Shown piece by piece: positions 1 through 43,635 of a stretch of 43,635 nucleotides of DNA. A program made the position numbers and the translations under genes. Numbering within the stretch: the first letter of the stretch is position 1; each line of letters opens with the position of its first letter. Origin of the DNA: Longimicrobiales bacterium (GTDB lineage Bacteria > Gemmatimonadota > Gemmatimonadetes > Longimicrobiales > RSA9); assembly GCA_035764935.1 (NCBI GenBank), contig DASTYK010000043.1, forward strand, positions 1 to 43,635, given 5' to 3'. The notes under the pieces were generated by a model that was not told where the DNA came from, made no database searches, and saw only the letters and a program-made list of their open reading frames with translations.

Positions 1-11
1 ATATCCATGAA

Positions 12-133
12 GCGGGCCGGGGCCCGGGGCCCAGGGCCCGGGCCTGGGGTGCAGAGCGGGAACAGGTAACCGACATGCGCACGAACCCGCCTGGATCCCC
101 GGCCCCGGCCCAGGGCCCCGGGCCCCGGCCCGC
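12..133. repeat. Long inverted repeat of GGGCC-rich arms
   Basis: Two arms of about 37 bases made almost only of G and C lie in opposite orientation at 12-49 and 97-133. Read outward-in, they share their first 21 bases exactly (beginning GCGGGCCGGGG) and then diverge. The intervening 47 bases are ordinary sequence. The right arm ends next to the stop codon of the CHAT gene (134-136), so the folded structure could also end its transcript, although no T-run follows. A third copy of the same motif lies inside a peptidase gene at 37910-37945, which makes this a dispersed repeat family. Confidence 0.8.
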
Positions 134-3100
134 CTAACTCACGTCGACTCCCCCACTGACATCGATCTCTGCAACTTCCGAGCGCTCGCGCGTCGGCTGC
201 TTCAGGACGAAATCGGGGTCGCCGTAGTACAGGTAGTTGGTCCAGTCGCGCGAGCCCGCGTCGCGCACGGCCTTGCGGCCGCGCTGGATCGCGTCGTTCA
301 TGGTCGCACCCTGCAACAGCGCGTCATACAGCACACTCGCGAAGGTGCTTGCCGCGATGTCGCCCACCGGCCAGTACGTTCCGATGAAGCTGGCCAGCCC
401 GCCACGCAGGAAGGCCTCTGCCATGCTGGCTGCCGCCTGAACGCGACGCAGCCGCTCGGCGTTGCTCTCGATGCGCGTGGTGCTGCTGCCCGTGTCGCGC
501 GCGTCGCGGCGGCTGCGCAGGCGGGCGGACTCGCACGCATTGAAGAACATCAGCGTCGGCAGTCGGCCGATCGTGGCGAGGTCTGCGCCCGAGAGGACCG
601 TGTCGTCCGCGCACAGGATGCCGCTGCGCACGGGCTGCGCCTCGTCGAACTGTGCGTGCCCTGCGTAGTGCACGGCGTCGTACTTGCCGGACCCGAACGC
701 GTCCAGCAGCGCAGGCCGGGTGGCCTCGCCCTGGTACAGCAGGTCGATCTGGACCCACGCGCGTCCCGCGAACATCTGCTGCACTGCGCGTCCTTCCTCG
801 CGCGCGCCCTGGAGATCGCGAGTCGGGTCGACGACGAGCAGCATGTTCAGGACGTCGTCGTGGATGCGTTCCTCGAGCCACTTGGCGACGGACAGGTTCT
901 CCGCAGCGTACAGGTGGCTCAGTCCCGCACCCGCCGCGGGCATGAAGGCGCTGCTGCCTGCGCCGATGCTCAGTGTTTCCCATGGCACGCGCGCCAGAAA
1001 CGAGTCGTGCACGACGACGAGGTGGTTGCTCGAGAACTGCGGCAGCACCTGCGCGATCTCCGGAGCAAGCACCAGGTCGGCCATCTCCGCACCGGCCGTC
1101 GCGAAGTCCGGTGTCTCGTCGTCGACCAGTGCGCCGCGCACGCGCTCGAAGTCGGTGACCTTCACCTCGCATGTGCCGGTGACGATCGTCGCCTTGCGGC
1201 CGGCAGTGAGCAACGACGAGCGCACCGTGAACTCCTTGTCGCCGCTGCGCTCGCGGCGCACGATCAGGTAGACGGGTTGTGTGCGCGGCAGTGCGCGGGG
1301 GCGGCGCGTATCCGCGGCAACCATGGGCGCGGGAAGCATCACCTCGTCGAACGTAATCTCGACGTCCTCGGTGAGCACCGTGCTGGACAGGCGGAACAGC
1401 TCTTCCTTGAGTTGCGTGTAGCGGGCGGGATCGTTCTCGCACAGCACGATGCGGCGGAACTGGTGGTCGCGATCCGCGTCGCGCAGCCCGCGCAGGAAGC
1501 CGATGAGCAGGTTCCGCAGCCCGCTGGCGGGCGATGCGCCCGACCCACCGCCGAACAGCACCGTGGAGAATTCCTCGACACGCGCGCGCACGAACGTGCG
1601 CATCAGGTTCTCCGCAGCGACCTGCAGCGCCTGGTCCGTGAAGCGGTCGAAGGAGCCGAGCCCCACGAACGAGATGATCTCGGCGCTCAACGGGTGTCGT
1701 CCCGTCGGCAGCATGAAGATCTCGCCGACTTCGCCGTTGAACATGCGCCGCCGGGTCATCTCGCCGATCGCGCCGTCGAGCCGTGCGTCGAGCGCGCTGG
1801 CCGCACCCGCGGGCGCGACGTCCTGGAAGATGCCGAGCGCGATCGCCCGCGTATCGGCCTCCGTGATGCTGCCGAGCGCGAAACGCAGATCGAGGCGGTG
1901 CTGTTTCCTGCGACCGACGATCACCTGCTCGAAGCGGTGTGCGTAGCCGGAGGCGATCGCGGGTGCGGCGGCATCGATGCCGGGTGCGACGGCGAGCACC
2001 GTGCTCTCGTCGCGCGCATCGGGTGCGGCAAAGTCGTCGATGATGTTGCGCAGCTCACTGCGCGGCACCGTCGCACCGCGCTCCACGCTGAACGGCGGGA
2101 TCGCCCGCAGCGCGGACTCGCTCACTACGATCGGCGCGGCGCGTGTCGGCGTCCACGTAGTCGGCAGCTGTGACGTCTCGCCGCGCGCCAGGATGTCCGC
2201 AACGGCGGCAGCGACGATCCGGTTGTTCGCCAGGCTACCGTGCTTCTCGACCACGTACCACGTGCGCACCGCGCCGGGGAGCAGCGCGAGGTCGAGCGGC
2301 ACGGTGCCGTCGCCGTCACGCGTGATGATGTACTCGAACTCGCTGCCGTCGCCATTCGGCCGCATGCTGGTGACGGTCTCCTGGTCGACGCCCGCGATCA
2401 TGTACACGTTCTCGCCCCCGTCGGCGAGGGCAGCGCGGACTGCCGCAACCTGTTCGAGCAGCGGTCTGCGCGGGCGCAGCCGGTCGTCGGGCCAGCTGCC
2501 GGGATCGTACAGGTCGACGTCCGCCCACTTCTCCGGAGCGGGCAGCATCTGCGTCAGGCCGGGGAACGTGTTGAACACCTCGCTCGCCAGCTCCTCCGCG
2601 CTGTTGCCGAAGTCGAGCCAGCCGGCCTTGCGTACCGCGTCGTTGGTCGCGCGCAGTGCGGCGACGGGCGCGAACGAGCCGAAGTTCGGCGTGCCGAGCA
2701 TGATGAGTCGCCGCATCGGTGTGCCCGCGCCGAGGGCGGCACGTGCGACCAGGCCGCCCATGCTGTGCGCCACGATCGACACGCGACCGTGACCGTCCGG
2801 GTCGTCCTGCCTGATGCGTTGAGCGAGCTGTGCACCCAGCTCATCGATGCTCTGGCGCCAGTCGAACGGAAAGAAGTCGGCATCGTAGCCGGCGGAGCGC
2901 AGCCGCAGCTTCAGCTTCAGGTACGAAAAGAGGATGACACCCAGCGGCCGGATCGCGCGGCTCTGCGCGTTGGTCGGCGGCAGTGCGAGCTGCCGCAGCC
3001 GACCCGCGATCACGTCGATCGGGTCGATCCACACCACGTCGTCGAACCAGCCGGCGCGCTCGCGGCCGAGCTTGGAGCCCATGATGCCGGGCAGGATGAG

Positions 3101-3337
3101 GACGCGCGGCCCGCCGCGTACGCTGCGCGCCGCCGCCTGGCGCGCGAGCTGGCGCAACTCCTCGTACTCGTCGCGCCCGAAGTAGTCCTCCAGCAGACCG
3201 GCGTGCTCGCCCGTCTGCAGCGCGATCTCGACCTGCTCGTCGCTCAGCTCCCACTCCGAGTGGCGGAGCTGGTCCTGCTCTGCCGGCTGTGCTGCAGACG
3301 TGCGCCGGGCTCGCTTTGCTGGACGCCTGGATGCCAT
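134..3337 (-). CDS. LCAT/lipase-like hydrolase fused to CHAT protease
   Basis: This 1067-aa protein has three parts. Residues about 77-385 form an alpha/beta hydrolase of the lecithin:cholesterol acyltransferase/phospholipase type. It starts with the LPGIMGS oxyanion-type motif (82-88) and has a nucleophile elbow AHSMGG (Ser192), Asp343 in DGDGTVP and His366 in EKHGSL, a complete Ser-Asp-His triad. Residues about 445-670 have no domain I can name with certainty; the stretch around 555-650 resembles the macro-like N-terminal fold of M17 aminopeptidases. Residues about 765-1045 are a CHAT (caspase HetF associated with TPRs) domain with His894 in HYAGHA and Cys935 in NACES. No signal peptide or membrane segment is seen, so it is probably cytosolic. 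It stands alone in this window; the left neighbour is outside. CHAT proteases often process a partner protein or, as here, may control a fused effector. Both active sites look intact. A defence or regulated lipase role is inference. Confidence 0.88.
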   Translation of the reverse strand: MASRRPAKRARRTSAAQPAEQDQLRHSEWELSDEQVEIALQTGEHAGLLEDYFGRDEYEELRQLARQAAARSVRGGPRVLILPGIMGSKLGRERAGWFDDVVWIDPIDVIAGRLRQLALPPTNAQSRAIRPLGVILFSYLKLKLRLRSAGYDADFFPFDWRQSIDELGAQLAQRIRQDDPDGHGRVSIVAHSMGGLVARAALGAGTPMRRLIMLGTPNFGSFAPVAALRATNDAVRKAGWLDFGNSAEELASEVFNTFPGLTQMLPAPEKWADVDLYDPGSWPDDRLRPRRPLLEQVAAVRAALADGGENVYMIAGVDQETVTSMRPNGDGSEFEYIITRDGDGTVPLDLALLPGAVRTWYVVEKHGSLANNRIVAAAVADILARGETSQLPTTWTPTRAAPIVVSESALRAIPPFSVERGATVPRSELRNIIDDFAAPDARDESTVLAVAPGIDAAAPAIASGYAHRFEQVIVGRRKQHRLDLRFALGSITEADTRAIALGIFQDVAPAGAASALDARLDGAIGEMTRRRMFNGEVGEIFMLPTGRHPLSAEIISFVGLGSFDRFTDQALQVAAENLMRTFVRARVEEFSTVLFGGGSGASPASGLRNLLIGFLRGLRDADRDHQFRRIVLCENDPARYTQLKEELFRLSSTVLTEDVEITFDEVMLPAPMVAADTRRPRALPRTQPVYLIVRRERSGDKEFTVRSSLLTAGRKATIVTGTCEVKVTDFERVRGALVDDETPDFATAGAEMADLVLAPEIAQVLPQFSSNHLVVVHDSFLARVPWETLSIGAGSSAFMPAAGAGLSHLYAAENLSVAKWLEERIHDDVLNMLLVVDPTRDLQGAREEGRAVQQMFAGRAWVQIDLLYQGEATRPALLDAFGSGKYDAVHYAGHAQFDEAQPVRSGILCADDTVLSGADLATIGRLPTLMFFNACESARLRSRRDARDTGSSTTRIESNAERLRRVQAAASMAEAFLRGGLASFIGTYWPVGDIAASTFASVLYDALLQGATMNDAIQRGRKAVRDAGSRDWTNYLYYGDPDFVLKQPTRERSEVAEIDVSGGVDVS

Positions 3338-3403
3338 GAGCAGCTCCGGGAAGGGTTGGCGATGCGGCGCGGGCCCGCCGGCCGGCGGGCCCGTGAAGGT
3401 CTG

Positions 3404-3922
3404 CTAGCGCAGCGTCTCGAACGTGCCGGCCTCGCGGTTCTTGCGCACGTTGTCCCACGGGAACCAGCGACCGCTCATCGCGACGTAGACTCCTTCCGGC
3501 AGCACCTGCACGAAGGAGAGCGCGCTGCCGAGGTTGAACAGCCCGTCGGAGCTGCCGAACGCGTAGGGCACCATTGCGCCGGTGAGCACGATCGTCTTGC
3601 CGCTCATGCCTTTCGCGAGTGCACGCGCCGTGTCCACCATGGTGTCCGTGCCGTGCGTGACGACCACGTGTGATTCCTCGCAGTCGCGGCAGGCCGCGAC
3701 GATGCGCTGCCGGTCGGCCTCCGTCATGTCCAGGCTGTCCATCATCATCAGCGTCTCGATCGACACGTCCAGCCTGGAGCGCCCGAGCTGCAGCATCTCG
3801 GGCAGATGCGTCTGCTTGAAATAGAGCGTTCCGCGCAGCTCGTCGTATTCCTTGTCGAACGTGCCGCCCGTCACGAAAATGCGGATGGCCGGCGGTTCAC
3901 CGGCAGGATGCTCGTGCCTCAT
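3404..3922 (-). CDS. Single-domain asparaginase-like protein
   Basis: The 172-aa product matches only the N-terminal catalytic half of type I/II L-asparaginases. It carries the first-Thr motif VTGGTFD near its start and the second motif THGTDTM in mid-protein; these two hold the threonines used for Asn hydrolysis. The usual C-terminal domain (full enzymes are about 330 aa) is missing, yet the frame ends cleanly, so this looks like a natural short form and not a broken gene. The ATG at 3922 is preceded by AGGGA at a 5-base spacing. A GTG at 3940 overlaps the antiporter stop codon (GTGA) and would add six residues. Either way it is the distal gene of an operon with the K+/H+ antiporter. Whether it hydrolyses asparagine or another amide is unknown. 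Confidence 0.82.
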   Translation of the reverse strand: MRHEHPAGEPPAIRIFVTGGTFDKEYDELRGTLYFKQTHLPEMLQLGRSRLDVSIETLMMMDSLDMTEADRQRIVAACRDCEESHVVVTHGTDTMVDTARALAKGMSGKTIVLTGAMVPYAFGSSDGLFNLGSALSFVQVLPEGVYVAMSGRWFPWDNVRKNREAGTFETLR

Positions 3923-3936
3923 TCCGTTCCCTGTGA

Positions 3937-5685
3937 TCACCCCTCGGGGACGGGCGCAGGCGCACGTTCGTCGGATTCCAGCGTCAGCCCGACCAGCTCG
4001 ACGTAGCCGCCACCCGTCACCTCGTGCGCGACCAGCCGCGCATTGCCGATCTCAACGGTCGCCCCGGCCCGGAGTCTCTCGCGAGGGAGCCGCTGGCGGA
4101 AGAGGTCCGCGATCGTGAGATCGGGCTTCACGTCGATCTCGAGATCGTAGAGCTCCCGCAGGTCGCGGATCCTGGTGTCACCGTGCAACGGGAACTCGCC
4201 CGGCGCCAGCTCCGTGTCCTGCGACTCGGGCACTGCCGCGAAAATCCGATTGACGGCGGGCCGCAGCATCGAGCGCATCACGACGAACACGTGGTCGCCC
4301 GCACGCAGGATGGTGCTGCCGCTCGGTGGAATGATCTCCTCCCCGCGCGCGACCATCGCGACGACCACGCCCTGGGGCATGCCTAGCTCCATGATCGTGC
4401 GGCCGACCGCCGCCGACCTGTCGGTCAGCGTGAAGTCGACGATGTCGCCGTTGACGTGCTTGAGCGACGTGATCTCGAGGCTGACCGGTGGTGTCGCCGC
4501 GAAGGGCAGCTCCAACCCGAGACGACGGGCAAAGGGCGCGAGGGTCATGCCCTGCGTCAGAGCGGACAGCAGCACCACGAAGAAGACGACGTCGAAGATC
4601 AGCTCAGCGCCCGGAACTCCCAGCATGAGCGGAAACGTGGCGAGCGTGATCGGTACCGCCCCCTTGAGACCGACCCAGGAGATCATCGCCAGCTCCCGCC
4701 GGTCGTAGCCGAACGGCGTGGCAGTGAGCAGCACCGCGATCGGCCGTGCGACCAGCATCAGCACGAGCGCGATCAGCAGTCCGTCCCACCACACCGCGAG
4801 CAGTCGGCTGGGAAAGCTGAGCAGCCCCAGCACCACGAACATGACGATCTGGCTGAGCCAGGCGCCCGCGTCGTGGAAGAACAGGATCCCGCGCTGGAAG
4901 ACGATCCGGCTGTTGCCGATGACGACGCCTGCAATGAACACGGCCAGGAAGCCGCTGCCGCCGAGCGCCGCCGCAATACCGAAGCAGATCAGCCCGCTCG
5001 CCGTGATGATCAGCGGATACATCCCCGCCGCTTCCAGGTTGATGCGGTTCACGATCGCGACCGCGCCCCTGCCGACGAGAACGCCAACGATGGCGCCGAC
5101 CACCATCTGCTGCAGGAAGAACCCGACCAGCCCCAGCCCCAGCTCGGTCGTGCCGAGCAGCACCTCGATGATCCCGACCGTGAGGAAGATCGCCATCGGG
5201 TCGTTGGAGGCGCTCTCGATCTCCAGGGTGTTGGCCAGCCGCTCGCGCAGCCGCACCCCACTGGAGCGGAGCACGGAGAACACGGCGGCGGCATCCGTGG
5301 ACCCGACGATCGAGCCGAGCAGCATGCCCAGCAGGATCGGGATGTCGAGAATCCAGGCGGCGGCCGCACCGGTGACGACCGCCGTTATCAGAACACCGAG
5401 CGTCGCCAGCGAGAACGCCGGCTTCCATGTCGTCCGCACCGCGTCCAGCGACGTGCGCAGGCCGCCGTCGAAGAGGATCACGGCCAGCGCGATGGTACCG
5501 ATGCCGTGCGCGAGCACGTAATTGTCGAAGGCGATCCCGCCAATGCCCTCGGACCCGGCAATCATGCCGACGACGAGGAACAGCACCAGGACCGGCAGCC
5601 CGAAGCGCGCGGAGAACTTGCTCGAGCCGATGCCGATCAGCAGGAGCAGTCCGGCAACCAGGATCAGACGGTCGACAGCAAACAT
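3937..5685 (-). CDS. K+/H+ antiporter, CPA1 family (NhaP2/CvrA type)
   Basis: The 582-aa protein has an N-terminal membrane domain of about 12 helices (residues 5-385) with the CPA signatures FDGGLRTS and SNDPMAIF; the aspartate of the latter belongs to the ion path. It is followed by a cytosolic TrkA-C/RCK-C regulatory domain (about 395-475) and a CorC/HlyC-like C-terminal domain (about 495-570). This order and length are those of NhaP2/CvrA potassium/proton antiporters of the inner membrane, which export K+ or Na+ in exchange for protons under ionic or pH stress. It ends within the alternative GTG start of the asparaginase-like gene, so the two are probably co-transcribed. The ATG at 5685 immediately precedes the first membrane helix. 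Confidence 0.9.
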   Translation of the reverse strand: MFAVDRLILVAGLLLLIGIGSSKFSARFGLPVLVLFLVVGMIAGSEGIGGIAFDNYVLAHGIGTIALAVILFDGGLRTSLDAVRTTWKPAFSLATLGVLITAVVTGAAAAWILDIPILLGMLLGSIVGSTDAAAVFSVLRSSGVRLRERLANTLEIESASNDPMAIFLTVGIIEVLLGTTELGLGLVGFFLQQMVVGAIVGVLVGRGAVAIVNRINLEAAGMYPLIITASGLICFGIAAALGGSGFLAVFIAGVVIGNSRIVFQRGILFFHDAGAWLSQIVMFVVLGLLSFPSRLLAVWWDGLLIALVLMLVARPIAVLLTATPFGYDRRELAMISWVGLKGAVPITLATFPLMLGVPGAELIFDVVFFVVLLSALTQGMTLAPFARRLGLELPFAATPPVSLEITSLKHVNGDIVDFTLTDRSAAVGRTIMELGMPQGVVVAMVARGEEIIPPSGSTILRAGDHVFVVMRSMLRPAVNRIFAAVPESQDTELAPGEFPLHGDTRIRDLRELYDLEIDVKPDLTIADLFRQRLPRERLRAGATVEIGNARLVAHEVTGGGYVELVGLTLESDERAPAPVPEG

Positions 5686-5864
5686 TCAGGTCCGGATAAA
5701 TTGTTGCGGCTCAAAGGGCTGCGTCGCCGGTCAGGGACGGTCGCAGCCCATGCTTGCAGGAAGATGCGCGGCAGGTGTCCGGCGGAAAAGTATGCGCGGT
5801 GCAGGGTGGCGGTCCAGTATCGTCTACCCGCCCGCCACGCACGCGCTGCCCGGACGGTGGTCCT

Positions 5865-6467
5865 CTAGGGCCTGCGGGTCCGCAGCGTGCGCAACGCACC
5901 CTCCCACCGCACCATCTCGTCCAGCATCACGGCGGCGGCCTTCTCCTGCACGGGCCCCGGCTCGAAGAGACCCGACTCCGCATCGATCTTTTCCGTGAAG
6001 AACGGGATCGCGACCGCCTCGAAGATCGGCACGAGCTTCAGCGTCGTCGCGATCTGCTTGGTCATCTGCACGCCGCGCGTGCCGGCAGACACACCACCAT
6101 AGCTGCAGAAGCCGAGCGGCTTGTACGCCCACTCGTGCACCAGGTACTGCAGTGCGTTCGCGAGCGGGGCCGGGATGCCGTAATCGTACTCCGGCGTCAC
6201 GAAAACGAATGCGTCTGCGCGCTCGACGCTGCGGCTCCACGCCTTCGTGTGCTCGTGCTCGTAGTGCCGCAGCCGCGGATGACGCGGCTCGTCGAACATC
6301 GGCAGCTTCACTTCGGCAAGATCGACGCGCTCCACCAGGAACGCGCCGTGCTTCTCCGCTTCACCGATGAACCAGTCGGCGACGAGCTCTCCCTTGCGTT
6401 CCTCGCGCACGCTCGCGATCACCACCTGGAGCAGCGGGCGCTGCTCCCCCTCCACGGATTCCTGCAT
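5865..6467 (-). CDS. NADPH-dependent FMN reductase family protein
   Basis: This is a 200-aa flavodoxin-fold oxidoreductase. A beta strand with the FMN phosphate loop (VVIASVREERKG) opens the protein. The flavin-contacting segment FVTPEYDYGIPAPLANAL is characteristic of the FMN_red family, and a later SYGGVSAGTRG loop is also typical. Members reduce FMN, quinones, azo dyes or metals with NAD(P)H in the cytosol; the substrate cannot be read from sequence. I start at the ATG at 6467 because GGAGGGG lies just upstream and the fold begins soon after. A longer in-frame start at 6575 would add 36 residues of unrelated composition. It is monocistronic as far as can be seen, with a 179-base gap to the antiporter. 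Confidence 0.88.
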   Translation of the reverse strand: MQESVEGEQRPLLQVVIASVREERKGELVADWFIGEAEKHGAFLVERVDLAEVKLPMFDEPRHPRLRHYEHEHTKAWSRSVERADAFVFVTPEYDYGIPAPLANALQYLVHEWAYKPLGFCSYGGVSAGTRGVQMTKQIATTLKLVPIFEAVAIPFFTEKIDAESGLFEPGPVQEKAAAVMLDEMVRWEGALRTLRTRRP

Positions 6468-6646
6468 CAGCGAAAATTCCCCTCCGGTGTGTCCGTCGCG
6501 TCTCGAAAGCGCGTTCCGACCGGGAAAGTGGGCAGGTTCGGTGCCGTCGCAAGCAGGAAGGGCGCCGGCCCGCATGGACCGACGCCCTCCGGAGACTGGC
6601 TGCGCGGCGAAGTCGAGACAGCGACGTCAGCTCGCGCGTCCTTCGC

Positions 6647-7537
6647 TCAGCTGCCCTCTGCGGGCGCCTCCGCGATGCTCGTGACCGTGAACTCCAGCGT
6701 CGCGTCCTCGTCCGCGTTCAGGTCGAACGTGTACGGCGTCGCGGGATCGGTCGTGATCACGAACCCTTCGGGCGGCAGGATCGTGATCGTGCGCTCGCCG
6801 GACACCAGGTAGCGGAGCAGCGTGCTGCCGTCCTCGTCCACCGCGATACCGGCTTCATCGTCAATCGAGATCCCGAAATCGGCGAGGGTGACGCCTTCCG
6901 GCAGCGTGACCGTGTCCGCCACGGCAAGATTCAGCGTGATGTTCGAGCTGACCTCGAAATCCGTCGCGTGAATCACCGGGTGCATGACCCACATGCCCGA
7001 GTTGCCCGCCACCTGGCCGAAGCTCTCGGCGACGTCGAAGTCGAGCAGCACGATCGTGTGCCCCTCGGTCCGCACCTCCGCCTCCGGCGGCAGGTTGATC
7101 TTCAGCCCGCTCGACCCGAAGCTCGGCATCTGCAGCTGCCCCGTCGGCGTGCCACACGCGTCGAAGCCGTCCGTCGCGTAGATCTCGCCATCCACCGTTT
7201 CGATGCACCCCTCGGGGATGCGCAGGCGGATCTGGTTGTAGCTGCCGACCGGGACTTCCTCGTCGTCAACGAGCTCGATGAAGCTGTTGCGCAGGTCGAG
7301 CAGATCACCCTCGAAGCGGTCCGTGTCCAGGATGATCGCGCCGATCTCATCATTGTTCGTCATGACCGACACCTGGTCGATCACGACGATCGCCTGCACG
7401 ACGTCGCCAGGTGCGTCGGTCAGCAGTACACTGACCCGCGGCTCCCCTGCGTTGTCGAACGGATCGTCGCCGCAGGCCGCAAGCCCTGCCGTCATCGCAA
7501 GCAGCGCGGCTGCGCCGCGCATCCAGTTGGTCTTCAT
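6647..7537 (-). CDS. DUF4382 lipoprotein
   Basis: The 296-aa product starts with a lipoprotein signal (MKTNWMRGAAALLAMTAG, lipobox LAAC with the modified Cys near residue 21). A DUF4382 domain follows, opening with VSVLLTDAPGDVVQAIVVIDQVSV, which is the hallmark of that family. DUF4382 proteins are secreted or lipid-anchored beta-rich proteins of unknown function, common in Bacteroidota, Gemmatimonadota and archaea. The C-terminal third (from about residue 180) is another beta-rich segment. The start at 7537 is chosen because GAGGAG sits four bases upstream and the signal peptide begins there; an upstream in-frame ATG at 7600 is less likely. Neighbours give no functional link. Confidence 0.85.
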   Translation of the reverse strand: MKTNWMRGAAALLAMTAGLAACGDDPFDNAGEPRVSVLLTDAPGDVVQAIVVIDQVSVMTNNDEIGAIILDTDRFEGDLLDLRNSFIELVDDEEVPVGSYNQIRLRIPEGCIETVDGEIYATDGFDACGTPTGQLQMPSFGSSGLKINLPPEAEVRTEGHTIVLLDFDVAESFGQVAGNSGMWVMHPVIHATDFEVSSNITLNLAVADTVTLPEGVTLADFGISIDDEAGIAVDEDGSTLLRYLVSGERTITILPPEGFVITTDPATPYTFDLNADEDATLEFTVTSIAEAPAEGS

Positions 7538-7682
7538 GATGCTCCTCGTTCGGTTCCGTGCTGCTCGATCCGGTCGCCCACCCGGATCGTCCCGTTTCAT
7601 CAGGACGATGCAACCTCGATGAAGTCACATCGCGGAACCGCGTGCCGGAGGCAGGTATCGTACCGAAGTGTCAGCGAGGCAG

Positions 7683-8918
7683 TCAGTTACGTGAGGCACG
7701 CAGCGTTCTGAGCCGTGCCATCGCGAGGATGCCGAGCGCCGGGCCGGCCGCCAGCATGCTGAACGCGATGCCCCAGCCGAAGCGACTCGCGACCTCCATT
7801 GCGATCCAGATCGAGAATGCCGTCAGCAGAAAGCCTAGCGACGTCTGCAGCGTGAGCGCGGTGCCGACTGCGTGCGCCGGCGCGACTTCCGTTACCAGGG
7901 CGGAGAACTGCGCGGAGTCCGCAACGATCGCGAATCCCCACACGATCGCGACGGCGACGATGACTGCCAGTGGTGCGTCGATCATCCAGCCGACGAGCAG
8001 CGAGCACGTTCCGCTCATTGCCATGGACCAGATCGTGACGCGCTCGCGCCCCATTCGGTCGGCGAATGAGCCGGCCAGCACGGAGCCCAGCCCCCCTGCA
8101 GCAATCACGACGAATGCGACGATGCCGGCGCGCGCGACGCTTGCTGCCGCTGTCACCCCCTGTGCCGTGAATACGTCAAAGAAGTAGACGGCGACGAGCG
8201 ACCACATCGCGTACAGCTCCCACATGTGGCCGAGGTAGCCGCCGATCGCGAGTCGCGTGGGCCGGTCCCGCAGCACGGTACCGACCAGGTGCAGCGAGAA
8301 GCGGCGCTGCGGGAACGCGTACGGACCGTCGCGATAGGCCAGCGCGATGAGCGCCGCCGCCACGAGCGCGCCGATCGAGGACGTCGCCACGACCCACTGC
8401 CAGTCCATGCCGGGCAGTGCGCTCGAGAGGTATGGCATGGCCTTGCCGATCGTGAGCGCGCCGACGACGGTGCCGATCGCGAGGCCGCGAGCGGAGCGGA
8501 ACCACGTCGCGGCCATCTTCATCGCCGGTGGATATACGCCGGCGAGAAAGAAGCCGGTGAATGCGCGCGTGACCAGGGCGGCACCATACCCCGGCGCGAC
8601 GAGCAGTGCGGCATTGGCGAGCGCGGCGAGCACGGCCGACACCGCCAGGTATCGCCGGGCAGGCAGCACGTCGGCGAGGTTGAGCAGTGCGGCGGTCGCC
8701 GTGCCGAGCACGAAGCCGAGCTGCACGACGGTCGTCAGCATCGCGCTCGCACCTGCATCGAGCTGCCAGCGCGCACTCAGTGCGGGGGCCGTGGCTCCGG
8801 CGGTGAACCAGAGGGACATGCCGAGCAGCTCGGCCACCGAAAGCAGGGCGAGAATCGTCCAGCGGTGGGCGTCAGCGTCTCTCGATGAGGACGGTCGGGT
8901 CGTCGTGCTGGTGGCCAT
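7683..8918 (-). CDS. MFS transporter
   Basis: This 411-aa polytopic inner-membrane protein has about 12 hydrophobic segments. The first (TILALLSVAELLGMSLWFTAGA) is preceded by a short hydrophilic tail. A loop between helices 2 and 3 (LADVLPARRYLA) and a loop after helix 8 (FADRMGRERVT) correspond to the MFS signature loops G-x-x-x-D-R/K-x-G-R, the second copy being close to consensus. The substrate is not predictable; related proteins are drug or organic-anion carriers. The ATG at 8918 gives a normal MFS length, whereas the open frame extends 85 codons upstream without family resemblance. It is divergent from the zinc-ribbon gene at 9026. Confidence 0.87.
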   Translation of the reverse strand: MATSTTTRPSSSRDADAHRWTILALLSVAELLGMSLWFTAGATAPALSARWQLDAGASAMLTTVVQLGFVLGTATAALLNLADVLPARRYLAVSAVLAALANAALLVAPGYGAALVTRAFTGFFLAGVYPPAMKMAATWFRSARGLAIGTVVGALTIGKAMPYLSSALPGMDWQWVVATSSIGALVAAALIALAYRDGPYAFPQRRFSLHLVGTVLRDRPTRLAIGGYLGHMWELYAMWSLVAVYFFDVFTAQGVTAAASVARAGIVAFVVIAAGGLGSVLAGSFADRMGRERVTIWSMAMSGTCSLLVGWMIDAPLAVIVAVAIVWGFAIVADSAQFSALVTEVAPAHAVGTALTLQTSLGFLLTAFSIWIAMEVASRFGWGIAFSMLAAGPALGILAMARLRTLRASRN

Positions 8919-9025
8919 GTGCCGCCCAGAGTAGGCGGTCCCAACGATTTCGGGAAGTTTCGCGAATGGAATGGTCCTTGCCCTTTGACTGAGCCAGCAG
9001 CCAACCCTCCGGACTGGAGGCCGTG

Positions 9026-9313
9026 ATGAAGGATTACCGACCGAGCAGCGCACCCGAGTTCGACATGGAGGAGGGTCTCTCGCTCGCGCTTTCATACCTC
9101 GAGGATCCGTCAGACGTCCCGTGCCCGCGCTGCGGGGAAGGGACGATCGAAGTCGTGTGCTACCTCGACGCACGCAGCATGGAGGACGGCAGCGTGGTGC
9201 CGACTTCGCCGGACCAGGATTACACGGTGGTCCTGTACTGCCACGGCTGCGGCCGTGCGGCGGCGCTGGACCTGAGCAGGGACGAGCAGCAGGAAGGCCG
9301 CGAGGCCGCGTAG
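9026..9313 (+). CDS. Small zinc-ribbon-like protein, unknown function
   Basis: The 95-aa acidic protein contains CPRCG about 35 residues in and CHGCG about 40 residues later, the spacing of a four-cysteine zinc ribbon. No other domain, signal peptide or membrane segment is visible. The ATG at 9026 is five bases after a GGAGG; a GTG at 9023 is too close to that site. It is divergent from the MFS gene and convergent with the outer-membrane gene at 9401, separated from the latter by a hairpin. I do not recognise a named family. It could bind nucleic acid or a protein partner. Confidence 0.7.
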   Translation: MKDYRPSSAPEFDMEEGLSLALSYLEDPSDVPCPRCGEGTIEVVCYLDARSMEDGSVVPTSPDQDYTVVLYCHGCGRAAALDLSRDEQQEGREAA

Positions 9314-9340
9314 CATGACAACGTCTGCTTCACGGCCTCG

Positions 9341-9375
9341 CGAGCCGGAGCGATCCTCGAGGGTCGTCCGGCTCG
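9341..9375. terminator. Bidirectional hairpin between convergent genes
   Basis: A 9-bp perfect stem, CGAGCCGGA (9341-9349) with TCCGGCTCG (9367-9375), surrounds a 17-base loop that can pair further in part. It lies midway between the stops of the zinc-ribbon gene and the barrel gene. The T-tract on the plus side is weak (ACTTGT), so termination is probable, not certain. Confidence 0.55.
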
Positions 9376-9400
9376 ACTTGTATCCGCGTGGTGCCCCGTC

Positions 9401-10669
9401 TCAGAACACGTAACCGCCGTCGCCCGGTGTGCGATCGAAACGCGGGTTGACTGCGCGGTTGCTCCGGCTGCCGAACGAGTAGCTCAGGCCGATCCGCATC
9501 TCATAGCTGAAGTCCGTGGCGAGGCGGCCTCCGCGCAGCAGGATCTCTTCCTCGCTCAGCTCCCGCTTGCGCAGCGAGATCTGGTCGGCGATCCAGCTGA
9601 AATCGCCACCGACGTCGAGCGAGAGTCCGCGGAACAGGTTCACCTCCGTGCCGATGGACGCCACGAGCCGGCGTCGTGACAGGTCGTGCAGGTACTGCAG
9701 TGCTTCCACGCTGAGCTGCACGTCACCCCACGGCTGCGTCACCCCGGCGGCCGCGGTGAGTGTGTGGCGCAGCAGTGTCTGCTGCAGCTCGTCGTAAATC
9801 GTGATCTCCTCGTAGTCGACACGATTCACGCCGGCCGTGTAGAGCACGGTCACGTATCGCGTGGTGTACTCGCCGTACGGGTACAGGTTGTACTCGATGG
9901 CGGGCGCAGCGCCGAAGCTGAGCTGCAGGTTGTCGAACGTGTTCGAACGCAGTGAGCCGAGCATGCCGACCGACCAGTGCCTGCTGATGCTGCGGGCGAT
10001 CAGGCTGCTGATGCCCCACTCCCGCCTGACGCTCTTTGCGGTGGTGACGGAATCGACGTCGAAGCGCTCTTCCTCATAGTTGTTGTTGAACGCGAGGGAA
10101 ACCTTCCAGTGCTCGGTCACCCGCTGCGCGGATGCGCCCGCGTACACCTGCCCTTCGAAGAACGAGGATTCGCCTTCCAGCTCCGTCTCGCCATAGACGT
10201 TGAAGATCCATGCGTTCCACGGGTCTTCGACACCGTCCGTGGCGACCGCTGCCGGCGCGTCGACCTCCACCTGCACGTATTGACCCCATCCCGCGTCCAC
10301 CAGGAAGGGAACCAGTCCGACCTGGAGCTGCTGCAGCACGCCGCGTCGGATCTCATCGTCCGTGGCCGTCGCTTCGGCAAACCAGGAGAGGGTGTCCGTT
10401 CGCCCCTCGAACCGGTCCAGCCCGATGAACATCAGCTCATAGCGTTCGCCTCCTCCGCCCGTGTCCGTGTCGTTGACGAGCACGTGCACGTCGGCATCGG
10501 CCCGGTCTCGCATCCACTCGAGGTAGTCGAGCTCGGTGCGAAAGAAGTCGACGTCGCAGAAGGCGTTGCACGTGACGTAGATGCGGAGGGGTGGCTGCTG
10601 TCCGGTGGCAGGCCGGACGAGGGCGAGCAGCGCGAGCAGGGCGATTCCCAGGCTCGGCGTACGACGCAT
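9401..10669 (-). CDS. Outer-membrane beta-barrel protein with N-terminal module
   Basis: The 422-aa product has a signal peptide (about 1-24, ending ATGQQ). Residues about 28-130 form a periplasmic module with the paired cysteines YVTCNAFC (C34, C38), then DFFRTELDYLEWMRDRADADVHVLV and a TGGGGERYEL loop. From about residue 150 to the end alternating aromatic/polar strands (for example WKVSLAFNNNYEEERF) suggest a beta-barrel, and the last residues are YVF, a typical barrel-ending aromatic. The module looks conserved in character but I know no name for it. ATG 10669 is chosen because the signal peptide begins there. It is divergent from the operon starting at 10813. The export or uptake role is unknown. 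Confidence 0.75.
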   Translation of the reverse strand: MRRTPSLGIALLALLALVRPATGQQPPLRIYVTCNAFCDVDFFRTELDYLEWMRDRADADVHVLVNDTDTGGGGERYELMFIGLDRFEGRTDTLSWFAEATATDDEIRRGVLQQLQVGLVPFLVDAGWGQYVQVEVDAPAAVATDGVEDPWNAWIFNVYGETELEGESSFFEGQVYAGASAQRVTEHWKVSLAFNNNYEEERFDVDSVTTAKSVRREWGISSLIARSISRHWSVGMLGSLRSNTFDNLQLSFGAAPAIEYNLYPYGEYTTRYVTVLYTAGVNRVDYEEITIYDELQQTLLRHTLTAAAGVTQPWGDVQLSVEALQYLHDLSRRRLVASIGTEVNLFRGLSLDVGGDFSWIADQISLRKRELSEEEILLRGGRLATDFSYEMRIGLSYSFGSRSNRAVNPRFDRTPGDGGYVF

Positions 10670-10745
10670 GGGCGACTCCGCGGCAGCGAGCATCAGTTCC
10701 AGGTCGCAGTGTACGTTATCAGGTGCCACGCCGCGACCCGGCGCG

Positions 10746-10774
10746 TTGCCGATCGAAACCTGGCGGGGTATCCA
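10746..10774 (+). promoter_or_regulatory. Candidate sigma70-type promoter for 10813 operon
   Basis: TTGCCG (10746-10751) and TATCCA (10769-10774) are separated by exactly 17 bases and lie about 40 bases before the GTG start at 10813. The match is partial (four of six bases in each box). Confidence 0.4.
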
Positions 10775-10812
10775 TTCGCGGGAAGCGGAGCGAGAAAACG
10801 GCTGGAGGAGCT

Positions 10813-11103
10813 GTGAGCAAGTTTGCCAAGGGCAAGAGCTGGATCGAGAACCGGCTGGCGGATGACCTGGAGCTGGAGGGGCGCCACTTCACGGCGAACC
10901 TGCTGGCCCGCAAGGGAACCGGCGTGCAGGGCTTCCGGGTGAGCGTGGTGTTCATCGATCACGCCGGCGGACCGGACGTGGAAGCGGCACTGCCGAATGC
11001 GGCCTCGACGGCAGAGGTGCATGGCGTGACCCGCGACCTGCAGGCGGACCGGGACCGTCTGCAGTCCCTGCTGCGCGAGGCAAGCGCGGCAGCCTCGGGA
11101 TGA
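10813..11103 (+). CDS. Hypothetical protein, 96 aa
   Basis: I do not recognise this family. The protein is small and soluble, with a mixed alpha/beta look: a charged start (SKFAKGKSWIENRLADDLELEG), a central beta-like part (FRVSVVFIDHAGG) and a C-terminal helix (DLQADRDRLQSLLREASAAA). The GTG start at 10813 follows GGAGGAG directly. The stop overlaps the ATG of the SirB1-like gene in ATGA, so it is the first gene of an apparent operon with SirB1-like, YgfZ-like and Nramp-like proteins. Confidence 0.7.
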   Translation: MSKFAKGKSWIENRLADDLELEGRHFTANLLARKGTGVQGFRVSVVFIDHAGGPDVEAALPNAASTAEVHGVTRDLQADRDRLQSLLREASAAASG

Positions 11104-11939
11104 GCACGGCCCCGGCGCCCGCGCCGCGATCGCGGTTCGCCGCTGTCGTCGGGCAGCAGGAAACGGAGGTCGACCTCGCGCTCGCTGCGCTGCTGATCGC
11201 GGCAGAGGAGTACCCGCAGCTCGTCCCCGAGCCCTACCTGCGGCGGATCGACCTCCTGGCCGAGCGCGTGCGCGACCGGCTCGGCGAGGAGACTGCACCA
11301 CTCGTCGTGCTGCAGGAGCTGAGTCGCGTGCTCTTCGAGGAAGAGGGGTTCCGCGGCAATGCGGAGGCGTACTACGATCCCCGCAACTCCTTCCTGAACG
11401 ATGTTCTCGACAGGCGCGTGGGCGTGCCGCTCACGCTCAGCCTCCTCTACCTCGAGGTGGGCTGGCGGCTGGGGCTGCCGCTGCACGGCGTCAACTTCCC
11501 CGGTCACTTCCTCGTCCGCTACGACGGCGAAGCGCTCAAGCTGCTGATCGATCCATTCCAGCGAGGGGAGATCCGCTTCGAGGACGAGGCGCAGGCGCTG
11601 CTCGACCGCGTCTACGGCGGCACGGTCTCGCTGCAGCCGAGCTACCTGCGTCCCGCGGATCGCAAGGACATTCTCGTCCGGCTGCTGTCGAACCTGAAGG
11701 GTATCTACCTGAACACGCGCGACGATCGGCGTGCACTCGCCGCGACCGAGCGCATCCTGCTCGTGAGGCCCGATGCGGCCGAAGAGGTGCGCGACCGCGG
11801 CATGCTGCTCGCCCGCCTCGGATTCGCCGACGATGCCGTCCAGGAGTTGCGCGACTACCTCGCCCGCGCGCCCGGAGCCGACGATGCAGACCGTGTCCGG
11901 CTCCTGATCCGGGAGCTGGGTGGGTCCGAGCAGGAGTAG
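11100..11939 (+). CDS. SirB1-family transglutaminase-like/TPR protein
   Basis: The 279-aa protein matches the SirB1/YchA family. It has a helical N-terminus (residues 20-80) and a transglutaminase-like core with the family signatures YYDPRNSFLNDVLDRRVGVP and LHGVNFPGHFLVR, followed by a C-terminal TPR-like repeat region (about 195-279, with LVRPDAAEEVRDRGMLLARLG). SirB1 proteins lack a complete protease triad and their biochemical role is unsettled. The start codon overlaps the previous stop, and the next gene begins three bases after this stop, so translation is probably coupled. Confidence 0.87.
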   Translation: MSTAPAPAPRSRFAAVVGQQETEVDLALAALLIAAEEYPQLVPEPYLRRIDLLAERVRDRLGEETAPLVVLQELSRVLFEEEGFRGNAEAYYDPRNSFLNDVLDRRVGVPLTLSLLYLEVGWRLGLPLHGVNFPGHFLVRYDGEALKLLIDPFQRGEIRFEDEAQALLDRVYGGTVSLQPSYLRPADRKDILVRLLSNLKGIYLNTRDDRRALAATERILLVRPDAAEEVRDRGMLLARLGFADDAVQELRDYLARAPGADDADRVRLLIRELGGSEQE

Positions 11940-11942
11940 AGC

Positions 11943-12986
11943 ATGAGCATGACGACAGACACGAGCGAGCGTCGCGGCGAGCTGTACGGCAGCGACGTCG
12001 TGCGCAGCTACGGCGACGCCGCCAACGAGTACGCGGCACTGCGCGCTGACGCCGGTGTGGTGGTGCGCGAGGACCGTGTGGTGCTGCGCGTGCACGGCCG
12101 CGATCCGGTGAAGATGGTGCACGGCCTGGTCACCAACGACCTGGTGAGTCTCGCACCCGGGCAGGCGACCTACGCCGTGCTGCTCACGCCCAAGGGCAGG
12201 ATGCTCGGCGAGATGCGTGTGCTGCGGCGCGAGGACGACCTGCTGCTGGATGTCGACGCGGCCGCACTGGACGGCGTGCTCACACACCTGAAGAAGTTCG
12301 TGCCGCCGCTGTTCGCCCGCTTCGAACCCGCGGAGTACGCGGTGCTCGGCGTCTACGGCTCGCGTGCATACGACGTCCTGCGATCCGTGTGCGACGCGCC
12401 TGCATCCGCCCTCGCGGAGGACCAGGCTGCAACGGGCACGTTCGCGGGCGACGTCGTACACGTCATCGGCAGCGGCTGGTCGGGCGGCGCGGGTGCGGAC
12501 GTCTTCGTGTCTGCAGCACACGCCGATGCGCTGCGCGACGCTTTGATGGCTGCGGGTGCGCGCGCGTGTGGGCATGCTGCACTCGACGTGCTGCGCATCG
12601 AGGCGGGCGTGCCTCGCTGGGGCGCGGAGCTGGACGAGACGACGATCCCGCTCGAGGCGGATCTGGGCAAGCGCGCGATCAGCACGACCAAGGGCTGCTA
12701 CACCGGGCAGGAAGTCATCATCCGCATCCTGCACCGCGGCCACGTGAACTGGCATCTGCGCGGGCTGCTGCTCGGCGACGCACCCGTCCCCGCCAGGGGC
12801 ACGACCCTGGCACGCCCTGGCGAAGACCGGGCGGTTGCGCGTATCACCAGCGCATGTGTGTCACCCCGTTTCGACCAGACGATCGCCCTGGGGTACGTGC
12901 GTCGGGAGATCGAGCCGCCCGCTGAGCTGGTCCTTGCAGACACCAACGCACAGGCACAGGTAGTCCTGCTCCCATTCACAGAATGA
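11943..12986 (+). CDS. ygfZ: YgfZ-like folate-binding Fe-S repair protein
   Basis: The 347-aa protein has the aminomethyltransferase (GcvT) fold and the diagnostic YgfZ motif K-G-C-Y-T-G-Q-E (K250, C252, E257). The substrate loop VHGLVTNDL near residue 60 is also typical of YgfZ/IBA57. The family binds tetrahydrofolate and supports assembly or repair of some iron-sulfur enzymes, such as MiaB-type tRNA modifiers. It is longer at the C-terminus than E. coli YgfZ only by a few residues. The ATG at 11943 has an AGGAG a few bases upstream; an ATG at 11949 is a possible alternative. It is followed seven bases later by an Nramp-like transporter, which fits a metal theme but proves no link. Confidence 0.87.
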   Translation: MSMTTDTSERRGELYGSDVVRSYGDAANEYAALRADAGVVVREDRVVLRVHGRDPVKMVHGLVTNDLVSLAPGQATYAVLLTPKGRMLGEMRVLRREDDLLLDVDAAALDGVLTHLKKFVPPLFARFEPAEYAVLGVYGSRAYDVLRSVCDAPASALAEDQAATGTFAGDVVHVIGSGWSGGAGADVFVSAAHADALRDALMAAGARACGHAALDVLRIEAGVPRWGAELDETTIPLEADLGKRAISTTKGCYTGQEVIIRILHRGHVNWHLRGLLLGDAPVPARGTTLARPGEDRAVARITSACVSPRFDQTIALGYVRREIEPPAELVLADTNAQAQVVLLPFTE

Positions 12987-12993
12987 GGCGCAC

Positions 12994-14253
12994 ATGGCCG
13001 ATGACGCAGGCGGAGTTACCACACTCGCAGTGCCCGCCGCGTCGCGGTCGCGGCTGAGACTCCGCGAGATCGGGCCCGGCGCTGTCGTTGCCGCGGCCTT
13101 CATCGGTCCGGGGACCGTCACCACCGCAACACTCGCCGGGGCACGCTACGGCTACGCTCTCCTCTGGGCCGTCGGCTTTTCCATCATCGCGACGCTCGTG
13201 CTGCAGGAGATGGCGGCGCGTCTCGGCCTCGTCACCGGCGCCGGACTCGGCGAAGCCGTGCGCGCGCGATTCACCGGTGTACGGCGCATCCTCGCCGCGG
13301 GGCTCGTATTCGGCGCGATCGTGATCGGCAACGCTGCCTATGAGACCGGCAACCTGCTCGGCGCATCGCTCGGCATGAACGGCATCGTTTCCGGAGACGT
13401 ACGGGCCTGGGCGCTGGGATTCGCCGCGCTCGCCGCAGTGCTGCTGTGGACCGGCCGCTACCGCACGATCGAGCGGCTGATGATCGCGATGGTCGTGATC
13501 ATGTCGATCGTCTTTCTCGCGACGTCGTTCGTGCTCGCCCCACCGCTGATGGAGATCGTGCGTGGCATGTTCGTTCCGCGACTGCCCGCAGGCCAGGCGT
13601 CCCTGCTCGTTGCACTCGGTGTCATCGGCACGACCGTCGTGCCGTACAACCTGTTTCTGCACGCGGTGATCGTGCGCGAACGCTGGAGCGGCGCCGAAGA
13701 CCTGCCCGCCGCACGAGCGGACGCCGCCATCGCCATCGTTCTCGGCGGTGTCGTGACCTCGGCCATTGTCGTCACTTCCGCCGGCGTGCTGAGCCAGGGC
13801 GGAGGAAGCGTGACCGGTGCCGCGGACATGGCCGCGCAGCTCGAGCCGCTGCTCGGCCGATGGGCACGGCTGTTCTTCGCGGCTGGCCTGCTGGCGGCGG
13901 GCCTCACGTCGGCGATCACAGCACCACTTGCGGCAGCCTACGCCGCCGCGGGCGCACTCGGCTGGTCGCGCGACCTGCGTGACCGCCGCCTCCGGATGGT
14001 CTGGGGCGCCGTGATCCTTGCCGGAGCGGCCTTCGCACTCGCGGGCGTCCGGCCAGTGCCCGCCATCCTGTTCGCGCAGGTCGCCAACGGCATACTGCTG
14101 CCTGCCGTCGCTGTGTTCCTGCTGCTCGCGGCGAACGACGCGCGCATGGGCCGGTGGCGCAACGGTGTCCTGGCGAACACGGTCGGCGTGGTGGTTGTGC
14201 TGGTCACGGTGGTGCTGGGCGGCTGGGCGATCTGGCGGGCAGTCATGGGATGA
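12994..14253 (+). CDS. Nramp-family transporter with altered metal site
   Basis: The 419-aa protein has about 11 membrane helices and clear SLC11/Nramp homology (IGPGTVTTATLAGARYGYALLW in helix 1, GTTVVPYNLFLHAVIVRE in helix 6). The helix-1 signature D-P-G-N of Mn/Fe transporters reads G-P-G-T (residues 38-41), and the helix-6 M-P-H reads V-P-Y (216-218). The aspartate, asparagine and methionine that coordinate the metal in characterised members are therefore all replaced. Divergent Nramp relatives that move Mg2+ or Al3+ are known, but I cannot assign this one. GAGG precedes the ATG by five bases. It closes the compact SirB1-YgfZ run; a 103-base gap follows. Confidence 0.87.
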   Translation: MADDAGGVTTLAVPAASRSRLRLREIGPGAVVAAAFIGPGTVTTATLAGARYGYALLWAVGFSIIATLVLQEMAARLGLVTGAGLGEAVRARFTGVRRILAAGLVFGAIVIGNAAYETGNLLGASLGMNGIVSGDVRAWALGFAALAAVLLWTGRYRTIERLMIAMVVIMSIVFLATSFVLAPPLMEIVRGMFVPRLPAGQASLLVALGVIGTTVVPYNLFLHAVIVRERWSGAEDLPAARADAAIAIVLGGVVTSAIVVTSAGVLSQGGGSVTGAADMAAQLEPLLGRWARLFFAAGLLAAGLTSAITAPLAAAYAAAGALGWSRDLRDRRLRMVWGAVILAGAAFALAGVRPVPAILFAQVANGILLPAVAVFLLLAANDARMGRWRNGVLANTVGVVVVLVTVVLGGWAIWRAVMG

Positions 14254-14356
14254 ACTTTCACGGCGGCGCCGCTCGCCCACGAATCGCGACCCACCCACGC
14301 ATTGCAGCGCCCCGGCGGGCCGGCCATCTTCCCGCACGTCGAGCAGGGAGGCAACG

Positions 14357-14623
14357 ATGAGCGATCCGGCAGTACGTGAGGCGCGACGCGCATTGCAGCG
14401 ACTCAAGCGCGCAGCTGAAAAGGTGGACACCGAGCTCGCCGCCGTGCGCGGCGCACTCCGCCACGCGGAAGGCGATGACTTCCCGCACGCGGACTTCGAG
14501 TCCGCCGCGGACCACGCCGCCGCGCTCCTCGCCTTCTGCGATGACCAGGCCGAGCGCCTCCAGGACAAGATCCTGCACGCTGGCGGCCTGGAGCCCGGGC
14601 GCGTGCGCCGGAGCGCGGGATGA
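14357..14623 (+). CDS. Small helical protein, 88 aa
   Basis: I recognise no family. The product is predicted to be almost all helical, with a coiled-coil-like first half (REARRALQRLKRAAEKVDTEL) and a second helix rich in Ala and Asp. It contains one cysteine. The ATG at 14357 has GGGAGG six bases upstream. Its stop overlaps the next start codon in ATGA, so it is coupled to the gamma-glutamylcyclotransferase gene. Confidence 0.65.
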   Translation: MSDPAVREARRALQRLKRAAEKVDTELAAVRGALRHAEGDDFPHADFESAADHAAALLAFCDDQAERLQDKILHAGGLEPGRVRRSAG

Positions 14624-15006
14624 CCACTCCGCCGATCCAGGACCGGGGCTTTCACCTCTTCGCATACGGCACGCTTCGCGACGTCCGCAACGCTCCCGTC
14701 CCGTTGATGCACGGCGCCCGGCGCGTTGCGGATGCGACCGTCGCCGGAACTCTCTACGATATCGACGGCAAGTTCCCGGCGCTGATGCTGTACGGCACGA
14801 CACCGGTCGCGGGAACGGTGTGGCACATCCCCGAGTCGGCTCGACTGGCCCTGCTGGACGAGTACGAACAGGTCGACCGTGGCCTGTACCGACGGGTGGC
14901 CGTCGAGGCCGCGGGCCTGGCCTGCTGGGTGTACGTTGCGGGCCCGGCGCTGGCGAGCCGGCTCACCCCGGAACGGCGGGTGGCAGCAGGCGCGTGGGGG
15001 CCCTGA
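14620..15006 (+). CDS. Gamma-glutamylcyclotransferase-like (AIG2/GGCT) protein
   Basis: The 128-aa protein has the GGCT/AIG2 fold: the substrate loop YGTLR (residues 16-20) near the start, beta strands LYDIDGKFPALML and GTVWHI, and the acidic catalytic segment LDEYEQVDRGLYRR, in which Glu83 aligns with the proton-transferring glutamate. Members split gamma-glutamyl peptides to 5-oxoproline or act on gamma-glutamylamines in the cytosol; the exact substrate is open. It starts inside the stop codon of the preceding small gene. Confidence 0.87.
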   Translation: MTTPPIQDRGFHLFAYGTLRDVRNAPVPLMHGARRVADATVAGTLYDIDGKFPALMLYGTTPVAGTVWHIPESARLALLDEYEQVDRGLYRRVAVEAAGLACWVYVAGPALASRLTPERRVAAGAWGP

Positions 15007-15056
15007 TCCACACCGACCGCCCCTGAATCCTCCCCCCGCAAGCTCCGTAGTGCCAT

Positions 15057-15062
15057 TATATT
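15057..15062 (+). promoter_or_regulatory. Candidate -10 element for ABC exporter genes
   Basis: TATATT stands out as an AT-rich hexamer in GC-rich surroundings, 36 bases before the ATG at 15099. No convincing -35 box is found 16-18 bases upstream. Confidence 0.35.
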
Positions 15063-15098
15063 GCGCAGTCACTCCGACCCATCAGCAAGGAAGACCGA

Positions 15099-16070
15099 AT
15101 GGCAGCGCCGCCGACCGGTCCCGCACTGGAGCTGCGGGGCGTGAGCAAGTACTACGGCCGCTTCCCGGCGGTCCGCGACCTCGACCTCACCATTCCTCGC
15201 GGTGCCACCTACGGTGTGCTCGGGCCGAACGGCGCGGGCAAGACCACGACGATCCGCATGGCGCTGCGGATCCTCGAGCCGGACAGCGGTTCGATCGACC
15301 TGCTGGGGCAGACGCTGTCGCAGGAGGGTCTGGACAGGGTCGGCTACCTGCCGGAGGAACGCGGCGTCTACCGCCGCATGAAGGTCCGCGACCTCCTTTC
15401 CTTTCTGGCCGAGCTGAAGGGAATGAACCGGCGTGATGCGCGCCCGGAGATCGACCGCTGGCTCGAGCGGATGGACCTGGGGGCGTGGGCCGACCGGAAG
15501 GTGCAGGACCTCTCCAAAGGGATGCAGCAGAAGATCCAGTTCATCGGCGCGGTGCTGCACGACCCGGAGCTGATCGTGCTGGACGAGCCGTTCAGCGGCC
15601 TCGATCCGATCAACCAGCAGGTGCTGCGCGAGATCGTGGTCGAGCTGAAGCGCGCGAACCGCACCATCATCTTCAGCACGCACATCATCGAACATGCCGA
15701 GCGCATCTGCGACCACGTGTGCATCATCGCACAGGGTCGCAAGGTCGCGGACGGCACGGTGAAGCAGCTCAAGCAGGAGCATGGCGGCGACTACGTCGCG
15801 ATCAGCTTCGAGCGGCCCGACATCGAGGCCGAGCGGCTCCTGGGCGCACTGCCCACGGTCGCCGGTGTGCGACAGCACGGGACCGTCGCCGAGGTCGGCC
15901 TGCAGGCGGGCGCCGATCCGCAGGAGCTGCTCGTGCACCTCGTGAACCAGGGCGTCCGGCTGCGCAGGTTCGAGTGCACCGAGCCGTCGCTCGAGGAGAT
16001 CTTCCTCGAGCGCGTCGCAGCAGCAGAGCCGCGGCCCGAAGTGCGGGAGGAGGAGCTCGCCCATGTCTAG
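15099..16070 (+). CDS. ABC transporter ATP-binding protein (NatA-like)
   Basis: This 323-aa ATPase has a Walker A GPNGAGKTT (42-50), the ABC signature LSKGMQ (138-143) and Walker B LIVLDEP (158-164), then SGLDPINQQ as the D-loop and a switch His in STHIIEHAE. The C-terminal 80 residues form the DUF4162-type extension of NatA/CcmA-like exporters. An AAGGA ribosome site lies upstream of the ATG. It overlaps the permease gene at 16063 by eight bases, so the two subunits are made together. The exporter type fits Na+ extrusion or drug/bacitracin resistance; the substrate is not determined. Confidence 0.92.
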   Translation: MAAPPTGPALELRGVSKYYGRFPAVRDLDLTIPRGATYGVLGPNGAGKTTTIRMALRILEPDSGSIDLLGQTLSQEGLDRVGYLPEERGVYRRMKVRDLLSFLAELKGMNRRDARPEIDRWLERMDLGAWADRKVQDLSKGMQQKIQFIGAVLHDPELIVLDEPFSGLDPINQQVLREIVVELKRANRTIIFSTHIIEHAERICDHVCIIAQGRKVADGTVKQLKQEHGGDYVAISFERPDIEAERLLGALPTVAGVRQHGTVAEVGLQAGADPQELLVHLVNQGVRLRRFECTEPSLEEIFLERVAAAEPRPEVREEELAHV

Positions 16071-17388
16071 AGCATTCGTCGTCGTCAAGCGTGAGTTCAC
16101 CGAGATGGTGAAGACGCGCTCCTTCATCATCGCTACGCTGCTCGGGCCACTGCTGATCGTCGGCTTCTTTGCGCTGCAGGTGCTGATCATCTCCCAGAGC
16201 AGTGCTGGCGGACGCCATACACTCGTGATCGCCGACGCCACGGGAGCCGGCGTGGGTCCGCTTGCAGCGCGCCTGCTCGAATCCGAAACCAGCGATGGCG
16301 GTGTCCGCCGCGATCCGCAGACCAGCTACGAGATCACCGTCGAGGAGGTCGTCCCCGCCGAATGGAGCACGCACGAGGCAGGGCTGCGCGAACGGGTGAT
16401 CGCCGAGGAAATCGCAGGTTTCCTCTACCTGGCGCCGGATGTCGTCACCGGTGACGCAGCGGCACGCTACCACGGCAGCAACGCCACCAACTCCACTGTC
16501 ACGGCGGATCTTCGCGCGGCCGTGCAGTCCGCCGTACAGACGACCCGGCTTTCACGCGCGGGCATCGATCCCGACCAGGTCGGGCCGGCGCTGCGCCCCG
16601 TCCGCATCGACGCCAACAAGCTCGACGCGCGCGGCACGACCGGCTCCGCCGAGGCTGCCATCTTCATCGGCATCATGATGGCCTTCGCGATCTACATGGC
16701 CGTGCTGCTCTACGGCGCCGCGGTCATGAACGGTGTGCTCGAGGAGAAGCGAGACAAGATCGTGGAGCTGATTCTCAGCTCGGTGCGCGCGCGCGACCTG
16801 CTGATTGGCAAGGTCCTCGGCATCGGCGGCGCCGGAATGCTGCAGATGGCGGTCTGGGTGCTCGTGGCGGCCTTCATGCTGAGCTACGGCGTCGCTCTGA
16901 TCGGCTTCATCGACGTCGACCCCGCCGCGGTGCAGCAGGTGCAGGAAACGCCGCTGCTGGACATCATGCCCGCGTCGGCAGCGCCGATTTTCCTGGTGTT
17001 CTTCGCCGCAGGGTTCCTGATCTATTCGACGCTCTACGCCGCACTCGGCGCGGTCACGAACACCGCGCAAGAAGCACAGCAGTTCGTCTTCCCGGTCATG
17101 ATGCCGCTCCTGGTCGGTGTGCTGATCGCCATGAGTGGCGCGCAGAACCCGGACAACACCATGGTCGTGGTCGGCTCGATCTTCCCGCTCACGTCTCCGC
17201 TCGTGATGCCCGTGCGCGCCGTCGTGACGAACGTGCCGCCACTGGAGCTCGTGCTTTCCATCCTCCTCGCGTTCGCCACCGCCGCGGCGATCGTCTGGAT
17301 GTCGGCAAAGATCTACCGGATTGGAATCCTGTCGAGCGGCAAGCGGCCGACATTTGCCCAGCTGGCGCGATGGGTGCGCTCGTCGTGA
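16063..17388 (+). CDS. ABC-2 type permease (NatB-like)
   Basis: The 441-aa permease has one N-terminal membrane helix (about 20-45), a large extracytoplasmic domain (about 50-200) and five further helices from about residue 203 on, the topology of the ABC2_membrane_3/NatB family. The coupling-type segment LEEKRDKIVELILSSVRARDLLIGK matches the conserved cytosolic loop of these permeases. It partners the ATPase encoded immediately upstream with an eight-base overlap. It ends 252 bases before the CDC48 stop, with a repeat/terminator element in between. Confidence 0.9.
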   Translation: MSRAFVVVKREFTEMVKTRSFIIATLLGPLLIVGFFALQVLIISQSSAGGRHTLVIADATGAGVGPLAARLLESETSDGGVRRDPQTSYEITVEEVVPAEWSTHEAGLRERVIAEEIAGFLYLAPDVVTGDAAARYHGSNATNSTVTADLRAAVQSAVQTTRLSRAGIDPDQVGPALRPVRIDANKLDARGTTGSAEAAIFIGIMMAFAIYMAVLLYGAAVMNGVLEEKRDKIVELILSSVRARDLLIGKVLGIGGAGMLQMAVWVLVAAFMLSYGVALIGFIDVDPAAVQQVQETPLLDIMPASAAPIFLVFFAAGFLIYSTLYAALGAVTNTAQEAQQFVFPVMMPLLVGVLIAMSGAQNPDNTMVVVGSIFPLTSPLVMPVRAVVTNVPPLELVLSILLAFATAAAIVWMSAKIYRIGILSSGKRPTFAQLARWVRSS

Positions 17389-17410
17389 GCGCGGGGAACG
17401 GATTTATGGT

Positions 17411-17630
17411 TGCACCGCGGAGGCGCTGAGGACGCGGAGATTGCGCTCGAGTGTGTGCGCACGCAGCCGACGACTTCGGCGCGGCACACGCGTTCTGTAG
17501 TGGGTCGGAGCTGACGCAGCGCAAGTCTTCACTACACAATGAATCTATGAAGAGGGTTCATCGCAGCGTACGCGATGAACCCTCTGTGCAGGTGTAACTC
17601 GGCGCTCTCAGCGCCTCAGCGGTGAACACA
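17411..17630. repeat. Inverted dispersed-repeat pair flanking a hairpin
   Basis: A copy of CACCGCGGAGGCGCTGAG lies at about 17413-17430 and a near-identical inverted copy at about 17603-17626. Between them lies a perfect hairpin (17551-17585). Related GGAGGACGCGGAG-type sequence recurs at 26791-26825 and, more degenerate, at the start of the 16-bp array near 26184. The whole gap between the convergent permease and CDC48 genes consists of this element. Confidence 0.6.
17551..17585. terminator. Bidirectional 14-bp hairpin
   Basis: AGAGGGTTCATCGC (17551-17564) pairs perfectly with 17572-17585 around a seven-base loop. It sits between the convergent permease (stop 17388) and CDC48 (stop 17641). 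The sequence after the stem on the minus side (TCATAGATTC) is T/A-richer than on the plus side. Confidence 0.65.
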
Positions 17631-17640
17631 AGTCCGTACC

Positions 17641-19944
<2,304 letters not shown>

Positions 19945-20423
19945 CGCCTCTCGTCTCCCGCCCGGAAATCGCTGGTGTGGTCGGGCCACCGGGAGCAAGT
20001 TCCGTGCGGCATGCCGGCCTGCTCACCAGACCCGTGGCGGGCCGTCGGTCGACCGTGTGCGCAAGTGGGCTGTCGTCAAAGGCTTAGCGTACCTCACGAG
20101 TTCCTGACAATTGCCGATCAAACTCTGACACGCCTCTGACCCGCGTGCCACCCACGGCAACACCGGCGGGGCTACCTTGGACTGTGCCGGGGCTACCCCG
20201 GCTCGTCCTCGCACGGACGTGGAGTCACCCTCGGGATGGTATGGCAGGGCCATCCCAGACTTCACGTCCGTTGCTTTTCCCCCCGCGCAGGTCCGACTCC
20301 CGCACTCACTACGGCCGGCATCTGCCGTGGGCCGCCGCTCACGACCGCGGGGCTCCGGCTGATCTCTTGCATTGCGGCGCATCAGCAACCGCAGGCAGCG
20401 ATCACCACGGAGGAATCGCGTAT
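19945..20423. other. Intergenic region between divergent cdc48 and HAD genes
   Basis: This 479-base stretch holds no convincing gene. Near the CDC48 side, TGTCAG-like words recur three times on the minus strand between about 20102 and 20140 (…GTCAG, TGTCAG, TTGTCAG), which could be a binding site cluster or chance. A short direct repeat of CCGGGGCTACC lies around 20165-20202. A ribosome site ACGGAGGA (about 20407-20414) precedes the HAD gene. Confidence 0.4.
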
Positions 20424-21083
20424 ATGGTCGTACTGCTCGACGTCGACGGCACGCTGATCGACAGCAATGATGCCCACGCGCGCTCCTGGGTGGAGATCGG
20501 CAGGCGAACCGGTCACCCCATCGGATACGACCACATCCGCTGGCTGATCGGCATGGGCGGTGACCGCGTGCTGCCGCTGCTGACCGGTCTCGACGCCGAC
20601 TCGAGCGAAGGCGAGGCACTGCTCGAGCAGCGCGGCGATCTCTTCCGGACGGAGTTCCTGCCGAAGCTGAAGGCGTTCCCGGGTGCGCGGGAAATGGTCG
20701 AGCGTCTGCTCGATCACGGGCATGAGCTCGTCGTCGCAACGTCGGCAGGCGAGGAGAGCATGAAGGCGCTGCTCGAGCAGGCCGGACTGGATGATCTGAT
20801 CCACCTGAGGACGAGCAGCGATGATGCGGAGGAGTCCAAGCCTGCGCCGGATATCGTGCACGCGGCGCTGCAGCGCGCGGGTGCGTCGGCCACGGACGCT
20901 GTCATGATCGGTGACACCCCCTACGACGTCGCCGCCGCGCGCAACGCGGGCGTTCCGATCATCGGGGTGCTGTGCGGCGGATGGACGCGCGTCAGCCTGA
21001 CGGGGGCACGCGAGATCTACAGCGGCCCGCGCGAGATCCTGACTGCGTTCGACCAGAGCATGCTGTCCGGCAGGTCCCGGTAG
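20424..21083 (+). CDS. HAD-family phosphatase (phosphoglycolate type)
   Basis: The 219-aa protein has the four HAD motifs: DVDGTLID at residues 6-13 (nucleophile Asp6, acid/base Asp8), VVATSAG as motif II, a Lys in ESKPAPD as motif III, and IGDTPYDVAAARNAG as motif IV. A helical cap lies between motifs I and II, as in phosphoglycolate or beta-phosphoglucomutase-like phosphatases of subfamily I. The substrate is unknown. The ATG at 20424 directly precedes motif I and has GGAGG upstream; longer frames lack homology. Its stop is only four bases from the stop of the convergent arylesterase gene. Confidence 0.88.
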   Translation: MVVLLDVDGTLIDSNDAHARSWVEIGRRTGHPIGYDHIRWLIGMGGDRVLPLLTGLDADSSEGEALLEQRGDLFRTEFLPKLKAFPGAREMVERLLDHGHELVVATSAGEESMKALLEQAGLDDLIHLRTSSDDAEESKPAPDIVHAALQRAGASATDAVMIGDTPYDVAAARNAGVPIIGVLCGGWTRVSLTGAREIYSGPREILTAFDQSMLSGRSR

Positions 21084-21087
21084 CGGG

Positions 21088-21840
21088 TCATTCGCCCCCG
21101 TCCAGCACGGGCTCGAGCGCTGCCCACACGCGGTCCGCGATCAGCGCGTGTCCTCGCTCGTTCGGATGGATGCCGTCCTCCTGGTTGAGTGCCGGCTGTG
21201 CCGCGACACCTTCGAGCAGGAACGGGATCAGCTCCGCGTCGTACCTGCGCGCAAGCTCCGGAAACACCTGCCGGAATTCGCTCGTGTAGCGCGGCCCGAG
21301 ATTGGGGGGCGCCTCCATCCCTGCGATCACGAGCCGCACGTTCGGGTAGCGCTCCCGGGTCCGCTGCAGGATGTCTTCCAGGTTGGCCCGCATCCGCTCC
21401 ACCGGCAGCCCGCGGAGCCCATCGTTCGCACCCAGCTCCAGCACCACCACGGCAACGGAATCCTGCAGCGACCACTCCAGCCGCTCGAGCCCGCCCGCAC
21501 TCGTCTCGCCGCTCAGCCCGGCGTTCACGACCCGGTAGGGCAGGCCTGCGGAATCGATTCGCTGCTGGATCAACGCCGGGTATGCGACGTCCGCGCCGAT
21601 GCCGTAGCCGGCTGTCAGGCTCGTGCCGAGGAAGAGCACCGCCGCGCGTCCGTTCCGTGCGGCCACACCGGTTCCGTGCGACGTTCCTGCCGCAGCATTG
21701 CTCGCGCCGGCCGTCGCGTCCGTTGCCGTGGCAGCCCCGCTCGCTGTGCTGCCGGCGGCCGCGCGCTCGGCATCGCGCGCCGGGTCCGCCTGGCACGCGA
21801 TTAGTGACGCGACGAACAGTGCAACTATCTTCCGCCTCAT
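21088..21840 (-). CDS. Arylesterase/TesA-like SGNH hydrolase, lipoprotein
   Basis: The 250-aa product starts with a lipobox signal (MRRKIVALFVASLIAC, Cys16), an Ala/Ser/Thr-rich linker (17-65), then an SGNH hydrolase. The nucleophile block reads FLGTSLTAGYG with Ser74; the usual Asp of GDSL is Thr here. The oxyanion Gly and Asn blocks are NAGLSGET and LGANDG (Asn139), and Asp222/His225 lie in DGIHPNERG. TesA-type enzymes hydrolyse thioesters, esters and lysophospholipids in the periplasm. In E. coli tesA is divergent from ybbA-ybbP, the same arrangement as here. The ATG at 21840 shares two bases with the ATG of the divergent ABC gene; no Shine-Dalgarno is visible. Confidence 0.88.
   Translation of the reverse strand: MRRKIVALFVASLIACQADPARDAERAAAGSTASGAATATDATAGASNAAAGTSHGTGVAARNGRAAVLFLGTSLTAGYGIGADVAYPALIQQRIDSAGLPYRVVNAGLSGETSAGGLERLEWSLQDSVAVVVLELGANDGLRGLPVERMRANLEDILQRTRERYPNVRLVIAGMEAPPNLGPRYTSEFRQVFPELARRYDAELIPFLLEGVAAQPALNQEDGIHPNERGHALIADRVWAALEPVLDGGE
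21826..21831 (+). promoter_or_regulatory. Candidate -10 for a leaderless ABC transcript
   Basis: TATCTT ends seven bases before the ATG at 21839, so initiation at the normal distance would place the first transcribed base at or beside the A of the start codon. A weak -35-like GTGACG lies at 21804-21809, 16 bases upstream. No ribosome site is visible between. Confidence 0.4.
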
Positions 21841-22519
21841 GAGAATCATCGCCGAAGGGCTTACACAGACCTACCGGAGCGGCGGCAGGCCGCTCACCGT
21901 GCTGGACAGTATCGATCTTTCCATCGAGGCGCAGGAGTTCCTCGCGATCGTCGGCCCGTCCGGCAGCGGCAAGACGACGCTGCTCGGCCTGCTTGCCGGG
22001 CTGGATCGCCCGAGCGCCGGTCGCGTCCTGTTCGACGACGTCGACCTGGCCGGACTCGACGAGGATCAGCGTGCGCGCCTGCGCGCCGAGCAGGTCGGTT
22101 TCGTGTTCCAGAGCTTTCAGCTCGTCCCGACGCTGACCGCACTCGAGAACGTGCTGGTACCACTGGAGCTGCGCGGACGTGCCAGTGGCGCTGCGGCGCG
22201 GGCGCGCGAGCTGCTCGCGCGCGTCGGCCTGGAGGAGCGCATCGACCACTACCCGGCGCAGCTGTCCGGCGGTGAACAGCAGCGCGTCGCCATTGCCCGC
22301 GCGTTCGCCAACGACCCGCGCGTGCTGTTCGCAGACGAGCCCACCGGCAACCTCGACGCCCTTACCGGCGGCCGCGTCATCGACCTCCTGCTCGAGCTGA
22401 ACGAGGAATCGAGTGCGACGCTCGTCCTCGTCACCCACGATCCCGAGCTCGCAAACCGCGCGCACCGCATCGTACGCCTCGCCGCAGGGCGAGTCGTCGA
22501 TGACAACGGGGCGGCATGA
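21839..22519 (+). CDS. ABC ATPase, YbbA/LolD-like
   Basis: This 226-aa ATPase has Walker A GPSGSGKT (39-46), a Q-loop VFQSFQL, the signature LSGGEQQ (142-148) and Walker B LFADEPTGNLDA, the last being typical of the MacB/LolD/YbbA branch. It energises the FtsX-like permease encoded next, whose ATG overlaps this stop in ATGA. Such pairs extract lipids or lipoproteins from the inner membrane or perform mechanotransmission and do not move solutes. The start codon overlaps that of the divergent arylesterase; earlier in-frame ATG codons exist but would lie inside the arylesterase gene. Confidence 0.92.
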   Translation: MRIIAEGLTQTYRSGGRPLTVLDSIDLSIEAQEFLAIVGPSGSGKTTLLGLLAGLDRPSAGRVLFDDVDLAGLDEDQRARLRAEQVGFVFQSFQLVPTLTALENVLVPLELRGRASGAAARARELLARVGLEERIDHYPAQLSGGEQQRVAIARAFANDPRVLFADEPTGNLDALTGGRVIDLLLELNEESSATLVLVTHDPELANRAHRIVRLAAGRVVDDNGAA

Positions 22520-25086
22520 TGGCGTCGTTTGCCGTGCGGCACGCCCTGCGCGAGGCCCGCTCCGGCATGCGACGCTTCGGCATGTACACCGCCGCCATCA
22601 CGCTCGGGGTCGCCGCGCTCGTTGCTATCAACGCATATCGTGCGAACATCGTGGACGCAGTGCGCACGGATGCACAGCGACTCCTGGGCGGCGACGTTCG
22701 GCTGCAATCGGACAGCCCGTTCCCTGACAGCGCCGGTGCGCTGCTCGACTCGCTGACGCAGTCCGGGGCGCGCGTGGCACACGTCACCGCGACGCTGTCG
22801 ATGGGCACGATTCGCCCCCTGTCCGCACCCGACAGCGGTGGCGCGCGACTCGTCCAGCTGCGCGCAATCGACAGTGCCTACCCGTTCTACGACGAGTGGC
22901 GCACCACCCCGCCGGCCGCATGGCCACCACACGCCGAACACAGGGAGGCGCTCGTCGAGCCCTCCCTGCTGCTGCAGGCCGACGCGCAGATCGGCGACAG
23001 CGTACAGCTCGGACGCACGCGCTTCCGTATTGCCGGAACGGTCGACAACCTGCCCGGCGAGCTCGGCTTTCGCGGAGCGGCCGGACCGCGGGTCTACATC
23101 GCGCGCGCGCATCTCGAGGAAACAGGCCTGGTCACGCTGGGCAGCATTACGAGGCACCAGGCGTTCGTGCAGCTCGACAGGCCGGCAGACGCGCAGCGCT
23201 TCGTCGATCGCTACCACGATCGGCTGCGTGGGATGCAGATCAGCTTCGAGACGGCGGAGCAGCAGGGAGAAGAGCTTGCCGAAGCGGTGAGCACACTGTC
23301 TCGCTTCCTCGGACTCGTCGGACTCACCGCCCTGCTGCTCGGCGGACTGGGCGTCGGCAGCGCCGTGAACGTGTTCGTGCGCGAGAAGCGGGCAGTCATC
23401 GCGACGCTCCGCTGCCTCGGCACCACCCAGGCGCAGGCCTTCACGGCCTACCTGCTGCAGGCCGCCCTTCTCGGCCTCGCGGGCGCAACGGCCGGTGTGG
23501 TGCTCGGCACCCTGGTACAGGCAGTGCTTCCGCACCTGCTGCAGGGAGCGCTGCCGTTCGACGTCGATTTTCGCGTGCGACTCGTGCCGATTCTGTCCGG
23601 CCTCGCCGTCGGTCTGCTCGTCGCCGTGCTCTTCGCGCTGCTGCCGCTGCTGGAGATCCGCGGCATCACACCGCTGCAGGCGATCCGCCAGGAGGTAGAG
23701 CCGGTGCGTCGCCGCCTCGACCCCCTGCGTGCGGGTGCGTGGCTGCTGCTCGCTGCTGGCGTGACCGCACTCGCAATCTGGCAGGCCGGCGACTGGCGAC
23801 CCGGCATCGCGTACGCCGCGGCGATCGCAACGGCGATCCTGCTGCTGCTGGTGTGCGCGTCCGTGCTCGTCAGGGTGACACGCCGATGGTTCCCGGAACG
23901 TGCGAGCTTCGTGGTCCGACAGGGCATCGCCAGCCTCTTCCGCCCGCACAATCAGACGACGGCCGTGACGGTCGCGCTCGGCTTCGGCGTCTTCATCATC
24001 AGTGCAATGCTCCTGGTGCAGCACAACCTGGTCAAGCGGTTCGACGTCCGTGCACTCGGAAGCCAGCCCAACCTGGTCGGCTTCGGCATCCAGGCGGGCC
24101 AGCGTGACTCCATCGCAGCCACGCTCAGTGCAGCGGGTGCGGGCGCGCGCATCGAGCCGATCGTGACCGCGCGCATCGCAGCCATCAACGGTGTGCCCGT
24201 CGACAGCCTGCTGAACAGCGCACGCGCCCGCGACATCGAGCCCTGGGCCCTCCGCCGTGAGTATCGCAACACGTACCGCGATACGCTCACCGCCACAGAG
24301 ACGCTGGTCGCAGGCGAGTGGTTCGACCAGCAGGAGAGGGGCGTCCGGGGAGCTTCCCTTGACGTGCCCGCCCGGGTTTCGATCGAGGAAGGCGTTGCCG
24401 GTTCACTCGATGTGGGGATCGGCGATCGCATCACGTGGGACGTGCAGGGACGCGAAGTCGAGAGCGTGATCACCAGCGTTCGCCAGGTCGACTGGGCACG
24501 CCTCGAGACGAACTACTTCGTCGTTTTCGAGCCCGGCTCGCTCGAGCGCGCGCCCCAGAGCTTCGTGCTGCTCGCCCGCCTGCCCGGCGACACGGCGCGC
24601 GCCGACATGCAGCGCGTCCTCGCACGCGCCTTTCCGAACGTCACCACGATCGACCTCGCCGCCGTGCAGCAGACGTTCGAACGCATCGTCTTTCGCGCGA
24701 CGCTCGGCATCCGCTTCATGGGCCTCTTCACTGTGATCGGCGGTGTCCTCGTCCTCGCCGGCGCCATCGCGGCATCACGCTACCAGCGACTCCGCGAGAC
24801 CGTGCTGCTGCGCACGCTTGGAGCGCAGCGCGGACAGATACGCGCCATTCTGCTCACCGAGTACGCTGCTCTCGGGGCTCTTGCCGCCCTGGCCGGCGGG
24901 GTGCTCGGCACGGGAGCAGCATGGGCACTCGTCCGCTTCGTCTTCGAGTTCGATTTCGCGGTGCCGCTGCTGCCGCTGGCGCTGCTGATCGGCGGGACCG
25001 TGCTGCTCGCGGTGCTGGTGGGTGCCGCCGGAAGCCGCCCGATCGTGCGGAATACGCCGCTGGAGGTACTGCGCGGACTGAGCTGA
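22516..25086 (+). CDS. FtsX-like ABC permease (YbbP type)
   Basis: The 856-aa permease has a first membrane helix (about 20-40), a large periplasmic MacB-type core domain (about 45-250), three helices with the FtsX segment FVREKRAVIATLRCLGTTQAQ, two central helices (about 410-450), a second periplasmic domain (about 500-725) and a final FtsX bundle with RETVLLRTLGAQRGQIRAILL. This ten-helix duplicated layout is that of YbbP, partner of YbbA next to TesA in proteobacteria. The likely job is energy-coupled handling of lipids or lipoproteins at the outer face of the inner membrane; the substrate is unproven. It is translationally coupled to the ATPase. Confidence 0.9.
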   Translation: MMASFAVRHALREARSGMRRFGMYTAAITLGVAALVAINAYRANIVDAVRTDAQRLLGGDVRLQSDSPFPDSAGALLDSLTQSGARVAHVTATLSMGTIRPLSAPDSGGARLVQLRAIDSAYPFYDEWRTTPPAAWPPHAEHREALVEPSLLLQADAQIGDSVQLGRTRFRIAGTVDNLPGELGFRGAAGPRVYIARAHLEETGLVTLGSITRHQAFVQLDRPADAQRFVDRYHDRLRGMQISFETAEQQGEELAEAVSTLSRFLGLVGLTALLLGGLGVGSAVNVFVREKRAVIATLRCLGTTQAQAFTAYLLQAALLGLAGATAGVVLGTLVQAVLPHLLQGALPFDVDFRVRLVPILSGLAVGLLVAVLFALLPLLEIRGITPLQAIRQEVEPVRRRLDPLRAGAWLLLAAGVTALAIWQAGDWRPGIAYAAAIATAILLLLVCASVLVRVTRRWFPERASFVVRQGIASLFRPHNQTTAVTVALGFGVFIISAMLLVQHNLVKRFDVRALGSQPNLVGFGIQAGQRDSIAATLSAAGAGARIEPIVTARIAAINGVPVDSLLNSARARDIEPWALRREYRNTYRDTLTATETLVAGEWFDQQERGVRGASLDVPARVSIEEGVAGSLDVGIGDRITWDVQGREVESVITSVRQVDWARLETNYFVVFEPGSLERAPQSFVLLARLPGDTARADMQRVLARAFPNVTTIDLAAVQQTFERIVFRATLGIRFMGLFTVIGGVLVLAGAIAASRYQRLRETVLLRTLGAQRGQIRAILLTEYAALGALAALAGGVLGTGAAWALVRFVFEFDFAVPLLPLALLIGGTVLLAVLVGAAGSRPIVRNTPLEVLRGLS

Positions 25087-25358
25087 AGTGGCGACTGCTG
25101 TCCTCCCAGACGGACAGCGGAGGTGCAGGGTTCCGGACAGTGGCGCTCCCGCACTTCCATCATGGACGTGCGGCGGAACGCTGAGGAAGGACGTCGCATA
25201 CAGCGCAAACTGCTCGCACACAGCCACTTTTTTCCCCCTGCGCACGAGAGACGGCACGTCACCGCGCAGCTTTTTCCGTGCGCCCCGTGCTGGCACCGGG
25301 TTTGCCACTTCCTGCGACGGACACCAATTCTGGTCCCAACCAAATGGATGGACGGATA

Positions 25359-26045
25359 ATGCGGACGATGCTTCGGACGAGCGCCGGAACGGTGCTGACG
25401 CTGGCAGTGATGGTCCCCTTCGCGGCGGGCTGCAGCAGCCTGTCTCAGACCCAGAAGGGTGCAATCATTGGCGCGGCGGGTGGTGGTGCGGTTGGCGCGG
25501 TGGTCGGCAATGCGACCGGATCGACGGCGCGCGGCGCGATTATCGGCGCGGCAGTCGGTGGCGCGGCCGGTGCCATCATCGGCCGGCAGATGGAAAAGCA
25601 GGCCGAGGAGCTGGCCGCTGATCTCGACAACGCCACGGTCGAGCAGGTCGGCGAGGGCGTGCTCGTCACATTCGATTCGGGGCTGCTCTTCGACTTCGAC
25701 TCGGACGTGGTCAAGGGTGCGGCTGCGGACAACCTCACCACCCTGGCAAACAGCCTCAAGAAGTATCCGGAGTCCGAGCTGCTGATCGTCGGTCACACGG
25801 ATTCGCGCGGGACGGACACGTACAACATGGGCCTGTCGGACCGGCGCGCCGCGTCGGCCCGCGCGTACCTGACGAGCCTGGGCGTCGACGGCTCGCGTAT
25901 CCGCACTGCCGGCCGCGGCGAGGCCGAGCCGGTCGCGTCCAATGAGACCGACGCCGGACGCGCGCTCAACCGCCGCGTCGAGGTCGCGATCTTCGCGAGC
26001 GAGGAGTACCGCGAGCGACTGCTGCGGCAGAACCCGGGTAGCTGA
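25359..26045 (+). CDS. OmpA-family lipoprotein with glycine zipper
   Basis: The 228-aa protein has a lipoprotein signal ending FAAGC (Cys25), then a glycine-zipper segment (about 35-85, repeats such as GAIIGAAGGGAVGAVVG) that can insert in or lie on the membrane. An OmpA C-terminal peptidoglycan-binding domain follows (about 105-220) with GHTDSRGTDTYNMGLSDRRA, whose Asp and Arg bind diaminopimelate. The plan is that of YiaD/Pal-like outer-membrane anchors. The ATG at 25359 opens the signal peptide; an in-frame ATG at 25344 is possible. A strong terminator follows the stop. The 272 bases upstream hold no gene. Confidence 0.9.
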   Translation: MRTMLRTSAGTVLTLAVMVPFAAGCSSLSQTQKGAIIGAAGGGAVGAVVGNATGSTARGAIIGAAVGGAAGAIIGRQMEKQAEELAADLDNATVEQVGEGVLVTFDSGLLFDFDSDVVKGAAADNLTTLANSLKKYPESELLIVGHTDSRGTDTYNMGLSDRRAASARAYLTSLGVDGSRIRTAGRGEAEPVASNETDAGRALNRRVEVAIFASEEYRERLLRQNPGS

Positions 26046-26065
26046 GCCCTCTCCAATTCGAGGCG

Positions 26066-26096
26066 AACGCCCGCGGACCGATGGTCCGCGGGCGTT
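26066..26096 (+). terminator. Rho-independent terminator after OmpA-family gene
   Basis: AACGCCCGCGGACC (26066-26079) pairs perfectly with 26083-26096 around a three-base loop, followed by TCGTTT. It lies 20 bases after the stop codon. Confidence 0.88.
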
Positions 26097-26183
26097 TCGT
26101 TTATCTCGGGTTTGGCTGCACCGCGCTGCGCTGTGCACGCGCGGCTGTCGGGGCGCTCACCGGTGTGGGGAGCGGCCTCGTTT

Positions 26184-26313
26184 CACGCAGAGATGCGGAG
26201 GAGCAGAGGCGCGGGGGAGCAGAGGCGCGGGGGAGCAGAGGCGCGGGGGAGCAGAGGCGCGGAGGAGCAGAGGCGCGGGGGAGCAGAGGCGCGGGGGAGC
26301 AGAGGCGCGGGGA
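26184..26313. repeat. 16-bp tandem minisatellite, seven copies
   Basis: Seven head-to-tail copies of AGCAGAGGCGCGGGGG run from 26202 to 26313 with changes only in the last bases of some copies. A degenerate first unit (26184-26201, containing CGCAGAGATGCGGAGG) links it to the dispersed CGGAGG-type repeats elsewhere in the window. The frames through it are open only because the unit contains no stop codon; I see no gene signal. Confidence 0.88.
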
Positions 26314-26465
26314 CCGGATGTGCAGGATTACGACTCGATTGTCGCCCGCACGCGAGCACCTCGCTGGTGCGAAGCCGGTCGCGCGATCGCTGCTCCCCGG
26401 TGCTGGCCACAGACGGCGTGATCGCGGCCAGCCTCGCACGGTCATCCTCCTGCGAAAATCTCAGT
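26314..26465. other. Non-coding spacer between two repeat arrays
   Basis: This stretch separates the 16-bp and 61-bp arrays. I see no gene, hairpin or repeat that stands out. Confidence 0.4.
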
Positions 26466-26770
26466 CAACGTTGCTCGGGTTCGATTCGAGCCGGATGCGT
26501 GCAACATTGCCTTTGAATATGACAGGCAACGTTGCTCGGGTTCGATCCGAGCCGGATGCGTGCAACGTTGCCTTTGAATATGACAGGCAACGTTGCTCGG
26601 GTTCGATCCGAGCCGTACGTGTGCAACGTTGCCTTTGATTATGGCAGGCAACGTTGCTCGGATTGGAATCGAGCCGTACGTGTGCAACGTTGCCTGCGAT
26701 GATGCCAGCTCACGTTGCTCCAGCCCGATCCGCCGCCAGCGCGTGCAATGCTGACTGCGATCCCACCAGA
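26466..26770. repeat. 61-bp tandem array of nested palindromes, five copies
   Basis: Units start at 26466, 26527, 26588, 26649 and 26710, each exactly 61 bases; the fifth is diverged. Each unit has a first palindrome GCAACGTTGC at its left border, an inner dyad of the type CTCGG-loop-CCGAG, a second GCAACGTTGC 36 bases later, and the linker CTTTGAATATGACAG. Perfect GCAACGTTGC copies begin at 26526, 26562, 26587, 26623, 26648 and 26684, alternating 36 and 25 bases apart. Linker and inner loop vary between units more than the palindromes do. There is no coding signal. The array lies between the OmpA terminator and the stop of the DUF4105 gene. Confidence 0.9.
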
Positions 26771-26780
26771 GGCGAGGAGC

Positions 26781-26834
26781 TTTGAAACGAGCTCCGCGCC
26801 CTCCGCGTCCTCCGTGGTGAATTCCAGTTTCAAA
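26781..26834. repeat. 54-bp element with TTTGAAAC inverted ends
   Basis: TTTGAAAC (26781-26788) and its exact complement GTTTCAAA (26827-26834) bracket a copy of the dispersed repeat, which reads GGAATTCACCACGGAGGACG on the minus strand and continues with GGAGGGCGCGGAG. The right end contains the stop codon of the DUF4105 gene (26830-26832). The folded element may serve as its terminator. Confidence 0.6.
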
Positions 26835-28182
26835 AATGCGAAGACGCAGCAACAATCGGACGAGCCTGCCGCTCACGCTCCCACAGCAGCAGCACCACGG
26901 CCAGCGCGATTTCGGCCGGCACGGTAGCGGCCAGGATTTCTCCGTTCTGCTGGAACAGCCCCGGCAGCACCTGTGCGATGACGCCGATGACCGCGAGCAG
27001 CGCACCGACGCCTGCTGCAATGGCCGCGGGTTGGCGCGCGCGGCGTGCGAGGAGCGCGGGCAGCAGGAGCACGGCCACGACCAGCCAGAGCGGGTTGACG
27101 GCGAACAGGTTCTCGTTGGCGAACGTCGTGGTGTGGTCGGTGAATGCCCAGAGTGAGCCGATGATCGTGCCCAGCACCCCGACGGCGAATGTCCAGAGGA
27201 AGGCGAGGGCGGCGAGGGCGATCCGGGCGGCTGTACTGCGCCCCGCGACATGGCCGAGTCCCAGGAACAGAACGGCGAACAGGACGCCGATGCCCAGGAA
27301 GATGCCCAGTCGCTCGGGTGGCGCCGTAGGCTCGGGCTCGCGCATGGCCTGGTGCCAGGTTTCCTGCGCCAGCACGAGCGGGCCGGTCGAGCCGTCGACG
27401 CGCTCGATCTCGATGCGGCTGACCGCATCGCGCAGCTCCATCGGGATGAATGCGGCTTCCCACTCGGTGAGCGGCACGTCGGTCGGCTGGCCGAGCGCGA
27501 GCATCAGGCCGGCATGAGGCGCGGGGTCGTGTGCGAGCAGGCGCAGCGAATGGGAGCGAAACGTTTCGCCTGTCGTGTCCGCCTCGAGCTGCCGGCGGAG
27601 CTGGCCGCCGAGCACGCGGTTCAGGGCGTCGCGCACGCGGGTGGAGCAGTTGTCGCGGAACGGGTCGTAGAGATACTCGGCGTTTGCGGGCTGTGCGTTC
27701 CACTCGAGGAAGCGCGCCATCTCGTACTTCTGGCCGGGTGTGAGTGCGAGCTCCTGCGCGACGACCTCGCGGTTGCGCAGCTCGTACTCGCGCAGCATCC
27801 GGGTCCCGTCGAGCGGCGCCATCCAGTAGAGCATGCGCCCCTGCAGCAACCTTCCGACGAAGCCGGGTTGATCGAAGGAGAACATGCCGTAGTTGTACGC
27901 GACGTCGATGCCGCGCGTGCTGTCGCGCAGCAGGATCGCGTTGTGGCCGAACCGCTCCCATACCGCGTCGCCGGGTCCCATTGTGAGCAGGTAGACGCGC
28001 AGCGAGCCCCAGGCGTCCAGCCGTGCGCGCGGATCATCGGCAGGTGTGCTGTCCGGTGCGGGCACGCCGGCCTCCGCGGCCTCGCCGGTATCGCGCACCT
28101 GCGCCGCAGCGGGCGCGACGGCCGCAATGAGCACCGCCGCCGTGCCTGCGAACATCCACTTCATCATGCCGGCTCCGCTCAT
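26830..28182 (-). CDS. DUF4105 (Lnb N-terminal periplasmic) membrane protein
   Basis: The 450-aa protein has a signal peptide (ending APAAAQ, about residue 28), then a DUF4105 domain with the conserved blocks VYLLTMGPGDAVWERFGHNAI and YDPFRDNCSTRVRDALN. The His and Cys of these blocks recall a papain/NlpC-like pair. The last third holds about five membrane helices (for example IFLGIGVLFAVLFLGLGHVAG). DUF4105 proteins are envelope proteins of unknown activity. I start at ATG 28182 because it overlaps the M28 stop codon (ATGA); ATG 28167, with GGAG upstream, is an equal alternative. It is the distal gene of an M28-DUF4105 pair. Confidence 0.83.
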   Translation of the reverse strand: MSGAGMMKWMFAGTAAVLIAAVAPAAAQVRDTGEAAEAGVPAPDSTPADDPRARLDAWGSLRVYLLTMGPGDAVWERFGHNAILLRDSTRGIDVAYNYGMFSFDQPGFVGRLLQGRMLYWMAPLDGTRMLREYELRNREVVAQELALTPGQKYEMARFLEWNAQPANAEYLYDPFRDNCSTRVRDALNRVLGGQLRRQLEADTTGETFRSHSLRLLAHDPAPHAGLMLALGQPTDVPLTEWEAAFIPMELRDAVSRIEIERVDGSTGPLVLAQETWHQAMREPEPTAPPERLGIFLGIGVLFAVLFLGLGHVAGRSTAARIALAALAFLWTFAVGVLGTIIGSLWAFTDHTTTFANENLFAVNPLWLVVAVLLLPALLARRARQPAAIAAGVGALLAVIGVIAQVLPGLFQQNGEILAATVPAEIALAVVLLLWERERQARPIVAASSHF

Positions 28183-29555
28183 TCCTGCGGTGCCCGCGGC
28201 AGCGGCTCCGGCAGCTCGGCCACGGCGTACGCCATCACCGCGAGCGACGCGACGCACTCCAGGAACTCGCGCATGTCGAGCTTGTCGATGGTGTCGGCAT
28301 CGGTGTGGTGGTACCAGAAATAGCGGCTGCCTTCGACGTCGAGTCCCATGCCGGGCACGCCGAGCCGCATGATCGGACCGATGTCGGCGCCGCCGCCGCC
28401 GCGCGTGATCTCGCCCGCGTCGATGCGTTCCAGCAGCGACCCGATCGCGGATACGATCGCGAACGCCTCGTCGCTGCCCGTGAAGCCGTACCCGAGCGGC
28501 TTGAACACGCCAGCGTCGGACTCGATCGCGAGCACGTGGTTGTCGAGCTCGTCGCGGTGCGCGTCGCGGTATGCGTTTCCGCCGCGCAGCCCGTTCTCCT
28601 CGTTGGTCCAGCCGACCACGCGCACCGTGCGACGGGGACGCAGCCCCAGCTCCTTCATGAGGCGCACCGCTTCCCATGCGGCCACGACGCCGCCCGCATC
28701 ATCCATTGCGCCCTGCCCGACATCCCACGAGTCCGTATGTCCGCCGAGCACGACGATCTCGTCCGGGAACTCGCGACCGCGCAGCTCGGCAATCACGTTC
28801 TTCGACTCCGCGTCCGGCAGCGTCTGCGCGCTCATCCTGAGTGTCACGACCACGCGCTCACCCTGGTCCTGCAGCCGGTGCAGCAGCATCGCGTCCTCGA
28901 CCGTGATGGCCGCGTGCGGGATGCGCGGTACGTCGTCGCTGTATGCCATGCCGCCCGTGTGCGGCGTCTTCATCGAGAATGGCGTGACGGACCGGATCAG
29001 CGACGCGACCGCGCCCACGCGCGCCGCGGCGATCGCACCCTGCGAGCGGTAGCGTACCGTTTCGCCGTACGTCGTGAACGGGGCGTCGAACAGGACGATC
29101 CTGCCGCGTGCGTCGGCAGCGCGCTGCTCCAGCTCGTCGAAGCTGCTCACGACCAGCACTTCGGCGGTGATCCCCTCGGGTGGCGTCGCAACACTGCCGC
29201 CGAGCCCCAGCATCGGCAGCTCCTGCTGCCGCGGCTCGATCAGCGCTGCCGATTCTTCGCCCCGAACCCAGTGCGGCACCATGACCGGCTCGCCGCGTAC
29301 GTTCTCGAGTCCGTCCTGCTCCATCTCCGCGAGGATCCAGTCATGGGCGGCCTCGAGCGAGGCGCTGCCGCTGAACCGGCTGCCGAAGCGGTCGACGAAG
29401 TGCGTCAGCCGCTCCCATGCCGCGGTGTCGGCCAGTGCGGCATCGATGAGCCGATCGGCTGCCGGCCGGAGTGCGGCGACCGCATCCTGTTGTGCAGTGG
29501 CGGGCACAGCCAGGAACGCGAGTGCGCCGGCAGCAAGAAGGACAGGACGTCGCAT
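28179..29555 (-). CDS. M28-family zinc metallopeptidase (carboxypeptidase Q-like)
   Basis: The 458-aa product has a signal peptide (MRRPVLLAAGALAFLAVPATAQ), a PA-like insertion (about 120-235) and an M28 catalytic domain. The two-zinc ligands are visible: His273 in GGHTDSW, bridging Asp285 in MDDAGG, general base Glu319 and ligand Glu320 in TNEENG, Asp347 in ESDAG and a His in YHHTDADT (416-417). It should be an active secreted or periplasmic amino- or dipeptidase like plasma glutamate carboxypeptidase. It is coupled to the DUF4105 gene through an ATGA overlap. A 9-bp hairpin (29579-29600) precedes its start at 29555. Confidence 0.92.
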   Translation of the reverse strand: MRRPVLLAAGALAFLAVPATAQQDAVAALRPAADRLIDAALADTAAWERLTHFVDRFGSRFSGSASLEAAHDWILAEMEQDGLENVRGEPVMVPHWVRGEESAALIEPRQQELPMLGLGGSVATPPEGITAEVLVVSSFDELEQRAADARGRIVLFDAPFTTYGETVRYRSQGAIAAARVGAVASLIRSVTPFSMKTPHTGGMAYSDDVPRIPHAAITVEDAMLLHRLQDQGERVVVTLRMSAQTLPDAESKNVIAELRGREFPDEIVVLGGHTDSWDVGQGAMDDAGGVVAAWEAVRLMKELGLRPRRTVRVVGWTNEENGLRGGNAYRDAHRDELDNHVLAIESDAGVFKPLGYGFTGSDEAFAIVSAIGSLLERIDAGEITRGGGGADIGPIMRLGVPGMGLDVEGSRYFWYHHTDADTIDKLDMREFLECVASLAVMAYAVAELPEPLPRAPQE

Positions 29556-29578
29556 GGCGCTTTCCGTGTTGCGGGTCA

Positions 29579-29600
29579 GGCCGGCGCTCGTGCGCCGGCC
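29579..29600. terminator. Strong 9-bp hairpin between cytochrome and M28 genes
   Basis: GGCCGGCGC (29579-29587) pairs perfectly with 29592-29600 around a TCGT loop. It lies 82 bases after the cytochrome stop and 24 bases before the M28 start on the minus strand. No T-run follows, so it may be an attenuating leader structure or a terminator. Confidence 0.5.
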
Positions 29601-29681
29601 GCCGGATTATGCGGAAGCTGCCATGCAGACGCCAGCGCGCGCGGGGCGGCCGCGCGCTGCGGGAAGGTATCCGGACGTTGC

Positions 29682-30125
29682 CTACTTCTGTGACAGATTG
29701 TGCACGTACGCGGCGACGGCCCGGACCTCGTCTGCCGAAAGTCTTGCCCCGCCCATGGGGGGCATCGGAGCCGGGTGCTTCTTCGGCTTCGCGACGCCCG
29801 CCTTGATGATCGACTCGATGCCGGCCAGCGAGCCGTCCGTGTTCAGCCACTCGGCGTCGGTGAGATCCGGCGCGAGCGGCGTCCCCTTCGCGTTCACGCC
29901 GTGGCAGGTGTAGCAGTTCCCTTTGCCGGTGAAGATCTTCTGCCCCTGCTGCGGATCCTGCACCGCCACGGGCGCGGCCATGGCCACACCGCCGGGCATG
30001 ATCATGTCAGCCGGTGCATGCGCCGCGGCCACGGTGTCGGGAGCGTACTGCGAGCAGGCAAGCGTCGCCGCAAACAGAACGGCGACGCCGGCCAGCATCC
30101 ATTCCCATGTCGCTGTGTACTTCAT
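29682..30125 (-). CDS. Small monohaem c-type cytochrome, probable lipoprotein
   Basis: The 147-aa protein has an N-terminal hydrophobic segment ending TLAC (possible lipobox Cys24), an Ala/Pro-rich linker, and a class I cytochrome c domain with haem motif CYTCH (71-75) and likely sixth ligand Met121 or Met124 in PAPMPPMGG. The C-terminal helix DEVRAVAAYVHNL is typical of cytochromes c551/c6 and cbb3 subunit III-like domains. It would carry electrons in the periplasm, tethered to a membrane. It begins eight bases after the stop of the cytochrome-porin gene, so the two are co-transcribed and probably exchange electrons. Confidence 0.88.
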   Translation of the reverse strand: MKYTATWEWMLAGVAVLFAATLACSQYAPDTVAAAHAPADMIMPGGVAMAAPVAVQDPQQGQKIFTGKGNCYTCHGVNAKGTPLAPDLTDAEWLNTDGSLAGIESIIKAGVAKPKKHPAPMPPMGGARLSADEVRAVAAYVHNLSQK

Positions 30126-30133
30126 GGCAGTTC

Positions 30134-31342
30134 TCAGAACGCAGACACGACGCCGAGCGTGATGCGGGCACGCTCACGCTCGAAATCCCACTGCGTCTCT
30201 CCGAGGATTCGTACATTGCGCGCGAGCAGCCACGTCGCCCCCAGCGCCGCGGTCTCGTAGCGGTCCAGCAGTCCGTCCTCGCCCTGGCGCACGGTAAAGA
30301 TGGGGTCGTCCGCCCAGACGCGATTGTACAGGCCCATCAGGAACCAGCGGCCGGTGGGGCCCTGGGGTCCCCAGACCAGCTCGCCCAGCACTGCGTCGAC
30401 CGTCGTCTCCTCGTCACTGTCGAGGAAGAAGGGGCGCGTGTCCGTGCGTCGCAGGAACTGGCCGTTCAGCTCGAGCTGCCCGGCCGTGAGCGTCAGGTCC
30501 GGTCCCCACACGACGACCTCGTTGGACAGGTCGCCACGATCCTCGGGGCCGTACAGCGCATACCCGCCGACGCGCAGCGGCCCGAGCGACTGCGACACGC
30601 GGCCGGCAACGGTCTTGAACGCATCTCCGTCGAAGAGCCGGTTCTCGCCCGCTTCGTCGATGCCGCGCCCGTTGACGAGCTGCAGCGTGACGTCACCGCC
30701 TTCCCAGGGGGAAGCGAACGCCATCAGGCCGCGGTCGTACGTCAGGTCGAGCCGCGTATCGCCGACGCGGACGCGGTACACGTTGTAGTCCTCGTACTCC
30801 AGGCGCAGCTCGCGCTTGAACAGCGGGTCCGACAGCTGGAACTGCCCGACGATCAGTGCCACGCCGCTGCCGAACAGGTCGGTGAACTGGATGTAGGCAT
30901 CCTCGAGTCCCGCGACTGCACCGCGCTCCGACATGAAGAAGTACAGGTAGTAGCTCACGTTCTTCGCGATCGGCATTCCGGACAGCAGCTTGACGCCGTA
31001 CGGCGTCTGGAAATCGGCGCGGGCGTCCAGGTCGTCACTGCCGGTCACCACCTGCGCGAACAGGTCGAGCCGCACTGCCAGCGGCAGGCTCTCCGCCAGC
31101 ACGAGCAGCGGGTCCCCCGTGTTGATCGTGTCGGTCGGCACCTCGCCGGGCGCCATCTGGAAGCCGTTGCCCGCGAACGCCTCGCCGAACTCCGTGAGTC
31201 GCGGTGCGGGCGCGTGGCAGAGCGAGCAGGTTACGCGGTAGCGTCGCGCGAACGCCGGGATCGCCGCTGCGGGCGCTACCGAGGTGAACAGGAGTGCGGC
31301 GGCGCCGCTCAGAACGACCAGGCCCTTCAGGCCGGCACGCAT
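30134..31342 (-). CDS. Cyc2-like fused cytochrome-porin
   Basis: The 402-aa protein has a signal peptide (about 1-27, ending APAAA), then the N-terminal haem segment IPAFARRYRVTCSLCHAPAP (28-47; haem motif C39-x-x-C42-H43) followed by LTEFGEAFAGNGFQM. The rest consists of alternating beta strands ending in VVSAF, the profile of an outer-membrane porin. A PxFAR...CxxCH...P.L..FG segment in front of a 16-strand porin is the design of Cyc2, the outer-membrane Fe(II) oxidase, and of a wider set of uncharacterised relatives. ATG 31342 has GAGGAGG four to five bases upstream. The next gene encodes a cytochrome c. The electron donor or acceptor is unknown. Confidence 0.8.
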   Translation of the reverse strand: MRAGLKGLVVLSGAAALLFTSVAPAAAIPAFARRYRVTCSLCHAPAPRLTEFGEAFAGNGFQMAPGEVPTDTINTGDPLLVLAESLPLAVRLDLFAQVVTGSDDLDARADFQTPYGVKLLSGMPIAKNVSYYLYFFMSERGAVAGLEDAYIQFTDLFGSGVALIVGQFQLSDPLFKRELRLEYEDYNVYRVRVGDTRLDLTYDRGLMAFASPWEGGDVTLQLVNGRGIDEAGENRLFDGDAFKTVAGRVSQSLGPLRVGGYALYGPEDRGDLSNEVVVWGPDLTLTAGQLELNGQFLRRTDTRPFFLDSDEETTVDAVLGELVWGPQGPTGRWFLMGLYNRVWADDPIFTVRQGEDGLLDRYETAALGATWLLARNVRILGETQWDFERERARITLGVVSAF

Positions 31343-31350
31343 GGGCCCTC

Positions 31351-31381
31351 CTCGCATGAGAATCCACCCTCAACATGCGAG
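31351..31381 (-). promoter_or_regulatory. Inverted repeat over the ribosome site of the cytochrome-porin gene
   Basis: CTCGCATG (31351-31358) and CATGCGAG (31374-31381) form a perfect 8-bp dyad with a 15-base spacer, 9-39 bases upstream of the ATG at 31342. The proximal arm contains the first part of the GAGGAGG ribosome site. It could be an operator or an RNA hairpin that limits ribosome access. Confidence 0.45.
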
Positions 31382-31433
31382 CTGCGTCCGGCGGTCCTAT
31401 CGGAGAAGTCCCGCGCCGGTGACGGGGGAATCC

Positions 31434-32297
31434 CTACCGCCGCACGGCTCCCCCCTGTTCGTGCAGATGCTCGCGGAAGAACTGGATCGTCAGCGGCCAG
31501 GCCTGCCGCGTCGCCTCCGCGTTGGCGCCCTCCTGGCCGCTCTGCTGACGCAGGAAACCGTGCCCGGCACCATCGAAGACGTGCACGTCGTAGGTCTTCC
31601 CCAGCGCCTCCATCGTCCGCTGCGCCGCGGGGATCGTCGCGTTCACGCGCTCATCATTGCCGCCATACAGCCCGAGCACGGGAGCCTCGATCCGGCCCAG
31701 GAGTGTCGTGTCCGGCGACGAGCCGTAATACACGACCGCCGCATCGACCTCGTCCGACTCGACGGCATGCCGGAACGACGTCGAGCCGCCCCAGCAGTAG
31801 CCGACGATGCCGTAGCGGTCGGTCGCCGCCGGCAGTGCCATGCCCCACTCTGCGACTGCCGAGAGCTGCCGGTGGACGTCGGCCGCATCCAGCGTGCGGA
31901 TCTGCTGAGTCGCCTGCTGCCGGTCCGGCTCGCCGTTGCTGTCCACCGGCACGCTCTTCATCGTGAGCAGGTCGGGCGCGATCGCGATGAAGCCGTCGGC
32001 GGCCAGCTGGTCGGCAACCGCACGCACCCAGTTCGTCAAACCATAGATCTCGTGCACGACCAGGACGACCGGAGCCGGCTCCGACGTCTCCGGGTAGACG
32101 ACCCAGGCACGCACCGAGTCGTTCTCACTGGTCCGTACGACGCTCCACTCCGCGTGTCGCGGCGAGCTGTTCAGCCGGTCCAGCGCCGACTCCGCATCCG
32201 GAGGCAGCGGATCCTGTGCGGCGGTGGGCGTCGTGCTCGCGCAGCCGCAGGCAAGCAGCAGGACAAGCGGGCCAATGAGACGATCGCGGACAGGCAT
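31434..32297 (-). CDS. Dienelactone hydrolase-family lipoprotein
   Basis: The 287-aa product has a lipoprotein-type signal (MPVRDRLIGPLVLLLACGC, Cys17 or Cys19). The alpha/beta hydrolase that follows has the dienelactone hydrolase triad: nucleophile Cys168 in GYCWGG, Asp215 in GGNDERV and His246 in GAGHGF. The early VVLVVHEIYGLTNW block is also a family hallmark. Classical enzymes are cytosolic and open lactone rings in aromatic degradation; exported versions like this are common and uncharacterised. AGGAGG lies five bases upstream of ATG 32297. It is divergent from the dipeptidase gene at 32471. Confidence 0.88.
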   Translation of the reverse strand: MPVRDRLIGPLVLLLACGCASTTPTAAQDPLPPDAESALDRLNSSPRHAEWSVVRTSENDSVRAWVVYPETSEPAPVVLVVHEIYGLTNWVRAVADQLAADGFIAIAPDLLTMKSVPVDSNGEPDRQQATQQIRTLDAADVHRQLSAVAEWGMALPAATDRYGIVGYCWGGSTSFRHAVESDEVDAAVVYYGSSPDTTLLGRIEAPVLGLYGGNDERVNATIPAAQRTMEALGKTYDVHVFDGAGHGFLRQQSGQEGANAEATRQAWPLTIQFFREHLHEQGGAVRR

Positions 32298-32470
32298 GGG
32301 GGCCTCCTGGGGGATCCGGCCAGCGGTGCGCGGGCCGCGCGACGTTCTCAGCGTAGACGGACGGGTGAGCCGCCGCAACGCCGGGACACTGTCGTTGTTG
32401 CGACCGGCCGCGCGACGGGGCAATATGCGGACCTGATTCCCTCACACACCTCGAAACGCCGGACGGACCG

Positions 32471-33667
32471 ATGAAGCCCATCCTGGCCCTGAGCCTGCTC
32501 CTCTCCGCCGCCTGCGCGTCGGCACAGCAGCCGCCACAGGCAGCAGACCCGCACATGCAGACGGCACTGCGCGTGCTGTCACAGACCCCGCTGTTCGACG
32601 GCCACAACGACCTGCCCTGGGCGATCCGCAACAATCGGCGGGCACCCTTCGACGTCGCCGCCTACGACCTGCGCGGCAGGACCCCGGGGCATACGGACAT
32701 CGAGCGGCTGCGCACGGGGCGTGTCGGCGCGCAGTTCTGGTCGGTCTACATCCCCTTCCGTGCGGTCGAGGAGGGCGCCGCCAAGGTTCAGCTCGAGCAG
32801 ATCGACATCGCCCAGCAGGTCTTCCAGCGCTACCCGGACGTCTTCGAGGAGACACTGACGCCGCAGGAGGTGATGCCGGCGTTCCGCAGCGGCAGGATCG
32901 CGTCCGTCATGGGCATGGAGGGCGGTCACGCGATCGAGAACTCGCTGGGCGCACTCCGCTCGTTCTTCGACCTGGGCGCGCGCTACATGACGCTCACCCA
33001 CTCCAACAACATCGACTGGGCCGACTCCTGCTGCGAACCGCCGCAGCACGGCGGACTGACCGAGTTCGGCAAGGAAGTCGTCCGCGAGATGAACCGGCTC
33101 GGCATGCTGGTCGACCTTTCGCACACCTCGCCGGAGACGATGAACGACGTGCTCGACGTCGCCGTTGCGCCCGTCATCTTCTCGCACTCCTCCGCACGCG
33201 GCGTGACAGATCACCCGCGCAACGTACCCGACGACGTGCTGCGCCGGCTGCCGCAGAACGGGGGCGTGGTCATGGTCACCTTCGTGCCCAGCTTCATCAA
33301 CACCGAGAACATGCGCTGGTCCAACCTGCCACCGGAGCAGCGCCGCACGACGCCCGAGCCGGAAACGACCATCGCCGATGTCATCCGGCACATCGAGCAC
33401 GTGCGCGACGTCGCCGGCATCGATCATGTCGGCATCGGCGCGGACTACGACGGCATCGATTCCGCTCCCGTCGGGCTGGAGGACGTCTCGACCTACCCGA
33501 GCCTGTTCGCGGAGCTGGCGCGGCGCGGCTGGTCCGAGGCGGACCTGCGCAAGCTCGCGGGCGAGAACGTGCTGCGCGCCTGGACGCAGGCTGCTGCCGT
33601 GGCCGAACGCCTGCAGAGCGAGCGCGGTCCCTCCGTCAGCACGATCGAGGAGCTGGACGGCCGCTGA
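32471..33667 (+). CDS. M19 membrane dipeptidase
   Basis: The 398-aa protein has a signal peptide (MKPILALSLLLSAACASAQ) and the renal-dipeptidase TIM barrel. The zinc ligands are visible: DGHNDLPW (His45, Asp47), Glu150 in GMEGGHAIEN, His218 in VDLSHTSPETM and His239 in FSHSSARGVTDHPRN. It should cleave dipeptides, including D-amino acid containing ones, in the periplasm. Length and motif order are normal. No strong ribosome site precedes the ATG. A terminator hairpin follows, shared with the convergent malic enzyme gene. Confidence 0.92.
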   Translation: MKPILALSLLLSAACASAQQPPQAADPHMQTALRVLSQTPLFDGHNDLPWAIRNNRRAPFDVAAYDLRGRTPGHTDIERLRTGRVGAQFWSVYIPFRAVEEGAAKVQLEQIDIAQQVFQRYPDVFEETLTPQEVMPAFRSGRIASVMGMEGGHAIENSLGALRSFFDLGARYMTLTHSNNIDWADSCCEPPQHGGLTEFGKEVVREMNRLGMLVDLSHTSPETMNDVLDVAVAPVIFSHSSARGVTDHPRNVPDDVLRRLPQNGGVVMVTFVPSFINTENMRWSNLPPEQRRTTPEPETTIADVIRHIEHVRDVAGIDHVGIGADYDGIDSAPVGLEDVSTYPSLFAELARRGWSEADLRKLAGENVLRAWTQAAAVAERLQSERGPSVSTIEELDGR

Positions 33668-33707
33668 GCCTTCGCGCTCGTCCGCCAGAACCCGCCGCCT
33701 CAAACGA

Positions 33708-33735
33708 AACGGCCCTCGCCGGTGCGAGGGCCGTT
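33708..33735. terminator. Bidirectional terminator between dipeptidase and malic enzyme
   Basis: AACGGCCCTCGC (33708-33719) pairs perfectly with 33724-33735 around a CGGT loop. On the minus strand the stem is followed by TCGTTTG, on the plus strand by CTGCATG, so it suits the malic enzyme gene best. Confidence 0.82.
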
Positions 33736-33768
33736 CTGCATGTGCACGAAACGCGAGCGGGACGCCAG

Positions 33769-36072
33769 CTACACTTCGACCGCCCGGCGCTTCGCGGCCG
33801 CCGCGCGTCGCACGGGAACCGACGCCGTTGCTGCCGTCAGTGCCGTGATGTTCACGATCTCGTTCACCGTCGAGTAGTAGTTCAGCACGTTCACGGGGCG
33901 GTTCAGTCCCATCAGGATCGGCCCGATCACGTCAGCACCAGCCAGCCGCTGCACGAGCTTCAGCGAGATGTTGCCCGATTGCACGTTCGGGAAGATCAGC
34001 ACGTTTGCATCGCCCTTGATGCGCGAGTGCGGGAAGTTGGTCTGCGCGATCTCCGGCATGAGCGCGGTGTCCGGCGCCATCTCGCCGTCGACGACCAGGT
34101 CCGGCATCCAGCTCCGTGCGATCTGTGCCGCGTCCCGCATGCGCTGCGCAAACTCGTGATGCACGGAGCCGAAATTGCTGAACGACAGCATTGCGACGCG
34201 CGGCTCGACGTCGAAGTGGTTGCGCGCGATCGCTGCCGCACTGATCGCGATCTCCGCGAGCTCCTCCGATGACGGCTCTATGTTGACCGTCGCATCCGCG
34301 AAGAAGAGCACACGGTCGCCCACGATGACGCAGTACATGCCGGCGACCCGGCGCACGCCCTCCTTCAGCCGGATGATCTGCAGTGCGGGCCGGATCGTGT
34401 CCGGATAGGAGCGATGCAGCCCTGCGACCAGCCCGTCCGCATCCCCTCGCTCCAGCATCATGATCCCGAAATAGACCGGGTCGGACAGCAGCAGTGGCGC
34501 CTGTCTCGGCGTGACGCCGTGACGCTGCCGCAGCTCGTAGAGGCGCTGGCCGTAGCGGCGGCACAGCTCCTCGTCGCGTACGTCGACGATGGTCGCGCCA
34601 CGCAGCTCGAGGCCGAGCGCCTGCGCGCGTTCACGGATCGCATCCGGCTCACCGATCAGCACCGGCTCTGCGATCTCCTCCTCCACGATGACCTGGCACG
34701 CGCGCAGGATCTTCTCTTCCGTTGCTTCCGGGAAGACGATGCGTCGCGTCGAGGAACGTCGTGCCTGGCTGATCAGGTTGCGCACCACCTTGTGCGACGT
34801 CCCCTTGATCCTGCGCTGCAGCGCCTCCACGTACTCGTCCCAGTCCTCGATCGGCTGCCGCGCAACACCGGTTTCCACCGCAGCGCGTGCGACCGCCGGC
34901 GCAACATGGGTGAGTACGCGATCGTCGAACGGCTTCGGGATGATGTACTCGGGCCCGAATGAGAAGCGCTCTCCGCCGTATGCATCCGCGACCGAATCAG
35001 GCACGTCCTCCTTCGCCAGGTCCGCAAGCGCGCGCGCCGCGGCGATCTTCATCTCCATGTTGATCGCACGCGCCCGCACGTCCAGCGCACCACGGAAGAT
35101 GAACGGGAAGCCGAGCACGTTGTTGACCTGGTTCGGGTAGTCCGAGCGACCCGTGGCCATGATCACGTCGCGACGCGCGGCGACCGCCTCCTCGTACGTG
35201 ATCTCCGGGTCCGGGTTCGCCATTGCCATGACGATCGGCGTGTCCGCCATCGAACGGATCATCTCGCCCGTCACCGTGTTCGCCTGAGACACGCCGACGA
35301 ACACGTCAGCTTCCCTCAGCGCGTCCTCCAGTGTGCGCGCGTCGGTCCTGCGCACGTACCTCTGCTTGTACTCGTTCATCGCGTCGCCGCGACCCTCGTA
35401 CAGCACGCCCTTGCTGTCCGTCATGAGCACGTTGGCCGGGTCGACACCGAGCGCGACCATCATGTTCGCGCAGGCGATGCCCGCGGCGCCCGCACCCGCG
35501 AACACCACCTTCACCCTGTCGATCGACTTGCCGGCGATCTCGAGCGCGTTCAGCAGCGCCGCACTCGAGATGATCGCCGTGCCGTGCTGGTCGTCGTGGA
35601 AGACCGGGATGTCCATCTGCCTCTGGAGCTGCTCCTCGATGTAGAAACATTCCGGGGCGCGGATGTCCTCCAGGTTGATGCCGCCGAACGTGGGCTCCAT
35701 GAGCTTGACGGCACGGATGATCTCGTCCGGGTCCTTCGTCGCCAGCTCGATGTCGAACACGTTCACATCCGCGAATCGCTTGAAGAGCACACCCTTGCCC
35801 TCCATCACCGGCTTGCCGGCCAGCGCGCCGATGTCGCCCAGCCCGAGCACCGCAGTGCCGTTGGTCACGACAGCGACCAGGTTGCCGCGGCCGGTATAGC
35901 GGAAGGCCGCGTCCGGATCCTTCTCGATGAGGCGGCAGGGAAGCGCCACGCCGGGCGTGTAGGCGAGGGAGAGATCACGCTGCGTCATGCAGGGCTTGGA
36001 GGCGATGACCTCCAGCTTGCCCGGCCGCTGACCCTCGTGATACTCGAGTATTTCGCGCTCCTGGATCTTCAT
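33769..36072 (-). CDS. maeB: NADP-dependent malic enzyme-phosphotransacetylase (MaeB)
   Basis: The 767-aa fusion has malic enzyme at residues about 1-430 and a phosphate acetyl/butyryltransferase-like domain at about 435-767. Malic enzyme signatures include SLAYTPGVA (Tyr), EGKGVLFK (Lys), the metal ligands in GGINLEDI and HDDQHGTA, and the dinucleotide loop FAGAGAAG. The C-terminal PTA domain usually lacks transferase activity in MaeB and serves oligomerisation and acetyl-CoA inhibition. The enzyme decarboxylates malate to pyruvate and yields NADPH. ATG 36072 is the usual MaeB start; the frame upstream has no homology. Confidence 0.94.
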
Positions 36073-36408
36073 GGCACATCCCGTTCTGCAGGTCCACGTC
36101 TCACGCGTGGCGGTTTCACTGTTTGTTGAGATGTCATCGTACGTCCCATCGGCGGCTGGCTCAAGCCGGATCGGCTGACCGGGCTGTGGGGAAAATACCG
36201 CGTGCCCGCCGCGGATCGGGCGCACGAGCCGTTCCAGCCGCTCACCGCGGTGCCCCGGTCGCCTGCCTGCTGAAACCTGCGTCCCGGCACGACCGCATTG
36301 ACGTGCGGGTCACGAGGATCAATCCTGTGAGGTATGCGGCACAGGTACGCCCCGGCCGCACTTCCGGAGCCCATCACCACATTTCTTCCTGTCATGGAGA
36401 GGTACAGC
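36073..36408. other. Intergenic region between divergent maeB and M16 genes
   Basis: This 336-base stretch must carry the divergent promoters. I find no gene, clear -35/-10 pair or hairpin. The GGAGAGG ribosome site of the M16 gene lies at its end (36397-36403). Confidence 0.4.
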
Positions 36409-37854
36409 ATGATGCGCAGCACGCGCGCGTTATGGCCGGCCTTTGCGCTTGCCGCATGTGCGGGCAATCCGCAGCCGGCGCAGCCCGACGCGGTCGGCGG
36501 TGCAGATCGACCGGCAGCGACGACTGCGGCCCCGGTCGCCGCAGCGGCGACACCGGCCGCCCGCCCATCCGCGCCGGTCACGATCCCGGTCGACTACTAC
36601 ACGCTGGACAACGGGCTGAGGGTCGTTCTCTCGCAGGACAACAGCGCGCCGACTGCGACCGTGGCCGTCTACTACAACATCGGCTTCCGCATCGAGCCAC
36701 GGGATCGCACCGGCTTCGCCCACCTGTTCGAGCACATGATGTTCCAGGGATCGGAGAACCTCGGCAAGAACGAGTTCATCCAGCTGGTGCAGAACAATGG
36801 CGGCAACCTGAACGGCTCGACGCGGTTCGACTTCACGAACTACTTCGAGATCGTGCCGTCCAATGCGCTGGAAACCATGCTGTGGGCCGAGGCGGACCGG
36901 ATGCGCGGGCTCGCCATCACGGAGGAGAACCTGACGAACCAGCAGGGCGTGGTCATGAACGAGGTCAAGGTCAACGTGTTGAACCAGCCGTACGGCGGGT
37001 TCCCGTGGATCGATCTGCCGATGGCCGCGAACGAGAACTGGCACAACGCGCACAACTTCTACGGCGACCTCGAGCACCTGCAGGCTGCGACACTCGACGA
37101 CGTCCGACTCTTCTTCGAGCAGTACTACGCGCCCAACAACGCGGCCCTCGTCGTGGTCGGTGACTTCGAGCCGGCACGGACGAAGGCGTGGATCGAGCAG
37201 TACTTCGGCGACATCCCCGCGGTCGAGCTCGCACCCCAGCCGGACATCGGCGAGCCGCGCCAGACCGCGGAGAAGCGGCATACGCGCGTGGACCCGCAGG
37301 CGAACCGGCCGGCCCTGGCACTCGGCTACAAGGCCCCGGAGTCGGGCACGCCCGAGTACTACGCGCTGGGCGTGATCGAGCAGATCCTCTCGGCCGGCCG
37401 CGACAGCTGGCTCTACCAGTCACTGGTGCAGGACCAGGCGCTGACGGGCAGCGTGTCGTCGAGCATGAACCCGCTCGGCAACATGCACAACATCGATGGC
37501 CCGACCCTCTACCAGGTCTGGCTCTTCCACGACAGCGACAGGACCGCCGACCAGATCGTCGCAGCGATCGACGAGCAGATCGGCCGGCTGCAGGCCGCCC
37601 CCGTCGACCAGGAAACCCTGGACCGCGCACTGGTCAAGATCCGCTCCGGCCTCTACAGCATGCTCGAGAGCGGCTTCGGCCGCGCCGACCTGCTCGCGTC
37701 ATTCGCGCTCTTCGACGACGATCCGCAGAAGATCAACCGCCTCGAAGCGGAGTTCCGGAAGGTCACGCCGGAACTCATCCAGCGTGTCGCCCGCGAGTAC
37801 CTGCGCAACACCAATCGGACCATCGTCACTGTCGAACCGGCGAGCGCATCATGA
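36409..37854 (+). CDS. M16 zinc peptidase, catalytic subunit, lipoprotein
   Basis: The 481-aa product has a lipobox signal (LAAC, Cys17), an Ala/Pro-rich linker to about residue 55, and an M16 domain with the inverted zinc motif HLFEH (105-109) and the distal ligand Glu185 in VVMNEV. A second M16 half without the motif completes the clam shell. The paired gene downstream encodes an inactive-type partner, the usual M16B heterodimer. ATG 36409 is six bases after GGAGAGG; an ATG at 36394 overlaps that site. It probably degrades peptides in the periplasm. Confidence 0.92.
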   Translation: MMRSTRALWPAFALAACAGNPQPAQPDAVGGADRPAATTAAPVAAAATPAARPSAPVTIPVDYYTLDNGLRVVLSQDNSAPTATVAVYYNIGFRIEPRDRTGFAHLFEHMMFQGSENLGKNEFIQLVQNNGGNLNGSTRFDFTNYFEIVPSNALETMLWAEADRMRGLAITEENLTNQQGVVMNEVKVNVLNQPYGGFPWIDLPMAANENWHNAHNFYGDLEHLQAATLDDVRLFFEQYYAPNNAALVVVGDFEPARTKAWIEQYFGDIPAVELAPQPDIGEPRQTAEKRHTRVDPQANRPALALGYKAPESGTPEYYALGVIEQILSAGRDSWLYQSLVQDQALTGSVSSSMNPLGNMHNIDGPTLYQVWLFHDSDRTADQIVAAIDEQIGRLQAAPVDQETLDRALVKIRSGLYSMLESGFGRADLLASFALFDDDPQKINRLEAEFRKVTPELIQRVAREYLRNTNRTIVTVEPASAS

Positions 37855-39365
37855 GGGGCGTGGACATGAACCAGGTATCGAATGGGGCGGGGCGCTCGCA
37901 GATGGTGAGGCGGGCCGGGGCCCGCGCCCGGGCCGGGGCCGGGAACTGCGGGTTTTCTGGGAGCGCTGCTCGTGGGGCCGCGGCAACCGCCCTGGTGCTC
38001 GGGCTCGCACTTCCCCTGCCGGCGGCCGCACAGAAGGAGGCGCCGCCGGAGCCGGGGCCGGCGAAGAACATCACGCTGCCGACGCCGCGCACATTCACGC
38101 TGGACAACGGGCTCGAGGTCAAGCTGCTGGAGTACGGGACCGTGCCGAAGGTGGCGGTGCAGCTCGTCATGCGGGTCGGCAACGTGGACGAGGCGGCGGA
38201 CGAGGTGTGGCTCACCGACCTGATGGGCGACATGATGATCGAGGGGACTGCGTCGCGCAGCGGGGAGCAGATCGCGCTGGAGGCCGCGAGCATGGGCGGC
38301 TCGCTCAACGTCGGGGTCGGCCTGGACGAGACGACCATCGGCGGTGACGCACTCGCGGAGTTCGCGCCGGCCATGATCGCGCTGGTTGCGGACGTCGCTC
38401 GGAATCCGGCGTTCCCCGCGACCGAGCTGGAGCGGCTCAAGGCCGACATGCTGCGCTCCCTCGCGATCACGATGAGCCGGCCGCAGTCGCTCGCGCAGCA
38501 GACATTCATGGCGGCGCTCTACGGTGATCACCCGTACGGCCGGGTCTTTCCGACGCCGGAAATCGTGAGCGCCTTCACACTCGACCAGGTGCGCGCATTC
38601 CACGACGAGCATTTCGATGCGTCACGCGCGCGGCTGTACGTCGTCGGGCAGTTCGATGACGCCGCCGTCGAAGAAGCGGCCCGCCAGGCGTTTGCCGGCT
38701 GGGCAGCGGGCAGCGAGGTCGCGCCAGCGCCTGCGACTGCACGCGCCAGCTCGCGGGGCAGGCCGGTCATCCACCTGGTGGACCGACCCGGCGCCGTGCA
38801 GTCCTCGATCTACATCGGACTGCCGGTCGTGGACCCGACGCACGCCGATTACGTTCCCCTGCAGGTCACCAACACGCTGCTCGGTGGCGCGTTCTCCTCA
38901 CGCATCACGCGCAATATCCGTGAGGACAAAGGCTATACGTACTCGCCCTTCAGCATGGTGAGCAGCCGGTACCGCACCGCCTTCTGGGCCGAGATCGCCG
39001 ACGTGACCACCGCGGTGACAGGCGCGTCCATCGGCGAGATCATCAAGGAGATCGAGCGACTCGCCGCAGAGCCGCCACCGGTCGAGGAGCTCCAGGGGGT
39101 CCAGAACTACATGGCCGGGACCTTCACGCTCAGTGCAGCGTCGCGCTTCGGCATGCTCGGTCAGCTCCGCATGCTGGACCTGCACGGACTGCCGGCCTCG
39201 TACCTCCGCAACTACGTCCAGAACGTGTACGCGGTCACACCCGCTGACGTGCAGCGTATCGCGCGCCAGTACCTTGCCACCGACCGGATGGTGATCACCG
39301 TCGTCGGGGATCGGTCGCAGATTCTCGAGCAGGTCCAGGCGTTCGGTGAGGTGATAACGGACTGA
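37851..39365 (+). CDS. M16 peptidase-like partner without zinc motif
   Basis: The 504-aa product is homologous to M16 peptidases, but the HxxEH position reads DLMGD (123-127), so it cannot bind zinc there. The C-terminal half has RNIREDKGYTYSPFS, the Arg/Tyr segment that the non-catalytic subunit supplies to the shared active site. A signal peptide ends PAAAQ near residue 61 and is unusually long. It is preceded by an Arg/Ala/Gly-rich stretch encoded by a copy of the GGGCC repeat (37910-37945). The start at ATG 37851 overlaps the previous stop; ATG 37866 or 37902 may be the true start. Confidence 0.88.
   Translation: MRGVDMNQVSNGAGRSQMVRRAGARARAGAGNCGFSGSAARGAAATALVLGLALPLPAAAQKEAPPEPGPAKNITLPTPRTFTLDNGLEVKLLEYGTVPKVAVQLVMRVGNVDEAADEVWLTDLMGDMMIEGTASRSGEQIALEAASMGGSLNVGVGLDETTIGGDALAEFAPAMIALVADVARNPAFPATELERLKADMLRSLAITMSRPQSLAQQTFMAALYGDHPYGRVFPTPEIVSAFTLDQVRAFHDEHFDASRARLYVVGQFDDAAVEEAARQAFAGWAAGSEVAPAPATARASSRGRPVIHLVDRPGAVQSSIYIGLPVVDPTHADYVPLQVTNTLLGGAFSSRITRNIREDKGYTYSPFSMVSSRYRTAFWAEIADVTTAVTGASIGEIIKEIERLAAEPPPVEELQGVQNYMAGTFTLSAASRFGMLGQLRMLDLHGLPASYLRNYVQNVYAVTPADVQRIARQYLATDRMVITVVGDRSQILEQVQAFGEVITD
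37910..37945. repeat. GGGCC-rich repeat copy inside an M16 gene
   Basis: The segment begins GCGGGCCGGGGCCC, identical to the arm ends at 12 and 133, and consists almost only of G and C. It encodes the run RRAGARARAGAG in front of the signal peptide core. Confidence 0.7.
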
Positions 39366-39742
39366 GGCCACAGGAGCGTCGCGCCGGCACCGGTTTGACC
39401 CGGTGCCGGCATCGCTCTACCCGGCGCATCACGAGACTGCCTCGAACGACGATTCCTCCTGCAGCTCGCCCGCGTCGTCCAGCTCGCCTGCCCCGCCATT
39501 CGCTGAAAGCGTGTCGGCTCCCGCCTGCAGGCGCCACGACATGATGCCCGAAAGCGCCTGTCGTAACCGTCGCAGGGTGCCGCGAGACGACGTGGCGGAT
39601 AGGTTAAGCTGCAACCACAGGATTGCCGGGACGTGATGACGCGCGAGTATGGCCGAACGACTGTCGCGAGCGGCTGTCGGGCGGCGCATGACCCGCTGAT
39701 GCGAAATCTGCACTCAAAACAAATTTTCGGGCGGAGTGGCGC
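39366..39742. other. Intergenic region after M16 operon
   Basis: Besides the hairpin at 39383-39410, I see no gene in these 377 bases. The last 50 bases before the lipoprotein gene are AT-richer (around 39700-39727) and may hold its promoter; GGAG at about 39733 is the ribosome site. Confidence 0.4.
39383..39410 (+). terminator. Hairpin after M16 operon
   Basis: GCCGGCACCGG (39383-39393) pairs perfectly with 39400-39410 around a six-base loop, 18 bases after the stop codon. There is no T-run, so it may act with Rho or as a 3' stabiliser. Confidence 0.6.
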
Positions 39743-40876
39743 ATGAAGAGGATGTGCGGTGTCGTACTGCTGGGCGTGACGGTCGCATGCGGTGATACGA
39801 CCGGCCCTGGTGCCAACCCGGCCGGAGCGGTTGTTCCTGCAAGTGCGCAGGCGCAGACCGGTGTAGTGGGTCGGATCGTCGATCAGGCCCCGGCCGTACT
39901 GGTCACGGATGCATCGGGAAGCCCGATGGTCGACATGCAGGTGCACTGGACCGTGACGGCGGGTGCCGGCTCCGTCAGCGGCGGCGGCCGGACCGGAGGC
40001 GACGGAGTCGCGCGCGCCGCCTGGACACTGGGTCTCGGGGCCGGTACACAGACACTCGAAGCGCGGGTCGGGACTCTGCCCGCGGTCACGTTCTCGGTGA
40101 ATGCGCTCGCCGACGCTCCGTTCGCGATCCGACCCAGCCGGGATACGGTTGCTTTCGACCTGCCGCTGGACAGCCTGCGGCTGTCGGCGGTCCTTGTGGA
40201 TCAGTACGACAATCCTCTGCCCACCGCATCCCTCGCCTGGACGTCGGGCGACATCGACGTCCTCTCCATCGACGGTGATGGGTTGGTGCGAGTCCAGGGC
40301 GGCGGAGCGACCACGCTCAGCGTCTCCGATGGAACACTGTCGGCTGATGTCCACGGCCTGGTTGACATGCCGACATTCTCCGTGCCGTTCGTTGACCTGG
40401 ATCTCGTTGTCTTCTTCTCGCCTTTCGGGGACCCGCTGAGCGAGCAACATGATAACGTTGCGTACGAGCTTTACATGGACGACGACAGCATGGCAGTGAG
40501 GTCCGTATCCACTGGCGTCGTGGAGCGGGTGTGGTACCAGGAGGACACGAACGACTACGAGGTTTTCGTTCGCTACAGCGACGCATGGCTCGTGCTCTAC
40601 GATCACCTCGTTGCGCCTGCTGTTGCGGCAGGCGACGTCGTTCAGCCGGGTGATACCCTGGGGCTGGTCGCATACTTCGGCAACTACCAGGTCGGCAACG
40701 ACCTCCTCCCGATGGGGCGCATCGAGCTGCAGGTCAACTACGAACGAGGCAACACAGGTATGGCGTGGTGTCCCGCCCTGTTCGGCACGCCATCGTTCAA
40801 TGCCGCTCACGACGAGGCGCTGGCGCGCGTCAGCAGCAGCCCTGCCACGTGCTCGAAGATGATGGCCGCGCCCTGA
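39743..40876 (+). CDS. Ig-like lipoprotein with degenerate LytM/M23 domain
   Basis: The 377-aa product has a lipobox-like signal (VTVAC, Cys16). Two bacterial Ig-like domains follow (about 40-120, with VHWTVTAGAGSVSGGGRT; and about 130-205, with LAWTSGDIDVLSIDGDGLVRV). The C-terminal part (about 235-345) has the LytM/M23 outline: VRYSDAWLVLYDHL followed by AGDVVQPGDTLGLVAYFG. The HxH block expected near the end reads MGRIELQVNY, so zinc binding is lost. Degenerate LytM proteins act as regulators or wall binders. A pair of cysteines near the end may form a disulfide. GGAG precedes the ATG. Confidence 0.75.
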   Translation: MKRMCGVVLLGVTVACGDTTGPGANPAGAVVPASAQAQTGVVGRIVDQAPAVLVTDASGSPMVDMQVHWTVTAGAGSVSGGGRTGGDGVARAAWTLGLGAGTQTLEARVGTLPAVTFSVNALADAPFAIRPSRDTVAFDLPLDSLRLSAVLVDQYDNPLPTASLAWTSGDIDVLSIDGDGLVRVQGGGATTLSVSDGTLSADVHGLVDMPTFSVPFVDLDLVVFFSPFGDPLSEQHDNVAYELYMDDDSMAVRSVSTGVVERVWYQEDTNDYEVFVRYSDAWLVLYDHLVAPAVAAGDVVQPGDTLGLVAYFGNYQVGNDLLPMGRIELQVNYERGNTGMAWCPALFGTPSFNAAHDEALARVSSSPATCSKMMAAP

Positions 40877-40901
40877 AGAACCGCAGGCCACTTCAGTCGA
40901 C

Positions 40902-40932
40902 GCGAACGCCGCGTGGCCGCCACGCGGCGTTC
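40902..40932 (+). terminator. 14-bp hairpin after the Ig/LytM-like gene
   Basis: CGAACGCCGCGTGG (40902-40915) pairs perfectly with 40919-40932 around a three-base loop, 26 bases after the stop codon. The following TGTGCGG is not T-rich. Confidence 0.72.
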
Positions 40933-41035
40933 GTGTGCGGATGCACTCGTGAGCTGCTGCCGCCGTCGCCCCTCCACCACATCCGTGCTGGCGCCGCCCG
41001 GATCCGCCCGCTATCCTGTGACGACGAGCCGTAGA

Positions 41036-41067
41036 TTGACACCTCTCACGTCGTTCTTCCGTACTGC
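41036..41067 (+). promoter_or_regulatory. Candidate promoter for NfeD-flotillin operon
   Basis: A consensus -35 hexamer TTGACA lies at 41036-41041. The best -10-like word, TACTGC (41062-41067), is 20 bases away, longer than ideal. Confidence 0.27.
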
Positions 41068-41125
41068 ATAGCACACGTCGCCACCACGGGACGTGCTCCG
41101 ATCCACTCCGGCTCCGGGGTGATAC

Positions 41126-41692
41126 ATGCACACGATGTTCACCATCGCGCTGCTGACGGGCGGGATCATCCTCGCGATCCAGGTGCTTCTCAGCCTGGTT
41201 GGCATCGACAGGTCGTTCACGGACACCGACTTCGATGTTTCGGACGGGCACAGCCCCGCGCTGAGCGGGGCGGAGCTGCTGAGCGTTCGTTCGCTTGCGG
41301 CCGCGGCGGCGCTGTTCGGCGCGACCGGGCTCGCCCTCGACCGGTACATGCCCGCCCTCGTTGCGGCGTTGCCCGCCCTGCTGGCCGGGTTCGGCGGTGC
41401 CGTCCTGAACGCGTACCTGACCCGGTTCATGCTGCGGGCCCAGAGTGACGGCTCGCTGCGCCTCGCGAACGCAGTGGGTGCCACGGGCAGGGTCTACCTG
41501 CCGATACCGGCCGCAGAGACCGGAACGGGTATCGTCCAGTTCGAGCTGCAGGGTCGCACGGTGGAGCTGCGCGCGGTGACGCGCGAGGGTGCCGACCTGC
41601 CCACGGGTGCAGCAGTTCTCGTAGTCGCCGTCGATCCGGCAGGGGAGACGGTCGAAGTCGTATCCACCTCCAGCATCGAGGCACTGTCATGA
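41126..41692 (+). CDS. NfeD-like membrane protein, flotillin partner
   Basis: The 188-aa protein has an N-terminal membrane helix (about 5-26), two more hydrophobic segments (about 53-100) and a C-terminal OB-fold-like domain (about 115-185: GATGRVYLPIPAAETGTGIVQFELQ and later ATREGADLPTGAAVLVVAVD-like strands). This is the layout of NfeD2/YqiJ proteins. It is followed directly by a flotillin gene whose ATG overlaps this stop (ATGA); NfeD-flotillin pairing is conserved widely and the two proteins co-locate in membrane microdomains. Confidence 0.82.
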   Translation: MHTMFTIALLTGGIILAIQVLLSLVGIDRSFTDTDFDVSDGHSPALSGAELLSVRSLAAAAALFGATGLALDRYMPALVAALPALLAGFGGAVLNAYLTRFMLRAQSDGSLRLANAVGATGRVYLPIPAAETGTGIVQFELQGRTVELRAVTREGADLPTGAAVLVVAVDPAGETVEVVSTSSIEALS

Positions 41693-43314
41693 CACGAATC
41701 CATGCCATGATCGGTGTGCTGCAGCTTCCCGACGTCAGCACGCTGTCGCCGGCAGTTCTCATCACGGGCGTGCTCGTGCTGCTGTTCCTCAGCATCACGA
41801 TGCTGTTCGTGAGCCGCTACCGCCGCTGTCCGGCGAACCGCGTGCTGGTGATCTCGGGACGCGTCGGAACGGGGCAGTCGGCCCGGGTGATCAACGGTGG
41901 CGGTGCATTCATCTGGCCGGTCATCCAGGAGTACGCGTTCCTGGATCTCACGCCGCTGCAGATCGACATCAACCTCACGGATGCGCTGTCGCTCGAGAAC
42001 ATCCGCGTGAAGGTGCCCAGCCAGGTCACGGTTGCCGTGGGTGATACGCCGGAGTTCCAGCAGAATGCGGCGGCCCGCATCCTGAACCTGTCGGCCGATG
42101 CGACGCGCGAGCTTGCGGCGAACATCATCTTCGGCCAGATGCGGCAGGTCATCGCTTCCATGCGGATCGAGGACATCAACCGCGACCGCGACCAGTTCCG
42201 CGCGAACATCGAGCACGCGCTCGAGCCGGAGCTGAAGAAGATCGGCCTCAAGCTGATCAACGTGAACATCAAGGACCTGAACGACGAGTCCGGCTACATC
42301 GAGGCGATCGGCCGCGAGGCGGGTGCGCGGGCGGTGAACAAGGCGAAGGGCGACGTCGCGGAGCAGGAGAAGCTCGGCGCGATCGCCGTCGCACAGGCGG
42401 AGCAGGAGAAGGACATCGAGGTCTCGAACGCGAATCGTGAGCGCGAGATCGGGGTGAAGTCGGCAGCGCGTGACACGGCGGTTCGGCTTGCCGACCTGGA
42501 CCGGGAGACTGCAGTCGCGCAGCAGCGCGCGGAGTTCGCGCGCGACACGGAGATCGCGCAGGCGGACCAGGAGCGGCGCATCGCGGTGTCGGCTGCGAAC
42601 GCCAACGCGATCACGGGTGAGACGGAGGCGCAGGCCAGCATCGCGGCCGCGCAGGCGAAGCTGCAGGTGAAGCAGGCCGAGGCGTTCGAGCTGGGCGAGA
42701 CGCGCAAGCGTGTCGCGTCCGCAGCGGTATCCGAGGCGGAGAACCGGGCGCAGGCCAAGGCCGCTCTCGCGGAGGCGGAGCGTATCGAGGCCGAGCGACG
42801 CGCGGCGCTCGAGGCGCCGGCCAAGGCGGAAAAGGCCCGTCGCATCGTCGAGGCCGAAGCACTGGCCGAGAGCAGGCGGCTCGAGGCGCAGGGCGAAGCC
42901 GCCGCGATCTTCGCGCGGCTGGAAGCGGAAGCGCGCGGTGAGTACGAGAAGCTGTCGAAGAAGGCCGAAGGTCTCGAGCGCATCGTCGCCGCGTGCGGCA
43001 GCGCCGACGAGGCGTACCGCCTGCTCATGCTCGAGAAGATCGAGTACCTCGCCGACAAGACCGCCGAGGCGGTCAGCAACATCCGGTTCGACAAGGTCGT
43101 CATGTGGGGCGGCGCGAATGGCAACAGCGCGGGTTCGGGCGTCAGCAGCTTTGTCACCGACCTGATGAGCACGATTCCGCCGGCGCTGCACACGATGATG
43201 AACATCGGTGGCGTGAAGCTCGGCGACGGCGTGGTACAGCTCGTGGAGGACGAGCCCTCGGTCGCCGCGCCTGCCGGGGATGGGACGAAGAAGGTGGTGG
43301 AGCTGCCCGAGTAG
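41689..43314 (+). CDS. Flotillin-like SPFH-domain protein (YqiK/FloT type)
   Basis: The 541-aa protein has one N-terminal membrane helix (about 21-42), an SPFH/band-7 domain (about 48-200, with the ALEPELKKIGLKLINVNIKDLND segment), then a long coiled coil rich in Ala, Glu and Arg (about 215-425, AEA repeats) and a C-terminal tail ending in a Gly/Ser-rich part and TDLMSTIPPALHTMM. The plan is that of bacterial flotillins, which oligomerise to scaffold membrane microdomains. It is translationally coupled to the NfeD-like gene. A strong terminator lies downstream at 43570. Confidence 0.93.
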   Translation: MTRIHAMIGVLQLPDVSTLSPAVLITGVLVLLFLSITMLFVSRYRRCPANRVLVISGRVGTGQSARVINGGGAFIWPVIQEYAFLDLTPLQIDINLTDALSLENIRVKVPSQVTVAVGDTPEFQQNAAARILNLSADATRELAANIIFGQMRQVIASMRIEDINRDRDQFRANIEHALEPELKKIGLKLINVNIKDLNDESGYIEAIGREAGARAVNKAKGDVAEQEKLGAIAVAQAEQEKDIEVSNANREREIGVKSAARDTAVRLADLDRETAVAQQRAEFARDTEIAQADQERRIAVSAANANAITGETEAQASIAAAQAKLQVKQAEAFELGETRKRVASAAVSEAENRAQAKAALAEAERIEAERRAALEAPAKAEKARRIVEAEALAESRRLEAQGEAAAIFARLEAEARGEYEKLSKKAEGLERIVAACGSADEAYRLLMLEKIEYLADKTAEAVSNIRFDKVVMWGGANGNSAGSGVSSFVTDLMSTIPPALHTMMNIGGVKLGDGVVQLVEDEPSVAAPAGDGTKKVVELPE

Positions 43315-43431
43315 TTACTGCTTGAACTGCGGGTTATGGGCGGTGGGTGGTGGGAGACGCGCGCTGTTGCGCGCTTGGGTGGCGGACACTTCGGGATGAG
43401 TGGCGGGTGGTGGGCGGTGGGGTTGTCGCCC

Positions 43432-43559
43432 CATGGAGTCGCCCTCGCCCCGTGGAGTCGCCCTCGCCCCGCGGAGTCGCCCTCGCCCCGTGGAGTCGCC
43501 CTCGCCCCGTGGAGTCGCCCGCGCCCCGCGGAGTCGCCCTCGCCCCGTGGAGGCGCCCG
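43432..43559. repeat. 19-bp tandem minisatellite, six and a half copies
   Basis: Copies of CGTGGAGTCGCCCTCGCCC start at 43432, 43451, 43470, 43489, 43508 and 43527, with a partial seventh from 43546. Variation is limited mainly to the second and third base of the unit (GT, GC or AT). Confidence 0.9.
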
Positions 43560-43569
43560 TTGGAATGAA

Positions 43570-43599
43570 AGCGGGCGGATCCTTTCGGATCCGCCCGCT
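43570..43599 (+). terminator. Rho-independent terminator
   Basis: AGCGGGCGGATCC (43570-43582) pairs perfectly with 43587-43599 around a TTTC loop, followed by GCTTTCTGTT. It lies 256 bases after the flotillin stop, beyond the minisatellite, and may also serve a minus-strand gene outside the window. Confidence 0.85.
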
Positions 43600-43635
43600 G
43601 CTTTCTGTTACACCAATTGAAGCAATGTCGCGGTT

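Follow-up and report, generated by a model that had tools for sequence, protein, structure and literature searches.

A divergent Cyc2-type cytochrome-porin subfamily in Gemmatimonadota with a charged L3 loop, a recurrent monohaem cytochrome partner and a putative role as an outer-membrane electron conduit

In metagenomic work, Cyc2 serves as a genetic marker of iron oxidation. According to Keffer et al., Cyc2-like cytochromes carry the motifs AXPXFAR[Q/K][T/Y], CXXCH and PXL, are at least 365 amino acids long and include a porin; OprP and OprO were the templates for Mariprofundus Cyc2, and in the published model the haem is placed at the periplasmic opening and the pore has to admit Fe2+ (PMC8406198). 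Cyc2 homologues of cluster 3 have been described from Gemmatimonadota (PMC9671151), others appear in further reports (PMC9769843, PMC10367259, PMC13055281), and one Gemmatimonadetes MtrCAB is known (PMC8805035). A sequence-only reading of the locus studied here had presented the lineage as one not known for such conduits. Cyc2 homologues of Gemmatimonadota are already published, so that statement is not supported, and in our search 49 of 395 Gemmatimonadota genomes had a protein of the classical-type Cyc2 clade.

The window, the whole stretch of 43,635 nucleotides that was analysed, comes from a Longimicrobiales bacterium (contig DASTYK010000043.1). Its minus strand encodes a fused Cyc2-type cytochrome-porin (30134..31342, 402 aa from the second ATG; an alternative ATG at 31357, five codons upstream, would give 407 aa) and, after a gap of 8 bases, a monohaem cytochrome c of 147 aa with an N-terminal export signal and a CcoP-like sequence (29682..30125, minus strand), which we call the partner. 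The flanking genes on the same strand, one dienelactone-hydrolase-like (31434-32423) and the other for an M28 peptidase (28179-29555), are functionally unrelated to the pair. Codon use of the cytochrome-porin gene is like that of its neighbours (GC3 0.89 versus 0.83-0.91), and a protein from a Gemmatimonadaceae MAG is 54% identical to its product. With Cyc2 of clusters 1-3 (McAllister 2020, Keffer 2021) the protein shares a signal peptide, an AXPXFAR-type motif, one CXXCH, PXL, a length above 365 aa, a 16-stranded OprP/OprO-type barrel and a downstream cytochrome c gene; it differs in having Arg for the consensus Q/K and in lying in a separate clade on a long branch. Elsewhere in the window, a tandem array at 26462-26720 consists of a 61-bp unit with an inverted repeat (GGCAACGTTGC...GCAACGTTGCC). 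Within this genome, 62 matches to the unit are spread over about 20 contigs, and it therefore represents a dispersed palindromic intergenic repeat family. Two short tandem arrays were also observed, one at 26187-26312 (16-bp unit GCAGAGGCGCGGGGGA, 7.9 copies) and one at 43426-43558 (19-bp unit, 7 copies).

Homologues were sought in 395 Gemmatimonadota genomes and in plasmids. We refer to close homologues of the 402-aa protein, recovered from these genomes by profile search at E <1e-40, as window type; they are present in 46 of the 395 genomes. Such a patchy spread would be expected of a degenerate, functionless Cyc2 relic, but the reading frame is intact, conservation across the 41 aligned rows is strong and codon use resembles that of the neighbours. 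Conservation has already largely refuted this reading, which we regard as extremely improbable.

The signal peptide (MRAGLKGLVVLSGAAALLFTSVAPAAA, 31262..31342, minus strand) was read from the sequence by its basic n-region, hydrophobic core and AxA motif, and cleavage is expected before IPAFAR. It is followed by the haem segment (IPAFARRYRVTCSLCHAPAPRLTEFGEAFAGNGFQM, residues 28-63, 31154..31261, minus strand), defined by its match to the Cyc2 motif and by conservation, which includes the haem c attachment site CSLCH (C39, C42 and H43; 31214..31228, minus strand; TGC TCG CTC TGC CAC). Residues 27-52 read A-IPAFARRY-RVT-CSLCH-APA-PRL-TEF. AIPAFARRY fits AXPXFAR[Q/K][T/Y] apart from one mismatch, R34 for Q/K, and a strict pattern filter would consequently discard the protein. 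Across the 41 homologues, however, residue 34 is Lys in 32, Arg in 8 and Leu in 1, so that the window-type family conforms to the pattern. Five residues separate FAR from C39, and the single CXXCH is followed 4 residues on by PXL (CSLCH, APA-PRL), as described for Cyc2. C39, C42 and H43 occur in 41/41 homologues, P47 and L49 in 95% or more, and mean column identity over residues 27-63 is 78%. AlphaFold confidence in the haem region was poor (pLDDT <50 at residues 20-45). No Met or His besides H43 is conserved among the 41 aligned window-type homologues, and since H43 alone is invariant among these residues the distal haem ligand is not evident. The family does conserve the lysines K118 (41/41) and K176 (40/41).

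Structure prediction with AlphaFold (model m2eb206b0a3ec, run with 29 homologues; pTM 0.76, mean pLDDT 75.6) combined with Foldseek placed a 16-stranded beta-barrel at residues 89-401 (30140..31078, minus strand); the membrane strands were counted from the DSSP assignment, with the short strand 109-112 counted into the second. In the Foldseek comparison with the PDB, the top ranks were occupied by Omp32 (E 8.9e-13), OprP (E 1.8e-12) and other 16-strand porins (E about 1e-12 to 1e-10), while OprO stood at rank 12 (E 9.1e-11). The length of 402 aa and this OprP/OprO-like barrel agree with the Cyc2 description. Omp32, OprP and OprO have the same fold and the same position of L3, but they are without the haem segment. 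Sequence searches of the porin part alone against Pfam, NCBIfam and the PDB gave no match, and Porin_4 was matched weakly by 4 of the 29 homologues. The sequence-only reading had proposed a protein joining an N-terminal CxxCH to a porin-like barrel, after the design of the Cyc2 iron oxidases and with 16 strands to be expected in a structure model; the open reading frame, the CSLCH site at its proper spacing, the predicted fold and the profile matches to Cyc2-like proteins given below all agree with it. MtrAB, MtoAB and PioAB likewise combine an outer-membrane barrel with c haem for transmembrane electron transfer, but they use a 26-strand barrel and a separate decahaem protein in place of 16 strands and one fused haem. 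An MtrAB/PioAB conduit was rejected for the locus on the strand and haem counts and because no MtrB/PioB-type conduit (PF11854) was found in the genome.

L3 is the constriction loop of 16-strand porins. In the 402-aa protein the corresponding block (GQFQLSDPLFKRELRLEYEDYNVYRVRVG, residues 166-194, 30761..30847, minus strand) lies between strands 5 and 6 and has a mean column identity of 0.85 over the 41 rows; its best 15-residue stretch reaches 0.95, the highest value in the protein. The window-type loop is charged and near-invariant (GQFQxSDPxFKRExRL), with K176, R177, E178, R180 and D185 as conserved charged residues. In contrast, classical-type proteins conserve a different sequence at this site (GLTLNNNPTVQDIWN), with the pattern GxTLNNNPTVQDxWN.

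The partner has one haem c attachment site (CYTCH, 29901..29915, minus strand) and scored 51.1 bits for PF00034 (Cytochrom_C) against a gathering score of 21.3, and 44.3 bits for PF13442. The best PDB matches of its profile were to the CcoP subunit of cbb3 oxidase (6xkw, E 1.3e-22). On these matches it is classed as a CcoP-like monohaem class I cytochrome c, and the invariant M121 is likely its distal haem ligand. Identification as a CcoP subunit proper was rejected (TIGR00782, 46.4 bits versus a cut-off of 179.95), as was identification as Cyc1, the dihaem c4 partner of Cyc2 in A. ferrooxidans, the partner having one CXXCH and not two. The retention of the haem segment in 41 homologues, the 16-strand model and the partner score above the Cytochrom_C gathering score indicate that the gene pair is not a product of chance.

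Linkage of the two genes recurs. Of 41 usable loci, 16 have a CcoP-like cytochrome of 114-163 aa on the 3' side of the porin gene; the gaps range from -44 to +215 bases, and some of the genes overlap. Among 165 other long ORFs from these neighbourhoods, none has such a cytochrome after it, a rough background in that some of these ORFs are not genes. The monohaem cytochrome c gene eight bases downstream, which the earlier reading had pointed out, is thus present as described and is a repeated feature of the family. In 25 of the 41 loci the partner is missing next door, some of these absences being possibly contig ends since many of the genomes are draft assemblies. At least 11 changes in partner presence are needed on the tree, which makes the linkage recurrent but labile. 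Two paralogues of the partner (48% and 59% identity) lie elsewhere in the genome, and their neighbours were uninformative. Apart from one genus pair, eight neighbourhoods gave no convincing third gene in common, and several of the matches between them were discarded as antisense shadows of the porin gene.

The frequent lack of an adjoining partner speaks for the possibility that the protein is a solute porin in which the haem serves as redox gate or sensor (of O2, NO or redox state) and not as a respiratory conduit. A charged L3 as the best-conserved part fits pore selectivity, and the lack of an evident distal ligand leaves room for a gas ligand. The cytochrome c neighbour nevertheless recurs, sometimes with overlap, and the protein is homologous to electron-transfer porins; we consider a gate or sensor improbable.

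We favour the view that the pair probably forms an outer-membrane one-haem conduit, through which electrons from a soluble donor would enter by way of the pore and pass on to the partner. This proposal follows the published Cyc2 model. At the periplasmic side of the 16-stranded porin, the N-terminal segment would hold a single covalent haem c, and a small soluble electron donor would enter the pore from outside. The conserved charged L3 residues (K176, R177, E178, R180 and D185) may steer this donor through the constriction, and it would then reduce the porin haem. The electron would move on to the partner in the periplasm and from there to a haem-copper oxidase. Four strong matches to haem-copper oxidases were found in the genome. 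We infer that haem is loaded, that the protein lies in the outer membrane, and that electrons flow inward, reach the partner and are used by an oxidase. The earlier suggestion of extracellular electron uptake or release stands insofar as the Cyc2-type design, the porin fold and the recurrent partner make a conduit plausible. A one-haem conduit is in principle reversible, and a bc1-type complex could reduce the partner, so the pair might instead use periplasmic electrons to reduce an extracellular or pore-entering acceptor such as an Fe(III) chelate or a quinone. Minerals, however, would be out of reach for one haem located at the periplasmic mouth, the genome yielded no MtrB-type conduit, and the characterised relatives are oxidases (PMC8406198). 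Outward flow is accordingly given little credence here.

The conduit that we favour is related to, and distinct from, classical Cyc2. A second Gemmatimonadota group shares the N-terminus but has another barrel sequence, and it includes the classical type. In the tree, where the reference is a classical-type clade of plasmid and Gemmatimonadota proteins only, a 100/100 branch has five members of this group on one side, together with six Cyc2-like proteins encoded on Proteobacterial plasmids, one of them from Acidithiobacillus ferrooxidans. The branch separating this clade measures 3.61 changes per column. Window-type proteins form one group with moderate support (83/78), and fine placement is unsafe because of long branches elsewhere in the tree. 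Profile-profile comparison matched the window type to a mainly Proteobacterial set of classical Cyc2-like proteins (E 1.7e-14) and to the Gemmatimonadota set (E 7.1e-16 over 340 columns), which makes the homology of the two types clear at the profile level. A single pairwise comparison with a Caballeronia Cyc2-like protein gave E 7e-8 over 48 residues. A classical-clade protein modelled with the same pipeline showed the same layout of 16 strands, N-terminal helix and L3. Searching the PDB with a profile of classical Cyc2-like proteins gave no match, and there was therefore no solved Cyc2 structure for comparison. The two types occur together in 3 genomes versus 5.7 by chance (P(<=3) 0.145), so that they are neither linked nor mutually exclusive. 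From its sequence, the 402-aa protein is assigned to a divergent Cyc2-type subfamily and not to classical Cyc2, and this subfamily may belong within the published cluster 3.

Several related loci were seen during these searches. Classical-type proteins have an IPSFSRQTxLxCSACH-like motif in other Gemmatimonadota genomes (for example loci L010, L091, L094, L095 and L097) and are sometimes encoded as tandem pairs (genomes G130, G194, G278 and G322). L089:1437-2771 and L092:1423-2790 represent a further divergent cytochrome-porin branch, and each is followed within 15 bases by a gene for another type of c-type cytochrome, 280 aa long.

The 402-aa protein could be a working Fe(II) oxidase, as Cyc2 is in Mariprofundus and Acidithiobacillus, and support iron oxidation in a Gemmatimonadota bacterium that lives heterotrophically or mixotrophically; this would be an iron-specific form of the conduit and is compatible with it. 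The Cyc2-like signature motif, the fold, the cytochrome neighbour and the oxidases in the genome agree with such a role. Classical-type proteins, however, keep K61 (22/22) and M95 (95%), and both are missing from the window type, whose distal haem ligand may on this evidence differ from the classical one. The window type also has its own charged L3 instead of NNNPTVQDxWN and lies in a distant clade, and its position on a long branch means that Fe(II) oxidation cannot simply be transferred to it. RuBisCO was not found in the genome, which thus gives no pointer to lithoautotrophy by that route. Cluster 3 is the cluster of most uncertain function, and verification outside cluster 1 is called for (PMC8406198). 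The changed L3, the missing Lys and Met, the lack of RuBisCO and the uncertain function of Cyc2 outside cluster 1 mean that Fe(II) should not be assumed. We regard a working Fe(II) oxidase as a tentative possibility, somewhat against the balance of the evidence, and Fe(II) itself as the likeliest single donor but a candidate only, held with less than even confidence. It is also conceivable, if on the doubtful side, that the window type is a separate functional class of Gemmatimonadota cytochrome-porin, with a charged L3 and without the classical Lys and Met, which takes electrons from a soluble donor that is not Fe(II). That donor could, as a similarly speculative suggestion, be an organic redox compound or an anionic one.

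The gene order of the window is shared with plasmid-borne relatives. In Caballeronia, Ideonella, Methylocystis, Polymorphobacter and A. ferrooxidans, plasmid genes likewise place a porin-cytochrome before a c-type cytochrome, and of six plasmid Cyc2-like genes that were inspected, five precede such a gene. Their cytochromes are other and mostly longer ones, whereas the window-type partners are CcoP-like monohaem c proteins of 114-163 aa. A tblastn search of plasmids with the 402-aa protein found no Cyc2-like gene at E 0.01, while a Gemmatimonadota classical-type query gave nine matches. On the A. ferrooxidans YQ-N3 plasmid CP084173.1, the Cyc2-like gene at 49686-51053 (L068) is annotated as 'hypothetical protein' and adjoins transposase and c-type cytochrome genes; a match on an Acidiphilium cryptum plasmid had an equal score.

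Among open papers we found no published account of the L3 signature or of the CcoP-like partner of the window type. What is new here is the subfamily, its L3 signature and its recurrent CcoP-like partner. If it is true that a large subfamily passing the motif and fold tests for Cyc2 differs in L3 and in its candidate haem ligands, the marker may have led to wrong claims of iron oxidation in Gemmatimonadota; alternatively, pores of the Cyc2 type may act on donors that are not iron. Both the linked cytochrome and the conserved block in L3 offer direct, testable handles on this question.
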